The notes under the pieces were generated by a model. It searched no databases, was not told the origin of the DNA, and saw only the letters and a program-made list of their open reading frames with translations. From contig NZ_PXUP01000010.1 in the NCBI RefSeq assembly GCF_003324185.1, forward strand, positions 1-64,000: 64,000 nt of DNA. Reading direction: 5' to 3'. Shown here in pieces: positions 1 to 64,000 of this stretch; within the stretch, counting starts at the first letter, position 1, and every line of letters starts with the position of its first letter. Position numbers and translations under genes: made by a program. Source of the DNA: Faecalibacterium prausnitzii (GTDB lineage Bacteria > Bacillota > Clostridia > Oscillospirales > Ruminococcaceae).

Positions 1-505
1 TAGCCGTTTTACTGCGTACGTGCGTACGAGAGATTGGTACGCACGTACGCAGCGATTTGCCCGAAGCGCACCCTATACAGCCGTTTCCCCCTCGGAGAGC
101 CCACTACACTTTGCAGACCGCAGGGATGAAAGTGTCATAGTGGGTTATTACACTTCCGCAGAAGCGCCTTTTCCTCGCCGCAAACAGCCGGGGTGCACTT
201 TTGTGGAGCTCTTCTGTGCGGCGAATCCACATCGCCCACAGGCGATGTGAGCAGGGATTCCAAAGAGGGCGCAGCACCCTTGGCACACGACTTTGGTACA
301 AAGTCTAGTGTGTTACACCTTGATAGAGGTGTACAGAATCCCGATATGCAAAAAGCCCCATGCCCAACACCTTAACGGTGCGGACATGGGACTTGATGCT
401 TCCTCGGCCTAGCCGGGTACTCGTAACCAATCCTGACAGGCAGTTGCCATGTCATTTCTCGAAAACTGTTTTACGAACACCCAGCTAACAGCCGGGGTGC
501 TTTTT
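1..505 (+). ncRNA. Candidate structured non-coding RNA, unidentified, 5' end outside the window
   Basis: No convincing gene lies here. The plus strand folds into a run of hairpins: a perfect 16-bp stem (12-27 with 37-52), a 7+6-bp stem (100-112 with 129-144), 9 bp (228-236 with 241-249), an 11-bp bulged stem (284-294 with 300-312), 7 bp (314-320 with 327-333) and a stem at 357-390. The segment GACATGG at 383-389 can instead pair with CCATGTC at 447-453, so two folds compete. A 14-base sequence, AACAGCCGGGGTGC, occurs at 183-196 and 487-500. A terminator closes the region at 478-505. The 357-390 hairpin also has a T-run on the minus strand, so an antisense transcript is possible. It does not match the core motifs I know for RNase P, tmRNA, 6S, SRP or T-box RNA. 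Confidence 0.35.
476..505 (+). terminator. Intrinsic terminator closing the 1-505 region
   Basis: CACCC (478-482) pairs with GGGTG (495-499), with an inner GCT/AGC stem, followed by five T at 501-505. It faces plus and precedes the XRE promoter, so it should end a transcript that enters from the left. Confidence 0.55.
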
Positions 506-537
506 GTCTGGTCATGAAAGCTTTTTGTAATATATAC

Positions 538-566
538 TTGTCATTTAGAATGGTAAATGCTACTAT
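538..566 (+). promoter_or_regulatory. Promoter with internal palindrome, upstream of the XRE regulator
   Basis: TTGTCA at 538-543 and TACTAT at 561-566 are 17 bp apart. A perfect inverted repeat, CATTTA (542-547) and TAAATG (554-559) with a 6-bp centre, sits between the two boxes. That is a natural place for an autoregulatory operator of the downstream XRE protein; binding itself is inference. Confidence 0.6.
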
Positions 567-616
567 ATGTCCAGAGGATAAAACAAATGCCGACCCGGCA
601 GGAAAGGAGCGTATCA

Positions 617-814
617 ATGCCGAAGAACCTGAAATTAAAGGCCGCTCGTGCGGAAAAGGACATGACGCAAGGCGCGCTTGCCGAGGCGGCAGGGGTTTCG
701 CGCCAGACTATCAATGCCATTGAAAAAGGGGAGTACAACCCCACCATCAACCTTTGCCGCAGTATCTGTAAAATTCTGGATAAGACATTGGATGAACTGT
801 TCTGGGAGGAATGA
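617..814 (+). CDS. XRE-family transcriptional regulator, short (YozG-like)
   Basis: A 65-residue protein that is almost entirely one Cro/C1-type helix-turn-helix. Residues 5-35 carry the helix pair, with MTQGALAEAAGVSRQTI as the recognition part, followed by EKGEYNPTINLCRSICK and a short acidic tail. The ATG at 617 is chosen because AAAGGAG precedes it at the right distance; the frame stays open further upstream but without a ribosome site. It lies 3 bp before a small membrane protein gene, a common arrangement in which the regulator controls its neighbour. The palindrome in its promoter suggests autoregulation. The effector is unknown. Confidence 0.85.
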   Translation: MPKNLKLKAARAEKDMTQGALAEAAGVSRQTINAIEKGEYNPTINLCRSICKILDKTLDELFWEE

Positions 815-817
815 ACT

Positions 818-1261
818 ATGAAATTTTCACTATACAGCAAGAAAAACCAGTTAGACGAGATGCAGGAGCAGACCATGCGCAAAATTGAAAGCCATGGCTT
901 CTGGCTGCTGTGGGGCAGCCTTCTGGCGGCGTGGATCGTGCAGACGGTGTTCGGGGCTGCGGACAAGGCCGCCGGAGAGTGGGTCGTATTCATGATCGGC
1001 TGTATCTATACGGTTGTCGCGTGTCTGCGCAATGGTCTGTGGGATCGCCACTTTTTGGATACGCCCCCGGCCAATGCCGTGTGGTCTCTGGTGGCTGCGG
1101 TGGCGGTTACGCTGATCTGCGGTTTTTCCCGTGGATACTGGGTCGGTGCCGCTTTTGCCGGTGTTTTTACCGGCATCCTGTGCTTTGCATTGCTGCAGCT
1201 GTGCGCCGTATTGACACGCAAACGGCGCGAGCATCTGGATGACCCGAAGGACGGAGAATAA
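818..1261 (+). CDS. Small integral membrane protein (DUF6773-like)
   Basis: 147 residues with an amphipathic N-terminus (QLDEMQEQTMRKIE) and about four hydrophobic segments near residues 30-48, 55-70, 88-105 and 110-130, ending in a charged cytoplasmic tail. The start overlaps the ribosome site at the end of the XRE gene (GGGAGGA), so the two genes are co-translated. Proteins of this look are found paired with short XRE regulators in Firmicutes; their biochemical role is not known. The family assignment is from memory of the N-terminal pattern and is moderate. Confidence 0.7.
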   Translation: MKFSLYSKKNQLDEMQEQTMRKIESHGFWLLWGSLLAAWIVQTVFGAADKAAGEWVVFMIGCIYTVVACLRNGLWDRHFLDTPPANAVWSLVAAVAVTLICGFSRGYWVGAAFAGVFTGILCFALLQLCAVLTRKRREHLDDPKDGE

Positions 1262-1267
1262 TATTAT

Positions 1268-1311
1268 AAAAAGGGGCTGCTGCACAGCATTTGATGCAGC
1301 AGCCCCTTTTG
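1268..1311 (+). terminator. Intrinsic terminator after the XRE operon
   Basis: A GGGGCTGCTGCA arm pairs with TGCAGCAGCCCC around a short loop and runs into TTTT at 1307-1310. It separates the XRE pair from gltX. Confidence 0.85.
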
Positions 1312-1336
1312 CATGGGTGCATGATATTATCCCGCA

Positions 1337-1365
1337 TTGACAAATCTGCGCAGAATAAGTACAAT
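1337..1365 (+). promoter_or_regulatory. Promoter of gltX
   Basis: TTGACA at 1337-1342 and TACAAT at 1360-1365 with a 17-bp spacer. The start codon of gltX follows about 50 bp later. Confidence 0.7.
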
Positions 1366-1417
1366 AAAACATAGCTATCCGCAAATTTTTTGCATGAGAA
1401 TAAAGGAGCGTTTTTCT

Positions 1418-2887
1418 ATGCCGAGCAATAAAGTCCGCACCCGTTTTGCACCCTCGCCCACGGGTTATATGCACGTTGGCAACCTGCGTACCGCCCTGTA
1501 CACCTACCTGATGGCCAAGCACGAGGATGGCACCTTCATCCTGCGCATCGAGGACACCGATCAGGGCCGCTATGTGGAGGGCGCTGTGGATGTCATCTAC
1601 AATACCCTGCGGGAGACCGGCCTTCTGTGGGACGAGGGCCCGGATATCGGCGGCCCCGTGGGCCCCTATGTGCAGAGCGAGCGCATGGGCATGTTCAAGC
1701 AGTACGCCGAGCAGCTGGTGGCAGAGGGCAAGGCCTATTACTGCTTCTGCACCGAGGAGCGTCTGGAAGCCCTGCACGCCGAGCAGCGCGCTGCCGGTGA
1801 GATGACCCACTACGACGGCTGCTGCCGCGAGCTGCCCAAGGAGGAAGTGGAAAAGCGCCTTGCCGCAGGCGAGCCTTACGTCATCCGCCAGAAGATCCCC
1901 CGCGAGGGCGTGACCGGCTTTGACGATGTGGTGTACGGCCACATCGAGGTGAACAACAGCGAGATGGACGACCAGATCCTCATCAAGACCGATGGGATGC
2001 CCACCTACAACTTTGCCAACGTGGTGGACGACCACCTGATGGGCATTACCCACGTCATCCGCGGCAGCGAGTATCTGTCCTCCACCCCCAAGTATAACCT
2101 GCTGTATCAGGCCTTTGGCTGGGACATCCCCACCTATATCCACTGCCCGCCGGTGATGAAGGACGCCCAGAACAAGCTGTCCAAGCGCAACGGCGATGCA
2201 AGCTATCAGGATCTGGTAGCAAAGGGCTACCTGACCGAGGCAGTGCTGAACTATATCTGCCTGCTGGGCTGGAGCCCCCGCGGCGAGTACGCCGAGCAGG
2301 AGATCTTCTCCCTGCCGGAGCTGGTCAAGATCTGGTCCCCGGAGGGCATCTCCAAGTCCCCCGCCATCTTCGACCCCCTCAAGCTGCGCGCCATCAATGC
2401 GGAGTATATCCGCCGCCTCAGCCCCGAGGAATTCCAGAAAAAGGCCGAGCCGTGGATCGACAGCGCCGTGCACAGCGCCATCGACAAAAAGCTGCTGTGC
2501 GCAAACCTGCAGCCCCGGTGCGAGGTGCTGGGCGAGATCCCCGAGCAGCTGGATTTCTTTGACGCCATGCCGGAGTACGACGTGAGCCTGTACGCCAACA
2601 AAAAGCAAAAGACCACCCCGGAGACTGCAAAAGAAGCACTGGAAGCCCTGCTGCCGGTGCTGAGCGACGAGGCGCTGGATTTTGCAAACCGCGATGCCGT
2701 GTTTGATGCCTGCAAGGCAAAGGCAGAGGAGCTGGGCAAAAAGAACGGCTGGCTGCTCTACCCGCTGGGCATTGCCCTGTCCGGCAAGCAGCGCACCCCC
2801 GGCGGCGGCACCGACCTTGCCTGCATGATGGGCCGCGAAAAGACCCTGCAGCGCGTGCAGGATGCCATTGCAAAGCTGAACGGTTAA
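1418..2887 (+). CDS. gltX: Glutamyl-tRNA synthetase
   Basis: 489-residue class I aminoacyl-tRNA synthetase that charges tRNA-Glu (and possibly tRNA-Gln, as in most Firmicutes) with glutamate in the cytosol. The catalytic Rossmann fold opens with RFAPSPTGYMHVGNLRTA, which holds the HIGH-type motif, and continues with RIEDTDQ. The KMSKS-type loop is KLSKRNG near residue 250. The C-terminal anticodon-binding helical domain runs to the end. The ATG at 1418 is chosen because AAAGGAG (1402-1408) sits in front of it; upstream in-frame ATGs lack a ribosome site. Length is normal for the family. Monocistronic, with its own promoter. Confidence 0.97.
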   Translation: MPSNKVRTRFAPSPTGYMHVGNLRTALYTYLMAKHEDGTFILRIEDTDQGRYVEGAVDVIYNTLRETGLLWDEGPDIGGPVGPYVQSERMGMFKQYAEQLVAEGKAYYCFCTEERLEALHAEQRAAGEMTHYDGCCRELPKEEVEKRLAAGEPYVIRQKIPREGVTGFDDVVYGHIEVNNSEMDDQILIKTDGMPTYNFANVVDDHLMGITHVIRGSEYLSSTPKYNLLYQAFGWDIPTYIHCPPVMKDAQNKLSKRNGDASYQDLVAKGYLTEAVLNYICLLGWSPRGEYAEQEIFSLPELVKIWSPEGISKSPAIFDPLKLRAINAEYIRRLSPEEFQKKAEPWIDSAVHSAIDKKLLCANLQPRCEVLGEIPEQLDFFDAMPEYDVSLYANKKQKTTPETAKEALEALLPVLSDEALDFANRDAVFDACKAKAEELGKKNGWLLYPLGIALSGKQRTPGGGTDLACMMGREKTLQRVQDAIAKLNG

Positions 2888-2922
2888 GTGATATAAGTAC
2901 AGTGATCTGGGAGGTGGAACCT

Positions 2923-3195
2923 ATGATGTACCCGTTTATGACATTGGACGACGATACCGAAATCGTGCATTCCGAGATGAAGCCCGATGGCCGGGTGAAG
3001 GTGTACCTTGAAAAACCGGATGCAGAAGATTGTTTCCACTCAGCAGTGTGCTGGCTGCCGGGCTATGACTGGCAGGAGGTGCACGGTTTCACGCCGGAGG
3101 AGATCGCGCGGTATCAGAAAATCGTGGAGTCCACCGCGCATCTGATCTTGCAGTTCTCCCAAGAAGGAGGCGTGGAAAATGCCGCAGGTTTTTAA
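2923..3195 (+). CDS. Small hypothetical protein paired with DUF4160
   Basis: 90 residues, acidic, no membrane segment. Visible features are an N-terminal TEIVHSE-type strand, a KVYLEKPD strand, CWLPGYDWQEVHGFTPEEI and a C-terminal helix. GGAGGTGG at 2909-2916 selects the ATG at 2923. Its end overlaps the next gene by 17 bp, so the pair is translationally coupled. The layout, a small acidic protein followed by a small DUF4160 protein, resembles the DUF2442/DUF4160 pairs often suspected of being toxin-antitoxin-like. I do not recognise this protein's own family. Confidence 0.75.
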   Translation: MMYPFMTLDDDTEIVHSEMKPDGRVKVYLEKPDAEDCFHSAVCWLPGYDWQEVHGFTPEEIARYQKIVESTAHLILQFSQEGGVENAAGF

Positions 3196-3457
3196 GGTTG
3201 GCTCCTACTGGGTCTACTTCTGGGCCAATGAGAACGAACCGCTGGAGCCAATCCATGTGCACGTTGCACAGGGGGCACCCAACAGCAACGCCACCAAGAT
3301 CTGGATCACCAAGGCGGGTGGCTGCTACCTGTGCAATAATAACTCTCAGATCCCGCCCCGGGTGCTGCGCAACATTATGGCAGTTATTGAAGCGCGCAGC
3401 GGGGAAGTGATCGAAAAATGGACAGCCTTTTTTGGCGAGATCCGCTATTTCTGCTGA
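3179..3457 (+). CDS. DUF4160 domain protein
   Basis: 92 residues that fit DUF4160: MPQVFKVGSYWVYFWANE at the N-terminus, then EPIHVHV and KIWIT, with a C-terminal helix and a final aromatic strand. The function of DUF4160 is not established; it is commonly found beside another small protein in cassette-like pairs. GAAGGAGG at 3163-3170 serves its ATG, inside the 3' end of the upstream gene, so expression is coupled. A terminator follows immediately, making this a compact two-gene unit. Confidence 0.85.
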   Translation: MPQVFKVGSYWVYFWANENEPLEPIHVHVAQGAPNSNATKIWITKAGGCYLCNNNSQIPPRVLRNIMAVIEARSGEVIEKWTAFFGEIRYFC

Positions 3458-3474
3458 ACAGTTGAAAATACCCC

Positions 3475-3513
3475 CAAAGCCCTGCGGCAAAATGACGGCC
3501 GCAGGGCTTTTTT
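3475..3513 (+). terminator. Intrinsic terminator after the DUF4160 pair
   Basis: AAAGCCCTGCGGC pairs with GCCGCAGGGCTTT around an 8-base loop and is followed by T residues up to 3513. Confidence 0.88.
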
Positions 3514-3640
3514 GCGTCTTTGGGCGGGTTTGGGGCGGTTCTATGCACCGCGCCAAAAACTGCCGCTGCCCCGCGTTACAGTATATGCAGACAGTGCGGG
3601 GAACAGAACAAAATTCCCCGCCGGAAAGCGGGGGATTTTT

Positions 3641-5935
3641 ATGACAGAGCGGATGAGTGTTTTATCTTCGGACGGGCGGTGCTTGCAGCCTTCGCCCTTG
3701 GCGGCACGGGCGATGCTGCGCCCGGCGGCGCGGCGGCTGGCAGCGGTGGGCATCGGCTTTGCCGGCGGCTGGGCGGTGCTGTACGGGGCGCTGATGCCCT
3801 TTGGGCTGGGGCTGACCCTTGGGCTGGCAGAGGATTGCTTTGCGCCCTGTGCGGCAGGGGCGGCGCTGGGGCTGCTGCTCCATGGGCTGGGGGCGCTTTC
3901 GCTGCGCAGCCTGTGTCAGCTGTGTGCGCTGGGCGCTGCCGTGGCAGCCCGCTGGCTGCTGCCGCAAAAGTTTGTCCCCGCCGCGCTGGCGGGCTGCGGT
4001 ACATTGACCGGTATGGCGCTGTGCTTTGCGCTGGGCAGCAGCGGCGGGGCAGACCTTTTGTTGTACAGTGCGGCAGACGCATTGCTTGCGGCGGGCATCG
4101 GCTTCGGACTGCGTAGATTCGCCCCGGAGCGCCCGGGCATGGGCACGCTGCTGGTGGGCGCAGCTGTGGCGGCGGCGCTGGGCAGTGTGCGGTGGGGGTG
4201 GTTTTCGCCCGGGGTATTGGCGTGTGCCGCCGCAGAGCTGGCGCTGTGCTGCCGGGCACAGAAGTTTGCCGCCCTGAGCGGCAGCGCGGTACTGGGGGCA
4301 GCTCTCTGCGCCGCAGACCCTGCCCTTGCCCCGGCGGCAGCGGGGCTTGGCTGTGCCACGGCAGCGGCGGCGGTGCTGGCACCCGGACGGCGGATGGAAA
4401 CCCTTGCCGCCTACGCGGGCGGGTGCGTGTCCGGGGTACTCTGCGTACAGCCGCCCGGAAACGCCTTTGGGCTGCTGTTCAGCGCCTGCGGCGGCATGGC
4501 GGTGGTCTGTCTGCTGCCCGGCGGCTGGCTTGCCCCGGCAGCAGACACCCCGCAGAGCGGGGAAAACGCTCCCGCGCCCGCCCGCAGTGCGGCGGCGTCC
4601 ACCCGGCTGGAAGCCGTGGCACAGAGCCTTTCCTCGCTGGCGGAGACGGTGAACGCGGTCTACGAGGGCTTGCCCCGGCGGCGGGAAGGTTTCCGCTGGG
4701 TCATAGACAATGTACATGATACTCTTTGTTTTAACTGCGGGCGGCGGGAGACCTGCTGGAAGCAGGAATACACCGCCACCATGGCGGGCATGGAAGCGCT
4801 GCGTCCGCTGCTGGAACAGAATGGAAGCGTGGAAGCGGCACAGTTGCCCGGGGAATTGTCCCGCTGCATCCACCCGGCGGCGCTGTGTGCGGCGGCGGGG
4901 CGCAGCTTTGCGCTGTACCGCAGCCGCAAGGAAGCGCGCATCCATTCCGAGGCCATGCGCACCGCCCTGACCGAGCAGTACAGCGCCGTAGCCGAGGCAC
5001 TTGGGGTGCTCAGCGAGCAGCTGGGACGTCCCGGCGACCCCGAGCCCTATAAATCCAGCCGGGTGGCGGAGTTCTTCACCGGGCTGGGTGCGCCGCCGCA
5101 GGAGTGCGCCGTCACGCTGGACGACCTTGGCCGCACCCATGCCGCCGTCACCCTGCCGCGCACCCGGTTCACCCCGCAGGAGCTGGCGGCGCTGGCGGGG
5201 GAGGTGGGGCATATCTGCCGCCGCACGCTGGAGGTGCCGCAGGTGCTCTCCTGCAAGGGCATGACCACCCTGCTGTTCAGCGAAAGACCGGCGCTGCGGG
5301 CGGTGTTCGGGGCGGCAAGCGCTGCCGCCCGGGGTGAGGTATCCGGCGATGCAGTGCAGCAGTTTTGCAGCCCTACGGCGGCGCAGATGATCCTATGTGA
5401 CGGCATGGGTACCGGACGCCCGGCGGCGGTGGACGGCAATCTGGCGGCAGAGCTGACCGCCCGGCTGCTCAAGGCGGGCTTTACCGCCGAGCTGGCGGCG
5501 CGGCTGGTGAACGTGGCGCTGGCCCTGAAAAGCGAGGACGAGAGCGGCGCAACGCTGGACCTGATCAGCGTGGACTTATACACCGGCACGGCGCGGCTGT
5601 TCAAGGCCGGTGCCGCCCCGGGGTTTCTGGTGCACGGCGGGCGGGTGCGGGCTGTGGGCGAAGCCACCCTGCCCATGGGAGTGCTGGGCGGGGTGAACGG
5701 GCAGAGCCGGGTGGTGCACCTGACCGCCGGGGACTACGCGGTACTGGTATCGGACGGCTTGCTGGTGGATGGCGCGGGCTGGGTGGCGAAGCAGGTGGAG
5801 CTTTCGGCGGCGGCAGGAGACGCACCGGAAAAGCTGGCGGAGACGCTGGTACAGACCGCCCGCATCCGCGCGCAAAAGACCGGCCGCCCGGATGATATCA
5901 CCGCCGCCGTGCTCCGGCTGGAAAAGAGCGGATAA
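3641..5935 (+). CDS. SpoIIE-like membrane PP2C phosphatase
   Basis: 764 residues. The N-terminal 310 or so are very hydrophobic and Ala/Leu/Gly rich, consistent with about ten membrane helices as in SpoIIE. A middle region includes a cysteine cluster, CFNCGRRETCWKQ, near residue 365, typical of the SpoIIE regulatory segment. The C-terminal 200 residues form a PP2C phosphatase with metal-binding aspartates in LCDGMGTG, VSDGLLVDG and GRPDDIT. In Bacillus SpoIIE dephosphorylates SpoIIAA to activate sigma-F. No other sporulation gene is in this window, so its role here is open. Start at 3641 is preferred over 3653; its ribosome site (GGGGGA) is modest. Confidence 0.88.
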   Translation: MTERMSVLSSDGRCLQPSPLAARAMLRPAARRLAAVGIGFAGGWAVLYGALMPFGLGLTLGLAEDCFAPCAAGAALGLLLHGLGALSLRSLCQLCALGAAVAARWLLPQKFVPAALAGCGTLTGMALCFALGSSGGADLLLYSAADALLAAGIGFGLRRFAPERPGMGTLLVGAAVAAALGSVRWGWFSPGVLACAAAELALCCRAQKFAALSGSAVLGAALCAADPALAPAAAGLGCATAAAAVLAPGRRMETLAAYAGGCVSGVLCVQPPGNAFGLLFSACGGMAVVCLLPGGWLAPAADTPQSGENAPAPARSAAASTRLEAVAQSLSSLAETVNAVYEGLPRRREGFRWVIDNVHDTLCFNCGRRETCWKQEYTATMAGMEALRPLLEQNGSVEAAQLPGELSRCIHPAALCAAAGRSFALYRSRKEARIHSEAMRTALTEQYSAVAEALGVLSEQLGRPGDPEPYKSSRVAEFFTGLGAPPQECAVTLDDLGRTHAAVTLPRTRFTPQELAALAGEVGHICRRTLEVPQVLSCKGMTTLLFSERPALRAVFGAASAAARGEVSGDAVQQFCSPTAAQMILCDGMGTGRPAAVDGNLAAELTARLLKAGFTAELAARLVNVALALKSEDESGATLDLISVDLYTGTARLFKAGAAPGFLVHGGRVRAVGEATLPMGVLGGVNGQSRVVHLTAGDYAVLVSDGLLVDGAGWVAKQVELSAAAGDAPEKLAETLVQTARIRAQKTGRPDDITAAVLRLEKSG

Positions 5936-6059
5936 CAGGCGTTGCATATCATGAGCAATTCTCCGCTTAAAGGCTTCCCCCGGTCGGGGAAAATCTGTCC
6001 CCAAGGGGTGAAGGCTTTTGTGCTGGCGGGAAAGTTTGTGGCATAACGAAAGGCTTCCG

Positions 6060-6088
6060 TTGCAATTTGCGGGAAGGAGGGGTATACT
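6060..6088 (+). promoter_or_regulatory. Promoter of the pectinesterase gene
   Basis: TTGCAA at 6060-6065 and TATACT at 6083-6088 with a 17-bp spacer. The short leader carries a 7-bp GC hairpin (6105-6111 with 6115-6121) that ends just before the AGGAGG ribosome site at 6124-6129, so it could tune translation. Confidence 0.7.
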
Positions 6089-6135
6089 GGAAGCATATTT
6101 TTCAGCCCGGCAGTGCCGGGCGCAGGAGGCGGCTT

Positions 6136-7101
6136 ATGCTTACCATCAATGTTGCACCCGACGGCAGCGGACAGTTTACCACCATTTCCGAGGCGGTGCT
6201 GGCAGTGCCCTACGACTGCCCTGCGGTCATCCGCATCGCGCCGGGTATTTACCGGGAAAAGCTGGTTTGTGAGAAAAAGGATATCACCCTTGCGGGCGCG
6301 GGCATGGATGCCACCCGGCTGGTATGGAACGACGGCGGCAAGCTGCCGCACCCGGACGGGCGCCCCACCCACACCTTCCGCAGCTATACCGCCTTTTTCA
6401 GCGGCGAAAAGCTGCGGGTGGAGGATATGACCATCGAGAACGACGCAGGCCCCGGCGCAAAGGCCGGGCAGGCCATCGCAGCCTATGTGGACAGCGCCCG
6501 GGCGGCGTTTGACCGTGTGCGGCTGCTGGGCAATCAGGATACTTTGTTCTGCGCCCCTCTGCCGGAGAAAGAGCGGGAGAAGGACGGCTTTCTGGGCCCG
6601 CGCGGGCTGGCACCCCGCCGGGCAAGCGCACAGTATTACCACGCCTGCGAAATTGCCGGGGACATTGATTTTATCTTTGGCGGGGCAGACGCCCTGTTTG
6701 AGCACTGCACCCTGCGCACGGTGGATAACGGCCTTGCGCACAGCTGGGTCACCGCACCCTCCGGTGCGGCGGATGGGCTGGGCTTTGTGTTCTGGGACTG
6801 CGATTTTGTCTCGGACTGCCCGGCGGGCAGCGTGTATCTGGGCAGACCGTGGCGGCCTACCGGTAAAACGGCGGTGCTGGACTGCCGCCTTGGGGCGCAC
6901 ATTGCGCCGGAGGGTTTTGCCGGCTGGAACGACCGCACCGACACGGCGCTGGCCGGCTTTGCTGAGGCAGGCAGCACCGGCGCAGGCGCAGGAGAGCGCC
7001 CCGGGTGGGTGCAGGCGCTTTCGGCTGCCGAGGCCGCTGCGCTGCTGCGCGCTGCCCGGCAGAAGTGCCGCATGGAGACTACGGAAAGGATAACGGAATG
7101 A
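6136..7101 (+). CDS. Pectinesterase (carbohydrate esterase 8 type), cytoplasmic
   Basis: 321 residues of right-handed beta-helix pectin methylesterase, which removes methyl groups from galacturonan. The family's catalytic residues are in place: Gln134 in GNQDTLF, Asp178 in GDIDFIFGG and Arg237 in YLGRPW. The equivalent of the second acid is in the same DFIFG block. There is no signal peptide: the protein starts MLTINVAPDGSGQFTTISEA, directly with the family's first strand. It should therefore act on imported oligosaccharides inside the cell. AGGAGG at 6124-6129 fixes the start. The stop overlaps the start of the next small gene. Confidence 0.93.
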   Translation: MLTINVAPDGSGQFTTISEAVLAVPYDCPAVIRIAPGIYREKLVCEKKDITLAGAGMDATRLVWNDGGKLPHPDGRPTHTFRSYTAFFSGEKLRVEDMTIENDAGPGAKAGQAIAAYVDSARAAFDRVRLLGNQDTLFCAPLPEKEREKDGFLGPRGLAPRRASAQYYHACEIAGDIDFIFGGADALFEHCTLRTVDNGLAHSWVTAPSGAADGLGFVFWDCDFVSDCPAGSVYLGRPWRPTGKTAVLDCRLGAHIAPEGFAGWNDRTDTALAGFAEAGSTGAGAGERPGWVQALSAAEAAALLRAARQKCRMETTERITE

Positions 7102-7259
7102 AAAAATTACCCAATGCAGTAAAATGGCTCATCATTCTGGTGGTGCTGGGTGCCATGGGTGCCATGATGTGGGCGGTGAACGACCGCGCCTCCCGCGTGG
7201 AGATGCCCGCCCCGGACAACACCTTTGGCATCTACCATACAGCAGAGAGCGGAACATAA
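7098..7259 (+). CDS. Small single-pass membrane protein
   Basis: 53 residues: MKKL, then a hydrophobic helix (residues 8-26, WLIILVVLGAMGAMMWAV) and a polar tail. Its ATG overlaps the pectinesterase stop (ATGA), with GGAAAGGA upstream, so it is translationally coupled. No known family was recognised. The tail, which would lie outside if the positive N-terminus stays in, has no enzymatic motif. Confidence 0.65.
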   Translation: MKKLPNAVKWLIILVVLGAMGAMMWAVNDRASRVEMPAPDNTFGIYHTAESGT

Positions 7260-7260
7260 T

Positions 7261-7313
7261 AAAGCACCGGCAGTTTCCCGATTGGAAGAGTTGGAAAACT
7301 GTCGGTGCTTTTT
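7261..7313 (+). terminator. Intrinsic terminator, probably bidirectional
   Basis: AAAGCACCG-CAGTTT pairs with AAACTG-CGGTGCTTT with a T-run on the plus side and an A-run opposite. It serves the pectinesterase operon and, on the other strand, the two-component operon that converges on it. Confidence 0.85.
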
Positions 7314-7331
7314 CTGTGTTACAGGGGGCGT

Positions 7332-8864
7332 TCACTTGCCCTCAAAGTCGTCCACATAGGGCAGGTCACTCATGACGAACCAGAAGGTGGTGCCCTTGCC
7401 TACGGTGCTTTGTACGCCGAAGCGGAAGCTGTGCTGCTGGAAGATGGCTTTGGTGATGGAAAGCCCCAGACCGGTGCCCTGCTTGCCCGCGTCCGAGCGG
7501 GAGCGGTAGTACCGGTCAAAGATATAGGGCAGGTCGGCGGCGGCAATGCCCGGGCCATGATCCTCCACCTCTACCCGCACGCCCTCAGAGCAGCGGAAGG
7601 CGCGCAGGATAAAAATGCCGTCCTGGCCGATGTGGTGCATGGCGTTGCCCAGCAAATTGTGCAGCGCGCGCTGCATCATGTCCGGGTCGGCGTAGACCGG
7701 CAGTTCCTCCTCCGGCAGTTCCAGCTGCAGCTGCCAGCCGTTCTGGGCGCAGATGGCGTCGTAGCGCTCGCTCACCTCGTCGCACAGCTGCCCCATGTCA
7801 AAGTGCACCCGCTCACACTTATAGGTGCCGCTGGTCACCTTGCTCAGCTCCATCACGCTGGAGACCAGCGCGGTCAGGCGGTCGGCCTCGTCCACGATGA
7901 TGTTCATCTGCTCGTCCCGGTGGGCTTTATCGTCGCCGGTCAGATCGCGCACCGTCTCGGCGTAGCCCTTGATGAGGGTCAGCGGGGTGCGCAGGTCGTG
8001 GGAGACGTTGGCCAGCAGATCGCGCTGCATCTGCACCGCGTGCTGCACCTCCTCGGCCATGTGGTTAAAGTCCCGGGCAAGGTCGCCCAGCTCGTCGTTG
8101 CGGCGGTTGTCCACCTGCACGGCGTAGTTGCCCAGCGCCATCTGCCGTGCGGCGCTGGAAAGCTGGCGCAGCGGCTTTGTGAACCACTCGCTGAACAGCC
8201 ACGCCGCCGACATGGCAAAGCCGAAGATCAGCGCCGCCGCCAGCGGCAGCAGGGTGCTGAGCACCTTGCCGGCCTCGGTAACGTGCACAAGGCTGGTGGT
8301 CACCAGCACGGTATAGCTGCCGTCGGCGGTAATGCGCCCTACCAATAGCTGCGCCGAGCCGGAGAGCCGGGGCGGGTTGAGCGTCTGCACAAAGCTGCCC
8401 ACGCTGCGGCACTTGCGGCGCATGGCAAGGGCAGTGGCAATGATCTTATCGTTGTTGGCAGAGTCTGAAAGATAGGTGCCGTGCAGGTTGCAGAAGGACT
8501 GGTTCTCGATCTTATAAATGGTGTGCAGGGTGGTGTCCGAGATATCCACGCAGAAACTGTTCAAAGAGCCTTTGGTGTACAGTTCCAGCGTGAGCTTATC
8601 AAAAAAATCACTGTTGACCGCAAGCTGCCCAAAAGACCAGCTGGACAGCACCTTGCCCTCGGCAATGGCATCGTCCAGCCGCTCCACGATGCTGTCGGCC
8701 TGATTGGTAAGCTGGGTCTCGATGTGTTTGGTGTACAAAGGCTCCAGCAGCTGGGTGGACAGCAGCCAGAACAACCCCAGCAGAAACAGGCAGATGAAGC
8801 ACAAAAACCACATCAGCTGTCCGCGGATGCCAAGGGTATGCCGTGCTTTGGTGGTTTGCCGCAT
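7332..8864 (-). CDS. Sensor histidine kinase
   Basis: 510 residues: membrane helix 1 (about 13-36), an extracytoplasmic sensor region of about 140 residues, membrane helix 2 (about 178-203), HAMP, a HisKA domain with the phospho-acceptor in ANVSHDLRTPLT, and a HATPase domain with HNLLGNAMHHI (N box), GPGIAAADLPYIFDRYY and GTGLGLSI. It should autophosphorylate and pass phosphate to the response regulator encoded 20 bp upstream. The ATG at 8864 is preferred to the GTG at 8873 because AAGGAG lies 10 nt before the ATG and almost touches the GTG. The signal is unknown. Confidence 0.92.
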   Translation of the reverse strand: MRQTTKARHTLGIRGQLMWFLCFICLFLLGLFWLLSTQLLEPLYTKHIETQLTNQADSIVERLDDAIAEGKVLSSWSFGQLAVNSDFFDKLTLELYTKGSLNSFCVDISDTTLHTIYKIENQSFCNLHGTYLSDSANNDKIIATALAMRRKCRSVGSFVQTLNPPRLSGSAQLLVGRITADGSYTVLVTTSLVHVTEAGKVLSTLLPLAAALIFGFAMSAAWLFSEWFTKPLRQLSSAARQMALGNYAVQVDNRRNDELGDLARDFNHMAEEVQHAVQMQRDLLANVSHDLRTPLTLIKGYAETVRDLTGDDKAHRDEQMNIIVDEADRLTALVSSVMELSKVTSGTYKCERVHFDMGQLCDEVSERYDAICAQNGWQLQLELPEEELPVYADPDMMQRALHNLLGNAMHHIGQDGIFILRAFRCSEGVRVEVEDHGPGIAAADLPYIFDRYYRSRSDAGKQGTGLGLSITKAIFQQHSFRFGVQSTVGKGTTFWFVMSDLPYVDDFEGK

Positions 8865-8883
8865 GCTCCGCACGCTCCTTCAG

Positions 8884-9570
8884 TCAACGGGCGGCATCGG
8901 GGTCGAACTTATAGCCGATGCCCCATACCGTAGCAATGTAGCTGCGGCATTTGCCCAGATGGCCGCGCAGCATCTTCACATGGGTGTCCACGGTGCGGTC
9001 CTCGCCGAAGTAGTCGTAGTTCCACACCTTCTGCAAAATCTTTTCCCGGCTCAGGGCAATGCCTTTGTTGGAGGCCAGAAATACCAGCAGGTCAAACTCC
9101 TTGGGGGTCAGGGCGACTTCCTCGCCGGACACCCGCACGGTATGGCTGGCGGTGTCGATGGTCAATTCACCAAAGGTCATGGTGTCGGCGGCCTCGGTGG
9201 GGCGGGGCATGGTGCGGTTCAGCACTGCGCGCACCCGCGCCACAAGCTCCCGGGGGGAGAAGGGCTTTACCACATAGTCGTCCGCGCCGCTTTCCAGCCC
9301 GGCAAGCTTATCGTATTCCTCGCCCCGGGCGGTCAGGATGATGACCGGGGTGTTGATGTGGCGGGCACGCATCTCCCGCAGGCAGGTCATGCCGTCCATA
9401 AAGGGCATCATCAGGTCTAAGATCACCAGATCAAACCCGCCGCCGGACAGCTGTGCCAGCGCCGCAGAGCCGTCCCCGGCTTCCTCGCAGATATACCCGG
9501 AATATTGCAGATGCTCGTGGATCAGCTCCCGGATGCGGGGCTCATCGTCAACGATCAGGATCTTTGCCAT
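8884..9570 (-). CDS. OmpR/PhoB-family response regulator
   Basis: 228 residues. The receiver domain has the acidic pair DDE at 8-10, phospho-acceptor Asp52 in ILDLMMP, the conserved Thr in ILTARG and Lys in VKPFSP. The C-terminal winged helix (about 130-225) is of the OmpR type, with LTPKEFDLLVFLASN and TVDTHVKMLR. It is the first gene of a two-gene operon with the histidine kinase. Two TTCAC repeats 11 bp apart lie about 70 bp upstream on the coding strand, which suits binding of an OmpR/PhoP-class dimer and autoregulation. Confidence 0.94.
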   Translation of the reverse strand: MAKILIVDDEPRIRELIHEHLQYSGYICEEAGDGSAALAQLSGGGFDLVILDLMMPFMDGMTCLREMRARHINTPVIILTARGEEYDKLAGLESGADDYVVKPFSPRELVARVRAVLNRTMPRPTEAADTMTFGELTIDTASHTVRVSGEEVALTPKEFDLLVFLASNKGIALSREKILQKVWNYDYFGEDRTVDTHVKMLRGHLGKCRSYIATVWGIGYKFDPDAAR

Positions 9571-9753
9571 AAAACAGGACTCCTCCCTATCATATATCAG
9601 TATACAGCTCTATTTTAATGCAAGAATTGGAAAAAGCTGTGAATTTTAAGTGAATGGTTTGGAAAAACAAAGCCGTCTGCACCCAGTATACCACACAGGG
9701 CGGCGGGGCGGCAATCTTTTTGCGGGAAAGCGCAGAAAAAGGCACTGGGGAAC

Positions 9754-9783
9754 TTGACAAGAAAACGGGCGTTTTTGTAAAAT
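9754..9783 (+). promoter_or_regulatory. Promoter of the glycosyltransferase-acetyltransferase gene
   Basis: TTGACA at 9754-9759 and TAAAAT at 9778-9783 with an 18-bp spacer. The gene's ATG is about 48 bp downstream with AAAAGGAG between. Confidence 0.65.
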
Positions 9784-9830
9784 AAAGTCGTAAAGACTGG
9801 GGTATTTGCGATGAAAAAGGAGAAGTGATC

Positions 9831-11120
9831 ATGAGCATCCCCAAGATCATCCATTACTGCTGGTTCGGCGGCGGGCCCATCAGCCCGGAGAGCCGTAAAT
9901 GTATCGAAAGCTGGAAAAAATACTGCCCGGATTACAAGATCATCGAATGGAACGAGCAGAACTTTGAGATCAGCCAAAACCGCTACGCACAGCAGGCCTA
10001 CGAGGCAAAAAAATATGCCTTTGTATCGGACTATGTGCGGCTGGCAGTGCTGTATGAGTACGGCGGCATCTATCTGGACACGGACGTGGAGCTGGTGCGC
10101 CCGCTGGACGAACTGCTGGAGCACAAGGGCTTTATCGGCATGGAGCACAGTGCGCCCTCGCCCTACGGCCGCACGCTGCTGGTGAATACCGGCTCCGGCG
10201 TAGGCGCAGAACCGGGCTGCGAGATGATCGGCAAAATGCTGGCGGCCTACCGCAATGCCGCCTTTGTTCAGGAGACCGGCGAGCCGGATTTGCGCACCTG
10301 CACCCAGCGGGATACCCCGCTGTTTACCAAGGCCGGTTTGCAGCAGAAAGACGAGCAGCAGGAACTGGACGGCTTTCTGGTGCTGCCCACCGACTGCTTT
10401 TCCCCCTTTGATTATGTGACCGAGCGGATGCACCGGACACCGCGCACCTTCGGCATCCACTATTACAGTGGCAGCTGGCAAAGCGGCGATAAGGCAAACC
10501 GCTGGCGCAAGCGCTTCAAGTGCACCAAAGTCGGGCGCTGGTGTATGTGGCTGCGGCAGTGTTCGCCCCGCTGGCTGCGGGAAAAACGGCGCAGCCTGCA
10601 TAACCGCTGCCGCCTGCAATGGAAAAAATGGTTCGGCTGCCGGGGACTGCAATTTGGCAGCAGCATCCTGCTGGACAGGGAACTCCGGCTGCGGCTGAAC
10701 AGCGGCTCCCGGGTGACGCTGGGCGACCGGGTGGAGAGCGACGGGCGGATGTCCATCACCACCGGATATTCCAGCCAGCTGAACATCGGCAGCGGGGTCT
10801 ACTTCAACGACGGCGCGGTCATCAGCTGCCTTGGAAAGATAACCATCGGCGAAAACACCCTTTTCGGCCCCGGGGTGAAGATCTTTGATAACAACCACCG
10901 CTTCAGCCGGGAGGAAGGGGTCAGCCGGGAATGCACGGCGGGCTGCATCACTGTGGGGCGCAGCTGCTGGATCGCCTCAGACGTGGTGCTGCTCAAGGGC
11001 ACGGACATCGGGGACAACTGCGTCATCGGCGCGGGCTGCGTTATCCGGGGCGAGGTGCCCGCCGGTTCCCTCGTGACCCGCAGCGGGGAGCAGACCACCC
11101 GGCCAATCGAGATAAGATGA
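9831..11120 (+). CDS. Glycosyltransferase (DXD sugar-binding type) fused to a hexapeptide-repeat acyltransferase
   Basis: 429 residues with two enzymes in one chain. Residues 1-215 are a capsular/mannosyl glycosyltransferase of the DXD class (GT32-like): IPKIIHYCWFGG at the start, FVSDYVRLAVLYEYGGIYLDTDVE with the DXD at 83-85. A basic Arg/Trp-rich linker (about 220-265) may touch the membrane. Residues 270-425 are a left-handed beta-helix of hexapeptide repeats, with LGKITIGENTLFGPGVKIFDNNHRF and WIASDVVLLKGTDIGDNCVIGAGCVI, as in maltose/galactoside O-acetyltransferases. The likely job is adding and acetylating a sugar of a surface glycan. AAAAGGAG (9815-9822) fixes the ATG at 9831. Confidence 0.9.
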   Translation: MSIPKIIHYCWFGGGPISPESRKCIESWKKYCPDYKIIEWNEQNFEISQNRYAQQAYEAKKYAFVSDYVRLAVLYEYGGIYLDTDVELVRPLDELLEHKGFIGMEHSAPSPYGRTLLVNTGSGVGAEPGCEMIGKMLAAYRNAAFVQETGEPDLRTCTQRDTPLFTKAGLQQKDEQQELDGFLVLPTDCFSPFDYVTERMHRTPRTFGIHYYSGSWQSGDKANRWRKRFKCTKVGRWCMWLRQCSPRWLREKRRSLHNRCRLQWKKWFGCRGLQFGSSILLDRELRLRLNSGSRVTLGDRVESDGRMSITTGYSSQLNIGSGVYFNDGAVISCLGKITIGENTLFGPGVKIFDNNHRFSREEGVSRECTAGCITVGRSCWIASDVVLLKGTDIGDNCVIGAGCVIRGEVPAGSLVTRSGEQTTRPIEIR

Positions 11121-11141
11121 GAATCCCCTTCTCGTAAAAAT

Positions 11142-11245
11142 GTGTTCATCGCGGCCCGCAGGCCGCGATGAACACTCAAATTTAAAAAAATCATTCCGCT
11201 GCGCATGGCCAGAGCAACGCGGAGGCCATTTGAAATCGTTGTTCT
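11142..11245 (+). repeat. Repeat R1, copy 1
   Basis: A perfect 15-bp hairpin (11142-11156 with 11161-11175, loop CGCA) followed by the conserved R1 tail. In the tail TCCGC (11195-11199) can pair with GCGGA (11219-11223), and ATGGCC (11205-11210) with GGCCAT (11224-11229). Tail ends TTGAAATCGTT. The other copies are at 23170-23290 (reverse), 55021-55135, 57556-57682 and 63838-63957. Confidence 0.7.
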
Positions 11246-11249
11246 TAGA

Positions 11250-11287
11250 GGAGCTGCTGCACGATGCTGTGCGGCAGTTCTTTTTTG
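11250..11287 (+). terminator. Intrinsic terminator after the glycosyltransferase gene
   Basis: GAGCTGCTGCAC and GTGCGGCAGTTC form an imperfect stem followed by six T. It lies directly after R1 copy 1. Confidence 0.75.
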
Positions 11288-11293
11288 TCCCGC

Positions 11294-11322
11294 TTGCCCT
11301 TTTTGCGCAGGAATGCTATACT
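11294..11322 (+). promoter_or_regulatory. Promoter of the propeller membrane protein gene
   Basis: TTGCCC at 11294-11299 and TATACT at 11317-11322, spacer 17 bp. Confidence 0.6.
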
Positions 11323-11380
11323 TTAGCGATAAAGGACAGTGCGCTGTCCGCAGGTTTTTCGGAGATAAGGAAAAGCGCTT

Positions 11381-12694
11381 ATGCGAATCGGACTGATCGA
11401 ATTTTTGCTCATACTGGCCATTGCGTCCCTCACGGTAGGGCCGCGGGTGGCTTTGTTCGTGGACCGGTGGATGCGCCGCGCCAACCGCGCCAACGCCATG
11501 GCGGCGCGCCGCCGGGCAGAGTATGCCGCCCAGATGGCCGCAGAACGGGACGCCATGCTCAAGCGGTTCCGCACCGCCAGCACCGTGTTCGGGGTGGGCA
11601 TCCTGCTGGTGCTGGTGTACGCGCTGGGCTTCCGCCCCATCGACACCCCGCCGCAGATCTATAAAGCCCCCGACCTCCGGCAGGAGACGGGCGCGATGCA
11701 GACGGCCGTTTCCACCGACCGCAAGACCCAGCTGGAGCTGGGGGAGTATCAGGGCGTGGACTGCATCCGCGCCAAGGACGGCCTTTTGTATGCCGCTGCG
11801 TGGAACGGTGCTGCATTGAAAAAGCGCACCAGCGATCTTGTGCGCACCGATGGCGGGCACGCTGCCGCCATCCTGAGCGTGGAGGGCGAGCTGACCGGCT
11901 TTGCCTTTGATGCCGCCGGGGATGTGTGGCTGACCCAGCTGACCACCGCCGGGGGCACCTTGTGCCGCGCTAAGCACGACAGCTGGGGCGCAGCGGTGGA
12001 GCAGGTGGTCACCCAGCTGGACGGTGCGCCGCTGGGGGCGGTATCTGCCGTGGAGGTAAGCCCGGCGGGTAAGGTGTACTTTGCTGTGGCAGCGGCGGCA
12101 GGCGCGGAGAACGGGCTGGAAAGCGCCCTGCGCACCGAGCTGCTGGCGCACACCGCCACCGGCTGCGTGTATGTGTACGATCCCGCCGCCCGCACGGTGG
12201 AAAAGGTGCTGGGCGGGGTGGCAGGCGCTGCCGGTCTGGCGCTCAGCCCGGACGGCAGCACCCTGTATGTCTCCGACCTTGGCAGCCGCTGCATCTGGGC
12301 GGTGGATGCCGCTGCCCGGGAACTGACCGCCGGGGGACGGGGCTGCACCGCTGCCTTTGCCGGTCTGCCGGGCTATCCCGGAGCGCTGGCTGTGGACACG
12401 GACGGCACGCTGTACATCAGCTACCGCTGGGCGCGCAGCAACTGGCTGGAAAAGAACGCGGACAGCACCCTGCTGCGGGGCATTGCCCTGCGGGCGGGGC
12501 AGAATACGCAGGAGCGGCTGTTCCGGTGCACCGCAGATGCCCCCTGCGCCGAGGCGGTAAGCCTTGCCACAGGGACTTGGGAGCAGACCTTTACCGGCCT
12601 TGCACAGGACAGCTGCGCGGCGGTGTGTCCGGTGGAAAGTAAAGTATATTTCGGTGCAGCAGGGGCAGACAGTCTGCTGGCTGCAAACCGATAA
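11381..12694 (+). CDS. Membrane-anchored beta-propeller-like protein (NHL/SMP-30 style), function unknown
   Basis: 437 residues. A first hydrophobic helix (about 4-22) is followed by a very Arg/Ala-rich cytoplasmic loop and a second helix (about 67-86, FGVGILLVLVYALGF). The remaining 350 residues should lie outside. They carry repeated propeller-blade signatures such as GLALSPDGSTLYVSD, IWAVDAAAREL and GALAVDTDGTLYISYRW, like NHL, SMP-30 or strictosidine-synthase-like blades. No catalytic residues are clear. It opens a run of close plus-strand genes, with a 15-bp gap to the next one. It may sense or bind something at the surface; this is inference. Confidence 0.75.
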   Translation: MRIGLIEFLLILAIASLTVGPRVALFVDRWMRRANRANAMAARRRAEYAAQMAAERDAMLKRFRTASTVFGVGILLVLVYALGFRPIDTPPQIYKAPDLRQETGAMQTAVSTDRKTQLELGEYQGVDCIRAKDGLLYAAAWNGAALKKRTSDLVRTDGGHAAAILSVEGELTGFAFDAAGDVWLTQLTTAGGTLCRAKHDSWGAAVEQVVTQLDGAPLGAVSAVEVSPAGKVYFAVAAAAGAENGLESALRTELLAHTATGCVYVYDPAARTVEKVLGGVAGAAGLALSPDGSTLYVSDLGSRCIWAVDAAARELTAGGRGCTAAFAGLPGYPGALAVDTDGTLYISYRWARSNWLEKNADSTLLRGIALRAGQNTQERLFRCTADAPCAEAVSLATGTWEQTFTGLAQDSCAAVCPVESKVYFGAAGADSLLAANR

Positions 12695-12709
12695 GTGAGG
12701 TGTTTTTGT

Positions 12710-13270
12710 ATGACCGAAGCATTTGCAAAACAGATTGAGGCCGAGGCACGGCAGGCTATGACCGAGCTGGTGGCTGCGGCAAAGCTGAAAAAGGGAGATG
12801 TGCTCGTGGTGGGCTGCTCTTCCAGTGAGATGGTGGGCGGTCACATCGGCAAGGATTCCAGCATAGAAGCCGCCCGGGCGCTGTACGCGGGCGCTGCGCC
12901 GGTGCTGGCGGAAAAAGGCATCTGGCTGGCAGCCCAGTGCTGCGAGCACCTGAACCGCGCCCTTATCCTTGAGCGGGAAGCCGCAGAAAAATACGGCTGG
13001 GAGGAAGTGTGCGTCGTGCCCCGTCCCCATGCGGGCGGCAGCTGGGCCACTACCTGCTGGAAAAACTTCAAAGACCCGGTGGCGGTGGAGGAGATCCGCG
13101 CCAACGCGGGCATGGATATCGGCGGCACCCTGATCGGGATGCATCTGAAGCGGGTGGCAGTGCCGGTGCGGCTGAGCCTTAATAAGATCGGTGAAGCAAA
13201 CATTCTGTGTGCCTACACCCGCCCGAAGCTGATCGGCGGCGAGCGTGCCCGCTATACCGAGGAGGATTGA
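12710..13270 (+). CDS. TIGR01440/DUF436 (YwlG-like) protein
   Basis: 186 residues matching the Firmicute YwlG family along its whole length: VVGCSSSEMVGGHIGKDSS, LAAQCCEHLNRAL, VVPRPHAGGSWAT, MDIGGTLIGMHLKRVAVPVR and the terminal TRPKLIGGERARY. The many conserved small-residue loops suggest a nucleotide- or cofactor-binding alpha/beta fold, but no activity is established. GTGAGG (12695-12700) in front of the ATG at 12710 decides the start over the in-frame GTG at 12695. The next gene starts 5 bp after the stop. Confidence 0.92.
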   Translation: MTEAFAKQIEAEARQAMTELVAAAKLKKGDVLVVGCSSSEMVGGHIGKDSSIEAARALYAGAAPVLAEKGIWLAAQCCEHLNRALILEREAAEKYGWEEVCVVPRPHAGGSWATTCWKNFKDPVAVEEIRANAGMDIGGTLIGMHLKRVAVPVRLSLNKIGEANILCAYTRPKLIGGERARYTEED

Positions 13271-13275
13271 GCCAG

Positions 13276-13995
13276 ATGGCAGAAAAAACGTTGGAAGAGA
13301 TGCGGCAGGCCGTGGCCGAGATCCGGGAAAAGATGGCCGCAGCCGCCCGGGAAGCCGGGCGCGACCCGGCAGCGGTGCAGCTGTGCGCCGCCTGCAAGAC
13401 CCGCACGGCGCAGACCATTGCAGCCAGTGCGGGTTTGCCCATTGATGTGTTTGGCGAAAACCATGTGCAGGAGCTGTGCGCAAACTACGATGCCGGAGCT
13501 TACTGCGGTAAGCCCAGCCATTTTATCGGCCACTTGCAGACCAATAAGATCAAAAAGGTGCTGGGGCGGGCAAGCCTGATCCAAAGCGTGGACAGCGAGC
13601 ACTTGCTGCTTGCCATCGAGAAGGAAGCCGCCAAGGCCGGTATCGTGCAGGACATTTTGCTGGAAGTGAACATCGGCGGGGAAGAGAGCAAGACCGGTGC
13701 CGCGCCGGAATTGCTCTGGCCGCTGCTGGATACCGCCGCTGCACAGGAGCATATCCGGGTCAAGGGTCTGATGGCCATCCCGCCTGTGAACGATGACGAT
13801 GCCCAGAACCGCCGGTATCTGGCGCAGGTGTATCAGCTGTTCGTCCGGGCAGGGGAGCGCGGCTACCACAACGTGGAGATGCAGACCCTTTCCATGGGCA
13901 TGAGCGGCGATTTTGAGAACGCCATCCGCGAGGGCGCTACCCTTGTGCGCATTGGCACCGCCATCTACGGTGAGCGGGATTACAGTAAAAAGTAA
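13276..13995 (+). CDS. YggS/PROSC family pyridoxal-phosphate homeostasis protein
   Basis: 239 residues with a TIM-barrel PLP-binding fold. The PLP lysine is in LCAACKTRTAQ near residue 41. Family blocks are FGENHVQEL, HFIGHLQTNKIKKV, IQSVDSEHL, LLEVNIGGEESK and SMGMSGDFENAI, ending in GATLVRIGTAIYG, which binds the phosphate. YggS proteins bind PLP without a known catalytic reaction and buffer the free cofactor. In many Firmicutes the gene is near division genes (ylmE next to sepF); here it lies between ywlG-like and ABC exporter genes. AGGAGGA before ATG 13276 decides the start. Confidence 0.94.
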   Translation: MAEKTLEEMRQAVAEIREKMAAAAREAGRDPAAVQLCAACKTRTAQTIAASAGLPIDVFGENHVQELCANYDAGAYCGKPSHFIGHLQTNKIKKVLGRASLIQSVDSEHLLLAIEKEAAKAGIVQDILLEVNIGGEESKTGAAPELLWPLLDTAAAQEHIRVKGLMAIPPVNDDDAQNRRYLAQVYQLFVRAGERGYHNVEMQTLSMGMSGDFENAIREGATLVRIGTAIYGERDYSKK

Positions 13996-14014
13996 CGATA
14001 AAAACGGAGGAACC

Positions 14015-15805
14015 ATGCCGAAAACTAAGACCAACGACCCCGGGGCGCACCACGCAAGCAGCGGTGCGCTGATCCGGCGTTTTCTGCCGTATCTGGCAAA
14101 CTATAAGATGGTGCTGTGCCTTGACCTGTTCTGCGCAGCACTGACCACCCTGTGCGATATCGTGCTGCCCAAGATCATGAGCACCATCACCAACTCCGCC
14201 ATGGGGGTGGGCATCACCCTGACGGCGGGCATCGTGCTGAAGCTGGCGGCGCTCTACTTTGTGCTGCGCATTATCGACGGCGCAGCCAGCTACTATATGT
14301 CCAGCATCGGTCATATCATGGGCGTGCATATTGAAACGGATATGCGCCGCGATGCCTTTGACCATCTTTTGCAGCTGGATCACACCTACTACAACAACAC
14401 CAAGGTGGGCACCATCATGGGGCGCATCACCAACGATTTGTTTGATGTGACCGAGTTCGCCCACCACTGCCCGGAGGAGTTTTTCATCGCGGGCATCAAG
14501 ATCGTGGCGTCCTTTGTCATCCTGTGCCGCGCCAGCATCCCGCTGACCTTGGCAGTGTTTGCCTGTGTGCCGCTGATGGGTGTGGTGTCGGTGTACCTGA
14601 ACGGACGTCTGCGGGCACGCTTCCGCCAGCAGCGCGTCCAGATCGGCGAGCTGAACTCCACCATCGAGGACAGTCTGCTGGGACAGGGCGTGGTCAAGGC
14701 CTTTGCCGCCGAGGACGAGGAGCGGGAAAAGTTCGCCAAGGGCAACCGCGCCTTTGAGCAGATCAAGACCCTTGGCTACTACGCCATGGGCGCCTTCAAC
14801 ACCTCCACCCGCCTGTTTGACGGGTTGATGTATCTGGTGGTCATTCTGGCGGGCGGGCTGTCGCTGGTGTACGGCAAGATCACCGCCGGCGACCTTGTGG
14901 CCTATATGCTCTACGTCACCACCCTCATCGCCACCATCCGGCGCATCGTGGAGTTTGCCGAGCAGTTCCAGCGCGGCATGACCGGCATCGAGCGCTTTGC
15001 CGAGATCATGGACACCCCGGTGGCCATCAAGGACGCCCCGGACGCCGTGCCATTGCAGCCCGGCCCCGGCGAGATCCGATTCGAGAAGGTATGCTTTGAG
15101 TACCCGGACGACCACAACAAGGTGCTGCACGACGTCAGCTTGGACATCCGCGCCGGAGAGCGTCTGGCGCTGGTGGGTGCCTCCGGCGGCGGCAAGACCA
15201 CCCTGTGCAACCTGATCCCCCGCTTTTACGAGGTGACCAGCGGCCGCATCCTCATTGACGGACAGGATATCCGCCGGGTCACCCTGAAGAGCCTGCGGCA
15301 GGATATCGGCATCGTGCAGCAGGACGTGTACCTGTTCAGTGGCACGGTGGCGCAGAACATCGCCTACGGCAAGCCCGGCGCCACCCGGCAGGAGATCGAA
15401 GCCGCCGCCCGGCTGGCGGGCGCGGAAAAGTTCATCCTTGCGCTGAAGGACGGCTACGACACCTATGTGGGCGAGCGCGGCGTCAAGCTGTCCGGCGGAC
15501 AGAAGCAGCGCATCGCCATTGCCCGGGTATTCCTGAAGAACCCGCCCATCCTGATTCTGGACGAAGCCACCAGCGCACTGGACAACGAGAGCGAGATCCT
15601 TGTGGGACAGAGCCTTGAAAAGCTGGCTCATGGCCGCACCACCCTGACCATCGCCCACCGTCTGACCACCATCAAGGACTACGACCGTATCCTTGTGCTG
15701 GGCGAGGAGGGCATCGTGGAAGAGGGTACCCATGCCCAGCTGCTGGAAAAGCAGGGCGTCTACTACCGCCTGTGGAACCAGCTGCCCGCAGAGGATGGGG
15801 AGTAA
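14015..15805 (+). CDS. ABC exporter, fused permease and ATPase (multidrug/lipid type)
   Basis: 596 residues. A six-helix type 1 exporter membrane domain (about 25-330) is followed by a nucleotide-binding domain with Walker A GASGGGKTT, Q-loop QQDVYLFSG, signature LSGGQKQRIAIAR, Walker B ILILDEATSALD and H-loop IAHRLTTI. It works as a dimer; no second half-transporter gene is beside it, so a homodimer is likely. ACGGAGG precedes ATG 14015. The last codons and the terminator of this gene are duplicated at 16925-17009. Substrate cannot be told from sequence. Confidence 0.94.
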   Translation: MPKTKTNDPGAHHASSGALIRRFLPYLANYKMVLCLDLFCAALTTLCDIVLPKIMSTITNSAMGVGITLTAGIVLKLAALYFVLRIIDGAASYYMSSIGHIMGVHIETDMRRDAFDHLLQLDHTYYNNTKVGTIMGRITNDLFDVTEFAHHCPEEFFIAGIKIVASFVILCRASIPLTLAVFACVPLMGVVSVYLNGRLRARFRQQRVQIGELNSTIEDSLLGQGVVKAFAAEDEEREKFAKGNRAFEQIKTLGYYAMGAFNTSTRLFDGLMYLVVILAGGLSLVYGKITAGDLVAYMLYVTTLIATIRRIVEFAEQFQRGMTGIERFAEIMDTPVAIKDAPDAVPLQPGPGEIRFEKVCFEYPDDHNKVLHDVSLDIRAGERLALVGASGGGKTTLCNLIPRFYEVTSGRILIDGQDIRRVTLKSLRQDIGIVQQDVYLFSGTVAQNIAYGKPGATRQEIEAAARLAGAEKFILALKDGYDTYVGERGVKLSGGQKQRIAIARVFLKNPPILILDEATSALDNESEILVGQSLEKLAHGRTTLTIAHRLTTIKDYDRILVLGEEGIVEEGTHAQLLEKQGVYYRLWNQLPAEDGE

Positions 15806-15819
15806 AAGCGCCTGAAATA

Positions 15820-15850
15820 CAAAAAAGACACCCGAAAGGGTGTCTTTTTG
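15820..15850 (+). terminator. Intrinsic terminator, bidirectional, after the ABC exporter gene
   Basis: AAAAAAGACACCC-GAAA-GGGTGTCTTTTT: a 7-bp stem with a stable GAAA loop, T-run on the plus strand and A-run giving T on the minus strand. It also ends the converging patatin-like gene. Confidence 0.9.
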
Positions 15851-15883
15851 TCTCTTGTCAAGGGAAGTGAACGGGTTTCATCT

Positions 15884-16753
15884 CTAGGTGCCCACCGATT
15901 CATCTTGTTTGGTGTTTTGCATCCACCGCACCAGCGCTTCGGCGTCCTGTTTGCCTTTGGCGTACATTTTTTCAAGGCCGGCGCGGTTCTTGGTCAGGGT
16001 GGACATTCCCTCGGTGCTGTCCGGGGCGATGATGCAGACAAGGCCCTGTCGCTCCAGCTCCCGCGCCCGCTGGACAGCCGTGTTGTACCGCCATGCCCGG
16101 CGGCGCAGCCCCTCGGCTGCAGCGGGGTAATGCGACTGCAGCAGGTGTGCCAGATGCTTGTCCCGGGCATCACTACTCACCAGCCCGATGGGCTTGGTCA
16201 GGATGAGAGCCACCCGGTCGCAGCCGTGGGCAAAGGCCCATTCCAGCGGGACGGGGTCGGCCAGACCGCCATCAAAATAAGGCACGCCGTCGATGACGCA
16301 GGGCTGGTCGATGACCGGGATGCAGCAGGACGCCATGAGGATGCGGTAGTCGTCCGGGTGGAAGTCTGCCTTGGTGAAATACTGCGCCTCGCCGTTCTGT
16401 GCATTAGCGGCCACCACGCAGAGCTCTGCCGGGCTACGGGCAAGCGCCGCGTAATCCAGCGGATTCTCGCCGCCTGCATTGCTGAGGGTGCCGTAGACAT
16501 AGCCCAGATCGAGATAGGAGTGCTTGCGGATGAGGTTGTGCACGCTCATGTACTCCCTGCGGAAGGAGTATTCATCGTAAAAGGGCTTGTTCCGCCCATG
16601 CTGGCCTGCCAGATAGGACGCCATATTGGCGCTGCCCGCCGAAACGCCGATGCAGAGATCGAAGCGGAGGTCCTCCTCCAGGCAGCGGTCCAGCACGCCA
16701 GCGCCGTAAATGCCCCGCAGGCCGCCACCCACATCGATGACACCGTATTTCAT
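15884..16753 (-). CDS. Patatin-like phospholipase (RssA/YqhO type)
   Basis: 289 residues with the patatin lipase fold. An oxyanion loop GGGLRGIYGAGVL follows the first strand; the nucleophile Ser is in GVSAGSAN (GXSXG) and the catalytic Asp in DGGLADPVPL. The rest matches bacterial cytoplasmic patatin-like hydrolases, including FTKADFHPDDYRILMASCCIPV. It is expected to release fatty acids from membrane lipids; the substrate is unknown. There is no signal peptide. ATG 16753 is chosen over 16768 because GGAGGA lies within that extension, at good spacing from 16753. A TATACT -10 lies about 30 bp upstream on the minus strand. Confidence 0.92.
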   Translation of the reverse strand: MKYGVIDVGGGLRGIYGAGVLDRCLEEDLRFDLCIGVSAGSANMASYLAGQHGRNKPFYDEYSFRREYMSVHNLIRKHSYLDLGYVYGTLSNAGGENPLDYAALARSPAELCVVAANAQNGEAQYFTKADFHPDDYRILMASCCIPVIDQPCVIDGVPYFDGGLADPVPLEWAFAHGCDRVALILTKPIGLVSSDARDKHLAHLLQSHYPAAAEGLRRRAWRYNTAVQRARELERQGLVCIIAPDSTEGMSTLTKNRAGLEKMYAKGKQDAEALVRWMQNTKQDESVGT

Positions 16754-16924
16754 GGTCTGTTCCTCCATCGTTTAATTCCATTTCCCTCCCAGTATAACGG
16801 GACGGCGGGAAATACTCATTGAGCAAACGGCGGGATCTGATGCAATTTGCGGCAGAAAGCAGGATCTGCCGCAATGGGGGCAAGCAAAAACGGCCAGCGT
16901 ATCATGTGCTCTGTGATATGTACC

Positions 16925-17009
16925 CCGCCTGTGGAACCAGCTGCCCGCAGAGGATGGGGAATAAAAGCCCTTGAAATACAAAAAAGACACCCGAAAGGGT
17001 GTCTTTTTT
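16925..17009 (+). repeat. Duplicate of the 3' end and terminator of the ABC exporter gene
   Basis: About 84 bp match 15766-15849 with only three or four differences (stop region GGGGAGTAA becomes GGGGAATAA; GCGCCT becomes GCCCTT). The copy carries the last codons of the exporter gene (LWNQLPAEDGE) and the GACACCC/GGGTGTC terminator. No other part of the gene is here, so it is a short segmental duplication. Confidence 0.9.
16979..17009 (-). terminator. Bidirectional terminator ending the tRNA transcript
   Basis: Same hairpin as at 15820-15850, GACACCC-GAAA-GGGTGTC, with A-run and T-run on opposite sides. On the minus strand it starts 5 bases after the tRNA 3' end, so the duplicated exporter terminator is serving the tRNA. 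Confidence 0.85.
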
Positions 17010-17013
17010 CGTA

Positions 17014-17087
17014 TGGGCCAGGCAGGACTTGAACCCGCGACCAAGCGGTTATGAGCCGCCAGCTCTGACCAGCTGAGCTACTGGCCC
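17014..17087 (-). tRNA. tRNA with CAT anticodon (Ile2 or elongator Met)
   Basis: Minus-strand cloverleaf: acceptor GGGCCAG pairs with CTGGCCC plus discriminator A; D arm GCTCAGCTGGTCAGAGC; anticodon stem GGCGG/CCGCT with loop CTCATAA; T arm CGGGTTCAAGTCC. The anticodon CAT fits elongator Met or the lysidine-modified Ile2 tRNA. The block CGCTTGGTCGCGGGTTCAAG resembles known Ile2 tRNAs more, but this cannot be settled by eye. The CCA end is not encoded. Confidence 0.93.
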
Positions 17088-17163
17088 GCAGGGGTGCTGC
17101 ATTGCTGCAACACGCACTAGTATAACAAAAACCGCGCAAAAAGGAAAGCATTTTCCGCAAAAA

Positions 17164-17583
17164 TCATTTGGTGCGGTGGGCATCCAGCTTTTGCAGCATA
17201 AATTCGTCCAGCATGGCGGGCGGGAACAGCGGCTCCTTGTAGCCAAAAGCCTCCCGGATAAAGATCAAAGTTACCACAGTCTGGCGGCCGGGGTCCAGCC
17301 GCAGGGTGTACAAAGTGTCCAGCGGCTGCTGGCTGGGCTGGTGCAGCGTCAGGTGCAGCAGAAAGCTGCCGTCGTTCTCCCGGCGGCACTCGTAGGCAAA
17401 GAGGTCGGTGTCGCTGCGGGAGTCCAGACGGTCAAAGCACTCGTCCAGCGCAAGGCCGGTGCGGAACTCGGACAGGCCGGCGGGGCCGTACTGGCTGCGG
17501 CGGGTTGTCTCCCGCCGGGAGAGCAGGTACACGATGATGCCCAGCGCACAGGCCAAAAGACAGACGGAAACGACAGCGTTCAT
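17164..17583 (-). CDS. Hypothetical membrane-anchored protein
   Basis: 139 residues: one N-terminal membrane helix (residues 2-20, NAVVSVCLLACALGIIVYLL) followed by RRETTRR and a soluble domain of about 110 residues rich in strands (FLLHLTLHQPSQ, LYTLRLDPGRQTVVTLIF). No family recognised. GGGAGG on the minus strand precedes the ATG at 17583; a longer open frame to 17679 has no ribosome site. A short stem with T-run (17138-17157) follows on the minus strand and may end it. Confidence 0.65.
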   Translation of the reverse strand: MNAVVSVCLLACALGIIVYLLSRRETTRRSQYGPAGLSEFRTGLALDECFDRLDSRSDTDLFAYECRRENDGSFLLHLTLHQPSQQPLDTLYTLRLDPGRQTVVTLIFIREAFGYKEPLFPPAMLDEFMLQKLDAHRTK

Positions 17584-17709
17584 GGAAAGACCCTCCCCAA
17601 AAGAGTTTTCCTTATTGTAACACAACCTGCGGGGGTTTGTGCTATAATATTTACAATTCTTTTTTAAATTTTTCTGCAAGCCGGGCGCAAACGCCCGGGG
17701 GAGGGCTTC

Positions 17710-18210
17710 ATGAAGCTTAAATTTACACGCAAGACCTGGTATTTCTTTTTGCTGGCTGCGGCGGCAGTGTCCATGCTGGGCGGCTTTGCCGTGCTGGGCG
17801 GAATGGATTTTTCCGGGCTGGAAATGATCGTATTCTGCCTTACCGGCATCGCGGTGCTGTTTCTGGCGGCGCAGAAGGGTGCACCGGCAAGGGAAAAGCG
17901 CAACTACACCGGCGTGTTCGTGGTGCTGATGCTCAGCAAGCTGGGTGCCAGCGGCTGGGCGGGGGATATCTGCTCGGCGCTGGTGTGGCCTGCGCTGCTT
18001 GCCACCGAGTACGAGCGCGGCAAGCCCATCCAGCGGCAGTTGCAGCTGGTGAGCGCCGCCGAGGTGCTGCGGCTGGTGTTCTGGATGCTGACCAAGTACG
18101 CGGGCATGAGCGGCCTTGCCTTCTGGACGAATATCATGTTCGTGCTGCTGACCTGCGCCCGGGGCTGGGCGGGGCTTACCCTGTATAAGACACAGGAGGA
18201 GACCCTGTGA
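17710..18210 (+). CDS. Hypothetical multi-pass membrane protein
   Basis: 166 residues with about five hydrophobic segments (near 10-31, 37-52, 67-95, 110-125, 135-155). No recognised family. GGGAGG precedes ATG 17710. An extended -10 element, TGCTATAAT at 17640-17648, may be its promoter. The gene overlaps the next start by 4 bp (GTGA), so it is coupled to the secreted glycosidase-like gene. Confidence 0.7.
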   Translation: MKLKFTRKTWYFFLLAAAAVSMLGGFAVLGGMDFSGLEMIVFCLTGIAVLFLAAQKGAPAREKRNYTGVFVVLMLSKLGASGWAGDICSALVWPALLATEYERGKPIQRQLQLVSAAEVLRLVFWMLTKYAGMSGLAFWTNIMFVLLTCARGWAGLTLYKTQEETL

Positions 18211-19490
18211 CCCAGCGCCGCAGGACGTCTAAAGCCAAGGCAAAACGCCGCTTTGGCCGCCGGGCCTTTCTGACCGGGGCGGGTGTTGCCGCCTGTGCTG
18301 CGGCGGGATGGTGCCTGCGGCAGAAAAGCGATGCAGACCACACTGCCGCCTCCGGGCAGGATACGCCCACGGCACCCAACCCCGCCCTGCCCGCCGGGGA
18401 GTGGCGGGCGGTGTGGGTGAGCTATCTGGACTGGGCGCTGCTGGATTTTTCCACCGCGGACACCTTCCGCGCCGGGGCGGCGCAGCTGCTGGACAACTGC
18501 GCCGGGCTGGGGCTGAACACCGTACTGGCACAGGTGCGCCCCTTCGGGGATGCACTGTACCGCAGCAGTTTGTTCCCGTGGAGCCATCTGTGCACCGGGG
18601 TGCAGGGCAAGGACCCCGGCTTTGACCCGCTGGATGTCTTTCTGACCGAGGCGCACCGCCGGGGCATCGGGGTGGAAGCGTGGGTCAACCCCTACCGCCT
18701 GCGCTCCTCGGCGGCGATGCCGCCGAATCTGGCAGAGAATAATCTGGCAAACACCCACCCGGACTGGCTGTGCACCGCCGGGGAGGGGCTGTACCTGAAC
18801 CCCGCTGTGCCTGCCGCCGCAGACTATGTGGTGCAGGGGGTGGCAGAGCTTGTGCAGAACTACCCGGTGGACGGCATCCACTTTGACGATTACTTTTACC
18901 CCACCACCGATGCCGCCGTGGACGCGGCGCAGTTTGCGGCAAGCGGCGCAGCCGACCTTGCCGCGTGGCGGCGGCAAAATGTTACCGCGCTGGTGGCGAA
19001 AGTGTACCGCACCGTAAAGGCGGCAGACCCCACCTTGCGGTTCGGCATCAGTCCGCAGGGCAACCCGGACAACGACCTTGACCAGCAGTACAGCGATGTG
19101 ACCGCATGGCTGGCGGCGGGCGGGGAAGAAAAGGTCATCGACTACCTCTGCCCGCAGGTGTACTGGGGCTACGGCTTTACCTTGCAATCCGGAAGCACCC
19201 GCTTTGCCTTTGAAAACATCGTCCCGGCGTGGCTTGCCTACCCCCGGGCGGGGGATGTGGCGCTGTACTTTGGGCTGGGCGCGTACCGGGTGGGCACCGG
19301 GGACGGCGGCGCGAACCCGGACAGCGTATCCGGCTGGAGCACCGGCAGTGCGCTGGCGGCGCAGGTAAAGGACTTACGGCAGCAGGCGGCGGGCGGCTGG
19401 GCACTGTACCGCTACGGCAGTCTGTTCGGGGCGGAGGCACCCGCGCTGGCCGAGGCCGAGTGCGCAGCGCTGCGGGCGCTGAATACGTGA
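18207..19490 (+). CDS. Glycosyl hydrolase-like family 10 (GHL10/DUF187) protein, exported
   Basis: 427 residues. The N-terminus has a twin-arginine-like export signal: FGRRAFLTG followed by a hydrophobic Ala-rich stretch to about residue 36. The body is a GHL10 TIM barrel: EWRAVWVSYLDW, LNTVLAQVRPFGDALY, GIGVEAWVNPYRLR, PVDGIHFDDYFYP and GISPQGNPDND. In this family the acidic residues of HFDDYF are thought to be catalytic; reported members act on glycans or peptidoglycan. GTG start at 18207, with AGGAGGA at 18194-18200, overlapping the upstream stop. It lies next to lipoprotein and membrane genes, consistent with a surface role. Confidence 0.88.
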   Translation: MTQRRRTSKAKAKRRFGRRAFLTGAGVAACAAAGWCLRQKSDADHTAASGQDTPTAPNPALPAGEWRAVWVSYLDWALLDFSTADTFRAGAAQLLDNCAGLGLNTVLAQVRPFGDALYRSSLFPWSHLCTGVQGKDPGFDPLDVFLTEAHRRGIGVEAWVNPYRLRSSAAMPPNLAENNLANTHPDWLCTAGEGLYLNPAVPAAADYVVQGVAELVQNYPVDGIHFDDYFYPTTDAAVDAAQFAASGAADLAAWRRQNVTALVAKVYRTVKAADPTLRFGISPQGNPDNDLDQQYSDVTAWLAAGGEEKVIDYLCPQVYWGYGFTLQSGSTRFAFENIVPAWLAYPRAGDVALYFGLGAYRVGTGDGGANPDSVSGWSTGSALAAQVKDLRQQAAGGWALYRYGSLFGAEAPALAEAECAALRALNT

Positions 19491-19539
19491 AAATTGTGCA
19501 GAAACAGGCGGCAAACCGCACAAAATAAATACAGGTATC

Positions 19540-19568
19540 TTGTGCAGAGCGGCAAAATGCGGTATACT
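19540..19568 (+). promoter_or_regulatory. Promoter of the lipoprotein gene
   Basis: TTGTGC at 19540-19545 and TATACT at 19563-19568, spacer 17 bp. The lipoprotein ATG is 70 bp downstream. Confidence 0.6.
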
Positions 19569-19637
19569 TACCCTGTATCTGTCCGTTGGCAGAGACGCAC
19601 GAAAAAGAAAAGTTTCTTTGTTTCTATGAGGAAAGCT

Positions 19638-20180
19638 ATGAAGATGAAAAAACAGCTTTTGGCATTGCTGCTGGCGGCGGTGATGGTGCTTAGCCTGACC
19701 GGCTGCAAGGAGACCCTGAAAAAGGTGGCGCAGAAGGTGACAGGCCACTCCGAGGAAGTGCAGGAGGAGGACACCACCCGCTGGGCGGAAGCCACCACCG
19801 ACCCGCTGATCATTCAGGGCATTGCGGATGCCTCGGCAAAGTATGCCAACGCCACCGCAGACGGCTGCCTGTACGCAGTGTTCAACGGCATCTGGAGCCG
19901 CAACACCGGCTACTTTACCGTGCCGGGCGGCAGTTTGAACATTATGGCCTGCGGCACCGCCGAGGGCACCCAGAAGTTCAAGGTTGCACTGTGGAAAAAG
20001 GTGGACGGCGGCGCAGAGTATGTGCCGGACAGCACCTACTATATCAAGACCGATGGCACCGACTACCGCTGCACCATTTCCGGGCTGGACCCGGCGGCGC
20101 AGTACCGCGTGACCATCTCGTATGATTCCAGCCGGTACTACCTGTACGGCCTGATGAAGGTGGAGGGCATTGCCGGATGA
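19638..20180 (+). CDS. Lipoprotein, function unknown
   Basis: 180 residues. KMKK is followed by a hydrophobic stretch and the lipobox LSLTGC (Cys about residue 23), so it should be processed by signal peptidase II and anchored outside. The mature part has a charged linker (KETLKKVAQKVTGHSEEVQEED) and a beta-rich domain of about 120 residues. No family recognised. GAGGA just upstream fits ATG 19638; a nearby ATG at 19644 would also keep the signal. It overlaps the next gene by 4 bp. Confidence 0.75.
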   Translation: MKMKKQLLALLLAAVMVLSLTGCKETLKKVAQKVTGHSEEVQEEDTTRWAEATTDPLIIQGIADASAKYANATADGCLYAVFNGIWSRNTGYFTVPGGSLNIMACGTAEGTQKFKVALWKKVDGGAEYVPDSTYYIKTDGTDYRCTISGLDPAAQYRVTISYDSSRYYLYGLMKVEGIAG

Positions 20181-21094
20181 CGAACCAGACGAAAAATTCA
20201 ATGCTGCTGATGCTGTGCGCCCTGATCTGGGGCACAGCTTTTGTGGCGCAGAGCGCCGGCTCCGGCATGGGCGCGTTCTCCTTTCTGGCAGGGCGCAGCT
20301 GGATGGCGGTTCTGGTGCTGATCCCCACGGTCAAGGCGTTTGACGCCTTGCACCACCGGCAGGGCAGGCCGGACGGCAAGCCCAAAACGGCGGCAGAGCG
20401 CAAGCTGCTGCTGAAAGCCGGGCTTGTGTGCGGCACGCTGCTGTTTCTGGCAAGCGCGGCGCAGCAGCTGGGTATCACGCTGGACCCCTCCACCGCAAAG
20501 GCGGGCTTCCTGACCGCCATGTATGTGGTGCTGGTGCCGGTGTTCGGCCTGTTTCTGGGGCGCAAGGGCAGCGCGCAGCTGTGGGTGAGCATGGCCATTG
20601 CCGTGGTGGGGCTGTATCTGCTGTGCATGAAGGATGGCTTTGGCAGCATCCAGAGCAGCGACTGGCTGCTGCTTTTGTGCGCGGTGCTGTTCAGCTTCCA
20701 GATCATGGCGGTGGATCATTTCTCCCCGCAGATGGACGGCGTGCGCCTGAGCCTTGTGGAGTTTTTTGTGGTGTCGGTGGAAAGCACCGTGGCGGCGCTG
20801 CTGTTCGAGCAGCCTGCCATGGCAGAGTTTGTCACCTACGCCGGGCCTATCCTGTACTGCGGCGTGATGTCCAGCGGCGTGGCCTACACCCTGCAGATTC
20901 TGGGTCAGCGGGACCTGAATCCCGCCGTGGCCAGCCTGATCATGTGTTTGGAAAGCGTATTCAGCGCCCTGGGCGGCTGGCTGCTGCTGCACCAGAACCT
21001 CTCCTTCCGGGAATCTACCGGCTGCGTGCTGCTGTTTGCCGCCGTGGTGCTGGCGCAGCTGCCCCTTGGCCGCCTGATGCGGAGCAAGGCCTGA
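20177..21094 (+). CDS. EamA/DMT-superfamily transporter
   Basis: 305 residues with ten predicted membrane helices in two EamA repeats. The first repeat opens MLLMLCALIWGTAFVAQ and contains LDPSTAKAGFLTAMYVVLVPVFG; the second contains VMSSGVAYTLQILGQRDLNPAVASLIMCLESVFSALGGWLLL. These are typical drug/metabolite transporter signatures; the substrate is not predictable. Start ATGA overlaps the lipoprotein stop, and the next gene begins 1 bp after this stop, so three genes form a tight unit. Confidence 0.92.
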   Translation: MTNQTKNSMLLMLCALIWGTAFVAQSAGSGMGAFSFLAGRSWMAVLVLIPTVKAFDALHHRQGRPDGKPKTAAERKLLLKAGLVCGTLLFLASAAQQLGITLDPSTAKAGFLTAMYVVLVPVFGLFLGRKGSAQLWVSMAIAVVGLYLLCMKDGFGSIQSSDWLLLLCAVLFSFQIMAVDHFSPQMDGVRLSLVEFFVVSVESTVAALLFEQPAMAEFVTYAGPILYCGVMSSGVAYTLQILGQRDLNPAVASLIMCLESVFSALGGWLLLHQNLSFRESTGCVLLFAAVVLAQLPLGRLMRSKA

Positions 21095-21095
21095 G

Positions 21096-21650
21096 ATGTC
21101 GGCAAAGCCGTGCGCCCAGCTGCGCAGCGTGGAGGGCATTCAGTACGAACTGGTGCGCAAAAAGGTAAAGCAGCTGCATCTGCGGGTGCGCAGCAACGGC
21201 ACCGTGATGGTAAGCATCCCTTTGACGGCCAGTCTGGAGCAGGCTGACCGTTTTGTGCTGCAAAACGCCCAGTGGATCCGGGATACCCGGGTGAAGAATA
21301 TCACGAAGCTCAACAAGGACAACGCCGACCTGCCGGACAAGGCCACGGTGCTGGCCTACTTTACCGCCATGAGCGATAAGGTCTACCCGGCCTTTGCCGG
21401 GGTGCTTGGCGGGCAGAAGCCCATCCTGAAGGTGCGCAGCATGACAAGCTGCTGGGGCGTGTGCTGCCCAGCTAAGCGGCAGATCACCTTTGCCTTGCAG
21501 CTGTATAACCAGCCCCCTGCGGCGCAGATCTATGTGGTAGTACACGAGTACTGCCACTTTTTGCAGTTGAACCACAGCCCGGCCTTCTGGGCAGAGGTGG
21601 AAAAGCTGCTGCCGGACTGGAAAGCCCGGCGGGAGCTGCTGAAAAGATAA
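21096..21650 (+). CDS. YgjP-like zinc metallopeptidase (DUF45/SprT-like)
   Basis: 184 residues. The family core is RVRSNGTVMVSIP at the N-terminal side, RSMTSCWGVCCPAKRQITFALQLYNQPP in the middle and the zinc site VVHEYCHFLQLNHSPAFW, with His150, Glu151 and His154. It is a soluble M48-like peptidase domain; no substrate is established. There is no signal peptide. Two cysteines in the middle block (WGVCC) replace residues that are usually Ser/Arg. It follows the transporter gene with only 1 bp between. Confidence 0.9.
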   Translation: MSAKPCAQLRSVEGIQYELVRKKVKQLHLRVRSNGTVMVSIPLTASLEQADRFVLQNAQWIRDTRVKNITKLNKDNADLPDKATVLAYFTAMSDKVYPAFAGVLGGQKPILKVRSMTSCWGVCCPAKRQITFALQLYNQPPAAQIYVVVHEYCHFLQLNHSPAFWAEVEKLLPDWKARRELLKR

Positions 21651-21678
21651 TCTATCGTAAAAACGGAGGGAAATTCCC

Positions 21679-23169
21679 TTGGAAAACGAAAAAAAGACCG
21701 GCGATAAATATTCCAAGCTTGCCGGCAATACTTTGATCTTTGCAATCTCCAGCTTTTCGTCCAAGCTGCTTACCCTGATCGTACAGCCCTTTCTGACCTA
21801 CGCCATGGCGGAGATCTCGGATCTGGGTCTGTCCAAGATCCTGAGCCAGTACGCCAACCTGCTCATCCCCTTTGTGTCCATGGGCATGTCCAACGCCATC
21901 ATCCGCTTTGGTCTGGACAAGGGCAACAGCGAAAAACAGGTGTTCACCAATGGCCTGCTCACCATTCTGGGCGGCTTTGGCATTCTGGTGTTGTGCTGGC
22001 CGGTCACCCAGTTTTTGCCGGATATGGCGCAGTACGGCCTGCTGATCTACATTTATGTGCTCATGAGCTGTCTGCGCACCCTGTGCACCCAGTTCGTGCG
22101 CAGCCGCCAGTGGAATAAGCTGGTGGCGGTGGACGGCGTGCTGTGCACCGTGGCGACCATGGCGTTTTATGTGCTGTATCTGGTGGGCTTCAAGTGGGGC
22201 GCCAATGGCTACCTGCTGGCCATTATCAGCGGTGACCTGACCAGCGTGCTGTTCTTGCTGTTCACCGGCAAGCTGTGGAACTATGTGGAGCTGAAGGGCA
22301 TCAACAAAAAGCTGTGGCGGCAGATGCTCAACTTCTCGCTGCCCATGATCCCGGCACAGATCAGCTTCTGGATCATCAATGCTTCTGACCTGTTCTTTGT
22401 GCGCGAAATGTGCGAAGGGTTGGACGGACGCACCGGCAACGCATGGAGCGGTCTGCTTTCCACCGGCTACTTCCTGCCCACCATCCTGACCACGCTGGGT
22501 CTGATCTTCTACGATGCGTGGCAGCTTTCCGCCGTCACCGAGGAGGAGGAGCGCGCCCGGTTCTTTACCAAGATCTTCCGCACCTATTCCAGCGTGCTGT
22601 TCTGCTGTGCGGCGGGCATTATCTGGCTGTGCCGCCCGGTGATGCACGTCATGAAGTCCAACTATTACTACGCATGGCACTTTGTGCCCTTCCTCGTGCT
22701 GGCTTCCACCTGCAGCTGCTTTAACCAGTTCATGAACAGCGTGTACGTTGTGACCAAAAAGTCGCAGCGCAGCATGGTCACCATGATGGCGGGTGCCATC
22801 AGCAACTGCATCATGAACTATTTCTTCATCAAGCTGTGGGGGCCCGTGGGCGCGACCTATGCGTCCTTCCTTGGCCTTGCGCTGGTGTTCACCCTGCGTG
22901 CGGTGGACGCCCGCCGCATGATCGGGATGCGCGTCCACCCGGCGCGGGTGCTGGCAAATGCCGCTGTGCTGGTGTTTGAGGCCTTTGTGCTGTTGGCAGA
23001 GCCGCCGCTGTACGGACTGTGGACAGGGCTGATCACGCTGGTTATCATCCTGTACAACTTTGCGGGCGTATGGGCCATGGCGCGTGTGCTGCTGCCCCGC
23101 CTGCTGGGCCGCCGGGGCAAGGCGCTGGTAGCCGCCGTGGACGGCTGGCTGAAGCCGAAAAAGGCGTAA
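21679..23169 (+). CDS. Polysaccharide/oligosaccharide flippase (MOP superfamily, Wzx-like)
   Basis: 496 residues with 12-14 membrane helices. The N-terminal KYSKLAGNTLIFAISSFSSKLLTLIVQPFLTYAM and the rest of the helix pattern match lipid-linked oligosaccharide exporters of the PST family. It probably flips a glycan precursor, but no glycan cluster is adjacent. The start is TTG at 21679, with CGGAGGG at 21664-21670; no better start is available. The copy of repeat R1 that follows (reverse orientation) may stand in for a terminator. Confidence 0.9.
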   Translation: MENEKKTGDKYSKLAGNTLIFAISSFSSKLLTLIVQPFLTYAMAEISDLGLSKILSQYANLLIPFVSMGMSNAIIRFGLDKGNSEKQVFTNGLLTILGGFGILVLCWPVTQFLPDMAQYGLLIYIYVLMSCLRTLCTQFVRSRQWNKLVAVDGVLCTVATMAFYVLYLVGFKWGANGYLLAIISGDLTSVLFLLFTGKLWNYVELKGINKKLWRQMLNFSLPMIPAQISFWIINASDLFFVREMCEGLDGRTGNAWSGLLSTGYFLPTILTTLGLIFYDAWQLSAVTEEEERARFFTKIFRTYSSVLFCCAAGIIWLCRPVMHVMKSNYYYAWHFVPFLVLASTCSCFNQFMNSVYVVTKKSQRSMVTMMAGAISNCIMNYFFIKLWGPVGATYASFLGLALVFTLRAVDARRMIGMRVHPARVLANAAVLVFEAFVLLAEPPLYGLWTGLITLVIILYNFAGVWAMARVLLPRLLGRRGKALVAAVDGWLKPKKA

Positions 23170-23290
23170 AGCGGGACGATTTGGAATGCGCTCCGCATTT
23201 GCTTTGCGCATATTCAGCGGAAAAATTATTTATAAGTTCGGAATACCGGAGCGTCTGCGGACGCTCCGGTATTCCATTTTCACGGGGAAG
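23170..23290 (-). repeat. Repeat R1, copy 2 (reverse orientation)
   Basis: On the minus strand: GGAATACCGGAGCGT pairs perfectly (15 bp, 23240-23254 with 23261-23275), then the conserved AT-rich spacer and tail with TCCGC/GCGGA and ATGCGC/GCGCAT, ending in AAATCGTCCCGC. It fills the gap after the flippase gene. Confidence 0.8.
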
Positions 23291-23356
23291 GAAATAAAGG
23301 TGAGTAATATATTTTTACAATTTATGGAATATGCTCAAGTTTTTTCCTTCTGCGGA

Positions 23357-23385
23357 TTGACGGCATAGCCCTGAATCCGTATACT
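23357..23385 (+). promoter_or_regulatory. Promoter of the DUF1538-PII operon
   Basis: TTGACG at 23357-23362 and TATACT at 23380-23385, spacer 17 bp. Transcription should start near 23392, which argues against the TTG at 23397 as the start codon. Confidence 0.7.
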
Positions 23386-23435
23386 ATAAATATATCTTGC
23401 ACAAAAGTGTACAAACAGGATACAGACGAAAGGCG

Positions 23436-24986
23436 GTGGACATCATTCTCAGACGATCGCTCCCCAAGCTGCGGGAAAAGCTTTTGGAGGCGCTGCAGGC
23501 GGTGCTGCCCATTGTGGCCATTGTGCTGGTGCTCTGCTTCTCGGTAGCACCGGTATCGCCCAGCATCCTGCTGTGTTTTTTGCTGGGCGCTGCCATGATC
23601 GTGGTGGGCATCATGTTCTTTACTCTGGGTGCAGAGATGAGCATGACCCCCATGGGCGAGCGGGTGGGTGCAGTCATCACCCGCAGCCGCAAGCTGCCCC
23701 TCATTCTCGTGCTCGGCTTTTTGCTGGGCTTCCTTATCACGATCTCCGAGCCGGACTTGCAGGTGCTGGCAGATCAGGTGCCCTCCATCCCCAGCGGCAC
23801 GCTGATCCTCTCGGTGGCGGCGGGCGTGGGCCTGTTTCTGGTCTTTGCCTTCCTGCGTATGCTCATCGGCGTTGCGCTGCCAAAGCTGCTGGTGCTGTTC
23901 TATGGGCTCATCTTTCTGCTGGCGGCCTTTGTGCCCAAGGAGTTTCTCGCCGTGGCGTTTGACTCCGGCGGCGTGACCACCGGCCCCATGACTGTGCCCT
24001 TTATCATGGCGCTGGGCGTGGGTGTTTCTGCGATCCGCAGTGACCGCCATGCGGCAGACGACAGCTTTGGTCTGGTGGCCATGTGCTCCATCGGCCCCAT
24101 TCTGGCGGTGCTGACGCTGGGCATCGCGTTCCGCGCAGCGGACAGCACCTACATCCCGCCTGTTCTGCCGGAGGTGGCAGACTCGGTGGAGCTGTGGCGG
24201 CTGTTCCGGGAAGGTCTGCCCACCTATCTTGCCGAGATCGCCCGCTCGCTGCTGCCCATTGTGCTGATGTTCGGGGCATTTCAGCTCATTGCCCTGCGGC
24301 TGGACCGCCGCACGCTGGGGCGCATCGGCGTGGGCCTTGTGTATACCTATATCGGCCTTGTGCTCTTTCTGACCGGCGCAAACGTGGGCTTTATGCCCGC
24401 CGGTAACTATCTGGGTCAGGTGCTGACAGGCGGCGGGATGCGCTGGGTGATCATTCCCATCGGAATGCTCATCGGCTACTTCATCGTCAAGGCCGAGCCT
24501 GCGGTCTATGTGCTGAACAAGCAGGTGGAAGAGGTGACCGACGGCGCTATCTCGGCGCAGGCCATGGGTCTGGCGCTTTCCGCAGGCGTGTCCATCTCGG
24601 TGGGGCTTGCCATGGTGCGGGTGCTGACCGGCATCTCCATCCTGTGGTTCCTTGTGCCGGGCTATGTGTTCGCCATCAGCATCTCCTTTGTGGTGCCCAA
24701 GCTGTTTACCGCCATCGCGTTTGACGCGGGCGGTGTGGCCTCCGGCCCCATGACCGCTACCTTCCTGCTGCCGCTGGCGCAGGGTGCCTGCGTGGCGGTG
24801 GGCGGCAATATCGTCACCGACGCTTTCGGCGTGGTGGCGATGGTCGCCATGACCCCGCTGATCACCGTGCAGATGATGGGGTTGGTGGCGCAGCTGCGCA
24901 CCCGCAAGGCACGGACGGCACAGCCCGCTGCGGTGCTTGCCACCGTGTTTGCGGACCTGCCGGATGACGCCATTATCGAGCTGTAA
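23436..24986 (+). CDS. DUF1538 membrane protein, internally duplicated
   Basis: 516 residues from a GTG at 23436 (preceded by GAAAGG; a TTG at 23397 is the alternative). Two homologous halves, each with several membrane helices, are visible: FDSGGVTTGPMT near residue 175 recurs as FDAGGVASGPMT near 429, and LGAEMSMTPMGERVG has a counterpart in the second half. DUF1538 proteins are membrane transporter-like and uncharacterised. The gene is followed after 12 bp by a tandem PII-like protein, so the pair looks like a transporter with a PII-type gate, as AmtB-GlnK is for ammonium. The transported species is unknown. Confidence 0.88.
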   Translation: MDIILRRSLPKLREKLLEALQAVLPIVAIVLVLCFSVAPVSPSILLCFLLGAAMIVVGIMFFTLGAEMSMTPMGERVGAVITRSRKLPLILVLGFLLGFLITISEPDLQVLADQVPSIPSGTLILSVAAGVGLFLVFAFLRMLIGVALPKLLVLFYGLIFLLAAFVPKEFLAVAFDSGGVTTGPMTVPFIMALGVGVSAIRSDRHAADDSFGLVAMCSIGPILAVLTLGIAFRAADSTYIPPVLPEVADSVELWRLFREGLPTYLAEIARSLLPIVLMFGAFQLIALRLDRRTLGRIGVGLVYTYIGLVLFLTGANVGFMPAGNYLGQVLTGGGMRWVIIPIGMLIGYFIVKAEPAVYVLNKQVEEVTDGAISAQAMGLALSAGVSISVGLAMVRVLTGISILWFLVPGYVFAISISFVVPKLFTAIAFDAGGVASGPMTATFLLPLAQGACVAVGGNIVTDAFGVVAMVAMTPLITVQMMGLVAQLRTRKARTAQPAAVLATVFADLPDDAIIEL

Positions 24987-24998
24987 AGGAGGCAGAAC

Positions 24999-25697
24999 GT
25001 GAGCAGTTTGTTTTTGATGATCACCATCACCGACCGCCGCTCTACCGACGGCTTTTTGCAGCTGTACAAAAGCCACGGCGTAACGGTAAGTATGCGCACC
25101 GTGGGCTCCGGCACGGCGGTGCAGGAGACGCTTTCCACCCTTGGGCTGGAAAAGACCGAAAAGGCGGTGCTGCTGGCTGTGGTAACGGCAGAAAGCTGGC
25201 AGAAGATCCAGAAGGATCTGCGCCGCAAAATGCAGATCGATGTGCCGGGCACCGGCATTGCGTTCATTGTGCCGCTGAGCAGCATTGGCGGCAAACGGGC
25301 GCTGATGTTCCTTACCGAGCACCAGCCCCTTACATGGAAGGAGGAGAGCACCTTGAAGGATACCCGCTACGAACTGCTGCTGGTGGTGGCAAATCAGGGC
25401 TACACCGGCTCCATTATGGATGCTGCCCGCACCGCCGGTGCAGGCGGCGGCACGGTGATCCACGCAAAGGGCACCGGCATGGAGGGTGCAGCCGCCTTTC
25501 TGGGCGTGGAACTGGTGAACGAAAAGGAGCTGGTGCTCATCGTCAGCCGCACCAGCCAGAAGAACACCATCATGAAGGCCATTATGGAGGGGGCAAACCC
25601 CAAGGCGGGCGCCATCGTGTTCTCACTACCGGTGACCGATACCGCCGGTCTGCGGCTGATGGAAGAGGACGAGGCTCAGCCGGAAGCCGCCCTGTGA
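24999..25697 (+). CDS. Tandem PII-like regulatory protein
   Basis: 232 residues holding two ferredoxin-like PII domains: residues 3-107 (SLFLMITITDRRSTDGFLQL, GTAVQETLSTLG, IAFIVPLSSIGG) and 118-220 (RYELLLVVANQGYTGSIMDAARTAGAGGGTVIHAKGTG, AIVFSLPVTDTAG). The second copy keeps the glycine-rich T-loop base region; the first is more divergent. Classical GlnB T-loop tyrosine and signature 1 are not seen. Start GTG 24999 with AAAGGAGG at 24985-24992. Co-operonic with the DUF1538 gene, so it probably binds a nucleotide or metabolite and gates that protein. Confidence 0.85.
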   Translation: MSSLFLMITITDRRSTDGFLQLYKSHGVTVSMRTVGSGTAVQETLSTLGLEKTEKAVLLAVVTAESWQKIQKDLRRKMQIDVPGTGIAFIVPLSSIGGKRALMFLTEHQPLTWKEESTLKDTRYELLLVVANQGYTGSIMDAARTAGAGGGTVIHAKGTGMEGAAAFLGVELVNEKELVLIVSRTSQKNTIMKAIMEGANPKAGAIVFSLPVTDTAGLRLMEEDEAQPEAAL

Positions 25698-25717
25698 CCC
25701 CTTAAAAATCGATCCCG

Positions 25718-25763
25718 ATATCCGCATTTATCGCCGAAGGCTTGATAAATGCGGATATTTTCG
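25718..25763 (+). terminator. Intrinsic terminator after the PII-like gene
   Basis: A perfect 15-bp stem: ATATCCGCATTTATC (25718-25732) with GATAAATGCGGATAT (25744-25758), then TTTT. The stem is AT-rich for this genome. Confidence 0.9.
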
Positions 25764-25770
25764 TTATCAT
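25742..25770 (+). promoter_or_regulatory. Candidate promoter of the YitT gene, overlapping the terminator
   Basis: TTGATA at 25742-25747 and TATCAT at 25765-25770, spacer 17 bp. The -35 box is built from the 3' arm of the upstream terminator stem. Confidence 0.45.
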
Positions 25771-25809
25771 AGTAGAAGAGACTTCAACTATAAACAAAGG
25801 AAGATGAAG

Positions 25810-26688
25810 ATGACGCAATTAACACGCAAGCAACAGCAGCTCTTCAACGCACTGTCCATCGTGGTGGGCAACGCGATGTATGCGCTGACTGTGGTATTAT
25901 TTCTGATGCCCTCCGGCCTCATCACCGGCGGTGCCACCGGTATCGCACTGGCGTTCAACAAGGTCACCGGACTGCCGGTGTCCGCAGTGCTGTTCGTGGT
26001 CAACGTGGCCATGCTGCTGCTGGGCTGGTGGGTGCTGGGCCGCCGCTTTGCCCTGAATACTATGGCAAGCACGGTGCTCAGCCCCTTTTTTATGGCGCTG
26101 TGGGAGCGGCTGCTGGGTGATCTTGTACTGACCGATGATCTGGTGCTGAACACCGTATTCGCGGGCTTTGGCATCGGCATCTCGCTGGGCATCACCATCC
26201 GCGCCGGTGCTTCCACCGGCGGCATGGATATCCCCCCGCTGGTGCTGAACAAGTGGTTCCACCTGCCGGTGTCCAGCACCATGATGGTTTTCGACTTTAT
26301 CATTCTGGCGGCGCAGGCGGCCTTCAGCCCGGTGCGGCAGTCCCTGTACGGCGTGGTGATGGCTATCATTTACACGGTCGTGCTGGACAAGGTGCTCATG
26401 CTGGGCACCACCCGCACCGAGGTAAAGATCATCAGCGCCAAGTCCGACGAGATCTGCGCTGCCATTTTTGCGCAGCTGGACCGCGGTGTGACCATCCTGC
26501 ACGGCGAGGGCGGCTACCTGCGGGAGCCGGAGTCGGTGCTGCTGAGCGTGGTCTCCAACCGGCAGCTGCCAAGGCTGGAAAAGCTGGCGCATGCCATCGA
26601 CCCCACCTGCTTTATGATCGTGAGCCATGTTACCGAGGTAAGCGGGCGCGGCTTCTCGCTGGAAAAGGACTATCAGGCGGAGGGGTAA
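25810..26688 (+). CDS. YitT-family membrane protein (DUF161 + DUF2179)
   Basis: 292 residues. Five or six membrane helices in the first 200 residues carry the family pattern LMPSGLITGGATGIAL and GASTGGMDIPPLVLNKW. The C-terminal 80 residues are the DUF2179 cytoplasmic domain (KIISAKSDEICAAIFAQLDRGVTILHGEGGY). YitT-like proteins are abundant in Firmicutes and mostly uncharacterised, with transport suspected. ATG 25810 is preferred to 25804 because AAAGGA is 8 nt from the former and only 2 nt from the latter. Confidence 0.92.
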   Translation: MTQLTRKQQQLFNALSIVVGNAMYALTVVLFLMPSGLITGGATGIALAFNKVTGLPVSAVLFVVNVAMLLLGWWVLGRRFALNTMASTVLSPFFMALWERLLGDLVLTDDLVLNTVFAGFGIGISLGITIRAGASTGGMDIPPLVLNKWFHLPVSSTMMVFDFIILAAQAAFSPVRQSLYGVVMAIIYTVVLDKVLMLGTTRTEVKIISAKSDEICAAIFAQLDRGVTILHGEGGYLREPESVLLSVVSNRQLPRLEKLAHAIDPTCFMIVSHVTEVSGRGFSLEKDYQAEG

Positions 26689-26707
26689 GCGGATTTCCCC
26701 AAGGCTC

Positions 26708-26737
26708 TTGCAAAACTGCCCCGGTTTGGGGTATAGT
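26708..26737 (+). promoter_or_regulatory. Candidate promoter of the DUF1858-trmK-Nif3 operon
   Basis: TTGCAA at 26708-26713 and TATAGT at 26732-26737, spacer 18 bp. Confidence 0.55.
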
Positions 26738-26793
26738 ATAGAGGAACAGTAGGTTATACTGTATCTCACCCAAAACAGAAAGGAAAAGCTATC

Positions 26794-27048
26794 ATGTTTG
26801 ATATTTTCAATATGCTCAAAAAAGAGGCACACACCGCACCCAAGCAGGTGACCCGCGATACCATCATCGGCGACATTCTGGATATGGACCAGAGCACCGC
26901 ACCCTACTTTATGGAGATCGGGATGCACTGTCTGGGCTGCCCGGCTTCCCGCGGCGAGACCATCGAAGAAGCCTGCGAAGTGCACGGCGTGAACTGCGAT
27001 GAGCTGCTGGAGAAGCTGAACACTCATCTGGCAGCCAAGAAGGCCTGA
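26794..27048 (+). CDS. DUF1858 hybrid-cluster-protein-associated redox disulfide domain
   Basis: 84 residues, the family's usual size. Core: QVTRDTIIGDILDMDQSTAPYFMEIGMHCLGCPASRGETIEEAC with the CLGC disulfide pair, and a C-terminal helix. The family is named for its frequent link to the hybrid cluster protein (nitrosative stress), but no hcp gene is here. AAAGGAAAAG precedes the ATG. The stop codon abuts the GTG of trmK, so the three genes 26794-28486 are probably one operon. Confidence 0.93.
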   Translation: MFDIFNMLKKEAHTAPKQVTRDTIIGDILDMDQSTAPYFMEIGMHCLGCPASRGETIEEACEVHGVNCDELLEKLNTHLAAKKA

Positions 27049-27708
27049 GTGCTGCCCACACTGGATGCGCGTCTGACCGCTGCGGCCCAGCTGGTGCGCC
27101 CAGGACAGCCGGTGGCGGACATCGGCTGCGACCACGGCAAGCTGACGGCGGTGCTGGCGGCTTCGGGTAAGTACCCGAAGGTCATCGGGGCAGACCTGCG
27201 CCCCGGCCCGCTGGCCAAGGCAAAACAGACGCTGGAAAATGCAGGTTGTCTGGACCGCGCTGAGCTTCGGCTCGGCGACGGTCTTTCTGTGTTGTCTGCC
27301 GGGGAGGTGGGCAGCATCGTGCTGGCGGGCGTGTCGGCGCAGACCACTTGGGAGATCATCGAAAAAGCGCCGTGGGTGTCTGCTGTGGGCGGGCCACGCC
27401 TTGTCATGGTGCCCGCCACCCGGCACAGCGAGCTGCGCCGCTGGCTGTGGCAGCACGGCTTTGCCCTTGTGGCAGACCGTCCGGTGCAGGCCGCGGGCCG
27501 CTGGTATGCGGTGATGGCGGCAGAGTACACCGGCGAGGTGACAGAGCCTACCTTTAAGCAGTGTCTGCTGGGCGAGACTGGCCACTGGCCGGAGGGCGCG
27601 GGCTACGCCGCGTGGCAGCGGGCAAAGCTGCCCCGGATGCGGCTGGGCGTGCCGGACGGCAGTGCGCTTGCAGCAGAGATGGATGCCATTCTGAAAGAGG
27701 GAAACTGA
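27049..27708 (+). CDS. trmK: tRNA (adenine(22)-N1)-methyltransferase
   Basis: 219 residues with a class I SAM-dependent fold. The family N-terminus LDARLTAAAQLVRPGQPVADIGCDHGKLTAVLA contains SAM motif I (ADIGCDHGKL), followed by VIGADLRPGPL, LRLGDGLSVL and VLAGVSAQTTWEII, where most TrmK have GMGG. The C-terminal region ends in a coiled helix. It methylates N1 of A22 in bacterial tRNAs (from the Bacillus enzyme). GTG start directly after the DUF1858 stop; ribosome site is weak. It sits before a Nif3 gene, as yqfN-yqfO do in Bacillus. Confidence 0.85.
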   Translation: MLPTLDARLTAAAQLVRPGQPVADIGCDHGKLTAVLAASGKYPKVIGADLRPGPLAKAKQTLENAGCLDRAELRLGDGLSVLSAGEVGSIVLAGVSAQTTWEIIEKAPWVSAVGGPRLVMVPATRHSELRRWLWQHGFALVADRPVQAAGRWYAVMAAEYTGEVTEPTFKQCLLGETGHWPEGAGYAAWQRAKLPRMRLGVPDGSALAAEMDAILKEGN

Positions 27709-27709
27709 A

Positions 27710-28486
27710 ATGACCACGGTACAGCAGGTATACGAAGGAATGCAGCGGCTTGCCCCGCCGGAACTGGCAGAGCACTGGGATAACCCCGGCCTGCTGGTGG
27801 ACTGCGGCGGCAATGTGCGCCGGGTGCTGGTGACGCTGGACATTACCCCGGAGGTGGTGGCAGAAGCTGCGGCAAAGCAGTGCACGGTCATCGTGGCGCA
27901 CCACCCGGTCATCTTTGACCCGCTCAAGCGGCTGTGCCCCGCCGATGTGCCCTATCAGCTGGTGCAGGCGGGCATTTCCGCCATCTGTATGCACACCAAT
28001 CTGGATGCCGCCGAGGGCGGGGTGAACGATGTGCTGGCCGACCTTTTCGGCATCCGGCAGCGCACCGTCTTTGCGGATGGCTGCGGCCGGGTAGGGGACA
28101 TCGACCCCATCACCGTACCGGAACTGGCAGCGCTGGCGCAGTGCAAACTGGCTGCGCTGTGCAACGCGCCGGACACCGGTGCAGCGGTGCAGGTGAAGTT
28201 TGCCGACACCGGAAAGTCGGTGCACCGGCTGGCAGTCATCAGCGGCGCAGGTGGCAGTCTGTTTGCCGAAGCTCTTGCCGAGGGCGCGGACTGCCTGTTG
28301 ACCGGCGAAGCCAACCACCACCATGCACTGGATGCCAAGCGGCTGGGGCTGTCCCTCATTGCGGCAGGGCATTACGCCACCGAGTTTCCGGTGACCGCCG
28401 CCGTGGCGGCTGCTCTGCGCACTGCCCTGCCGGAGCTGGAGGTGCTGGTGAGCACCGAGAACCGCGACCCGTATACTTATTTATAA
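27710..28486 (+). CDS. Nif3-like dinuclear metal-centre protein (YqfO/YbgI)
   Basis: 258 residues. Metal ligands are visible in the family places: VAHHPVIF, MHTNLDAAEGGVND and the C-terminal GEANHHHALDAKRLGLSLIAAGHYATE. Compared with YqfO the regulatory PII-like insert is absent, giving the short YbgI form. Hexameric, proposed GTP cyclohydrolase-like metal enzyme; the real reaction is uncertain. It begins 1 bp after the trmK stop, with GAGGGAAA upstream. Confidence 0.93.
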   Translation: MTTVQQVYEGMQRLAPPELAEHWDNPGLLVDCGGNVRRVLVTLDITPEVVAEAAAKQCTVIVAHHPVIFDPLKRLCPADVPYQLVQAGISAICMHTNLDAAEGGVNDVLADLFGIRQRTVFADGCGRVGDIDPITVPELAALAQCKLAALCNAPDTGAAVQVKFADTGKSVHRLAVISGAGGSLFAEALAEGADCLLTGEANHHHALDAKRLGLSLIAAGHYATEFPVTAAVAAALRTALPELEVLVSTENRDPYTYL

Positions 28487-28492
28487 AGAGAG

Positions 28493-28594
28493 AACCCTCT
28501 CCGTCATTGCTGCGCAATGCCACCTCCCCCGAAAGGGGGAGGTCTTTCAGCATAAACCGAAAAACTGGCAACGCCGCAGGCGACTGAGAGGGTT
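28493..28594. repeat. Repeat R2-like palindromic element
   Basis: 102 bp bounded by inverted ends AACCCTCTC (28493-28501) and GAGAGGGTT (28586-28594). Inside is a CACCTCCCCC/GGGGGAGGT hairpin. The layout resembles the R2 elements at 46976 and 54890 and MITE-like intergenic repeats. Confidence 0.7.
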
Positions 28595-28617
28595 ATAGAT
28601 AAAACGAGGTAAACACT

Positions 28618-30372
28618 ATGGCACTGGATGCCGCGACACTGGCGCTGACGGCAGCGGAGCTGAAAGCCACCCTGACCGATGCCAAGATCGCAAAAATTTT
28701 TGAACCGACCCGGGATGAGCTGGTCATCACCCTGCGCACCCGCACCGATACCTATGCGCTGCTGCTGTCTGCCCGCAGCGGCTCTGCCCGGGTGTGCCTG
28801 ACCGAGGAGACCTTTGAAAACCCCGAGACGCCGCCCTCTTTCTGTATGCTCATGCGCAAGCACCTGACCGGCGGCAGACTGCTGGATGTGCACATGGAGC
28901 CGGGCGACCGCATCGTCTACTTTGATTTTCAGTGCACCAACGAGATGGGCGACCTTGTGCGCAATACCCTGTGCGCTGAGCTGATGGGGCGCTACTCCAA
29001 CCTTGTGCTGGTGCAGAGCGGCAAAATTATCGACGCCCTCAAGCGGGTGGATTTTGAGGACAGTGACGTCCGGCAGCTGCTGCCGGGCTTGCCCTACACC
29101 ACGCCCCCCAAGCCCGCCCGCCCGGATTTTCTGCTGGTGAGCAGCGCATCCATCGTGGCAGCGGCCTGTCAGCGGGAGCTGCCGGTGGCGGATGCTTTGA
29201 ACAAAACGGTGGCCGGCGTAGGGCCGGTGGTCTGCCGGGAGGCCGCATGGCGCGCCTTTGACGGCGAGCACCTGCCCGCCAACGAGCTGACTGATGCCCA
29301 GAAACGCAGCCTGATGGCGGCAATCGACGAGCTGAAGGAACTGCACGCGCAGGGCGGCTGTCCGTGCAGCGTCACTGCGCCGGACGGCAAGCCGGTGGAG
29401 TATACCTTCTTCCGTCCGCAGCAGTATGGCGAGCAGTACACCATCCGGGAGTGGCCGTCCTTCAACGCGATGCTGGAGGGCTACTACGCCGAGAAGGACC
29501 GCGCTGAGCGGCTGCGCACCAAGAGCAAGGAGCTGCACAAGGCGGTGCACAATATGTACGACCGCGCTCTGCGCAAGCAGGCAGCACGACAGGAAGAGCT
29601 TGCTGCCAGCGGCAAAAGCGAAAAGCTGCGCCTGTACGGTGAGCTGCTGTCTGCCAACCTCTATCTGGCGCAAAAGGGCATGAAGAGCCTGACCGTGCCC
29701 AACTGGTACGACGAGGGCAAAGAGGTGATCATTCCGCTGGATCTGCGGTTTAGCCCCAGCCAAAACGCGCAGAACTTCTTTAAGAACTACAAAAAGAAGC
29801 AGACCGCCGCCCGGATGCTGGTGGACCTGCTGGCCGAGGGCGAAAAAGAGATCGCCTATTTGGAAACGGTGCTCTACGAGGTGGAAAGCGCCTCCGGCGA
29901 AGCCGCGCTGAACGAGATCCGCATGGAGCTGAAAAATCAGGGCTACCTGAAATACTACAAGCAGCGGGACAAAAAGCAGAAGCCTGCGGACTTTTTGCGC
30001 TATACTTCCAGCGACGGCTTTGAGATCCTGGTAGGCCGCAACAACGCCCAGAACGACAAGCTCACCCTGCACACCGCCCGGGGCAAGGATTTATGGTTCC
30101 ATGTGCAGAAAGCACCCGGCAGCCATGTTGTGGTCATGAGCCGGGGCGAGGACATCCCGGACACCACCAAGCAGGAGGCGGCGGAGTTGGCGGTCATCCA
30201 TTCCAGCGCCTACAAGGCGGGCACCGGCGCCAAGGTGGCGGTGGACACCACTGAGGTGAAGAACATCTGGAAAGCCAGCGGTGCCAAGCCCGGCATGGTG
30301 CTGTACGAGGTGTACACCACCGTCTACATCACCCCGCGGGAAGGGTTGGAGGAACAGCTGAAGAAGAAATGA
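28618..30372 (+). CDS. rqcH: NFACT family ribosome quality-control protein
   Basis: 584 residues. NFACT-N domain at the start (MALDAATLALTAAELKATLTDAKIAKIF, then LLLSARSGSARVCLT), helix-hairpin-helix and coiled-coil middle (about 290-440, with ERLRTKSKELHKAVHNMYDRA) and NFACT-R domain near 455-560 (GFEILVGRNNAQNDKLT, KDLWFHVQKAPGSHVVV). Bacterial members bind obstructed 50S subunits and add C-terminal alanine tails to stalled chains; older annotations call them fibronectin-binding proteins. GAGG before ATG 28618. Length typical for the family. Confidence 0.94.
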   Translation: MALDAATLALTAAELKATLTDAKIAKIFEPTRDELVITLRTRTDTYALLLSARSGSARVCLTEETFENPETPPSFCMLMRKHLTGGRLLDVHMEPGDRIVYFDFQCTNEMGDLVRNTLCAELMGRYSNLVLVQSGKIIDALKRVDFEDSDVRQLLPGLPYTTPPKPARPDFLLVSSASIVAAACQRELPVADALNKTVAGVGPVVCREAAWRAFDGEHLPANELTDAQKRSLMAAIDELKELHAQGGCPCSVTAPDGKPVEYTFFRPQQYGEQYTIREWPSFNAMLEGYYAEKDRAERLRTKSKELHKAVHNMYDRALRKQAARQEELAASGKSEKLRLYGELLSANLYLAQKGMKSLTVPNWYDEGKEVIIPLDLRFSPSQNAQNFFKNYKKKQTAARMLVDLLAEGEKEIAYLETVLYEVESASGEAALNEIRMELKNQGYLKYYKQRDKKQKPADFLRYTSSDGFEILVGRNNAQNDKLTLHTARGKDLWFHVQKAPGSHVVVMSRGEDIPDTTKQEAAELAVIHSSAYKAGTGAKVAVDTTEVKNIWKASGAKPGMVLYEVYTTVYITPREGLEEQLKKK

Positions 30373-30396
30373 TTTGAACTGCGCATCTTCATAGGT

Positions 30397-30456
30397 ATAA
30401 CCCCCGCCCTTCCCGCCCATACTGATGCTGCAAAGGGGAGCGGGGGAGTTTTCCAC
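30397..30456 (+). terminator. Probable terminator after rqcH
   Basis: ACCCCCGC pairs with GCGGGGGA across a long loop and is followed by GTTTTCC. The stem is imperfect, but it is the only terminator-like signal before the S10 promoter. Confidence 0.55.
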
Positions 30457-30557
30457 CGGCAAAAAGCGCTGAGATTGTGCATCTTGCACAGAAAATGCGG
30501 CTGTTGACAAAACAGAGAAAATAAAAAAGAAAAATCGTAATTTTCTGCAAAAAACAC

Positions 30558-30586
30558 TTGCCAAATAGACGAAGATGTGATAAAAT
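30558..30586 (+). promoter_or_regulatory. Promoter of the S10-spc ribosomal operon
   Basis: TTGCCA at 30558-30563 and TAAAAT at 30581-30586, spacer 17 bp. Transcription from about 30593 would give a leader of roughly 350 nt before rpsJ. A TTGACA at 30504-30509 has no matching -10. Confidence 0.75.
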
Positions 30587-30592
30587 ATCTCT

Positions 30593-30944
30593 CGGCTGCA
30601 AAAGGCTTGTGCGATACAAGTCGTGCAGGCCAGCGATATGCGTTGATGCGGGAGGTTGTCATCCGGCGATAGCTGCGATGGGTTATTTCCGCGGAGTATG
30701 TCCGATCTTAGAACCGGGCGAAAAAATTACTGACAGCGATGGAATACGTTCCCTCGGCAGAGAAGTTACTCCTCTGCGAAACGGGCGGAACCAATGTTCG
30801 GATTTGATTTGCTAATATGTTTCCGGGAGAACTGCCATGCGGTTCACCGGTTTTTATAGTGCCAAATCGAGGAACACCCGGAACTGTGTAGAGCAATTTA
30901 TCGGCTCGCCTAGGGCAAAAACAATTTTTCAGGAGGCGTAAGCA
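30593..30944 (+). promoter_or_regulatory. Structured S10-operon leader with attenuator-like hairpin
   Basis: About 350 nt without an open gene. Hairpins include CTTGT/ACAAG near 30605-30620, GCAGAG/CTCTGC near 30759-30778 and, strongest, CCGG-GAAC/GTTC-CCGG at 30823-30850 followed by five T (30851-30855). That last one looks like a premature intrinsic terminator about 90 nt before rpsJ. In E. coli this leader is controlled by L4 through attenuation; whether L4 acts here is inference. AGGAGG at 30931-30936 serves rpsJ. Confidence 0.6.
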
Positions 30945-31256
30945 ATGGCAGTCAAAGAGAAAATCAGAATCCGTCTGCAGAGCTATGATGCTCAGCTGAT
31001 CGATGCCGCAGCAGAGAAGATCGTGGAGACCGCAAAGCGCACTGGCGCTCGCGTGTCTGGCCCCATCCCCCTGCCCACCGATCGTGAGGTCGTTACCGTT
31101 CTGCGCGCTACCCACAAGTACAAGGATAGCCGCGAGCAGTTCGAGAGCCGCACTCATAAGCGTCTGATCGACATTCTGAAGCCGTCCAACAAGACGGTCG
31201 AGGCTCTGATGAGCCTCCAGCTCCCCGCTGGCGTGGACATCGAGATCAAGCTGTAA
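30945..31256 (+). CDS. rpsJ: 30S ribosomal protein S10
   Basis: 103 residues, usual length. [39 protein letters not shown] is the classical S10 opening and [23 protein letters not shown] the end. It sits in the head of the 30S subunit and, bound to NusB, also serves antitermination (NusE). It heads the S10 operon, behind the long leader. AGGAGG lies 8 nt before the ATG. Confidence 0.98.
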
Positions 31257-31278
31257 ACCACACACGATCAAATTCGAT

Positions 31279-31327
31279 GCCCTCGTTTCCCGAGGGGTCA
31301 TGTTGGCAGTGACGTGCGCTGCCAACC
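31279..31327 (+). promoter_or_regulatory. Two hairpins between rpsJ and rplC
   Basis: CCCTCG/CGAGGG (31280-31285 with 31291-31296) and GTTGGCAG/CTGCCAAC (31302-31309 with 31319-31326). No T-run follows, so they are not terminators. The second ends about 15 nt before the GGAGGA of rplC and may be a processing or translational-control structure. Confidence 0.5.
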
Positions 31328-31353
31328 AATAACCTTTACAGGAGGAAAAGAAA

Positions 31354-31986
31354 ATGGTTAAAGGCATTATCGGCAAGAAAGTCGGTATGACCCAGCTGTT
31401 CGATGAGAGCGGCAAGGTTATCCCCGTCACCGTCATCGAGGCAGGCCCCTGCACCGTCGTGCAGAAGAAGACTGTCGAGAGCGATGGCTATCAGGCTGTT
31501 CAGCTGGGCTTCGGCGAGGTTTCCGCCAAGAAGGTCAACAAGGCAGCTGCAGGTCACTTCAAGAAGGCAAACGTTGCCCCCAAGAAGACCCTGCGTGAGT
31601 TCCGTCTGGACGACGTTTCCGCAATGAACGTTGGCGACATCCTGAAGGCTGACGTCTTTGCAGCAGGCGACAAGGTTGACGTTGCAGGCGTTTCCAAGGG
31701 CAAGGGCTACCAGGGCGTTATCAAGCGCTTTGGCCAGCACCGTCTGCGTGAGAGCCACGGCACTGGCCCGGTGGCACGTCATGCAGGTTCTATGGGCGCT
31801 ATTTCCAACCCCTCTCGCGTGTTCCCCGGCAAGCGCCTGCCCGGCCACATGGGCTGCGTGCGCGTTACCGTGCAGAACCTGACCGTTGTCAAGGTTGACA
31901 CCGAGAACAATCTGATCGCTGTCAAGGGTGCGGTTCCCGGTTCCAAGGGCACCATCATCACCCTGGCCAACAGCGTCAAGGCGTAA
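31354..31986 (+). CDS. rplC: 50S ribosomal protein L3
   Basis: 210 residues. [33 protein letters not shown] is the L3 N-terminus; the central loop reaching the peptidyl transferase centre is present ([30 protein letters not shown]). L3 helps start 50S assembly on 23S rRNA. It is separated from rpsJ by 97 bp containing two hairpins, an unusually large gap for this cluster. GGAGGA precedes the ATG. Confidence 0.98.
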
Positions 31987-32000
31987 GGAGGAAAGCTACA

Positions 32001-32624
32001 ATGGCAAAGTTTAATGTAGTCGATATGAACGGTCAGCACGTTAGCGAGATCGAGCTTTCCGACGCCGTGTTCGGTATCACCCCGAATGAGAAGGCTGTCC
32101 ACATTGCTGTGGTGAACTTCCTGGCCAACCAGCGTCAGGGCACCCAGAACACCAAGATCCGCATGGAAGTTTCCGGCGGCGGCAAGAAGCCTTGGCGTCA
32201 GAAGGGCACCGGCCACGCTCGTCAGGGCTCCATCCGTGCTCCGCAGTGGACCCACGGCGGCGTTGCTCTGGGCCCCAAGCCCCGCAGCTACAACTACCAC
32301 ATCAACAACAAGGTCAAGCGTCTGGCTCTGCTGAGCGTCCTGTCCGACAAGGCTGCCAATGGCAACATGGTCGTCGTTGACAAGTTCGCTTGCGACGAGT
32401 ACAAGACCAAGGCTGTGGTCGCTATGCTGAACGCTGTGGGCGCCGGCAAGAAGAACCTGCTGGTCAACGAGACTGTCGATGCAAAGTTCGTCAAGAGCGC
32501 TGGCAACATCGCCGGTGTCAAGACCACCTTCGCAGGCAGCGTGAACACCTACGATGTGCTGAACGCCGACAAGCTGATCATCAGCGTCGACGCAGCTAAG
32601 AAGCTCGAGGAGGTGCTTGGCTAA
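32001..32624 (+). CDS. rplD: 50S ribosomal protein L4
   Basis: 207 residues. The long tunnel-lining loop is visible as KKPWRQKGTGHARQGSIRAPQW near residues 60-85. L4 lines the exit tunnel and in gamma-proteobacteria represses its own operon by binding the S10 leader; the leader at 30593-30944 makes similar control worth testing here. The stop codon shares one base with the start of rplW, so the two are coupled. Confidence 0.98.
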   Translation: MAKFNVVDMNGQHVSEIELSDAVFGITPNEKAVHIAVVNFLANQRQGTQNTKIRMEVSGGGKKPWRQKGTGHARQGSIRAPQWTHGGVALGPKPRSYNYHINNKVKRLALLSVLSDKAANGNMVVVDKFACDEYKTKAVVAMLNAVGAGKKNLLVNETVDAKFVKSAGNIAGVKTTFAGSVNTYDVLNADKLIISVDAAKKLEEVLG

Positions 32625-32920
32625 TGAAAACCGCACATGATATCGTCCTGAAGCCGGTCATTACCGAGAACTCCATGGCTGGCATCGCTGACAAGAAGTA
32701 CACCTTCAAGGTCGCTACCGATGCTACCAAGGTCGAGATCGCTCAGGCAGTTGAAGTTCTGTTCCCCGGCGTCAAGGTCGCTAAGGTGAACACCGTCTCC
32801 GTCCGTGGCCGCTTCCGCCGTCAGGGTATGCACGCTGGTTACACCGCTGCATCCAAGAAGGCTATCGTGACCCTGACCAAGGACTCCAAGGAGATCGAGT
32901 TCTTCAACAGCATGGTCTGA
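32624..32920 (+). CDS. rplW: 50S ribosomal protein L23
   Basis: 98 residues: DIVLKPVITENSMAGIADKKYTFKVATDATKVEIAQAVE is the L23 fold, with the exit-site surface where trigger factor and SRP dock. Start overlaps the rplD stop by one base. The family's flexible hairpin loop (VNTVSVRGRFRRQGMHAGYT) is present. Confidence 0.98.
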   Translation: MKTAHDIVLKPVITENSMAGIADKKYTFKVATDATKVEIAQAVEVLFPGVKVAKVNTVSVRGRFRRQGMHAGYTAASKKAIVTLTKDSKEIEFFNSMV

Positions 32921-32997
32921 TAGAACCCGCCGAGGGTTCCTCTATGGGGATATGACCCCGATAATAATTCATAAGATAAACAAAGGAGAATAGCACA

Positions 32998-33828
32998 ATG
33001 GCTATCAAAAAGTATGGCCCCACTACTCCGGGCCGCCGCGGCATGACCGTCACGGATTACAGCGTCCTGAGCAAGGTCGCTCCTGAGCGCAGCCTGCTGG
33101 AGCCCATGAAGAAGCACAGCGGCCGCAACAACACCGGTCGTATCACCGTCCGCCATCAGGGCGGCGGCAACCGCACCAAGTATCGTGTCATCGACTTCAA
33201 GCGTCAGAAGACCGATATCCCCGCTACCGTCAAGACTCTCGAGTACGATCCGAACCGCAGCGCATTCATCGCTCTGGTCGAGTACACCGATGGCACCAAG
33301 AGCTACATCATTGCTCCCGATGGCCTGAAGGTGGGCGACGTGGTCGTCAGCAGCAAGTCTGCCGATATCAAGCCCGGCAACTGCCTGCCCTTCGAGAACA
33401 TCCCCGTCGGTACCATCATCCACAACATCGAGCTGTATCCCGGCCGCGGCGCTCAGCTGGTTCGTTCCGCTGGCAACATGGCTCAGCTGATGGCTAAGGA
33501 GAATGGCTACGCTCTGGTTCGTCTGCCCTCCGGTGAGATGCGCAACGTGCCCGTGAACTGCACTGCAGTCATCGGTCAGGTTTCCAACATCGACCACGAG
33601 AACGTCAACCTGGGCAAGGCAGGCCGCAAGCGCCACATGGGCGTGCGTCCCGGCAGCCGTGGTACCGTTATGAACCCCTGCGACCATCCCCACGGTGGTG
33701 GCGAGGGCCGCGCACCTGTTGGTCACTCCGGTCCTATGACTCCCTGGGGCAAGCCCGCTCTGGGTCTCAAGACTCGCAAGCATCATAAGCGCTCCGATAA
33801 GCTGATCGTGAAGCGTGCAGGTAAGTAA
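32998..33828 (+). CDS. rplB: 50S ribosomal protein L2
   Basis: 276 residues. [21 protein letters not shown] is in the N-terminal RNA-binding part, and the C-terminal [22 protein letters not shown] holds the His conserved at the peptidyl transferase centre. L2 joins the subunits and supports the catalytic centre. The 77-bp gap before it has two short hairpins (32923-32938, 32946-32959). AAAGGAGA precedes the ATG. Confidence 0.98.
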
Positions 33829-33845
33829 GAGAGGAGTTTAAGACA

Positions 33846-34112
33846 ATGGGTAGAAGCATTAAAAAAGGACCTTTCGTCCAGGCTGCTCTTATGAAGCACG
33901 TTGAAGCGATGAACGCTTCCGGCAAGAAGCAGGTCATCAAGACCTGGAGCCGCGCCTCCACGATCTTCCCCGAATTCGTTGGTCACACCTTTGCCGTCCA
34001 CGACGGCCGCAAGCATGTGCCTGTGTATGTGACTGAGGACATGGTTGGCCACAAGCTGGGTGAGTTCGTTCCCACCCGTACCTTCAAGGGCCACACTGGT
34101 AATTCTAAGTAA
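33846..34112 (+). CDS. rpsS: 30S ribosomal protein S19
   Basis: 88 residues: [65 protein letters not shown]19 is in the 30S head beside S13 and contacts the A-site tRNA region. Normal length and place between L2 and L22. Confidence 0.98.
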
Positions 34113-34130
34113 TAGAGGGAGGAACACAAC

Positions 34131-34466
34131 ATGGAAGCTCGGGCAATTCTTCGTTATGCCCGCATTAGTCCTCGTAAGGTGTCTATCGTTATGGACCTGA
34201 TCCGTAACAAGCCCCTGGACGAAGCGCTGGCAATCCTGCAGTACACCCCGAAGGCAGCTTGTGAGCCCCTTCTGAAGCTGGTGAAGTCTGCAGCCGCTAA
34301 TGCGGAAAACAACTTCAATATGGACAAGAACAACCTCTACGTCGCCGAGTGCTACGTTTGCCCCGGCCCGACGCTGAAGCGCATGATGCCTCGTGCACAG
34401 GGCCGCGGCTACCGCATCCTGAAGCGCACCAGCCACATGACCGTTGTTCTGAAAGAGAAAGAGTAA
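34131..34466 (+). CDS. rplV: 50S ribosomal protein L22
   Basis: 111 residues. [25 protein letters not shown] opens the fold; the long beta-hairpin that reaches into the exit tunnel is [24 protein letters not shown] near residues 80-104. Macrolide-resistance changes in other bacteria map to this loop; nothing unusual is seen here. GGAGGAA precedes the ATG. Confidence 0.98.
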
Positions 34467-34478
34467 GGAGGGAAAACA

Positions 34479-35183
34479 ATGGGCCAGAAAGTAAATCCGC
34501 ACGGCATTCGTGTCGGCGTTATTAAAGACTGGGACAGCCGCTGGTTTGCCTCCAAGAAGGATTTCAGCGATAACCTCGTCGAGGATCACAAGATCCGCAC
34601 TGAGCTGAAGGCTCAGCTGAAGGACGCTGGCGTCCCCAAGATCGAGATCGAGCGCACTGTGGATCCTTCCACTTCCGCTCCTCGCGTTAATGTTAACATC
34701 TACTGCGCTAAGCCCGGTATGGTCATCGGCAAGGGCGGCGAAGAGCGCATCGCCCTGCAGAACAAGCTGACCAAGGAGTATGGCAAGACCGTTATCGTCA
34801 ATGTCATCGAGGTGAAGAGCCCCTCCACCAACGCACAGCTGGTTGCTGAGGACATCGCTCGTCAGCTGGAGAACCGCGTCACCTTCCGTCGTGCTATGAA
34901 GCAGTGCATGCGCAATGCCATGAGCCCCCGCGATCGCGCAACCGTTCCCGCAAAGGGCATCAAGGCAATGTGCTCCGGCCGTCTGGGCGGCGCTGATATC
35001 GCCCGCACCGAGAGCTACCACGAGGGCACCATTCCCCTGCAGACCCTGCGCGCCGACATCGATTACGGCTTTGCAGAGGCTGCTACCACCTACGGCCGCA
35101 TCGGCGTTAAGGTGTGGATCTACAAGGGCGAGGTCCTCAAGAGCGCAAAGACCGCTCCTAAGAAGGAAGGAGGCAACAAGTAA
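34479..35183 (+). CDS. rpsC: 30S ribosomal protein S3
   Basis: 234 residues. [22 protein letters not shown] is the canonical start; a type II KH domain contains [16 protein letters not shown] near residues 78-95. The C-terminal domain ([27 protein letters not shown]) forms part of the mRNA entry site. Its stop shares one base with the rplP start. Confidence 0.98.
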
Positions 35184-35623
35184 TGTTACTGCCTAAGCGT
35201 GTTAAGTACCGCCGCGTTCAGCGCGGCCGCATGACCGGCAAGGCTACCCGCGGCAACGTGGTGTGCCAGGGTCAGTACGGCCTTGTTGCTCTGGAGCCGG
35301 CATGGATCTCCTCCAAGCAGATCGAGGCTGCCCGTGTTGCCATGACTCGTTACATCAAGCGTGGCGGCAAGGTTTGGATCAAGATCTTCCCCGATAAGCC
35401 CGTGACTGAAAAGCCCGCTGAGACCCGCATGGGCTCCGGTAAGGGCTCTCCCGAATACTGGGTTGCAGTCGTGAAGCCCGGCCGCGTGATGTTCGAGCTG
35501 GCAGATGTCGATGAGGCAACTGCTCGCGAGGCTCTGCGTCTGGCTATGCACAAGCTGCCCATCAAGTGCAAATTTGTTGTCCGTGAGGACTCCGTGAAGG
35601 AGGATGGCACCAATGAAGGCTAA
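35183..35623 (+). CDS. rplP: 50S ribosomal protein L16
   Basis: 146 residues: [25 protein letters not shown], then [26 protein letters not shown], with the Arg that is hydroxylated in some bacteria in the RMGSGKG loop. L16 organises the A-site of the 50S. AAGGAGG lies at 35168-35174 inside the end of rpsC. Overlaps rpmC by 11 bp. Confidence 0.98.
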
Positions 35624-35798
35624 TGAACTCCGCGAAATGCAGACCGCAGAGCTGACCAGCAAGCTGGCAGATCTGAAGGCTGAGCTGTTTAACCTGCGCT
35701 TCCAGCATGCCATCAACCAGCTGGAGAACCCCGGCCGCATCGAAGCAGTCAAGAAGGACATCGCCCGCGTGATGACCGTTCTGGCTGAGAAGCAGTAA
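35613..35798 (+). CDS. rpmC: 50S ribosomal protein L29
   Basis: 61 residues: [40 protein letters not shown], a two-helix protein at the exit site beside L23. The start at 35613 is chosen over an ATG at 35604 because AAGGAGG (35597-35603) is 9 nt from the former and touches the latter. Confidence 0.97.
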
Positions 35799-35810
35799 GG
35801 AGGTTAAACG

Positions 35811-36068
35811 ATGGAAGAACGTAATCTGAGAAAGACCCGCGTCGGCGTCGTCGTGTCCGACAAGATGGATAAGACCATCGTGGTTGCCGTTAAGGATAGC
35901 GTGCAGCACCCCCTGTACAAGAAGATCCTGAAGCGTACCGTGAAGTTCAAGGCTCGTGACGAGCAGAACGAGTGCGGTATCGGTGACCGTGTTGAGATCA
36001 TGGAGTGCCGCCCCCTGAGCAAGGATGTGCGCTGGCGCCTGGTCCGTATCGTTGAGAAGGCAAAGTAA
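35811..36068 (+). CDS. rpsQ: 30S ribosomal protein S17
   Basis: 85 residues, OB-fold: [43 protein letters not shown] and [24 protein letters not shown]17 binds 16S rRNA early in assembly. AAGGAGG sits 7 nt before the ATG. Confidence 0.98.
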
Positions 36069-36111
36069 TCTTTGCCCGCTGCTTTGAACAGTTTGAAAGG
36101 AGATATCTGAT

Positions 36112-36480
36112 ATGGTTCAGATGCAAACTTATCTCAAAGTTGCCGACAACACCGGTGCCAAGGAGCTGATGTGCTTCCGTGTGCTGGGCGGCACCCGCAA
36201 GAGATACGCAAACATTGGTGACGTCGTGGTCTGCTCTGTCAAGAAGGCAGCCCCCGGCGGCTCCGTTAAGAAGGGCGACGTCGTCAAGGCTGTCATCGTG
36301 CGCAGCAAGCATGGCGTGCGCCGCGACGACGGTTCCTACATCCGTTTTGATGAGAACGCCGCCGTTATCGTTATGGCCGACAAGAACCCCAAGGGTACCC
36401 GTATCTTTGGACCTGTTGCTCGCGAGCTGCGTGATGCCGGCTACACCAAGATCCTGAGCCTGGCTCCGGAATCGCTGTAA
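36112..36480 (+). CDS. rplN: 50S ribosomal protein L14
   Basis: 122 residues: [27 protein letters not shown], then [35 protein letters not shown]14 forms intersubunit bridges and is the target of the silencing factor RsfS. A 43-bp gap precedes it; GAAAGGAGA is its ribosome site. Confidence 0.98.
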
Positions 36481-36493
36481 GGAGGTTTTAAAA

Positions 36494-36808
36494 ATGAATA
36501 ATCTTCATGTTAAAACCGGCGACAACGTGATGATCATCAGCGGCAAGGACAAGGGCCACACTGGTAAGGTCCTGCAGGTCAGCCCCGCTGAAGGCAAGGT
36601 CATCGTTGAAGGCCAGAACATGGTTACCAAGCACGTCAAGCCCCGCCGTCAGGGCGAGCAGGGCGGCATCGTTAAGGCTGAGGGCGCTATCTACGCTTCC
36701 AAGGTCATGCCCGTCTGCCCCAAGTGCGGCAAGGCCGTGCGTGTGGGTCACGTCGAAAAGGACGGCAAGATGGTTCGCGTCTGCAAGAAGTGCGGCGCTG
36801 AGCTGTAA
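36494..36808 (+). CDS. rplX: 50S ribosomal protein L24
   Basis: 104 residues. KOW motif near the start (GDNVMIISGKDKGHTGKVLQV) and an added C-terminal four-cysteine knuckle, CPKCGKAVRVG with CKKCG near the end, so it may bind zinc. L24 is an assembly initiator on 23S rRNA. GGAGG precedes the ATG. Confidence 0.98.
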   Translation: MNNLHVKTGDNVMIISGKDKGHTGKVLQVSPAEGKVIVEGQNMVTKHVKPRRQGEQGGIVKAEGAIYASKVMPVCPKCGKAVRVGHVEKDGKMVRVCKKCGAEL

Positions 36809-36825
36809 GAAAGGAGTAAGGAACA

Positions 36826-37371
36826 ATGGCTCGTTTGAAAGAACAGTATGTCAATGAAATTGCTCCTGCTCTGAACTCCAAGTTCGGTTACAAGAGCGTT
36901 ATGCAGATCCCCAAGCTGGACAAGGTCGTCATCAACGTTGCCTGCGGCGAAGCCAAGGAAAACGAGAAGATCCTGGAAGCAGTTATGAAGGATCTGGGCC
37001 AGATCACTGGCCAGAAGGCAGTCGTCTGCCGTGCCAAGAAGAGCGTTGCTAACTTCAAGCTGCGCCAGGGCACCCCCATCGGCTGCAAGGTCACTCTGCG
37101 TGGTGAGCGTATGTACGAGTTCGTGGATCGCTTCTTCAACGTGGCTCTGCCCCGTGTGCGCGACTTCCGCGGCATCAACGGCAACGGCTTCGACGGTCGC
37201 GGCAACTTTGCCTGCGGTGTCAAGGAGCAGATTATCTTCCCCGAGATCGAATTCGAGAAGGTCGATGCAGTTCGTGGCATGGATGTCTGCTTTGTCACCA
37301 CTGCCAAGACTGATGAGGAGGGCAAGGAGCTGCTGAAGGCTCTGGGCGCTCCCTTCGCAGAGAACAACTAA
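36826..37371 (+). CDS. rplE: 50S ribosomal protein L5
   Basis: 181 residues: [34 protein letters not shown], then [30 protein letters not shown] and [17 protein letters not shown]5 binds 5S rRNA with L18 and contacts the P-site tRNA. Normal length. Confidence 0.98.
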
Positions 37372-37388
37372 GGGAGGAGATTTGTACA

Positions 37389-37574
37389 ATGGCTAAACTG
37401 TCTATGAAGCTGAAGCAGTCTCGTCCTGCTAAGTTCTCTACCCGTGCATACACCCGCTGCCGCATCTGCGGCCGTCCCCACTCCGTGCTGCGCAAGTACG
37501 GCGTGTGCCGTGTGTGCTTCCGTGAGCTGGCCTACAAGGGCGAGATCCCGGGCGTGAAGAAGGCTTCCTGGTAA
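37389..37574 (+). CDS. rpsN: 30S ribosomal protein S14, zinc-binding type
   Basis: 61 residues, the short C+ form, with CRICGRP and CRVCFRE supplying the four zinc ligands. The longer zinc-free S14 is not in this window. S14 sits in the 30S head. A GC hairpin (37607-37639) separates it from rpsH. Confidence 0.98.
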
Positions 37575-37606
37575 TTTACCAGAGGGCTGGATAATTTGTC
37601 GGATAT

Positions 37607-37639
37607 CCGCCCCGGGGCAAACAACTTGTTTCGGGGCGG
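37607..37639 (+). promoter_or_regulatory. GC hairpin between rpsN and rpsH
   Basis: CCGCCCCG (37607-37614) pairs with CGGGGCGG (37632-37639) around a 17-base loop. It is followed by TATCATTATAAAAC, not a T-run, so it is not a clear terminator. It may be a processing site or binding site; in E. coli S8 controls the spc operon nearby, but this hairpin has no obvious S8-site sequence. Confidence 0.45.
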
Positions 37640-37686
37640 TATCATTATAAAACAAATGAGAGCTAATCTAAGGAGGTTAGTGGCAA

Positions 37687-38085
37687 ATGCAGATTACTGA
37701 TCCTATCGCGGACCTGCTGACTCGCATCCGCAACGCTAGCACTGCCAAACACCCTTCTGTGGAGATCCCCGCTTCCAACATGAAGAAGGCTATCTGCCAG
37801 ATTCTGGTTGACGAGGGCTACATCAAGGGTATGCAGGTCAAGAACGATACCGTTCAGGGCACCATCGTTGTCACCCTGAAGTACCAGGCTAACGGCGAGC
37901 CCGTTATCGCTGGTCTGCGCCGTGTGTCCAAGCCCGGCCTGCGTATCTACACCAACTGCGAGGATATGCCCAAGGTCATGAAGGGCCTGGGCACCGCAAT
38001 CATTTCCACCTCCAAGGGCATCATGACTGACAAGGCTGCACGTGCTGAGCACGTCGGCGGCGAAGTCCTGGCCTACGTGTGGTAA
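37687..38085 (+). CDS. rpsH: 30S ribosomal protein S8
   Basis: 132 residues: [36 protein letters not shown], ending [33 protein letters not shown] with the rRNA-binding C-terminal STSKG loop. S8 binds the central domain of 16S rRNA. AAGGAGG lies 37671-37677. Confidence 0.98.
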
Positions 38086-38102
38086 GAAAGGGGTAAAAGA
38101 CA

Positions 38103-38654
38103 ATGTCGAGAATTGGAAGAAAACCCATCGTCATTCCTGCCGGTGTCACTGTCACTGTCGATGAGGCAGCACACACTGTCGCCGTCAAGGGCCCCAAGGG
38201 CAGCCTGAATTCCAACTATCATCCCCTGATGACCGTTAAGGTCGAGGGCAATGAGGTTTTGGTTACCCGCCCCAATGACGAACCCAAGGCCCGCAGCCTG
38301 CACGGCCTGACCCGTACCAACATCGCCAACATGGTGAACGGTGTTGTGAACGGCTACGAGAAGAAGCTGGAGATCATTGGCGTTGGTATGCGCTGCCAGA
38401 AGCAGGGCTCCAACCTGGTCATGAATCTGGGCTTCTCTCATCAGGTGAATATCCCCGATACCGAGGATTGCACCATTGTGTGGCAGGATCCCAACCACTT
38501 CTCTGTTACCGGTATCGACAAGCAGAAGGTCGGCCAGTATGCTGCAGAGATCCGCGGCAAGAAGCCGCCTGAGCCGTACAAGGGCAAGGGCATCCGCTAC
38601 GCCGGCGAGGTCGTCAAGCACAAAGAAGGCAAGGCCGGTAAGGGCAAGAAATAA
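38103..38654 (+). CDS. rplF: 50S ribosomal protein L6
   Basis: 183 residues: MSRIGRKPIVIPAGVTVTVDEAAHTVAVKGPKG and the C-terminal signature PEPYKGKGIRYAGEVV. Located near the factor-binding site. GAAAGGGG precedes the ATG; gap to rpsH is 17 bp. Confidence 0.98.
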   Translation: MSRIGRKPIVIPAGVTVTVDEAAHTVAVKGPKGSLNSNYHPLMTVKVEGNEVLVTRPNDEPKARSLHGLTRTNIANMVNGVVNGYEKKLEIIGVGMRCQKQGSNLVMNLGFSHQVNIPDTEDCTIVWQDPNHFSVTGIDKQKVGQYAAEIRGKKPPEPYKGKGIRYAGEVVKHKEGKAGKGKK

Positions 38655-38672
38655 GGTAAGGAGTGAAAGACA

Positions 38673-39032
38673 ATGGTTAAGCAGATCGACAAGAACGAAG
38701 CTCGTCTTCGTCGTCATCGCCGCGTTCGCAACAAGATCAGCGGCACCGCAGCACGTCCTCGCCTGGATGTTTTCCGCTCCGCCAAGCACATCTACGCTCA
38801 GATCATCGATGATGAGCAGGGCGTTACTCTGGTGTCGGCGTCCACTATGGACAAGGACTTCAACGGCAACGGCGGCAACGTCGAGGCCGCTGCTGAGATC
38901 GGCAAGAAGGTTGCAGCAAAGGCTCTGGAAAAGGGCATCACCGAGGTCGTGTTCGACCGTGGTGGCTACGTTTATCATGGCCGTGTTAAGGCCCTGGCTG
39001 ATGGCGCCCGTGAGGGCGGCCTGAAGCTGTAA
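38673..39032 (+). CDS. rplR: 50S ribosomal protein L18
   Basis: 119 residues: [40 protein letters not shown] and [27 protein letters not shown]18 binds 5S rRNA with L5. Basic N-terminal extension as usual. Confidence 0.98.
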
Positions 39033-39051
39033 TGAGAGGAGGAAACACATT

Positions 39052-39552
39052 ATGGCTATGAGAAACCGTGAAGACGACGGCATGATCACCAAGGTTGTGT
39101 CTATCAACCGCGTTTCCAAGACTGTCAAGGGCGGCCGCATCATGAAGTTTGCTGCTCTGGTTGTCGTTGGCGACGGCAAGGGCACCATCGGCTACGGCAT
39201 CGGCAAGTCCGGTGAAGTTCCCGAGGCTATCCGCAAGGGTGAGGCCGCTGCCAAGAAGAACATGCACAAGGTTGCCCTGAAGGGCACCACCATCCCCCAC
39301 GAGATCGTCGGCAAGTACGGCGCAGGCGCTGTTCTGCTCAAGCCGGCTGCACCCGGTACCGGTATGATCGCCGGCGGCCCCGTGCGTGCCGTCATTGAGG
39401 CTGCTGGCATCAAGGACGTTCGTGCGAAGTCTATGCGTTCCAACAACCCCATCAACGTTGTTGCTGCTACCTTTGCAGGTCTGTGCGGTCTGGTCAGCGC
39501 CGAGTCTGTCGCTGAGAAGCGCGGCAAGACCGTGAAAGAAATTCTGGGTTAA
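39052..39552 (+). CDS. rpsE: 30S ribosomal protein S5
   Basis: 166 residues: [30 protein letters not shown] and [25 protein letters not shown], followed by [28 protein letters not shown]5 guards decoding accuracy at the mRNA entry. AGAGGAGGAAAC is the ribosome site for ATG 39052; a second in-frame ATG follows two codons later. Confidence 0.98.
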
Positions 39553-39566
39553 GGAGGTAACTAACC

Positions 39567-39752
39567 ATGGCAGATAAGATGCTCAAGATCGAGCTGAAGA
39601 AGAGCCTGATCGGCCGCGGCGCTAAGCAGATCGCTACCGCTGAGGCTCTGGGCCTGAAGAAGCCGGGCGACGTTACCGTTCAGCCTGACAACGCCGCTAC
39701 GCAGGGCAAGATCGCAAAGATCGGCTTCCTGCTCAGCGTCACCGAAGCCTAA
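39567..39752 (+). CDS. rpmD: 50S ribosomal protein L30
   Basis: 61 residues: [43 protein letters not shown]. The usual Gly-rich H-x-K segment is changed to [15 protein letters not shown], within family variation. AAGGAGG precedes the ATG. Confidence 0.97.
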
Positions 39753-39772
39753 TAGCAGGGGGTATACGCACA

Positions 39773-40213
39773 ATGAAGCTTCATGAATTGCACGCCAGCA
39801 AGGGCGCCAACAAGCCTGTGACCCGCAAGGGCCGCGGCATTGGCTCCGGCAATGGCAAGACTGCCGGCTTCGGCAGCAAGGGCCAGAAGGCCCGTTCCGG
39901 CGTGAAGCACGCTGGTTTCGAGGGCGGTCAGATGCCTCTGGCACGCCGCCTGCCTAAGGTTGGCTTTAACAACATCTTTGCTACCCAGTATGCCATCGTC
40001 AACGTGGCTGATCTGGAGGCTGCTTTCAATGCCGGCGATGTCGTCGATACCGAGGCTCTGAAGGCTAAGGGTCTGGTCAAGAAGACTCTGGACGGCGTTA
40101 AGGTTCTGGGCAACGGCGAGCTGACCAAGGCTCTGACCGTGAAGGCCGCAGCCTATTCCGCTTCTGCCAAAGAGAAAATCGAGAAGGCAGGCGGAAAGGC
40201 TGAGGTGATGTAA
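39773..40213 (+). CDS. rplO: 50S ribosomal protein L15
   Basis: 146 residues: [43 protein letters not shown] is the Gly/Lys-rich N-terminal extension; [18 protein letters not shown] follows. L15 binds 23S rRNA deep in the 50S. The stop is 1 bp before the secY GTG. Confidence 0.98.
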
Positions 40214-40214
40214 G

Positions 40215-41510
40215 GTGTTCCAGACATTCCGTAACGCATGGAAGATCCCCGAGCTTAAAAATCGTCTTCTGTTCACGCTGGCGATCCTCGTGGTTTACCG
40301 TCTTGGCTGTGCCATCCCCGTGCCGTTCGTTTCCGGCTCTGCACTGACGCAGATGTTTGCAAACGGCGATATGCTCTCGTACCTCAATATGATGAGCGGC
40401 GGCGCACTGGCAAGATGCACGCTCTTCGCGTTAGGTGTGACACCCTATATCAACGCCTCTATTATTGTGCAGCTGCTGACTGTGGCCATTCCTGCGCTGG
40501 AAAATCTGGCAAAGGAAGCAGACGGCCAGCAGAAGCTGCAGCAGATCAACCGGTACGCCGGTGCCGTGGTCGCACTGATCATGAGCATTGGCTACTACTT
40601 CGTGATCCGCAATATGGGCGCACTGAAGTATGTTTCCGGCGCAGTCGGCGTGTTCGCCGCTGTGGTCATCATCGCCACCTTCGTTGCAGGTGCTCAGCTG
40701 ATCACCTGGGCGGGCGAGCAGATCGATGACAAGGGTATCGGCAACGGTGTTTCCCTTCTGATCTTTGCCTCCATCGTTTCCAACTGGTCCTCGCTGTACA
40801 CCTCTGTCACGGGTCTGCTGACCCGCGCAGCGGCCGGCGAGCCTCAGTTCTACATCCTGCTGCCCGTTCTGGTAATTCTGGCGCTGGTCGCTGTGGTCTT
40901 TGTGGTGGTCATGACCAACGCAGAGCGCCGCATCACCATCCAGTACGCCAAGCGTGTGGTGGGTCGGAAGCAGATGGGCGGCCAGAACAGCTATCTGCCC
41001 CTGAAGCTGAACATGAGCGGCGTCATGCCCATCATCTTCGCTTCGGCTCTGGTGTCCATCCCGGGCACTATCGGCAGCTTTTTGCAGATCGATCAGACCG
41101 CTCACCCGGTCTGGTATGCGTTCTTCCATACCTTCAACTACACCTCTTGGCTGTACGTTGTGATCTACCTGCTGCTGATTTTGGCATTCAACTACTTCTA
41201 TGTGGCCATCCAGTACAACCCTGTTGAGATCGCCAACAATCTGCGCCGCAACAACGGCTCGATCCCCGGCTTCCGTCCCGGCAAGCCGACCAGCGATTTC
41301 ATCACCCGCACCCTGAACAAGATCACCCTCATCGGTGCCATCTTCCTGGCTGCGGTGGCTGTACTGCCGATCATTCTGGGCAACCTGACCGGTATGAGCA
41401 TTCAGCTGGGCGGTACCAGCCTGCTGATCGTGGTTGGTGTGGCACTGGATACCACCCGCAGCCTCGATAGCTTTATGACCATGCGCAACCACAAGGGTTT
41501 CCTTGGCTGA
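40215..41510 (+). CDS. secY: Preprotein translocase subunit SecY
   Basis: 431 residues with ten membrane helices forming the Sec channel. Typical stretches are FTLAILVVYRLGCAIPVPFV (helix 1), GVTPYINASIIVQLL (helix 2 region), FVVVMTNAERRITIQYAKRVVGRK (cytoplasmic loop C4) and FRPGKPTSDFITRTLNKIT (loop C5, SecA/ribosome contact). GTG start at 40215 with AGGTGATG in the rplO end as a modest ribosome site. A terminator follows, so translation genes upstream are made in excess of adk-map. Confidence 0.97.
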   Translation: MFQTFRNAWKIPELKNRLLFTLAILVVYRLGCAIPVPFVSGSALTQMFANGDMLSYLNMMSGGALARCTLFALGVTPYINASIIVQLLTVAIPALENLAKEADGQQKLQQINRYAGAVVALIMSIGYYFVIRNMGALKYVSGAVGVFAAVVIIATFVAGAQLITWAGEQIDDKGIGNGVSLLIFASIVSNWSSLYTSVTGLLTRAAAGEPQFYILLPVLVILALVAVVFVVVMTNAERRITIQYAKRVVGRKQMGGQNSYLPLKLNMSGVMPIIFASALVSIPGTIGSFLQIDQTAHPVWYAFFHTFNYTSWLYVVIYLLLILAFNYFYVAIQYNPVEIANNLRRNNGSIPGFRPGKPTSDFITRTLNKITLIGAIFLAAVAVLPIILGNLTGMSIQLGGTSLLIVVGVALDTTRSLDSFMTMRNHKGFLG

Positions 41511-41531
41511 TCTGAAGCAATAAAGATGTAA

Positions 41532-41578
41532 GAAAGCACTGGAAAGGAGAGTACGCTCATACTTTTCAGTGCTTTTTT
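41532..41578 (+). terminator. Intrinsic terminator between secY and adk
   Basis: GCACTGGAAA pairs with TTTTCAGTGC across a 16-base loop and is followed by six T. It lies inside what is usually one operon, so it probably lowers expression of adk and map or marks a second transcription unit. No strong promoter was found between it and adk. Confidence 0.8.
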
Positions 41579-41630
41579 GCTTTTGTACGTATGTTTCTAT
41601 CATGTGACATATAAGAAAGGAAGCGATCCT

Positions 41631-42263
41631 ATGAATCTGATCCTGTTGGGCGCACCCGGCGCAGGCAAAGGCACGCAGGCCGAGATCATCTGCGCAAAGC
41701 TGAACATCCCTTCCATCAGCACCGGCAACATCCTGCGTGCTGCTGTCAAGGAGGGCACCGAGATGGGTCTGAAGGCCAAGAGCTTTATGGACGCCGGTGC
41801 ACTGGTGCCCGATGAAGTTATCATCGGCATCCTGAAGGAGCGTCTGGCACAGGCTGACTGCGCCAACGGCTTCATTCTGGACGGCGTGCCTCGCACCATT
41901 GCGCAGGCAGAGGCCATCGAGACCATGGGCATCCGCATCGACAAGGTGCTGGAACTGCAGGTTGAGGACAGCGTGATCGTGGAGCGCATGAGCGGCCGCC
42001 GCGTCTGCGAGAAGTGCGGCGCAAGCTACCACATCCTGAACAAGAAGAGCAAGGTGGAGGGCGTCTGCGACCTGTGCGGCGGCAAGACCGTCATCCGCAA
42101 GGACGACCAGCCCGCAACCGTGCTGGATCGTTTGAAAGCCTACCATGAGCAGACCGAGCCGCTGGTGGAGTTCTACCGCACCCGCGGCAAGCTGGCAGAG
42201 ATCAAGTTCTGCCCCTCCATCGAGGAGACTACGGCTGAAGTCATGAAGGCTTTGGAGGCATAA
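41631..42263 (+). CDS. adk: Adenylate kinase
   Basis: 210 residues. P-loop GAPGAGKGTQ at 7-16, NMP-binding region STGNILRAA, core FILDGVPRTIAQAEA and a long LID with a four-cysteine zinc site, CEKC and CDLC, typical of Gram-positive Adk. Converts AMP + ATP to two ADP in the cytosol. ATG 41631 with AAGGAAG upstream; an open frame further upstream crosses the terminator and is not coding. The stop is 2 bp before map. Confidence 0.97.
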   Translation: MNLILLGAPGAGKGTQAEIICAKLNIPSISTGNILRAAVKEGTEMGLKAKSFMDAGALVPDEVIIGILKERLAQADCANGFILDGVPRTIAQAEAIETMGIRIDKVLELQVEDSVIVERMSGRRVCEKCGASYHILNKKSKVEGVCDLCGGKTVIRKDDQPATVLDRLKAYHEQTEPLVEFYRTRGKLAEIKFCPSIEETTAEVMKALEA

Positions 42264-42265
42264 GC

Positions 42266-43057
42266 GTGATTCAGATCAAAAATGCAAAAGAGCTGGACGG
42301 TATGCGCCGGGCAAACGCCCTGAGCGCAGCTGCCCTGAAGTACGGCGGAGAGCACATCGAAGCAGGCATGACCACTTGGGAGCTGGACAAGCTGATCTAC
42401 GACTTCATCGTGAAGCACGGCGGCATCCCCAACTTCAAGGGTCTGTACGGTTTTCCCGGCACAGCCTGCATCAGCCTGAACGATACCGTCATCCACGGCA
42501 TCCCCTCTCATGATATCGTCATCCGCCCGGGTGACATCGTGAGCATCGATACTGGTGCCAAGGTGGACGGCTTCAACGGCGACAATGCCTGCACCTACGC
42601 GGTGGGCAAGGTGGACTTGGAAGCCCAGCGCCTGCTGGAGGTGACCAAGGCTTCTCTGTACAAGGGCATCGAGCAGGCCGTGGCGGGCAACCGCATCGGT
42701 GATATCGGCTACGCCGTGCAGAGCTACTGCGAGGACGCAGGCTTCTCTGTGGTGCGTGACTTTGTGGGTCACGGCACCGGCAAGGAGCTGCACGAGGACC
42801 CCGAGGTGCCCAACTACGGCCATCAGGGCCGCGGGCCCCGTCTTGTGCCCGGCATGACCATTGCCATCGAGCCGATGATCTGTCAGGGGGACTACAAGAT
42901 CAAGCAGCTCAGCGACGGCTGGACTGTCAAGACCAAGGACGGCGGGCTGGCTGCTCACTTTGAGCACTCCATCGCCATCCTGAAGGACCACACCGAGATC
43001 ATGACCCGCAGCTGGGATGACCCGGATTTTGATCCGGCCACCTTCAGCCTGAAGTAA
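42266..43057 (+). CDS. map: Methionine aminopeptidase, type I
   Basis: 263 residues. Metal ligands of the pita-bread fold are in place: Asp in VSIDTGAKVDGFNGDNACTY (DTGA and GDNA), His in VGHGTGKELHEDP, Glu in IAIEPMI and the terminal Glu in FEHSIAIL. It removes the initiator Met from new proteins. GTG start with TTGGAGG 8 nt before. Some SecC-type N-terminal zinc extensions exist in the family; none here. Confidence 0.97.
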   Translation: MIQIKNAKELDGMRRANALSAAALKYGGEHIEAGMTTWELDKLIYDFIVKHGGIPNFKGLYGFPGTACISLNDTVIHGIPSHDIVIRPGDIVSIDTGAKVDGFNGDNACTYAVGKVDLEAQRLLEVTKASLYKGIEQAVAGNRIGDIGYAVQSYCEDAGFSVVRDFVGHGTGKELHEDPEVPNYGHQGRGPRLVPGMTIAIEPMICQGDYKIKQLSDGWTVKTKDGGLAAHFEHSIAILKDHTEIMTRSWDDPDFDPATFSLK

Positions 43058-43072
43058 GCAACCTTTGTAAAG

Positions 43073-43108
43073 GAGCCGCTGCACGGACGATGTGCGGCGG
43101 CTTCTTTC
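43073..43108 (+). terminator. Intrinsic terminator after map
   Basis: GCCGCTGCAC pairs with GTGCGGCGGC over a 7-base loop, followed by TTCTTTCTCTTCTC. Ends the adk-map unit. Confidence 0.78.
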
Positions 43109-43253
43109 TCTTCTCACTCCTGCAATTTGTGCAATTGTGACAAGTTTTCGTGAAAAAGTTTCACCTTCACGGTGGAGAAACGCGAAAGGAGGACGGGACG
43201 GAAAAGAGCTTTTATACAGAATAATTTTTTATCGGAAATACGGAAAAAACCTC

Positions 43254-43289
43254 TTGCAAATTGACAACAAAAGGTGTATAATCTATAAA
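43254..43289 (+). promoter_or_regulatory. Two overlapping promoters of the infA-alpha operon
   Basis: TTGCAA (43254-43259) with TATAAT (43277-43282), and TTGACA (43261-43266) with TATAAA (43284-43289). Both have 17-bp spacers and are shifted by 7 bp. Either or both can start the operon, about 260 nt before infA. Confidence 0.8.
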
Positions 43290-43295
43290 TGGCTG

Positions 43296-43545
43296 TGGAA
43301 GCCAGATACTTCCTCGACGGACAGGCTTAGTCTGCCCGTTTTGCGGATTTTGTGCCGCAGGAGATGAAGTATGTGGCGCTCATCGCCACCTGTCCGTCTG
43401 GGGATCGGCGTGAAAGCTCTTGAAAAGAGAAGCGGCAAACTGCACAAAAACGGGCGCAGGCACGGAAGAATGCAGTGCTTTCTGTTTTTTGGAGCGGGAG
43501 CACCGGTGCTCAATTATGACAAACTGAGCAGATCCAATGAGGAGG
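43296..43545 (+). promoter_or_regulatory. Structured leader of the infA-alpha operon
   Basis: About 250 nt with successive hairpins: ACGG-CAG/CTG-CCGT followed by TTTT (43317-43342, terminator-like), GCGG/CCGC (43343-43358) and GTGGCG/CGCCAC (43373-43389). The stretch 43109-43253 before the promoters shows nothing beyond AT-rich DNA. GAGGAGG at 43539-43545 is the infA ribosome site. It does not match a riboswitch I know. Confidence 0.5.
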
Positions 43546-43553
43546 CAAATAGC

Positions 43554-43805
43554 TTGTCTAAAGAAGACGTCATCGAGATCGAAGGCATTGTGCGTGAAGC
43601 CATGCCCAACGCCATCTTTAAGGTGGAAATGTTGAGCGAGGATAAGAACACCGGGAAGCTCACTCCCAGCGGTCACATCCTCTTAGCGCACATCTCCGGC
43701 AAGCTGCGGACCAATTTCATCCGTATCCTGCCCGGGGACAAGGTAACCGTGGAAATGTCGCCCTATGATCTTTCTAAGGGCCGCATCACCTGGCGCTCCA
43801 AATAA
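43554..43805 (+). CDS. infA: Translation initiation factor IF-1, with an inserted loop
   Basis: 83 residues against the usual 71-72. The S1/OB fold is clear: [62 protein letters not shown]. About 11 extra residues ([14 protein letters not shown], 27-40) lie where most IF-1 have a short ENGH turn. The start is TTG at 43554, with GAGGAGG 8 nt before it. IF-1 sits in the A-site of the 30S during initiation. The frame is open further upstream, but no other start has a ribosome site. Confidence 0.95.
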
Positions 43806-43840
43806 GCGTCAGGGCATCAACCAAAAGGAGGTTCAACATC

Positions 43841-43954
43841 ATGAAGGTCAAGCCTTCCGTGAAACCCATCTGCGAAAAGTGCAAGGTCATCCGCCGCAAA
43901 GGCCGCGTGATGGTCATCTGCCAGAACCCCAAGCACAAGCAGCGCCAGGGCTAA
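43841..43954 (+). CDS. rpmJ: 50S ribosomal protein L36
   Basis: 37 residues, too short for automatic lists: [20 protein letters not shown] and a [11 protein letters not shown] end. Zinc-ribbon form, with Cys11, Cys14, Cys27 and His32. AAAAGGAGG ends 10 nt before the ATG. Standard place between infA and rpsM. Confidence 0.97.
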
Positions 43955-43966
43955 TTCGGGCGCCTG

Positions 43967-44000
43967 GGGGTCAAGTGCGTAGAGTCCCGGCGCAGACCCC
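43967..44000 (+). promoter_or_regulatory. Hairpin between rpmJ and rpsM
   Basis: GGGGTC (43967-43972) pairs with GACCCC (43995-44000), and inner TGCG (43976-43979) with CGCA (43991-43994). No T-run follows. It lies in the 82-bp gap ahead of rpsM, where alpha-operon control by S4 acts in E. coli; a link is only suggestive. Confidence 0.4.
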
Positions 44001-44036
44001 GACACTGACATGGGATGATTTTTGGAGGAAACTACT

Positions 44037-44408
44037 ATGGCACGTATTGCCGGCGTTGACCTGCCCCGCGAGAAGCGCGTTCAGGTGGGTCTCACCTACG
44101 TTTATGGTATCGGCCAGACCACTGCTAACAAGATCCTGGAAGCAACTGGCATCAACCCCGATACCCGCGTCAAGGATCTGACTCTGGACGAAGAGGCTAA
44201 GATCCGTGACTACATCGATCAGGCAAACATCCTCGTTGAAGGCGACCTGCGCCGCAACGTGGCTCTGGACATCAAGCGTCTGGTCGAGATCCAGTCCTTC
44301 CGTGGCACCCGCCATCGCAAGAATCTGCCCTGCCGCGGCCAGCGCACCAAGACCAATGCTCGTACCTGCAAGGGTCCCAAGCGCACTGTCGCAAACAAGA
44401 AGAAGTAA
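44037..44408 (+). CDS. rpsM: 30S ribosomal protein S13
   Basis: 123 residues: [26 protein letters not shown], helix-two-turn-helix core, then [37 protein letters not shown], the C-terminal tail reaching the P-site tRNA. GGAGGA at 44024-44029 selects ATG 44037. Confidence 0.98.
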
Positions 44409-44422
44409 GGAGGATTTGAGAA

Positions 44423-44833
44423 ATGGCAAGTGCAAATAACGCCAAGAAGGGCGCAAATGTCCGCATGAAGCGGAAAGAGCGCAAGAACATTGCTGCTGGT
44501 CAGGCTCACATCCAGTCTACCTTCAACAATACTGTCGTTACCATCACCGACCTGCAGGGTAATGCAGTGTCTTGGTGCTCCTCTGGCTCCCTGAACTTCC
44601 GTGGCAGCCGCAAGAGCACCCCGTTCGCAGCTCAGTCCGCTGCCGAGACCGCAGCTAAGACCGCGATCGAGCACGGCATGAAGACTGTTGAAGTTTACGT
44701 CAAGGGCCCCGGCGCTGGCCGCGAGTCCGCTATCCGTGCGCTGCAGGCTACCGGTCTGGAAGTCACCCTGATCAAGGACGTGACTCCCATCCCCCACAAC
44801 GGCTGCCGTCCCCCGAAGCGCCGTCGTGTCTGA
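44423..44833 (+). CDS. rpsK: 30S ribosomal protein S11
   Basis: 136 residues: [45 protein letters not shown] and the C-terminal [21 protein letters not shown]11 is on the 30S platform near the E-site. An Ala/Lys-rich N-terminus of about 20 residues precedes the core. Confidence 0.98.
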
Positions 44834-44853
44834 TCGAAGGAGGAAATTGAATT

Positions 44854-45456
44854 ATGGCAAAGAATACGCAGCCTATCGCAAAGCGTTGCAAGGCCCTGGG
44901 CATTTCTCCTGCGGTCATGGGCTATGCAAAGAAGAATACCACCCGCAACTCCAACGGCAATGTCCGCAAGAAGCAGTCTGAGTACGCATCTCAGCTGAAG
45001 GAGAAGCAGAAGGTCAAGTTCATCTACGGCGTTCTGGAGAAGCAGTTCCACAACGCTTACCTGAAGGCAGAGTCTCGCCCCGGCAAGACCGGTGAGAACC
45101 TGCTGCAGATCATGGAGTGCCGTCTGGACAACGTCGTGTTCCGTCTGGGCTTTGCTCAGACCCGCCGTGATGCTCGTCAGCTGGTGTCTCACGCTCACTT
45201 CACCGTCAACGGCAAGAAGGTCAACATCCCCTCTTACCAGGTGAAGGCCGGCGATGTGATCGAAGTGCGCGAGTCCAGCCGCAGCTCTGCAAAGTTTGCA
45301 AAGCTGACCGGTGCCGAGGCTCCCGTCGTGGCTCTGCCCGCATGGCTGAACCGCGAGACCGGTTCTCTGAAGGGCGTTGTCGCTAAGCTGCCCGAGCGCA
45401 GCGATATCGACTACGAAGTCGCAGAGCACCTCATCGTCGAGCTGTACTCCAAGTAA
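44854..45456 (+). CDS. rpsD: 30S ribosomal protein S4
   Basis: 200 residues: a zinc-free N-terminal part (only one Cys, in AKRCKALG), then EKQKVKFIYGVLEKQFHNAYLKA and the S4 RNA-binding domain, LDNVVFRLGFAQTRRDARQLVSHAHFTVNGKKVNIPSY. S4 starts 30S assembly and autoregulates in several bacteria. Its place between rpsK and rpoA follows the clostridial and proteobacterial order, not that of Bacillus. Confidence 0.98.
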   Translation: MAKNTQPIAKRCKALGISPAVMGYAKKNTTRNSNGNVRKKQSEYASQLKEKQKVKFIYGVLEKQFHNAYLKAESRPGKTGENLLQIMECRLDNVVFRLGFAQTRRDARQLVSHAHFTVNGKKVNIPSYQVKAGDVIEVRESSRSSAKFAKLTGAEAPVVALPAWLNRETGSLKGVVAKLPERSDIDYEVAEHLIVELYSK

Positions 45457-45501
45457 TCCATTAAGAAGGCGCTGCCTTCCTTTTGGATGGTACGCTTTCG
45501 C

Positions 45502-45546
45502 ATTCTTTTTTGAAAGAATTCAATAATGGGCCGGTGGAAACACCGG
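45502..45546 (+). promoter_or_regulatory. Two hairpins in the rpsD-rpoA gap
   Basis: ATTCTTT/AAAGAAT (near 45502-45519) and CCGGTG-GAAA-CACCGG (45531-45546), the latter with a GNRA-type loop and followed by TTTG just before the AAGGAGG of rpoA. The gap is 111 bp, larger than the other gaps in this operon. They may adjust rpoA dosage relative to ribosomal proteins. Confidence 0.45.
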
Positions 45547-45567
45547 TTTGACAAGGAGGGCATAGAT

Positions 45568-46524
45568 ATGATGGAGATTGAACGTCCCAAGATCGAAACG
45601 GCAAGCCTGTCCCCGGACGGCCGCTACGGCAAATTCGTGGCAGAACCTCTGGAGCGTGGCTTTGGCATCACACTGGGCAATAGCCTGCGTCGTGTGCTTC
45701 TTTCCTCTCTGCCCGGTGTCGCCGTGACCAGCGTCAAGATTGACGGTGTGGTCCACGAGTTCTCCACCATTGAGGGCGTCAAGGAAGACGTCACCGAAAT
45801 TGTCCTGAACCTGAAGGGTATCGCTGCAAAGCTGTACACCGATGGTCCGAAGACAGTGCGTGTTGAGGCAGTTGGTCCCTGTGAGGTCACTGCTGACAAC
45901 ATCAAGCAGGGCGACGACATCGAAATTCTGAACCCTGAGTGGCACATTGCAACTCTGGGCGAGGGTGCCAAGCTCGTTATGGAGCTGACTTTCGACAAGG
46001 GTCGCGGCTATGTGCCCGCAGAGCGCAACAAACAGGCTATCATCGAGAAGAACGATATCAACACCCTTCCCGTTGACAGCATTTACACCCCTGTGCTCAA
46101 GGTGAATTATAACGTCGAGAGCACCCGTGTTGGACAGGCCATTGATTACGACAAGCTGACCATTGAGGTTTGGACGGATGGCACGATCAACGCACAGGAA
46201 GCCGTTTCTCTGGCTGCCCGTGTGCTGACCGAGCACCTGAACCTGTTCGTCAACCTGTCTGACGAGGCCGCCGGCGCTGAGATCATGGTAGAGAAGACCA
46301 ACGACGACAAGGAGAAGGCTCTGGAGATGACCATCGAAGAGCTGGATCTGAGCGTGCGTTCCTTCAACTGCCTGAAGCGCGCAGGGATCAACACGGTGGA
46401 AGATCTGGTCAGCAAGAGCGAGGACGAGATGATGAAGGTCCGTAACCTCGGTCGCAAGAGCCTGGAGGAAGTCATGGCTAAGCTGGACTCCCTCGGCTTC
46501 AAGCTGAACACGGATGACGAATAA
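45568..46524 (+). CDS. rpoA: RNA polymerase alpha subunit
   Basis: 318 residues. Alpha-NTD dimer and assembly region: [46 protein letters not shown]; then a linker and alpha-[29 protein letters not shown] and [10 protein letters not shown], which binds UP elements and activators. AAGGAGGG precedes ATG 45568; the next codon is also ATG. Length typical. Confidence 0.98.
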
Positions 46525-46551
46525 CTAAAATAATTTAAGGAGTGAAACGGG

Positions 46552-46893
46552 ATGCCCGGTACCAGAAAGCTCGGTAGAACCAGCGACAGCCGCAACGCTA
46601 TGATGCGCGCTATGGTTACCTACCTGTTAGAGAATGGCAAGATTGAGACCACTGTCACTCGCGCTAAGGACGTTCGTTCCATGGCCGAGAAGATGATCAG
46701 CCTTGGCAAGGCCAGCGACCTGCACACCAAGCGTCAGGTCTACGCCTACATCACCAAGGAAGATGTTGCAAAGAAGCTGTTTGACGAGATCAGCCCCAAG
46801 TACGCTGACCGCAACGGCGGCTACACCCGCATCATCAAGATCGGCGCTCGCCGCGGCGATGCAGCTGAGATGGCAGTTCTGGAGCTCGTCTGA
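46552..46893 (+). CDS. rplQ: 50S ribosomal protein L17
   Basis: 113 residues: [45 protein letters not shown], ending [25 protein letters not shown]. Last gene of the alpha operon; the terminator follows after 30 bp. The start ATG codes MPGTRKLG with AAGGAGTG upstream. Confidence 0.98.
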
Positions 46894-46923
46894 TCCTGCT
46901 CTGACTGTTTGATACAGTAACAA

Positions 46924-46967
46924 GAGAAACCATTGCACAGCTTTTGTGCAGTGGTTTCTTTTTTTGT
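46924..46967 (+). terminator. Terminator of the ribosomal supercluster
   Basis: GAAACCATTGCACA pairs with TGTGCAGTGGTTTC over a short loop, then seven T. Strong intrinsic terminator. Confidence 0.92.
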
Positions 46968-46975
46968 GGTTTACC

Positions 46976-47110
46976 TCCTCAGTCGCTGCGCGCCAGCTCC
47001 CCCAAGGGGGCGCCTTTCGGTGCTGCCGCAAAGTTTCCCGCCACCGCGAAAAGCCGTCCCCTTGGGGAAGGTGGCTGCGAACGCAGTAAGCAGACGGAAG
47101 GGGTGACTTC
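46976..47110. repeat. Repeat R2-like element (mosaic)
   Basis: Begins CTCCTCAGTCGCTGCGCG, as in R2 at 54890 and 57462, then CAGCTCCCCCAAGGGGGCGC. The right half differs (CCGTCCCCTTGGGGAAGGTGGCTGCG), so it is a hybrid or diverged copy. Fills the gap after the supercluster terminator. Confidence 0.7.
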
Positions 47111-47192
47111 CGCGTAAGCACCCCCTTTTTTGTATCCGCAAAGTGTGGTATACTGAAAATAGCATTTTATGCCCGGAAGGAGGTTGACCGGT

Positions 47193-48506
47193 ATGAACAG
47201 AACCCGCAGGCTGCGGCTGGTGCTGTGCACGCTGCTGTGCTTTGTGCTGTGCAGCTGCCAGACCGTGCTGCCGGCCAACGAAAAGGCACAGGTAGAGGAA
47301 CTGCTGCGTGCCCCGAAGCTTTCCGGCGATTACGGCGCGCTGCAAACGGCCCTGAACGACTGGCTGGGGGAGAGTGCCCAGCTGAAATATCCTATTCAGG
47401 GCGAGCTGCTTTCCCCCTTTGTGCTGCAGGACTTGGACGGTGACGGTCAGCAGGATGCGGCGGTGCTGTATACCACCGCCCAGACCGCCAACGTCTGCGT
47501 GGCCATTTTGCAGCGAGACGACGCCGGAAGCTGGCAGGTGCGCCAGAGCGTGGAGGGTCTTGCCGAAACGGTGGAAAACGTCAGCCTTGCCCAATTGCAG
47601 GATACGGACAGCTGCCAGCTGGTGGTGGGCTATACCGCTGCCCAGAATGACCACTATCTGGCGGTGTACTCCTATCAGAAGGGCACCCTGTCCACCATTC
47701 TGGAGCAGCAGTACGAGCAGTATCTGGTGGAAAATATCACCGGCGGCAGTAGTCAGGATCTGATCCTGATGTCCACGCAGGAGGACGGCAGTGTGCAGAT
47801 CGAACTTCTGACCGCAGACCGCGAGGGCAGCTTCCGGCAGGTGGCGGTCAACGGCCTTTCCGCAGATAAGTTTTCCGGCTGCGCCTCGGTGGCGGCGGGC
47901 GCAGGTGCGGACGGACGGCACTATCTGGTGCTGGACGGCTGGACTGGCATTTCCGGCAACAATCTGGCCTCGGTGCTGCTGTGCTACGACGAGACTAGCC
48001 AGCAGATGGTGCCCGCCACACGGATCAGCAGCCAGCGGCTGTATAACGCCTCTTTGCGCAACGTGCCCACGCTGGTCAGCCGGGATCTGGACGGGGACGG
48101 CATCGTGGAGATCCCCACCCAGCCGGACGAGGCGGGTCTGCTGAACCTGAGCCAGAGCCGCCGCATGGACTTTATCGTCTGGATGGACTACACCAGCAGC
48201 CACCCGGAAAAAAGCTTTGGCCTACTGGACGAAGAGACCAACTGTTATATCGAGCTGCCCGCCGAGTGGGAGGGCAACCTGAAGCTGACCGACAGCGAGG
48301 AATTTGACGGCGCAGTGGAGCTGCGCACGGTGGACGAGGATCAGCTGGTGCTGACGGTACGGCTGGCAAGTACCTCGGCCAACTCCACCGGCTGGACCCG
48401 GCTGGGCGTGGTAGCGTCCCGTCAGGTGCAGGCCAGAATGGGTCCGGACGTTTTGCTATCTGACACGAACTACCGCCTTTCCAAGGCGTTGTATCTGCTG
48501 AATTAA
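47193..48506 (+). CDS. Lipoprotein with FG-GAP/VCBS-like repeats
   Basis: 437 residues. A signal peptide (LRLVLCTLLCFVLCSC) ends in a lipobox whose Cys is near residue 21. The mature protein has calcium-loop-like DLDGDGQQDAAVLY near residue 87 and DLDGDGIVEIP near 295, as in FG-GAP or dockerin-like loops, within a beta-rich scaffold. Function unknown. GGAAGGAGG selects ATG 47193 over 47169. It starts an operon with a response regulator (17-bp gap) and a histidine kinase, so it may be the sensory or effector lipoprotein of that system. A TATACT -10 is at 47149-47154. Confidence 0.78.
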   Translation: MNRTRRLRLVLCTLLCFVLCSCQTVLPANEKAQVEELLRAPKLSGDYGALQTALNDWLGESAQLKYPIQGELLSPFVLQDLDGDGQQDAAVLYTTAQTANVCVAILQRDDAGSWQVRQSVEGLAETVENVSLAQLQDTDSCQLVVGYTAAQNDHYLAVYSYQKGTLSTILEQQYEQYLVENITGGSSQDLILMSTQEDGSVQIELLTADREGSFRQVAVNGLSADKFSGCASVAAGAGADGRHYLVLDGWTGISGNNLASVLLCYDETSQQMVPATRISSQRLYNASLRNVPTLVSRDLDGDGIVEIPTQPDEAGLLNLSQSRRMDFIVWMDYTSSHPEKSFGLLDEETNCYIELPAEWEGNLKLTDSEEFDGAVELRTVDEDQLVLTVRLASTSANSTGWTRLGVVASRQVQARMGPDVLLSDTNYRLSKALYLLN

Positions 48507-48523
48507 GGAATGGAGGATGCTGC

Positions 48524-49228
48524 ATGGTACGAGTGCTTGTTGTAGAAGATGAAGCTAATATCCGCGATATGATCGCCCTGAACCTGCGCCATGCGGGGAT
48601 GGAGGTGGTGGAGGCCGAAAGCGCCGAAGCCGCCCTGCCGCTGCTGGCACAGAAACCCGGCTGTGATGCCGCCATTCTGGACGTGATGCTGCCGGGCATG
48701 AACGGGTTCTCGCTGTGCGAGACCATCCGCCGCACCGACCAGCAGATCGGCATCATCATCCTCAGCGCCAAGGGGCAGGAGCAGGATAAGATCCGCGGTT
48801 TGTCCATCGGCGCAGACGATTACATGACCAAGCCTTTCAGCGTCAGCGAGCTGCTGGCGCGTGTGGAGGCGCTGTGCCGCCGGGTGATCCGCACCAAGGA
48901 GGAGGACAGCAACGGGAACACCCCACTGGGCACGTTGACCAGCGGTGAGTTTGTGCTGGACGAGAACCGCCGCGTTCTGCTGAAGGCCGGTCAGCCCATT
49001 GAGCTGACACAGGTGGAGTTCCAGATCATGGAGCTGTTCTTCCGCAACCCGGGCACTGCGCTGGTGCGCGAAAAGATCCTGAAAGGGGTCTGGGGCGAGA
49101 ACTACTTCGGCGATGTAAAGATCGTGGATGTGAACATCCGCCGCCTGCGCATGAAGGTGGAGGACGAGCCCAGCCACCCCGCCCACATCATGACCGTGTG
49201 GGGCTATGGCTACCGGTGGGAAGAATAA
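48524..49228 (+). CDS. OmpR/PhoB-family response regulator
   Basis: 234 residues. Receiver: acidic EDE at 8-10, Asp53 in ILDVMLPGMNG, ILSAKGQ (Ser in place of Thr) and TKPFSVSELLARVEAL. Winged-helix DNA-binding domain about 140-232: ELTQVEFQIMELFFRNPGTALVREKIL, VDVNIRRLRMKVED, WGYGYRW. Pairs with the histidine kinase 89 bp downstream; a perfect 18-bp hairpin lies between. Confidence 0.94.
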   Translation: MVRVLVVEDEANIRDMIALNLRHAGMEVVEAESAEAALPLLAQKPGCDAAILDVMLPGMNGFSLCETIRRTDQQIGIIILSAKGQEQDKIRGLSIGADDYMTKPFSVSELLARVEALCRRVIRTKEEDSNGNTPLGTLTSGEFVLDENRRVLLKAGQPIELTQVEFQIMELFFRNPGTALVREKILKGVWGENYFGDVKIVDVNIRRLRMKVEDEPSHPAHIMTVWGYGYRWEE

Positions 49229-49231
49229 AAA

Positions 49232-49270
49232 TGTGATTCAGGAAAGTCCTACGGACTTTCCTGAATCACA
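49232..49270 (+). repeat. Perfect 18-bp hairpin between response regulator and kinase genes
   Basis: TGTGATTCAGGAAAGTCC (49232-49249) pairs exactly with 49253-49270 around the loop TAC. It is followed by AAAAAATATCTTTTT, so termination would be inefficient. The stem-and-loop style resembles the variable hairpin of repeat R1, but the conserved R1 tail is missing. Confidence 0.75.
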
Positions 49271-49317
49271 AAAAATATCTTTTTATTATCGATACTCACC
49301 GAAAGGAGGACACTGTT

Positions 49318-50742
49318 ATGCGAAGCGGTATCACCCGCCGCTGGCTGCGGGGCAACCTGCTCATCACCGTACTGGTGGTGCTGCTGGCCGAGGCAATGTT
49401 TTTGTACAGCTATACCCGCAGCTACTACGGCAGTGTGCAGCAGATCATGTACCGGCGGTTCTCCTCGGTGACCGGTCAGCTGAAAATGTATACCGGCGAT
49501 ACCGCCCAGAGCGCGGCTGCCAGCCGCAGTCTGGCGCTGCGGCGCATGGTGGAACAGTTTGCCGATAAGGACAAATACGAGTTCATGCTGCTGGACAGCT
49601 ACGGCGGCGTGATCGCCTCCTCCAGCGGTACGGATGCGGAAGGCATCGTCAGCAGTAAGGACTTTGAGCAGGCGCTCAACGGCCCGGACGGTCTGGGCGT
49701 GGCGGTGTACCGCACCCAGTCTGGCGAGATAGTCATGGCGGCCTGCTCGCTGGTGCCCTACGACGCCGAGGACGTGGCCGCGCTGCGGCTGGTCACCAGT
49801 CTGGCGCTGGTGGAGCGGCAGGTCAAAAACGCCATCATTATCAGTGTGTTCCTTGCGGTGGCGATCTTGCTGTTTACGATCATGTCCGGGCTGTACTTCG
49901 TGCGGGGCATCGTGGTGCCGCTGGGGCAGGTGGAGCGCACCGCCGCCGGCATCGCCCGGGGCGAGCTGGACGTGCGTCTGCCCCTGACCGGCGACCCTCA
50001 CGACGAGGTGGACCGGCTGCGCGGCACCATCAATCAGATGGCCGAGGGACTGGAAGAGACCGAGAAGATGAAGAACGAGTTCATCAGCTCGGTGTCCCAC
50101 GAGCTGCGCACCCCGCTTACCTCCATCCGGGGCTGGGTGGAGACCTTGATGACCCTAGACGACCCCACCGACGAGAACTACCGCAAAGGACTGGAGATCA
50201 TCAACAACGAGACCGGGCGGCTGAACAATATGGTGGAGGAGCTGCTGGATTTCAGCCGCCTGCAGAACGGACGCATCCGCATGGAGTGCCGTCCGCTGGA
50301 CTTGGTGGCAGAGTTGACCGATGCGGTGCTCTTCTGCGAGGCGCGCATCCGGCAGGAGGGGCTGCTGCTCCACTACGCCGAGCCGGAGGAGATGATCCCT
50401 GTCTACGCCGACCCGGACCGTCTGCGGCAGGTGTTCATCAATATTCTGGATAACGCCATCAAATACTCTGCCCCCGGCGGGCGCATCACGGTCAAACTGT
50501 GGGCAGGGGAGTACAAGGCCTTTGTGGAGATCATCGATCAGGGACGCGGCATCCCGCCGGAGGATCTGGAAAACGTAAAGACTAAGTTCTACAAGGGCAG
50601 CAACTCGGTGCGCGGCAGCGGCATCGGTCTGGCGCTGGTGGATTCCATCATGACCGCGCTGGACGGCACGCTGGATATCAAGAGCACCCTCGGGCGCGGC
50701 ACCGTGGTCACCTTGGGTCTGCCGCTGTACCATAAGGCGTGA
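49318..50742 (+). CDS. Sensor histidine kinase (PhoR/WalK-like)
   Basis: 474 residues. Membrane helix 1 about 13-32, an outside sensor domain with a PAS/CACHE-like middle (KYEFMLLDSYGGVIASSSGTDAEG), membrane helix 2 about 178-200, HAMP (VVPLGQVERTAAGIARGELDVRLP), HisKA with SSVSHELRTPLTSIRGWVETL and a HATPase with NILDNAIKYSAPGG, DQGRGIPPEDL and GSGIGLALVDSI. AAAGGAGGA precedes ATG 49318. It should phosphorylate the regulator encoded upstream. Confidence 0.94.
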   Translation: MRSGITRRWLRGNLLITVLVVLLAEAMFLYSYTRSYYGSVQQIMYRRFSSVTGQLKMYTGDTAQSAAASRSLALRRMVEQFADKDKYEFMLLDSYGGVIASSSGTDAEGIVSSKDFEQALNGPDGLGVAVYRTQSGEIVMAACSLVPYDAEDVAALRLVTSLALVERQVKNAIIISVFLAVAILLFTIMSGLYFVRGIVVPLGQVERTAAGIARGELDVRLPLTGDPHDEVDRLRGTINQMAEGLEETEKMKNEFISSVSHELRTPLTSIRGWVETLMTLDDPTDENYRKGLEIINNETGRLNNMVEELLDFSRLQNGRIRMECRPLDLVAELTDAVLFCEARIRQEGLLLHYAEPEEMIPVYADPDRLRQVFINILDNAIKYSAPGGRITVKLWAGEYKAFVEIIDQGRGIPPEDLENVKTKFYKGSNSVRGSGIGLALVDSIMTALDGTLDIKSTLGRGTVVTLGLPLYHKA

Positions 50743-50791
50743 GCAGCACCCAAAACACAGATTTTGTCACATTTGTGTGCTAGAATAAATT

Positions 50792-50818
50792 TTGCCCGGG
50801 TTCTGACCCGGATATAAT
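50792..50818 (+). promoter_or_regulatory. Candidate promoter of DUF1385-prmC, with internal palindrome
   Basis: TATAAT at 50813-50818 with TTGCCC at 50792-50797 (15-bp spacer, short). Between them is CCGGGT-TCTG-ACCCGG, a perfect 6-bp inverted repeat, possibly an operator. Confidence 0.4.
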
Positions 50819-50873
50819 ACAAAAAAGACCGCCCTTTGCCCAAAGCGGCAGGAGCGGATATCGGGAGAAGCCA

Positions 50874-51821
50874 ATGAATCAACCTAAAAAGGAACGCTTT
50901 AAGACCAGCGTAGGCGGGCAGGCACTGATGGAGGGCATCATGATGCGCGGCCCCAAGCAGATGTGCTGCGCCGTGCGCAAGCCGGACGGCACCATTGAGA
51001 CCAAGCTCGACCCCACCCCCGCCCACGGGGTATGGATGAAGATCCCGCTGGTGCGCGGTGCCATTGCCATGATCGAAAGCATGATCGTGGGCTACCGCTA
51101 CATGATGTACTCGGCACAGGTGAGCATGGGGGACGACTACGACCCCGCCGAGGAGGAGACCGCCTTTGAAAAATGGGTGGGGGAGCATCTGGGCGAAAAA
51201 GCCGAGAATGCGCTGATGACCGTGGCGGCGGTGCTGGGCGGTCTGCTGGCGATTTTGCTGTTCACCGTGCTGCCCACCTTCCTTGTGGGCGGGGTGAACC
51301 GTCTGCTGCCGCTGGGGCGCTGGGGCAAGGTGGTGCTGGAAGCCGTGCTGAAGGTGGCCATCTTCCTGACCTATATGGTGGGCATCTCCAAAATGAAGGA
51401 GATCCACCGCGTGTTTGAGTACCACGGTGCAGAGCACAAGACCATTGCCTGCTACGAGGCAGGCGACCCGCTGACCGTGGAGAACGTGCGCAAGTATACC
51501 CGTTTTCATCCCCGCTGCGGCACCAGCTTCCTCATTCTGGTGGTCATCGTCAGCGTGTTTCTGTACAGCGTGCTGCCGTGGGGCAGCATCGGTCTGCGGG
51601 TGGTGTGCAAGCTGCTGCTGCTGCCGCTGGTCATGGGCATCAGCTACGAGCTGCTCAAGTGGTGCGGCCGGTCGGATAACATCGCCACTCGCATCATCCG
51701 GCAGCCGGGCATCTGGGTGCAGCACCTCACCGTCTTTGAGCCGGACGACAGCATGATCGAGGTGGCCATTGCCGCCATCACCCCCGTGCTGCCTGAAAAC
51801 CCGGAGGAGGGTAAATGGTAA
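50874..51821 (+). CDS. DUF1385 (YqhQ-like) membrane protein
   Basis: 315 residues. Family signature at the start, TSVGGQALMEGIMMRGPKQMCCAVRKPDG, and in the middle YHGAEHKTIACYEAG with HPRCGTSFLILVV. About five membrane helices. Function unknown; in clostridia it often sits before prmC, as here. Its last codons overlap the prmC start, so the two are coupled. Confidence 0.94.
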   Translation: MNQPKKERFKTSVGGQALMEGIMMRGPKQMCCAVRKPDGTIETKLDPTPAHGVWMKIPLVRGAIAMIESMIVGYRYMMYSAQVSMGDDYDPAEEETAFEKWVGEHLGEKAENALMTVAAVLGGLLAILLFTVLPTFLVGGVNRLLPLGRWGKVVLEAVLKVAIFLTYMVGISKMKEIHRVFEYHGAEHKTIACYEAGDPLTVENVRKYTRFHPRCGTSFLILVVIVSVFLYSVLPWGSIGLRVVCKLLLLPLVMGISYELLKWCGRSDNIATRIIRQPGIWVQHLTVFEPDDSMIEVAIAAITPVLPENPEEGKW

Positions 51822-52786
51822 GCGAAGCAATGCTCCCCCGCGCAGCGGTGCGGGAGGTGGAGCAGCGGCTGACCGCCGCAGGCTGCCCGGACGCAGACTT
51901 TGACGCGCGGGAGCTGTTCCGGCTGGCGACCGGGCGGGACGTGCGCCTTTCCGACCGTCCGCTGACCGCAGAGCAGGCGGCGGCGCTGGAAGTACTCTGC
52001 ACCCGCCGCGCCGCGCGGGAACCGCTGCAGTACCTCTGCGGCAGCTGGAGCTTTTTAGACTTTGAGTTGGCGGTGGGCCCCGGGGTGCTCTGCCCCCGGG
52101 CAGATACCGAGGTGGTGGCACAGGCCGCCGCCGAGACCCTTGCGGGCATCGCAGCGCCCCGGGTGCTGGACCTCTGCGCCGGAACAGGCTGTCTGGGGCT
52201 GGGGGTCAAGCGCTTCTGCCCCGCCGCGCAGGTGACCTGCGTGGAAAAAAGCCCTGCGGCCTTTGCCTATCTGGAAAAGAACGCCCGCTGCGCCCTGACC
52301 GGGCAGGGCAGACAGACCGAGAATGTGCTGGAACCCTCTGCCCTCGAGCAGGCGGATGCGCCTACTTTTGACTGGGGCCCGGCGCTGAACGCGCTGCGGG
52401 CAGGCAGAAAGCCCGCCTACGCGGTGCAGCCGGTGCAGGCAGACCTGTTCACCTACTGGGAGACCCTGCCGGAGGGACAGCTGGAGCTCATCGTCTCGAA
52501 CCCGCCCTACCTGACCGCCGCCGAGATGGAGCAGCTGCAGCCCGAGGTGGCACAGGAGCCTGCCATGGCGCTGGAAGCCGGGGAGGACGGTCTTGTGTTC
52601 TACCGTGCGCTGGCGCAGCACTACAAAAACGCGCTGTGCCCCGGCGGGGCGCTGGTATTGGAGATCGGCTGGCAGCAGCGGGAGGCTGTAACCGCCCTGC
52701 TGGCAGAGAACGGCTGGGCAGAGATCCGCTGCATTCAGGACTTTGGCGGCAACGACCGCTGCGTGACTGCCCGCCGCCCAAAATAA
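51815..52786 (+). CDS. prmC: Peptide chain release factor glutamine methyltransferase, with an inserted segment
   Basis: 323 residues against about 280 usually. N-terminal helical domain, then SAM motif VLDLCAGTGCLGLGVKRF and the catalytic NPPY at 229-232 (SNPPYLTAAEM). The extra length is an insert of about 40 residues between the second strand (VEKSPAAFAYLEKNA) and the QADLF strand. It methylates the Gln of the GGQ motif of release factors. prfA, its common neighbour, is absent. GGAGGAGG lies before ATG 51815 within the end of the DUF1385 gene. Confidence 0.93.
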   Translation: MVSEAMLPRAAVREVEQRLTAAGCPDADFDARELFRLATGRDVRLSDRPLTAEQAAALEVLCTRRAAREPLQYLCGSWSFLDFELAVGPGVLCPRADTEVVAQAAAETLAGIAAPRVLDLCAGTGCLGLGVKRFCPAAQVTCVEKSPAAFAYLEKNARCALTGQGRQTENVLEPSALEQADAPTFDWGPALNALRAGRKPAYAVQPVQADLFTYWETLPEGQLELIVSNPPYLTAAEMEQLQPEVAQEPAMALEAGEDGLVFYRALAQHYKNALCPGGALVLEIGWQQREAVTALLAENGWAEIRCIQDFGGNDRCVTARRPK

Positions 52787-52811
52787 ATTGGAAAAAACAA
52801 ACAACTTCTTG

Positions 52812-52839
52812 TTGTAATATTTTGATTTTGTGTTATACT
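52812..52839 (+). promoter_or_regulatory. Promoter of recA
   Basis: TTGTAA at 52812-52817 and TATACT at 52834-52839, spacer 16 bp. An inverted repeat ACAAC-TTCTT-GTTGT (52801-52815) overlaps the -35. A Bacillus-type LexA box (GAAC-N4-GTTC) was not seen. Confidence 0.6.
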
Positions 52840-52902
52840 AAGAAGGAAAGCGAAGGACAGCCCGCCCTCTGCGGGCCCAAAGGATAAAAGGAGCAGCAGG
52901 CT

Positions 52903-54075
52903 ATGGCAAAAAATCAGAACAACAACGTTGCACCGGCCACCCAAAAGACCGAGCCGGAAGCCAAGAAGGACGCGCTGGCTACGGCGCTGGCGCAGATCGA
53001 AAAGCAGTTCGGCAAGGGTGCCGTCATGAAGCTGGGCGACAACGCCTCCATGCAGGTGGATGCCATCTCTACCGGCAGTCTGGGGCTGGATCTGGCGCTG
53101 GGCGTGGGCGGTGTGCCGCGCGGCCGCATCATCGAGGTGTACGGCCCGGAATCCAGCGGTAAGACCACGCTGGCACTGCACATCCTTGCCGAAGCCCAGA
53201 AGAAGGGCGGCGAGGTGGCCTTTATCGACGTTGAGCACGCACTGGACCCCACCTATGCCGAGGCGCTGGGCGTGGACATCAACAACCTGCTGGTCAGCCA
53301 GCCGGACACCGGCGAGCAGGCCATGGAGATCTGCGAAGCACTGGTGCGCTCCGGTGCCATTGATGCCATCGTAGTGGACTCGGTAGCCGCTATGGTGCCC
53401 CGCGCCGAGATCGAGGGCGAGATGGGCGACAGCCATGTGGGCCTGCAGGCACGTCTGATGAGTCAGGCCATGCGTAAGCTGACCAGTGTCATCGGCAAGA
53501 CCAACACGGTCTGCGTGTTCATCAACCAGCTGCGTGAGAAGGTGGGCGTCATGTACGGCAACCCGGAGGTGACCACCGGCGGCCGCGCCCTGAAGTACTA
53601 CGCCTCGGTGCGTATCGACATCCGCCGCGTGGAGGGTCTGAAGGACTCCTCCGGTCAGTTCATCGGCAACCACACCCGCGCCAAGATCGTGAAGAACAAG
53701 GTGGCTCCGCCGTTCCGTGAGGCCGAGTTCGATATCATGTTCGGCGAGGGCATCTCCAAAATGAGCGAGCTCATCGATGTGGGTGTCAAGCTGGGCATCG
53801 TGCAGAAGAGCGGCGCATGGTTCAACTACGGCGATATCCGTCTGGGTCAGGGCCGCGACAACGCCAAGCAGTTCCTGAAGGATAACCCCGAGATCGCAAA
53901 CGACATCGAGGGTCAGATCCGCGCCAACGCCGATAAGCTGTACGCCACCCGCCGTCCGGCCGGCCGCGCCGCCGCAGTGGAGAAGCCCGCCGACCCCGCC
54001 GCCGCAAAGGAGCCGGTGGTCAAGGCACCCACCCGCAGCAGCGAGAGCGAGCTGGATATCATGGTGGAGGACTAA
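52903..54075 (+). CDS. recA: Recombinase RecA
   Basis: 390 residues. Walker [10 protein letters not shown] at 81-89, Walker B in [10 protein letters not shown]1/L2 loops ([28 protein letters not shown]), and a C-terminal tail that is Ala/Lys-rich and then acidic. An N-terminal extension of about 22 polar residues precedes the usual [17 protein letters not shown]. RecA drives strand exchange and SOS cleavage. AGGAGCAGG precedes the ATG. recX begins right after the stop. Confidence 0.98.
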
Positions 54076-54585
54076 ATGGCCTTCTACCGCCGTCGACCCC
54101 GCCCGGATGCGGAAAAGTGCGCCGACCCCGCCAAGGCGCGGGCCAGCGCGCTGGAAACGCTGGCCGGGCAGGAGGTCTCTGCCAATATGCTGTATGAGCG
54201 GCTGTGCCGCCGCTATACCGAACAGGCCGCTGCCGCTGCTGTGGCGGAGATGGTGCAGCTGGACTATGTGAACGATGCCCGCTACGCCGAAGCACGGGCA
54301 CACAGTCTGCTGGCTGCCCGCAAAAGCCGCCGCGCCGCCGCCCAGAGCCTGCGCCAGAAGGGGCTTGCCCCCGCCGAGGTAGCGGGCGCGCTGGAAGCGG
54401 TCTACGCCCCGGAGGACGGCGGCGATGACCCGGAGCTGGAAGCCGCCGCCGCGCTGGTGGACAGCCGCTACCGCAAAAAGCTTGCTATCGGCCGTCGCGA
54501 CCTTGTGGTGGCGGCGCTGCAGCGCCGCGGTTTTGCCTACCCTGTCATCAAGGAAGCCATCCGCAGGGTGGAGGAGGAAGGGTAG
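54076..54585 (+). CDS. recX: Regulatory protein RecX
   Basis: 169 residues of short three-helix repeats: ALETLAGQEVSANMLYERLCRRYTEQAAAAAVAEM, LDYVNDARYAEARAHSLLAARKSRRAAAQSLRQKGL. RecX caps or inhibits RecA filaments. The ATG follows the recA stop directly, so RecX would be made by coupled or read-through translation. An 11-bp hairpin (54603-54630) lies after the gene without a T-run. Confidence 0.93.
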   Translation: MAFYRRRPRPDAEKCADPAKARASALETLAGQEVSANMLYERLCRRYTEQAAAAAVAEMVQLDYVNDARYAEARAHSLLAARKSRRAAAQSLRQKGLAPAEVAGALEAVYAPEDGGDDPELEAAAALVDSRYRKKLAIGRRDLVVAALQRRGFAYPVIKEAIRRVEEEG

Positions 54586-54602
54586 AGGCGGTAGACGGGA
54601 GA

Positions 54603-54630
54603 GGTTCTCTTTTGACACCAAAAGAGAACC
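54603..54630 (+). other. Hairpin after recX
   Basis: GGTTCTCTTTT (54603-54613) pairs perfectly with AAAAGAGAACC (54620-54630), loop GACACC. No T-run follows; it may protect the 3' end or act as a weak terminator. The stretch from 54631 to 54664 shows nothing further. Confidence 0.5.
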
Positions 54631-54664
54631 GGAAAAGTGCATTGCGCTCCGCGGGGTGACTTTT

Positions 54665-54888
54665 TGCTTGTTTTCAGCGTGCAAAGACGCTCCGCTGGGC
54701 CAGAGGTAGGGAGGGGTGTTCCGATTCCCCCCTCCCTACCTCTGGACTCCACCCACCCCGCAACGGGTCAAGGGCTGCACGCCCTTGACGATCCTAAAGA
54801 AGTGGGCTACACCGGAAAAAACTGAAGATTCACGCCTGTTCGGCGTGAAGATCTTTTAACCGTTTTTTCCGGCTCCGCCGATTTAAAG
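54665..54888 (+). repeat. Repeat R3, copy 1
   Basis: Matches 57245-57460 over most of its length. Contains AGCGTGCAAAGACGCT, a long hairpin of 17 bp (CCAGAGGTAGGGAGGGG with its complement), GTCAAGGGC/GCCCTTGAC and a nested stem with AAAAAAC/GTTTTTT. In the last stem the bases differ from the other copy but pairing is kept. Confidence 0.85.
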
Positions 54889-54889
54889 C

Positions 54890-55008
54890 CCCTCAGTCGC
54901 TGCGCGACAGCTCCCCCCGGGGGAGCGGGCACGCCCGGAAACTTTCCCGCCATGCCAAAGGCTCCCTCCCAGAGGGAGCTGTCAAAACCGACAGGTTTTG
55001 ACTGAGGG
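54890..55008. repeat. Repeat R2, full palindromic copy
   Basis: Ends are inverted: CCCTCAGTC (54890-54898) and GACTGAGGG (55000-55008). Inside, GACAGCTCCC and GGGAGCTGTC pair. MITE-like in form but with no visible target-site duplication. Confidence 0.85.
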
Positions 55009-55020
55009 AGTTCGTTCTAA

Positions 55021-55135
55021 ACCCCTCCTGTGAAAATAGCGTTTGGAGCGCTCCGCAGAGCGCGACAAACGCGAAATTATAAATAATTCTTCCGCTGATG
55101 ATGCGCAAAGCGAACGCGGAGCGCATTTTAAATCC
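55021..55135 (+). repeat. Repeat R1, copy 3
   Basis: Head CCTCCTGTGAAAA, imperfect copy-specific hairpin (GCGTTTG..AGCGCT with AGCGC..CAAACGC), AT-rich spacer, then tail TCCGC/GCGGA and ATGCGC/GCGCAT. Ends about 55 bp before rimO. Confidence 0.85.
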
Positions 55136-55190
55136 TTAAATCGTCAAAATCAAAAGCATCCCTCAAAAGAGAAAGAGAGTATCATCCCTT

Positions 55191-56516
55191 ATGAAAATTG
55201 CGTGTATTTCCCTTGGCTGTCCGAAAAATCAGGTGGATCTGGATGTGATGGTGCACATCCTGCTGTCTGCCGGGCACGAGACCGTGGCCGATCTGGCCGA
55301 AGCAGATGTCATTCTTGTGAACACCTGCGGCTTTATCGAGAGCGCCAAGACCGAAGCCATTGAAAACATTCTGGAAGCCTGCGCCTACAAGCAGCAGAAC
55401 CCGAACCTGAAGGTCATCGTTACCGGGTGCTTGGCCGAGCGCTACCGCAGCCAGATCGAGGAAGAAATCCCCGAGGTGGACGCCGTTGTGGGCTGCGCTT
55501 CCAACAAGGCCATTGACACCATCGTGGAGCGGCTGTTCCACGGCGAGGATCATCTGGAAAGCTACGGTGCCAAAAAGGACTTCCCGCTGGGCGGCAAGCG
55601 TGTCATCGGCACGCCCGCCCACTATGCGTACTTAAAGATCGCCGAGGGCTGCAACAACCGCTGCCACTACTGCGCCATCCCGGGCATCCGCGGCCCGCTG
55701 CACAGCCGCGATATGGCCGACTGCGTTGCCGAAGCCCGCTGGCTGGCCGGTGAGGGCGTGAAGGAGCTTATTGTTGTGGCGCAGGACCCCACCGCCTACG
55801 GCGAGGACTGGGGCAAACCCGGCAGCATCTGTGAGCTGCTGGACAAGCTGAACAAGGTGCCGGGGCTGGAATGGATCCGCATCATGTACGCCTACCCGGA
55901 GCGCATCACCGATGAATTCATCGCCGCCATGAAGCGCAACGAGAAGGTGGTGCCCTACCTCGACCTGCCCATCCAGCACTGCAACGATACCATCCTCAAG
56001 AACATGAACCGCCGCTCCACCCGTGCGGAGCTGCTGGAGGTCATCGGCAAGCTGCGCCGCGAGATCCCCGGCATCACTCTGCGCACCACCCTGATCGCAG
56101 GCTTCCCCGGCGAGACCGAGGAGCAGTTCGAGGATCTGTGCAACTTTGTCAAAGAGGTGCAGTTCGACCGTCTGGGCTGCTTTGCCTACTCCGCTGAGGA
56201 GAACACCGTGGCAGCACGGATGGACGGTCAGATCGAGCAGGAAGTCAAGGACAAGCGCGCCGAGCTGGTAATGCAGATCCAGACCGGCATCATGGCGCAG
56301 AAGCAGGCCGAAAAGGTGGGCCAGACCGTGCACGTTCTGTGTGACGGCATCGACGAGGAAAACGGTCTGTACCTCTGCCGCACCACCGGCGATGCGCCGG
56401 AAGTGGACGGCTGCGTCTGCGTTTCCAGCGAGGAACCGCTGTACCCCGGCCAGTTCTATGATGTGCTGGTAGAGGACAGCGACCTTTACGATCTGTATGG
56501 TACAGTCGTAAAATAA
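55191..56516 (+). CDS. rimO: Ribosomal protein S12 methylthiotransferase RimO
   Basis: 441 residues. UPF0004 domain with Cys10 (SLGCPKN), Cys46 and Cys80 for the auxiliary cluster; radical-SAM cluster CNNRCHYC with Cys154, 158 and 161; C-terminal TRAM domain. CAIPGIRGPLHSR and LDLPIQHCNDTILKNMNRR mark RimO rather than MiaB. It adds a methylthio group to Asp of S12. Ribosome site is weak (GAAAGAGAG). Gene order rimO-pgsA is common in Firmicutes. Confidence 0.95.
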   Translation: MKIACISLGCPKNQVDLDVMVHILLSAGHETVADLAEADVILVNTCGFIESAKTEAIENILEACAYKQQNPNLKVIVTGCLAERYRSQIEEEIPEVDAVVGCASNKAIDTIVERLFHGEDHLESYGAKKDFPLGGKRVIGTPAHYAYLKIAEGCNNRCHYCAIPGIRGPLHSRDMADCVAEARWLAGEGVKELIVVAQDPTAYGEDWGKPGSICELLDKLNKVPGLEWIRIMYAYPERITDEFIAAMKRNEKVVPYLDLPIQHCNDTILKNMNRRSTRAELLEVIGKLRREIPGITLRTTLIAGFPGETEEQFEDLCNFVKEVQFDRLGCFAYSAEENTVAARMDGQIEQEVKDKRAELVMQIQTGIMAQKQAEKVGQTVHVLCDGIDEENGLYLCRTTGDAPEVDGCVCVSSEEPLYPGQFYDVLVEDSDLYDLYGTVVK

Positions 56517-56536
56517 CGAATTGGAGGATAAAACCT

Positions 56537-57136
56537 ATGAATCTGCCCAATAAACTTACCCTGACCCGCATCATTCTGGTGCCGGTGTTCATGATCTTTG
56601 TGTCCCTGACCAGTCTGGACAGCATCGTGGACGGCAATTTTAACGCCACCTTCTACCTGCTGGCCGGCATCGTGTTCGCTGCTGCCAGCTTTACCGATTA
56701 TCTGGACGGCCATCTGGCACGCAAGTGGCACATGGTCACCGATTTCGGCAAGTTTGCCGACCCGCTGGCCGATAAGCTGCTGACCACCGTGGCCTTCATC
56801 TACATGCTGCGGGACGGTGTGTGCAGCCCCGTGGTACTGTGCATCATTCTGGCCCGCGAGTTTGCAGTGTCCGGTCTGCGCATGGTGGCCGCCGGCGCAA
56901 AGGACGGCAAGGTCATCGCTGCCAACATGTGGGGCAAGGTCAAGACCGTGCTGCAGATGCTGAGCATCATCTTCTACTTCTTCGGCACGGCGCTGAGCTA
57001 CCGCGGTACGGTGGACAGTGTTTCCATCGTGGTGGTGGTCTCTATCGCCCTGTGCTGGCTGGTGGCCGCTGTGACCGCCATTTCCGGCATCAAGTACCTG
57101 TGGGATAACCGCAGCTTTATCAACACCGCCAAGTAA
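56537..57136 (+). CDS. pgsA: CDP-diacylglycerol-glycerol-3-phosphate 3-phosphatidyltransferase
   Basis: 199 residues, about four to five membrane helices. The CDP-alcohol phosphotransferase motif is intact: DYLDGHLARKW, then FGKFADPLADK. Makes phosphatidylglycerophosphate, the first step to phosphatidylglycerol. TTGGAGG precedes the ATG, 20 bp after rimO; likely one operon. Confidence 0.95.
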   Translation: MNLPNKLTLTRIILVPVFMIFVSLTSLDSIVDGNFNATFYLLAGIVFAAASFTDYLDGHLARKWHMVTDFGKFADPLADKLLTTVAFIYMLRDGVCSPVVLCIILAREFAVSGLRMVAAGAKDGKVIAANMWGKVKTVLQMLSIIFYFFGTALSYRGTVDSVSIVVVVSIALCWLVAAVTAISGIKYLWDNRSFINTAK

Positions 57137-57150
57137 AAACGTGGAAAACC

Positions 57151-57186
57151 AAGGCCGCTGCACCTCACCGTGCAGCGGCCTTTTGC
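57151..57186 (+). terminator. Intrinsic terminator after pgsA
   Basis: AAGGCCGCTGCAC pairs with GTGCAGCGGCCTT over CTCACC, then TTTTGC. Confidence 0.88.
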
Positions 57187-57244
57187 TTTGTAAGGAGAAA
57201 ATGCAGCGGAAAATTCATCTGCAACGCCGCTGGGGGAAAGCTTC

Positions 57245-57460
57245 TGCTTGCTTTCAGCGTGCAAGGACGCTCCGCTGGGCCAGAGGCAGGGAGGGGTGTT
57301 CCGACTCCCCCCTCCCTACCTCTGGACTCCACCCACCCCGCAACGGGCCAAGGGCTGCACGCCCTTGACAATCCTAAAGAAGAAGTCGAAGCACAAAAAA
57401 GCTAGCGCTGCGCCAGTCGGCGCTATCGCTTTAACGCTTTTTTCGCTTCTCCATTTATAG
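57245..57460 (+). repeat. Repeat R3, copy 2
   Basis: Second copy of the element at 54665-54888. Conserved left part to CCTAAAGAAG; the right nested hairpin has a different sequence (GAAGC..AAAAAAGC..TAGCGC with GCGCTA..GCTTTTTTC..GCTTC) but the same shape. Confidence 0.85.
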
Positions 57461-57461
57461 C

Positions 57462-57547
57462 CCCTCAGTCGCTGCGCGACAGCTCCCCCCGGGGGAGCGG
57501 GCACGCCCGCCGCGCCGCGCTTTCGCAGAAAGCGGCGCGGCAGCTGC
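57462..57547. repeat. Repeat R2, left part only
   Basis: CCCTCAGTCGCTGCGCGACAG to GAGCGGGCACGCCCG matches R2 at 54890, then switches to a GCCGCGCCGC/GCGGCGCGGC hairpin. The right inverted end is missing. Confidence 0.75.
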
Positions 57548-57555
57548 CGTTTTCC

Positions 57556-57682
57556 TCTACGCCCACTTCCGTGAAAATGCAATGCCGGAGCGTCCGCAGA
57601 CGCTCCGGCATTGCTCTATTAAAAATAATTTTTCCGCTATTTATGCGCAGAGCAAAGCGGAGCGCATTGAAATCGTTCACGC
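57556..57682 (+). repeat. Repeat R1, copy 4
   Basis: Perfect 15-bp hairpin (57579-57593 with 57600-57614, loop CCGCAG), AT-rich spacer and tail TCCGCT/AGCGGA, ATGCGC/GCGCAT, ending GAAATCGTTC just before the 3' end of the minus-strand foldase gene. Confidence 0.85.
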
Positions 57683-57698
57683 CCCGGCAGGTGCATTG

Positions 57699-58862
57699 TC
57701 AGGAAAGCACGGCGCTTTCCTCCACCTTGTCCAGCACCGCCAACTGCAAGGCGTTCAGCATGCTGCGCTGTGCGCCGTAGGTGTCGGCGTAGGAGCTGTT
57801 AGCGCTGTCGATCTGCTCCTGTGTGGGGGTGATGTCCAGCTGCTCCGCAATGGCCTGAAAGACCAGATCCTGCTTGGCCAGATGCTCAAAGTAAGCGTCG
57901 GAATCCGCCAGCATCGCGTCGGCATCGGCGTAGCCCTTGGCCTGTGCGTAGGCGTCCAGCTCCATGCCGTACTGGGTAGCCAGCTGAGAGTGGTAGTTCA
58001 GGAACATACGGATGTAGTAGCTGGTGATCTGGGTGGGAATCTCCTTGAAGGTGGAGTTCGTGAGCAGATAGTCCATCGCGGCGTTGTCCAGATTGTTGGC
58101 GTACAGGGCGCTGTCAAAGTACTGGCGCAGGGCGTCTGCGGTGTGCAGGTCGTCGCTGGCGGCAAAATTGGTCTCCACCCACTCGTCGGTCAGGGTGGGG
58201 ACAACGCTCTGGGTGATGGCGTTCAGGGTCACGCTGAACACGGCCTCCTTGCCGCTGAGGGTGATGGTGTTGCCCTCGGCATCGGTGGAGTCGCCGTAGC
58301 CCTCCGGGAAGGTGACGGTCACATCAAAGGTGTCACCGATGTTGTGGCCGATGATCTGATCCTCGAAGCCGTCAATAAAGGCGTGGCTGCCCAGCGTCAG
58401 GTCGTAGCCGGTGGCGGTGCCGCCGGTAAAGGCTACGCCATCCACCGCGCCGGAATAGTCGATGTTCACGGTGTCGCCGCTCTGGGCTGCCCGGTCGGTG
58501 ATGTTCTGGGTGGTGGCGTACTGGTTCAGCAAAGTGTCGATCTGAGTCTGGATCTCTGTCTCGGTAGGCTCGATATCAGCCTTGGAAAGCGGCAGCGCGG
58601 ATACATCCTCCGGCAGCGTCACATAGTCCAGTGCGCGGATGCCGGTCCAGTGGCCGTTATCGTCCAGCCCCTCAGAATAATCGAAGCTGGCGTAGTCGAA
58701 ATCTGACACCTTGCCGTAGATGGACACGCTTGCGCCGGATGCGGCAGAGGATGCCGTGGTGCCGCTCTGCTTTTTGAGCAGCATAAAGCAGGCCGCAGCT
58801 ACGCACAGCACAGCAGCCACCGCGCACAGCACACACAACAGGATCTTGGTAATGCGTTTCAA
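57699..58862 (-). CDS. Membrane-anchored FKBP-type foldase with trigger-factor-like C-terminus
   Basis: 387 residues. N-terminal signal anchor (ILLCVLCAVAAVLCVAAACFML), Ser/Ala linker, then a trigger-factor-like arm (ADIEPTETEIQTQIDTLLNQYA), an FKBP prolyl isomerase domain (GDTVNIDYSGAVDGVAFTGGTATGYDLTLGSHAFIDGFEDQIIGHNIGD, about 135-220) and a helical trigger-factor C-domain. It probably helps exported proteins fold outside the membrane. Start is TTG at 58862 with AGGAGGT 7-8 nt before it. Confidence 0.9.
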   Translation of the reverse strand: MKRITKILLCVLCAVAAVLCVAAACFMLLKKQSGTTASSAASGASVSIYGKVSDFDYASFDYSEGLDDNGHWTGIRALDYVTLPEDVSALPLSKADIEPTETEIQTQIDTLLNQYATTQNITDRAAQSGDTVNIDYSGAVDGVAFTGGTATGYDLTLGSHAFIDGFEDQIIGHNIGDTFDVTVTFPEGYGDSTDAEGNTITLSGKEAVFSVTLNAITQSVVPTLTDEWVETNFAASDDLHTADALRQYFDSALYANNLDNAAMDYLLTNSTFKEIPTQITSYYIRMFLNYHSQLATQYGMELDAYAQAKGYADADAMLADSDAYFEHLAKQDLVFQAIAEQLDITPTQEQIDSANSSYADTYGAQRSMLNALQLAVLDKVEESAVLS

Positions 58863-59125
58863 AAGAGATACCTCCTAAAAATAGCAGACCGTTTTCACGG
58901 AGAATGCAAATGTCATACCTTATTATTATAACGGAAAAATGCGAAAAGAAAAGATTTTTGCGAAAATTCCACAAATGCCGTCCGGCACAGGTATCACTTT
59001 TGCCCGCTTTGAGGCGGGAAATGCCGCAAAACCGGTGGAAATACCCGGACGGTTCTGTTACAATAAAACTGTATGAGCCTTTCCCTGCGGGGGAAAGCCT
59101 TTTGCTGAAATTGGAGGATAAAACC

Positions 59126-60298
<1,173 letters not shown>

Positions 60299-60313
60299 GC
60301 GGAGGATACAGGC

Positions 60314-61153
60314 ATGAGAACGATCTCCGCACAGAGCATTACGGATACGGTGGCGCGGCTCTGCATTAAAGCCAACACTCAGCTGCCGCAGGACGTGCAG
60401 GCCGCGCTGGAAAAGGCCCGGGCAGAAGAGCCGTGGCCGCTGGCAAAGAACACATTAGACCTGTTGTGGTCGAACCTTGGCGCCGCAAAGGAGAAAGACC
60501 TGCCCATCTGTCAGGACACTGGCATGGCCTGCGTGTTCGTGGAGCTGGGCACGGATGTGCACATTGACGGCAGCTTTGAAGCCGCCATCCACGAGGGCGT
60601 GCGCCGGGGCTACACCGATGGCTACCTGCGCAAGAGCATCGTGGCCGACCCGCTGCGCCGGGGCAACACCGGCGATAACACCCCGGCGGCCATCACGGTG
60701 CATCTGGTGGACGGCGAGGGCTGCCGCATCACGGTAGCACCCAAGGGCTTTGGCAGCGAGAACATGAGCCGCATCCAGATGCTTAAACCCGCCGACGGCG
60801 TGGAGGGCTTTAAAAAGTTCGTGGTGGATACCGTGCGTCTGGCGGGCTCCAACCCCTGCCCGCCCATCGTGCTGGGCATCGGCGTGGGCGGCAGCTTTGA
60901 CAAGGTGGCGTATCTTGCCAAAAAGGCGCTGCTGCGCCCGCTGGATGTCCCCAACCCCGACCCCTACTACGCCCAGCTGGAGCAGGAGCTGCTTACCGCC
61001 ATCAATGCACTGGGCATCGGCCCGCAGGGCTTTGGCGGCAAGACCACCTGTCTTGGCCTTGCCATTGAGCAGATGCCCACCCATGTGGCGGGTCTGCCGG
61101 TGGCGGTGAACGTTTCCTGCCATGTGACCCGCCGCGCCAGCGCGGAGCTGTAA
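60314..61153 (+). CDS. Fumarate hydratase, class I, alpha subunit
   Basis: 279 residues of the iron-sulfur fumarase/tartrate dehydratase alpha family. The three cluster cysteines appear in ICQDTGMACVF, GSNPCPPIVLGIGVGG and VAVNVSCHVTRRA (GKTTCLG holds another). The 4Fe-4S cluster binds fumarate/malate and is oxygen-sensitive. GCGGAGGA upstream; 15 bp after the malic enzyme gene. Tartrate dehydratase is the alternative, made less likely by the malic enzyme neighbour. Confidence 0.93.
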   Translation: MRTISAQSITDTVARLCIKANTQLPQDVQAALEKARAEEPWPLAKNTLDLLWSNLGAAKEKDLPICQDTGMACVFVELGTDVHIDGSFEAAIHEGVRRGYTDGYLRKSIVADPLRRGNTGDNTPAAITVHLVDGEGCRITVAPKGFGSENMSRIQMLKPADGVEGFKKFVVDTVRLAGSNPCPPIVLGIGVGGSFDKVAYLAKKALLRPLDVPNPDPYYAQLEQELLTAINALGIGPQGFGGKTTCLGLAIEQMPTHVAGLPVAVNVSCHVTRRASAEL

Positions 61154-61166
61154 GGAGGGGAGAACG

Positions 61167-61721
61167 ATGGAGTACAGACTGACTACCCCCTGCACTGCGC
61201 AGGAGCTTGCCCCGCTGAAAGCGGGGGATACCGTGCTGCTTTCCGGCGTGGTGTATACCGCCCGGGATCAGGCACACAAGCGGATGATGGAAGCACTGGA
61301 CAAGGGCGAGACTCTGCCTTTTGATCTGGAAGGCAGCGCCATCTATTATGTAGGCCCCACCCCGGAGCGCCCGGGCGAAGTCATCGGCTCGGCAGGGCCT
61401 ACCACCAGCGGGCGCATGGACGCCATGAGCCCCCGGCTGCTGGATCTTGGCAACAAGATCATGATCGGCAAGGGCAAGCGGGATGCCGCCGTCAAGGCGG
61501 CTGTGGTGCGCAACGGCGCGGTATATCTGGCGGCGCTGGGCGGTGCCGGTGCACTGATGGCCAAAAGCGTACAGACGCTGGAAGTGATCGCATGGCCGGA
61601 CCTGGGCTGTGAGGCGGTGCGCCGCCTGACCGTGCAGGATATGCCCCTGACCGTTGTGCTGGACGCCCACGGCGGCGATCTGTACGAGGCAGGCCCTGCG
61701 GCCTATCTGGCCACACGGTAA
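61167..61721 (+). CDS. Fumarate hydratase, class I, beta subunit
   Basis: 184 residues: LKAGDTVLLSGVVYTARDQAHKRM, YYVGPTPERPGEVIGSAGPTTSGRMD and MIGKGKRD, with the terminal LTVVLDAHGGDLYE. Partner of the alpha subunit; in E. coli FumA both are fused. AAGGAGGGG lies before the ATG. The operon malic enzyme-fumarase links pyruvate to fumarate. Confidence 0.94.
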   Translation: MEYRLTTPCTAQELAPLKAGDTVLLSGVVYTARDQAHKRMMEALDKGETLPFDLEGSAIYYVGPTPERPGEVIGSAGPTTSGRMDAMSPRLLDLGNKIMIGKGKRDAAVKAAVVRNGAVYLAALGGAGALMAKSVQTLEVIAWPDLGCEAVRRLTVQDMPLTVVLDAHGGDLYEAGPAAYLATR

Positions 61722-61837
61722 GGCAAAAACGCCGAGAATTGCACCCTTTGCACAAAACAGGCGCGGTACAAAACCGGCAAAACAGCAGTTCTGTGCAGAA
61801 AAATATGGTTAGTTTAACAAAACTTGCTGCGAATTAC

Positions 61838-61866
61838 TTGCATCAACCGCAAAAGTGTGATATCCT
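61838..61866 (+). promoter_or_regulatory. Promoter of the DtxR/MntR-like gene, with nearby dyad
   Basis: TTGCAT at 61838-61843 and TATCCT at 61861-61866, spacer 17 bp. About 20 bp upstream, GGTTAGTTTAACAAAAC (61808-61824) includes the dyad GTTA-GTT-TAAC, reminiscent of TTAGG-type DtxR/MntR sites. Confidence 0.5.
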
Positions 61867-61943
61867 TTAACATACGACAGAGGGTACACATCCCCTGTCG
61901 GAAAAATCCCCCAGAGGGAATGAGGCAGGAGGCCGGACAAACC

Positions 61944-62333
61944 ATGCAGATCCACCAATCCGCAGAAGATTATCTTGAAACGATCCTGATGCTGAGCCAG
62001 CGTATGGGCAAAGTGCGCTCCATTGACGTTGTCAATGAGCTGGGCTTTACCAAAGCCAGCGTGAGCATCGCCATGAAAAAGCTGCGGGAGAACGGCTATA
62101 TCGCGGTGGACGGCGAAGGCAACCTGACCCTGCTGGAGCCCGGGCTGGAGATTGCTCAGCGCATTTACAGCCGCCACCAGCTGCTGACCCACTTCTTTGT
62201 GCAGCTGGGCGTGGACGAGCAGACCGCAGCCGAGGACGCCTGCAAGGCAGAGCACATCCTCAGCGAGCAGACGCTGGAAAAGATCCGCGAAAGCGCCCTG
62301 CGCAACGATGCCGCCCATCCGCAGGCAAAGTGA
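61944..62333 (+). CDS. Metal-dependent transcriptional regulator (DtxR/MntR family)
   Basis: 129 residues. Winged helix (SAEDYLETILMLSQRMGKVRSIDVVNELGFTKASVSIAMKKLRENGYI) and a dimerisation/metal domain (RHQLLTHFFVQLGVDEQTAAEDACKAEHILSEQTLEKI) with candidate metal ligands His, Glu, Asp and Cys in EDACKAEH. The SH3-like third domain is absent, as in MntR. Metal (Mn or Fe) not decidable. CAGGAGG (61926-61932) fits ATG 61944. No metal transporter gene is adjacent. Confidence 0.9.
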   Translation: MQIHQSAEDYLETILMLSQRMGKVRSIDVVNELGFTKASVSIAMKKLRENGYIAVDGEGNLTLLEPGLEIAQRIYSRHQLLTHFFVQLGVDEQTAAEDACKAEHILSEQTLEKIRESALRNDAAHPQAK

Positions 62334-62343
62334 TATGATTCCA

Positions 62344-62385
62344 AGAGACACCGGAACGCCGAAAGACGTTCCGGTGTCTTTTTTG
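62344..62385 (+). terminator. Intrinsic terminator after the DtxR/MntR gene
   Basis: AGACACCGGAACG pairs with CGTTCCGGTGTCT over a short loop, followed by six T. Confidence 0.92.
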
Positions 62386-62405
62386 TATGAAATTTTCGGT
62401 TTGTG

Positions 62406-62434
62406 TTGCATATCTGTTACGGATTTGGTACAAT
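62406..62434 (+). promoter_or_regulatory. Promoter of the diguanylate cyclase gene
   Basis: TTGCAT at 62406-62411 and TACAAT at 62429-62434, spacer 17 bp. Confidence 0.72.
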
Positions 62435-62521
62435 AAATCTGTGCGGAAAAGGAACGTTGGAAGAGCGAAAAAGGTGCGGGACGGCGCAAAGCCGCCCTAG
62501 GGTAAAGGAGAGCGTTGCGGC

Positions 62522-63682
62522 ATGGATGCGATTGCCCATACTCAGGTCAGTGTGGTCTGTCTGGTCACGCTGGCGGTCTTGCTGCGGGCGCAGCAGAAAA
62601 TGCGGGATAAAAGTCTGCCCGGGCGGCTGTTCACGGCGCTGCTGTGGTCTGCCGGGGCGCTGACGATCGTAGATCATGGCAGTGCGCTGGCGCAGCTGGG
62701 CGCGTGGCAGGATCTGGGCATCCCCCTGACCTACCGGCTGAACGCCGGGGGCAGTATTCTGTTTTATCTGCTGGCGGCGTGCTGCTGCCAGCTGGTGTTT
62801 TTGTATGTGGAGGCAGAGCTGGGGCGTACATGGATGGAGGACGGCCGCAGGCTGGCGCTCAGCGCCGCACCGGTGGCGTTGCTTTTGCTGGCGCTGCTGA
62901 CAGCGCGGGACGAAAACGGCTTCTGCTATCTGGATGCAGAGGGGCTGCGGGGCAGCACCCTGTTCTGGGGGGCGAAGCTGGTGGGGCTTGCCTATCTGGC
63001 GGCGGCCTTTCTCCGCTGCAGCTGGACGCTGAGCAACTGGAAGCAGGAAACACCCAAAGAGGAACTGAAGACCCTGCTGCTGCTCGCGCTTGCGCCGGCG
63101 GCAGGCTTTTTGCTGCAAGGCTGGCTGCCCGGGCGCGGGCTGCTGTGCTGCGGCATTACGCTGGGGCTGGTGTGCGTGTATGTGCTGGTGTTGCAGACCA
63201 AGTTTACGGTGGATACCCTGACCGGCGTCAGCAACCGCATCGTGGCGCTGCGGTATCTGGAAAGCGAACTGCCCTACTACCGCCGTCACCCCAACCGCTC
63301 GCTGCACTTCCTCATGATGGACATGGATCACTTCAAGCACATCAACGATGAATACGGCCACCTGGAGGGCGATGCCGCACTGGTGCTGCTGGCGGGCATT
63401 TTAAAAAAGGTGTGCGCCAACTATAACGGCGTGCTGGCGCGCTACGGCGGCGATGAATTTTGCATCGCCTGCGGCTGCAACAGCGTGGAGGTGCGCACCC
63501 TGATCGCCTCCATCCAGCGGGAGCTGGACGCTGCCAACGCCGCCTCCGGAAAGCCCTACCAGATCGAGATCAGCATCGGCTGCGCCCGTCTTGAGCCGGA
63601 CATTGCCACCGTGCACGACCTGATCGATAAAGCCGATCAGGAAATGTACCACCTCAAGACCCGCAAGCGCGGAGTTTCCTAA
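62522..63682 (+). CDS. Membrane-bound diguanylate cyclase
   Basis: 386 residues. Six or seven membrane helices in residues 1-225, then a GGDEF domain with MDMDHFKHINDEYGHLEGD and the intact active site RYGGDEF (309-313). The inhibitory RxxD motif five residues upstream is missing (the place reads NYNGV), so product feedback is probably absent. It makes cyclic di-GMP from GTP in response to an unknown membrane signal. AAAGGAGAG precedes the ATG. No EAL or PilZ gene is here. Confidence 0.94.
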   Translation: MDAIAHTQVSVVCLVTLAVLLRAQQKMRDKSLPGRLFTALLWSAGALTIVDHGSALAQLGAWQDLGIPLTYRLNAGGSILFYLLAACCCQLVFLYVEAELGRTWMEDGRRLALSAAPVALLLLALLTARDENGFCYLDAEGLRGSTLFWGAKLVGLAYLAAAFLRCSWTLSNWKQETPKEELKTLLLLALAPAAGFLLQGWLPGRGLLCCGITLGLVCVYVLVLQTKFTVDTLTGVSNRIVALRYLESELPYYRRHPNRSLHFLMMDMDHFKHINDEYGHLEGDAALVLLAGILKKVCANYNGVLARYGGDEFCIACGCNSVEVRTLIASIQRELDAANAASGKPYQIEISIGCARLEPDIATVHDLIDKADQEMYHLKTRKRGVS

Positions 63683-63720
63683 AACAAAGAAGGCACCTGC
63701 AACCCTTCCTGTCTGTGCAT

Positions 63721-63751
63721 TGGCACCCGAAGGCGTTTGCGGGTGCTTTTT
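63721..63751 (+). terminator. Intrinsic terminator after the diguanylate cyclase gene
   Basis: GGCACCC pairs with GGGTGCT over a 12-base loop and is followed by TTTTC. Confidence 0.75.
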
Positions 63752-63837
63752 CTTTGACCTGTTGAGAGCCAAGAAGCAACCCCGCAGTGCGGATGTTTCC
63801 GCAGGAAACAGGCACTGCAAATGCCGTTTCCCTCTAC

Positions 63838-63957
63838 GACCCCTCCTGTGAAAAAGCAATTTCGAAACGCCCGCAGGCGTTTCGAAATTGTAAATCAAAA
63901 TAATTCTTCCGCTGAAAATGGCTAGAGCGTAGCGGAGGCCATTCAAAATCATCCCGC
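63838..63957 (+). repeat. Repeat R1, copy 5
   Basis: Head CCCCTCCTGTGAAAA, perfect 15-bp hairpin (CAATTTCGAAACGCC, loop CGCA, and its complement), spacer TCAAAATAATTC, tail TCCGCT/AGCGGA and ATGGCT/GGCCAT. It occupies most of 63752-64000, where no gene is seen. Confidence 0.85.
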
Positions 63958-64000
63958 CCCGCGCTTTCTAAACGTTTTTTACCCTTCTGCCCTTGCATCC

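Follow-up and report, generated by a model that had tools for sequence, protein, structure and literature searches.

The BIMEs of enterobacteria are mosaic intergenic clusters composed of palindromic units and linker modules. The REPINs are described in the available part of Bertels and Rainey (2011, PMC3116915) as extragenic palindromic units in inverted doublets, with single copies thought to be remnants and with both excision and diversity. The GTAG- and CGTC-tagged REPs lie near the 3' ends of ORFs, in convergent and unidirectional gaps, and form heterodimers with different stems; the CGTC REPs have no dedicated transposase, and most have stems of 8-9 bp and loops of 4-5 nt (Di Nocera 2013, PMC3733652, in the sections at hand). 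The main text of that study mentions neither Faecalibacterium nor Firmicutes. In the Bacillus cereus group, the bcr1-bcr18 repeats are described, in the available part of PMC3446304, as group-specific and intergenic, some with conserved structure and some MITE-like and located in UTRs.

R1 is an interspersed repeat with five copies in the 64,000-nt stretch of Faecalibacterium prausnitzii DNA analysed here (the window). Like the REPINs as presented in PMC3116915, R1 is a high-copy extragenic palindromic unit that forms inverted doublets, but its unit combines a long hairpin with a second structured tail, and its doublets are tails-out with modular spacers. It shares with the tagged REPs, in the portion of PMC3733652 consulted, the position near gene 3' ends, the location in convergent and unidirectional gaps and the heterodimers of unlike stems, and with the CGTC REPs the lack of a dedicated transposase. 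The right end of R1 contains AAATCGT(C), but its stem b of 6 bp, its loop of 13-14 nt and a tag 7 bases away from the stem differ from the CGTC REPs. After stem b, the bases C, G, T and C occupy positions 8-11 in 150, 144, 168 and 103 of 191 copies, respectively, and are not stem-adjacent. Compared with a REP unit of 20-40 bp with a GTAG tag, R1 measures about 120 bp, and no GTAG stands at the stem foot of its consensus. Both R1 and the BIMEs, likened by description, are mosaic, and the hairpin and tail of R1 differ separately between orthologous sites. R1 is also group-specific, intergenic and structured, as are bcr1-bcr18 when compared by description, while its head-to-head doublets and cassette exchange are features without mention in the available part of PMC3446304.

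R1 works like a REP or BIME, yet it does not fit the size, GTAG-tag and stem-loop definitions set for REPINs and CGTC REPs and is not assigned to any named family. It appears to be a new kin of the known bacterial palindromic repeats, with a more elaborate build. The reading we consider probable is that R1, a non-coding repeat interspersed in high copy number in Faecalibacterium, is built and behaves like an orphan REP/BIME (REPIN-like) element. A literature search, which reached few of the subscription papers, returned no account of such repeats in Faecalibacterium.

Copy number, range and anatomy of R1

All five copies in the window were confirmed by a covariance model, with E-values of 5.4e-23 to 2.1e-29 (Table 1), a recovery that is partly by construction, as the model was built from source-genome copies including these five. 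Since the five copies were in its training set, a strict tail pattern provided the independent check, with 30 exact matches in the source genome and 0 when read backwards. The first-pass annotation had described a five-copy element, a number that proved far too small. In 661,793 contiguous bases of the source genome there are 43 R1 matches, 24 of them full length by our own tally from the listed model positions, which scales to roughly 110 full-length copies per genome. The covariance model built from 28 source copies gave at least 113 matches in this genome, partial matches included.

The same annotation had proposed a covariance-model search of related genomes, which revealed a large family restricted to some Faecalibacterium genomes. 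In the genus scan, in which at most the best 116 candidates were scored per genome and partial matches were counted, R1 was abundant in 8 of 31 Faecalibacterium genomes, with at least 77 to at least 116 matches each; another four had 1-3 matches, and 19 had none. When the strict pattern was run against 84,980 species, each represented by a single genome, 91 stretches were retrieved, the best 80 of which all belong to Faecalibacterium (strains I4-3-84, I4-1-79, APC923/51-1 and CNCM I 4541). It matched 5 of 41 genomes comprising the source and its relatives, all within Faecalibacterium. Among 197 genomes of the order, searched with stricter filters and with 18 candidates scored for the genomes listed, the model matched the source genome alone. 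R1 was thus not found outside Faecalibacterium in the collections searched. The gathering score of no Rfam family was reached at the R1 copies of the window, and three sub-threshold matches occurred in three loci. R1 is a real and large repeat family restricted to one lineage; its paired variation is unusually strong, and its cassettes show signs of exchange.

For the family-wide analysis, nhmmer matches that start at or before model position 20 and reach position 112 were collected, duplicates were removed (307 reduced to 204), and the 204 copies were aligned by sequence profile alone. This set is enriched for copies fetched by the strict pattern, and a contiguous-stretch sample of 34 copies is given alongside it; alignment A2 excludes L019 and L030, which carry an insert in the hairpin loop.

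The left part of R1 consists of optional left-hand modules of several kinds, followed by the conserved CCCCTCCCGTGAAAAT and then by a hairpin with a 4-nt loop, which is CGCA in 191 of 204 copies. The right part comprises an A/T-rich spacer, TCCGCT, four variable bases, ATGSSY, the loop ARAGCnnn(n)GCGGA, RSSCAT and TNNAAATCGT, and the tail ends at CATTNNAAATCGT. The 194 parsed copies have 127 distinct hairpin 5' arms, in a first count that set aside 10 of the 204 copies as weak; a second count included them, and in it the inner 14 hairpin pairs were perfect in 167 of 204. Among the 37 copies with an imperfect inner hairpin, 23 have an A-G together with a G-A mismatch. In the window the hairpins are indeed perfect in four of the five copies, the one at 55021 having a tandem G-A/A-G mismatch, but the earlier statement that the hairpin sequence is different every time was overstated: the inner ten pairs are common to the copies at 23171 and 57562. 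TGCG-type loops on the sense strand occur in 2 of the 204 full copies. The G006 orthologue of the source 93.6k site has such a sense-strand TGCG loop, as if the hairpin centre were inverted. A coding function was rejected, as the length of the tail cassette does not preserve a frame: of 159 measured copies, 91 have a cassette of 35 nt and 66 one of 36 nt.

Table 1. Positions of R1 copies, of the parts of copy 5 and of related features (window coordinates unless a contig or locus is named).
Feature	Position	Strand	Remarks
R1 copy 1	11125..11244	+	tail ATGGCC/GGCCAT
R1 copy 2	23171..23292	-	tail ATGCGC/GCGCAT; tail end directly after ORF ending at 23169
R1 copy 3	55021..55141	+	tail ATGCGC/GCGCAT; hairpin with tandem G-A mismatch
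R1 copy 4	57562..57681	+	tail ATGCGC/GCGCAT
R1 copy 5 (focal copy)	63839..63957	+	tail ATGGCT/GGCCAT
Copy 5, small hairpin of optional left-hand module	63794..63810	+	TGTTTCCGCAGGAAACA
Copy 5, optional 5' module	63818..63843	+	AAATGCCGTTTNCCNTYACGACCCC; partly conserved; one among several left-hand modules
Copy 5, hairpin	63857..63890	+	15 bp; CGCA loop at 63872-63875; minus-strand reading continues with CTTTTTC
Copy 5, A/T-rich spacer	63891..63907	+	
Copy 5, conserved TCCGC motif	63908..63912	+	5' half of proposed first tail stem; pairing not kept family-wide
Copy 5, stem b 5' arm (ATGSSY)	63918..63923	+	
Copy 5, conserved GCGGA motif	63932..63936	+	within stem b loop
Copy 5, stem b 3' arm (RSSCAT)	63937..63942	+	
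Copy 5, right end	63943..63952	+	family consensus TNNAAATCGT; conservation drops beyond
Weak hairpin-only R1 relative	about 49216..49328	+	26.5 bits; orthologous place in G006 has a full R1
R3-bearing R1 copy, source	C13:18955-19176		
R3-bearing R1 copy, source	C13:283626-283855		
R3-bearing R1 copy, source	C35:226776-227007		
R3-bearing R1 copy, L028	near 2327-2560		
R3-bearing R1 copy, L053	near 2760-3064		
Split IS200-type element, half L256	G010:C1:2319 kb		
Split IS200-type element, half L257	G010:C1:2362 kb		

Paired variation and probable exchange between copies

The paired change of ATGSSY and RSSCAT noticed in the five window copies is genuine and family-wide: stem b is fully paired in 184 of 204 copies and occurs in ten versions. 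The 16 column pairs with the highest corrected mutual information across the 204 copies all lie in the hairpin or in stem b. Within the 28 source copies, stem b is paired in every one, with both-side changes at three of its six pairs, and the paired cells and covariation score of the whole structure were far above shuffled and slid controls; the measure of further pair types gave no excess over shuffles in these 28 copies (277 of 500).

The two stems initially drawn in the tail fared differently, since stem b covaries and stem a (TCCGC/GCGGA) does not. Stem a departs from pairing in 52 of the 204 copies and is compensated in just one of them, yet 45 of these 52 retain an intact stem b; of the 34 copies in the contiguous sample, 17 keep stem a paired and 27 keep stem b paired. 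The first-pass annotation had viewed the two stems as probable competitors in a switching tail, a claim that these counts do not support. An RNA switch in which TCCGC/GCGGA competes with ATGSSY/RSSCAT could appeal to the existence of both complementarities in an interleaved order, and to the good conservation of both motifs as sequence, but it is highly improbable given the unpaired departures, and given an insert of roughly 115 nt that separates the parts in five copies. The tail amounts to a hairpin formed by stem b, and conserved motifs lie within this hairpin and ahead of it. The TCCGC/GCGGA contact may form in many copies, yet it is not maintained as a pair.

The insert in question is R3, a hairpin-rich repeat of roughly 115 nt that lies within the stem b loop, at nearly the same place, in five R1 copies. 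In four of these copies the two stem b arms can be recognised and still pair, with a mismatch in one of them; the fifth copy lacks the 5' arm. In L019 and L030, whose stems differ, the CGCA hairpin loop holds inserts of about 93 nt that are much alike. As the inserts in the stem b loop and in the hairpin loop show, both R1 stems tolerate large loops. R3 also occurs inside another repeat, R2, in G023.

Wobble pairs showed no bias: G-T and A-C combinations numbered 7 and 7 in the inner hairpin pairs, and 4 and 8 in stem b. This lack of bias fits pairing that is kept at the DNA level, or one arm being copied from the other, the numbers being small.

We compared four genomes whose flanks are about 95-96% identical across most of the window region, and compiled nine orthologous site sets by hand, leaving out matches without a partner in another genome. 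In five of the nine sets (source 23k, 47k, 57k, 63k and 69k) the hairpin is the same and the tails differ, and in one (55k) stem b and its loop are the same and the hairpins differ. The tail differences span both stem arms and the loop together, and all but one of the five sites differ in the variable bases as well. At the focal site, the tail reads ATGGCT/GGCCAT in the source, ATGGCT/AGCCAT in G003, ATGCGC/GCGCAT in G006 and ATGGCC/GGCCAT in G023, where TCCGC is lost. The 93k site has a paired point-like change in one genome and an unpaired change in another. Across the family, 16 of 106 distinct tail cassettes are combined with several hairpin arms, and more than one tail type accompanies 12 of 76 hairpin arms.

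These sequence comparisons suggest that the tail differences, which look like block replacements by another R1 copy, stem from exchange between copies, although separate insertions into one and the same place would leave a similar picture. R1 copies seem to swap hairpin and tail modules with each other. As the tails differ as blocks while the hairpin stays the same, exchange between copies would explain much of the apparent compensation. The earlier argument that the paired change reflects selection on structure therefore holds in part: the paired change is real, but by itself it is no proof of such selection, because at orthologous sites the tails are exchanged as whole blocks. A more far-reaching account is that R1 forms a genome-wide pool of about a hundred intergenic sites with exchangeable hairpin and tail slots, whose near-perfect pairing would be kept by DNA-level arm-to-arm correction or by selection, with no resident transposase; we regard this as tentative and rather unlikely as a full description.

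Sites at which R1 is present in one genome and absent from another were also inspected. No clean R1 insertion with a target duplication was seen among the presence/absence sites listed, most of which look like deletions, remnants or replacements. When L142:4246-4362 is set against source C13:99176-99187, a composite R2-R1 insertion is flanked by a direct repeat of about 11 nt, the clearest duplication-like footprint among these sites. By the marks of a MITE, target-site duplication is thus represented by this one composite site and by no clean R1 case, and as for terminal inverted repeats, head-to-head pairs have tail ends on both sides and few of 30 source copies show a left tail end.

Other interspersed repeats in the window are an R2 core with the CTCCCTACCTCTGG palindrome (54653-54823 and 57233-57403) and CCCCTCAGTCGCTGCGCGACAGCTCCCCC (54881-54937, 57453-57509 and 46967-47023). 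Both often adjoin R1, resulting in mosaic intergenic regions.

Position relative to genes

With gene positions taken from our own crude ORF caller, R1 is held by 184 distinct intergenic regions, and in all 36 regions with more than one copy the copies lie head-to-head, tails out. Convergent gaps are favoured (61 of 184 R1 regions as compared to 73 of 360 background gaps; Fisher p 0.0015) and divergent gaps are avoided (18 of 184 as compared to 92 of 360; Fisher p 9e-6). Of 184 copies, 116 have the tail end turned towards a stop codon, at a median distance of 12 nt and within 25 nt in 80 of them; the number of copies in this stop-codon count equals the number of regions in the gap count by chance.

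This arrangement raises the question of whether R1 is a portable 3' UTR with an intrinsic terminator for the gene that ends in a stop codon touching the tail. Its transcript would then run through stem b, an A/U spacer and the long hairpin, to be followed by 4-6 U in a row. On the strand opposite to R1, the loop is UGCG or UACG, which we take to be UNCG-type, in 193 of 204 copies, the closing pair is C-G in 201 of 204, and an A-run of 4-6 beside the hairpin stem, read as a U-run after the stem on that strand, is present in 189 of 196 measured copies. Such a loop with an adjoining U-run could point to an RNA role. A pattern scan flagged the minus strand at 63890-63857, but this was one of three copies in the scanned range. 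The IS200-type element described below has six left flanks with a hairpin, as judged by eye, one of them directly after an R1 hairpin in the T-run, which is also consistent with a terminator. The hairpin and U-run stand on one strand, yet single copies between tandem genes are placed tail-to-stop in 44 cases and tail-to-start in 44, with no orientation preference, and this lack of bias speaks against a one-direction terminator role. Moreover, the folding energy predicted for that strand is not lower in 153 of 204 copies, and wobble pairs are not in excess. Taken together, we judge the terminator reading to be unlikely, and favour a REP/BIME-like element that often lies next to stop codons.

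Two further observations were made in the window. An S10-Clostridia ribosomal leader (Rfam RF03136) lies at 30635-30721, and upstream of it, at about 30366-30391, there is an R1 remnant at a place where three relatives have R1 copies. An 84-nt direct repeat (15766-15849 and 16925-17008, 96% identical) contains a terminator-like hairpin.

Search for a mobiliser and implications

The first-pass annotation had noted that no transposase is nearby and had suggested a check for a REP-associated transposase gene elsewhere in the genome. IS200-type genes do occur in the genome, and in relatives some stand beside R1, but their element ends are unlike those of R1. Matches to Y1 transposases were found in 11 of the 31 genus genomes, namely 6 of the 8 R1-rich genomes as compared to 5 of the 23 others (p 0.012), or 6 of 8 as compared to 4 of 14 among genomes at least 90% complete (p 0.074). 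R1-like matches lie near 4 of 12 Y1 loci in R1-rich genomes, one locus being flanked on both sides. Together with an anatomy and head-to-head doublets that resemble the REPINs, as far as PMC3116915 describes them in the part available, these associations would suit a REP whose mobiliser is a RAYT-like tyrosine transposase of the IS200/IS605 type.

Other findings point the other way. No Y1 match was obtained in two R1-rich genomes, the single-contig G006 (at least 116 R1 matches) and G045 (at least 93). One Y1 element type, of about 760 bp, has constant ends that are common to its copies and unlike R1, and in L034 and L254 R1 stands just outside these ends. In G010, the element is located inside an R1 copy, right after the hairpin in the T-run, its halves now being 43 kb apart. 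Since R1 lies outside the element ends, and since the element lies inside R1 in G010, R1 or a neighbouring hairpin is the target of this IS200-type element. The three Y1 proteins tested are of the IS200 type (157, 151 and 151 bits) and scored 32-33 bits against the REP-associated model, for which the cut-off is 80. No RAYT gene flanked by R1 was found, and the Y1 element type adjacent to R1 has non-R1 ends. With these ends unrelated to R1, and with G006 and G045 lacking Y1, the IS200-type transposase was rejected as the mobiliser, and mobilisation by a RAYT-like enzyme is quite improbable. The Y1 excess in R1-rich genomes could mean a past link, an ancestral role being possible.

Matches to TnpB-like proteins were obtained in 5 of the 31 genus genomes (none over the cut-off), to IS110 in 10 and to reverse transcriptases in 13; G006 has no match to any of them, and they were rejected as required partners. 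No mobilising gene for R1 was identified among the Y1, TnpB-like, IS110 and reverse-transcriptase searches. R1 as the ends of an autonomous transposon was also discarded: three tails-out pairs 2.6-2.8 kb apart, inspected out of six stretches fetched around more widely spaced R1 copies with their ORFs judged by eye, enclose ordinary-looking host genes, and two of these pairs seem to represent a single region in two genomes. As to a possible phage origin, two stretches fall in viral contigs, and the match in L217 adjoins what reads as a host gene. In that viral contig (L217:10559-12420), R1 stands between a serine-recombinase-like gene and the apparent host gene, at a possible prophage junction.

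The first-pass annotation had suggested a REP-type element whose shape is conserved while its sequence varies, and this gained support from the copy number, the covariation of the hairpin and stem b, and the head-to-head doublets. In the orphan REP/BIME-like element that we favour, the unit is a strong hairpin with a structured, sharp-ended tail, arranged head-to-head when paired and placed between genes, often just past a stop codon. An enzyme that acted on R1, and that today is either missing or unrecognised, would first have spread the family, and the present-day copies would persist and diversify mainly via recombination between copies. This recombination would move both arms of a stem together, and selection or arm-templated correction would keep them matched.

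The R1 family shapes the intergenic DNA of a common gut commensal, and it offers a clean case for how palindromic repeats stay near-perfectly paired and abundant with no evident transposase. It also carries a warning, in that covariation in multi-copy repeats can stem from exchange and is not by itself proof of RNA function.
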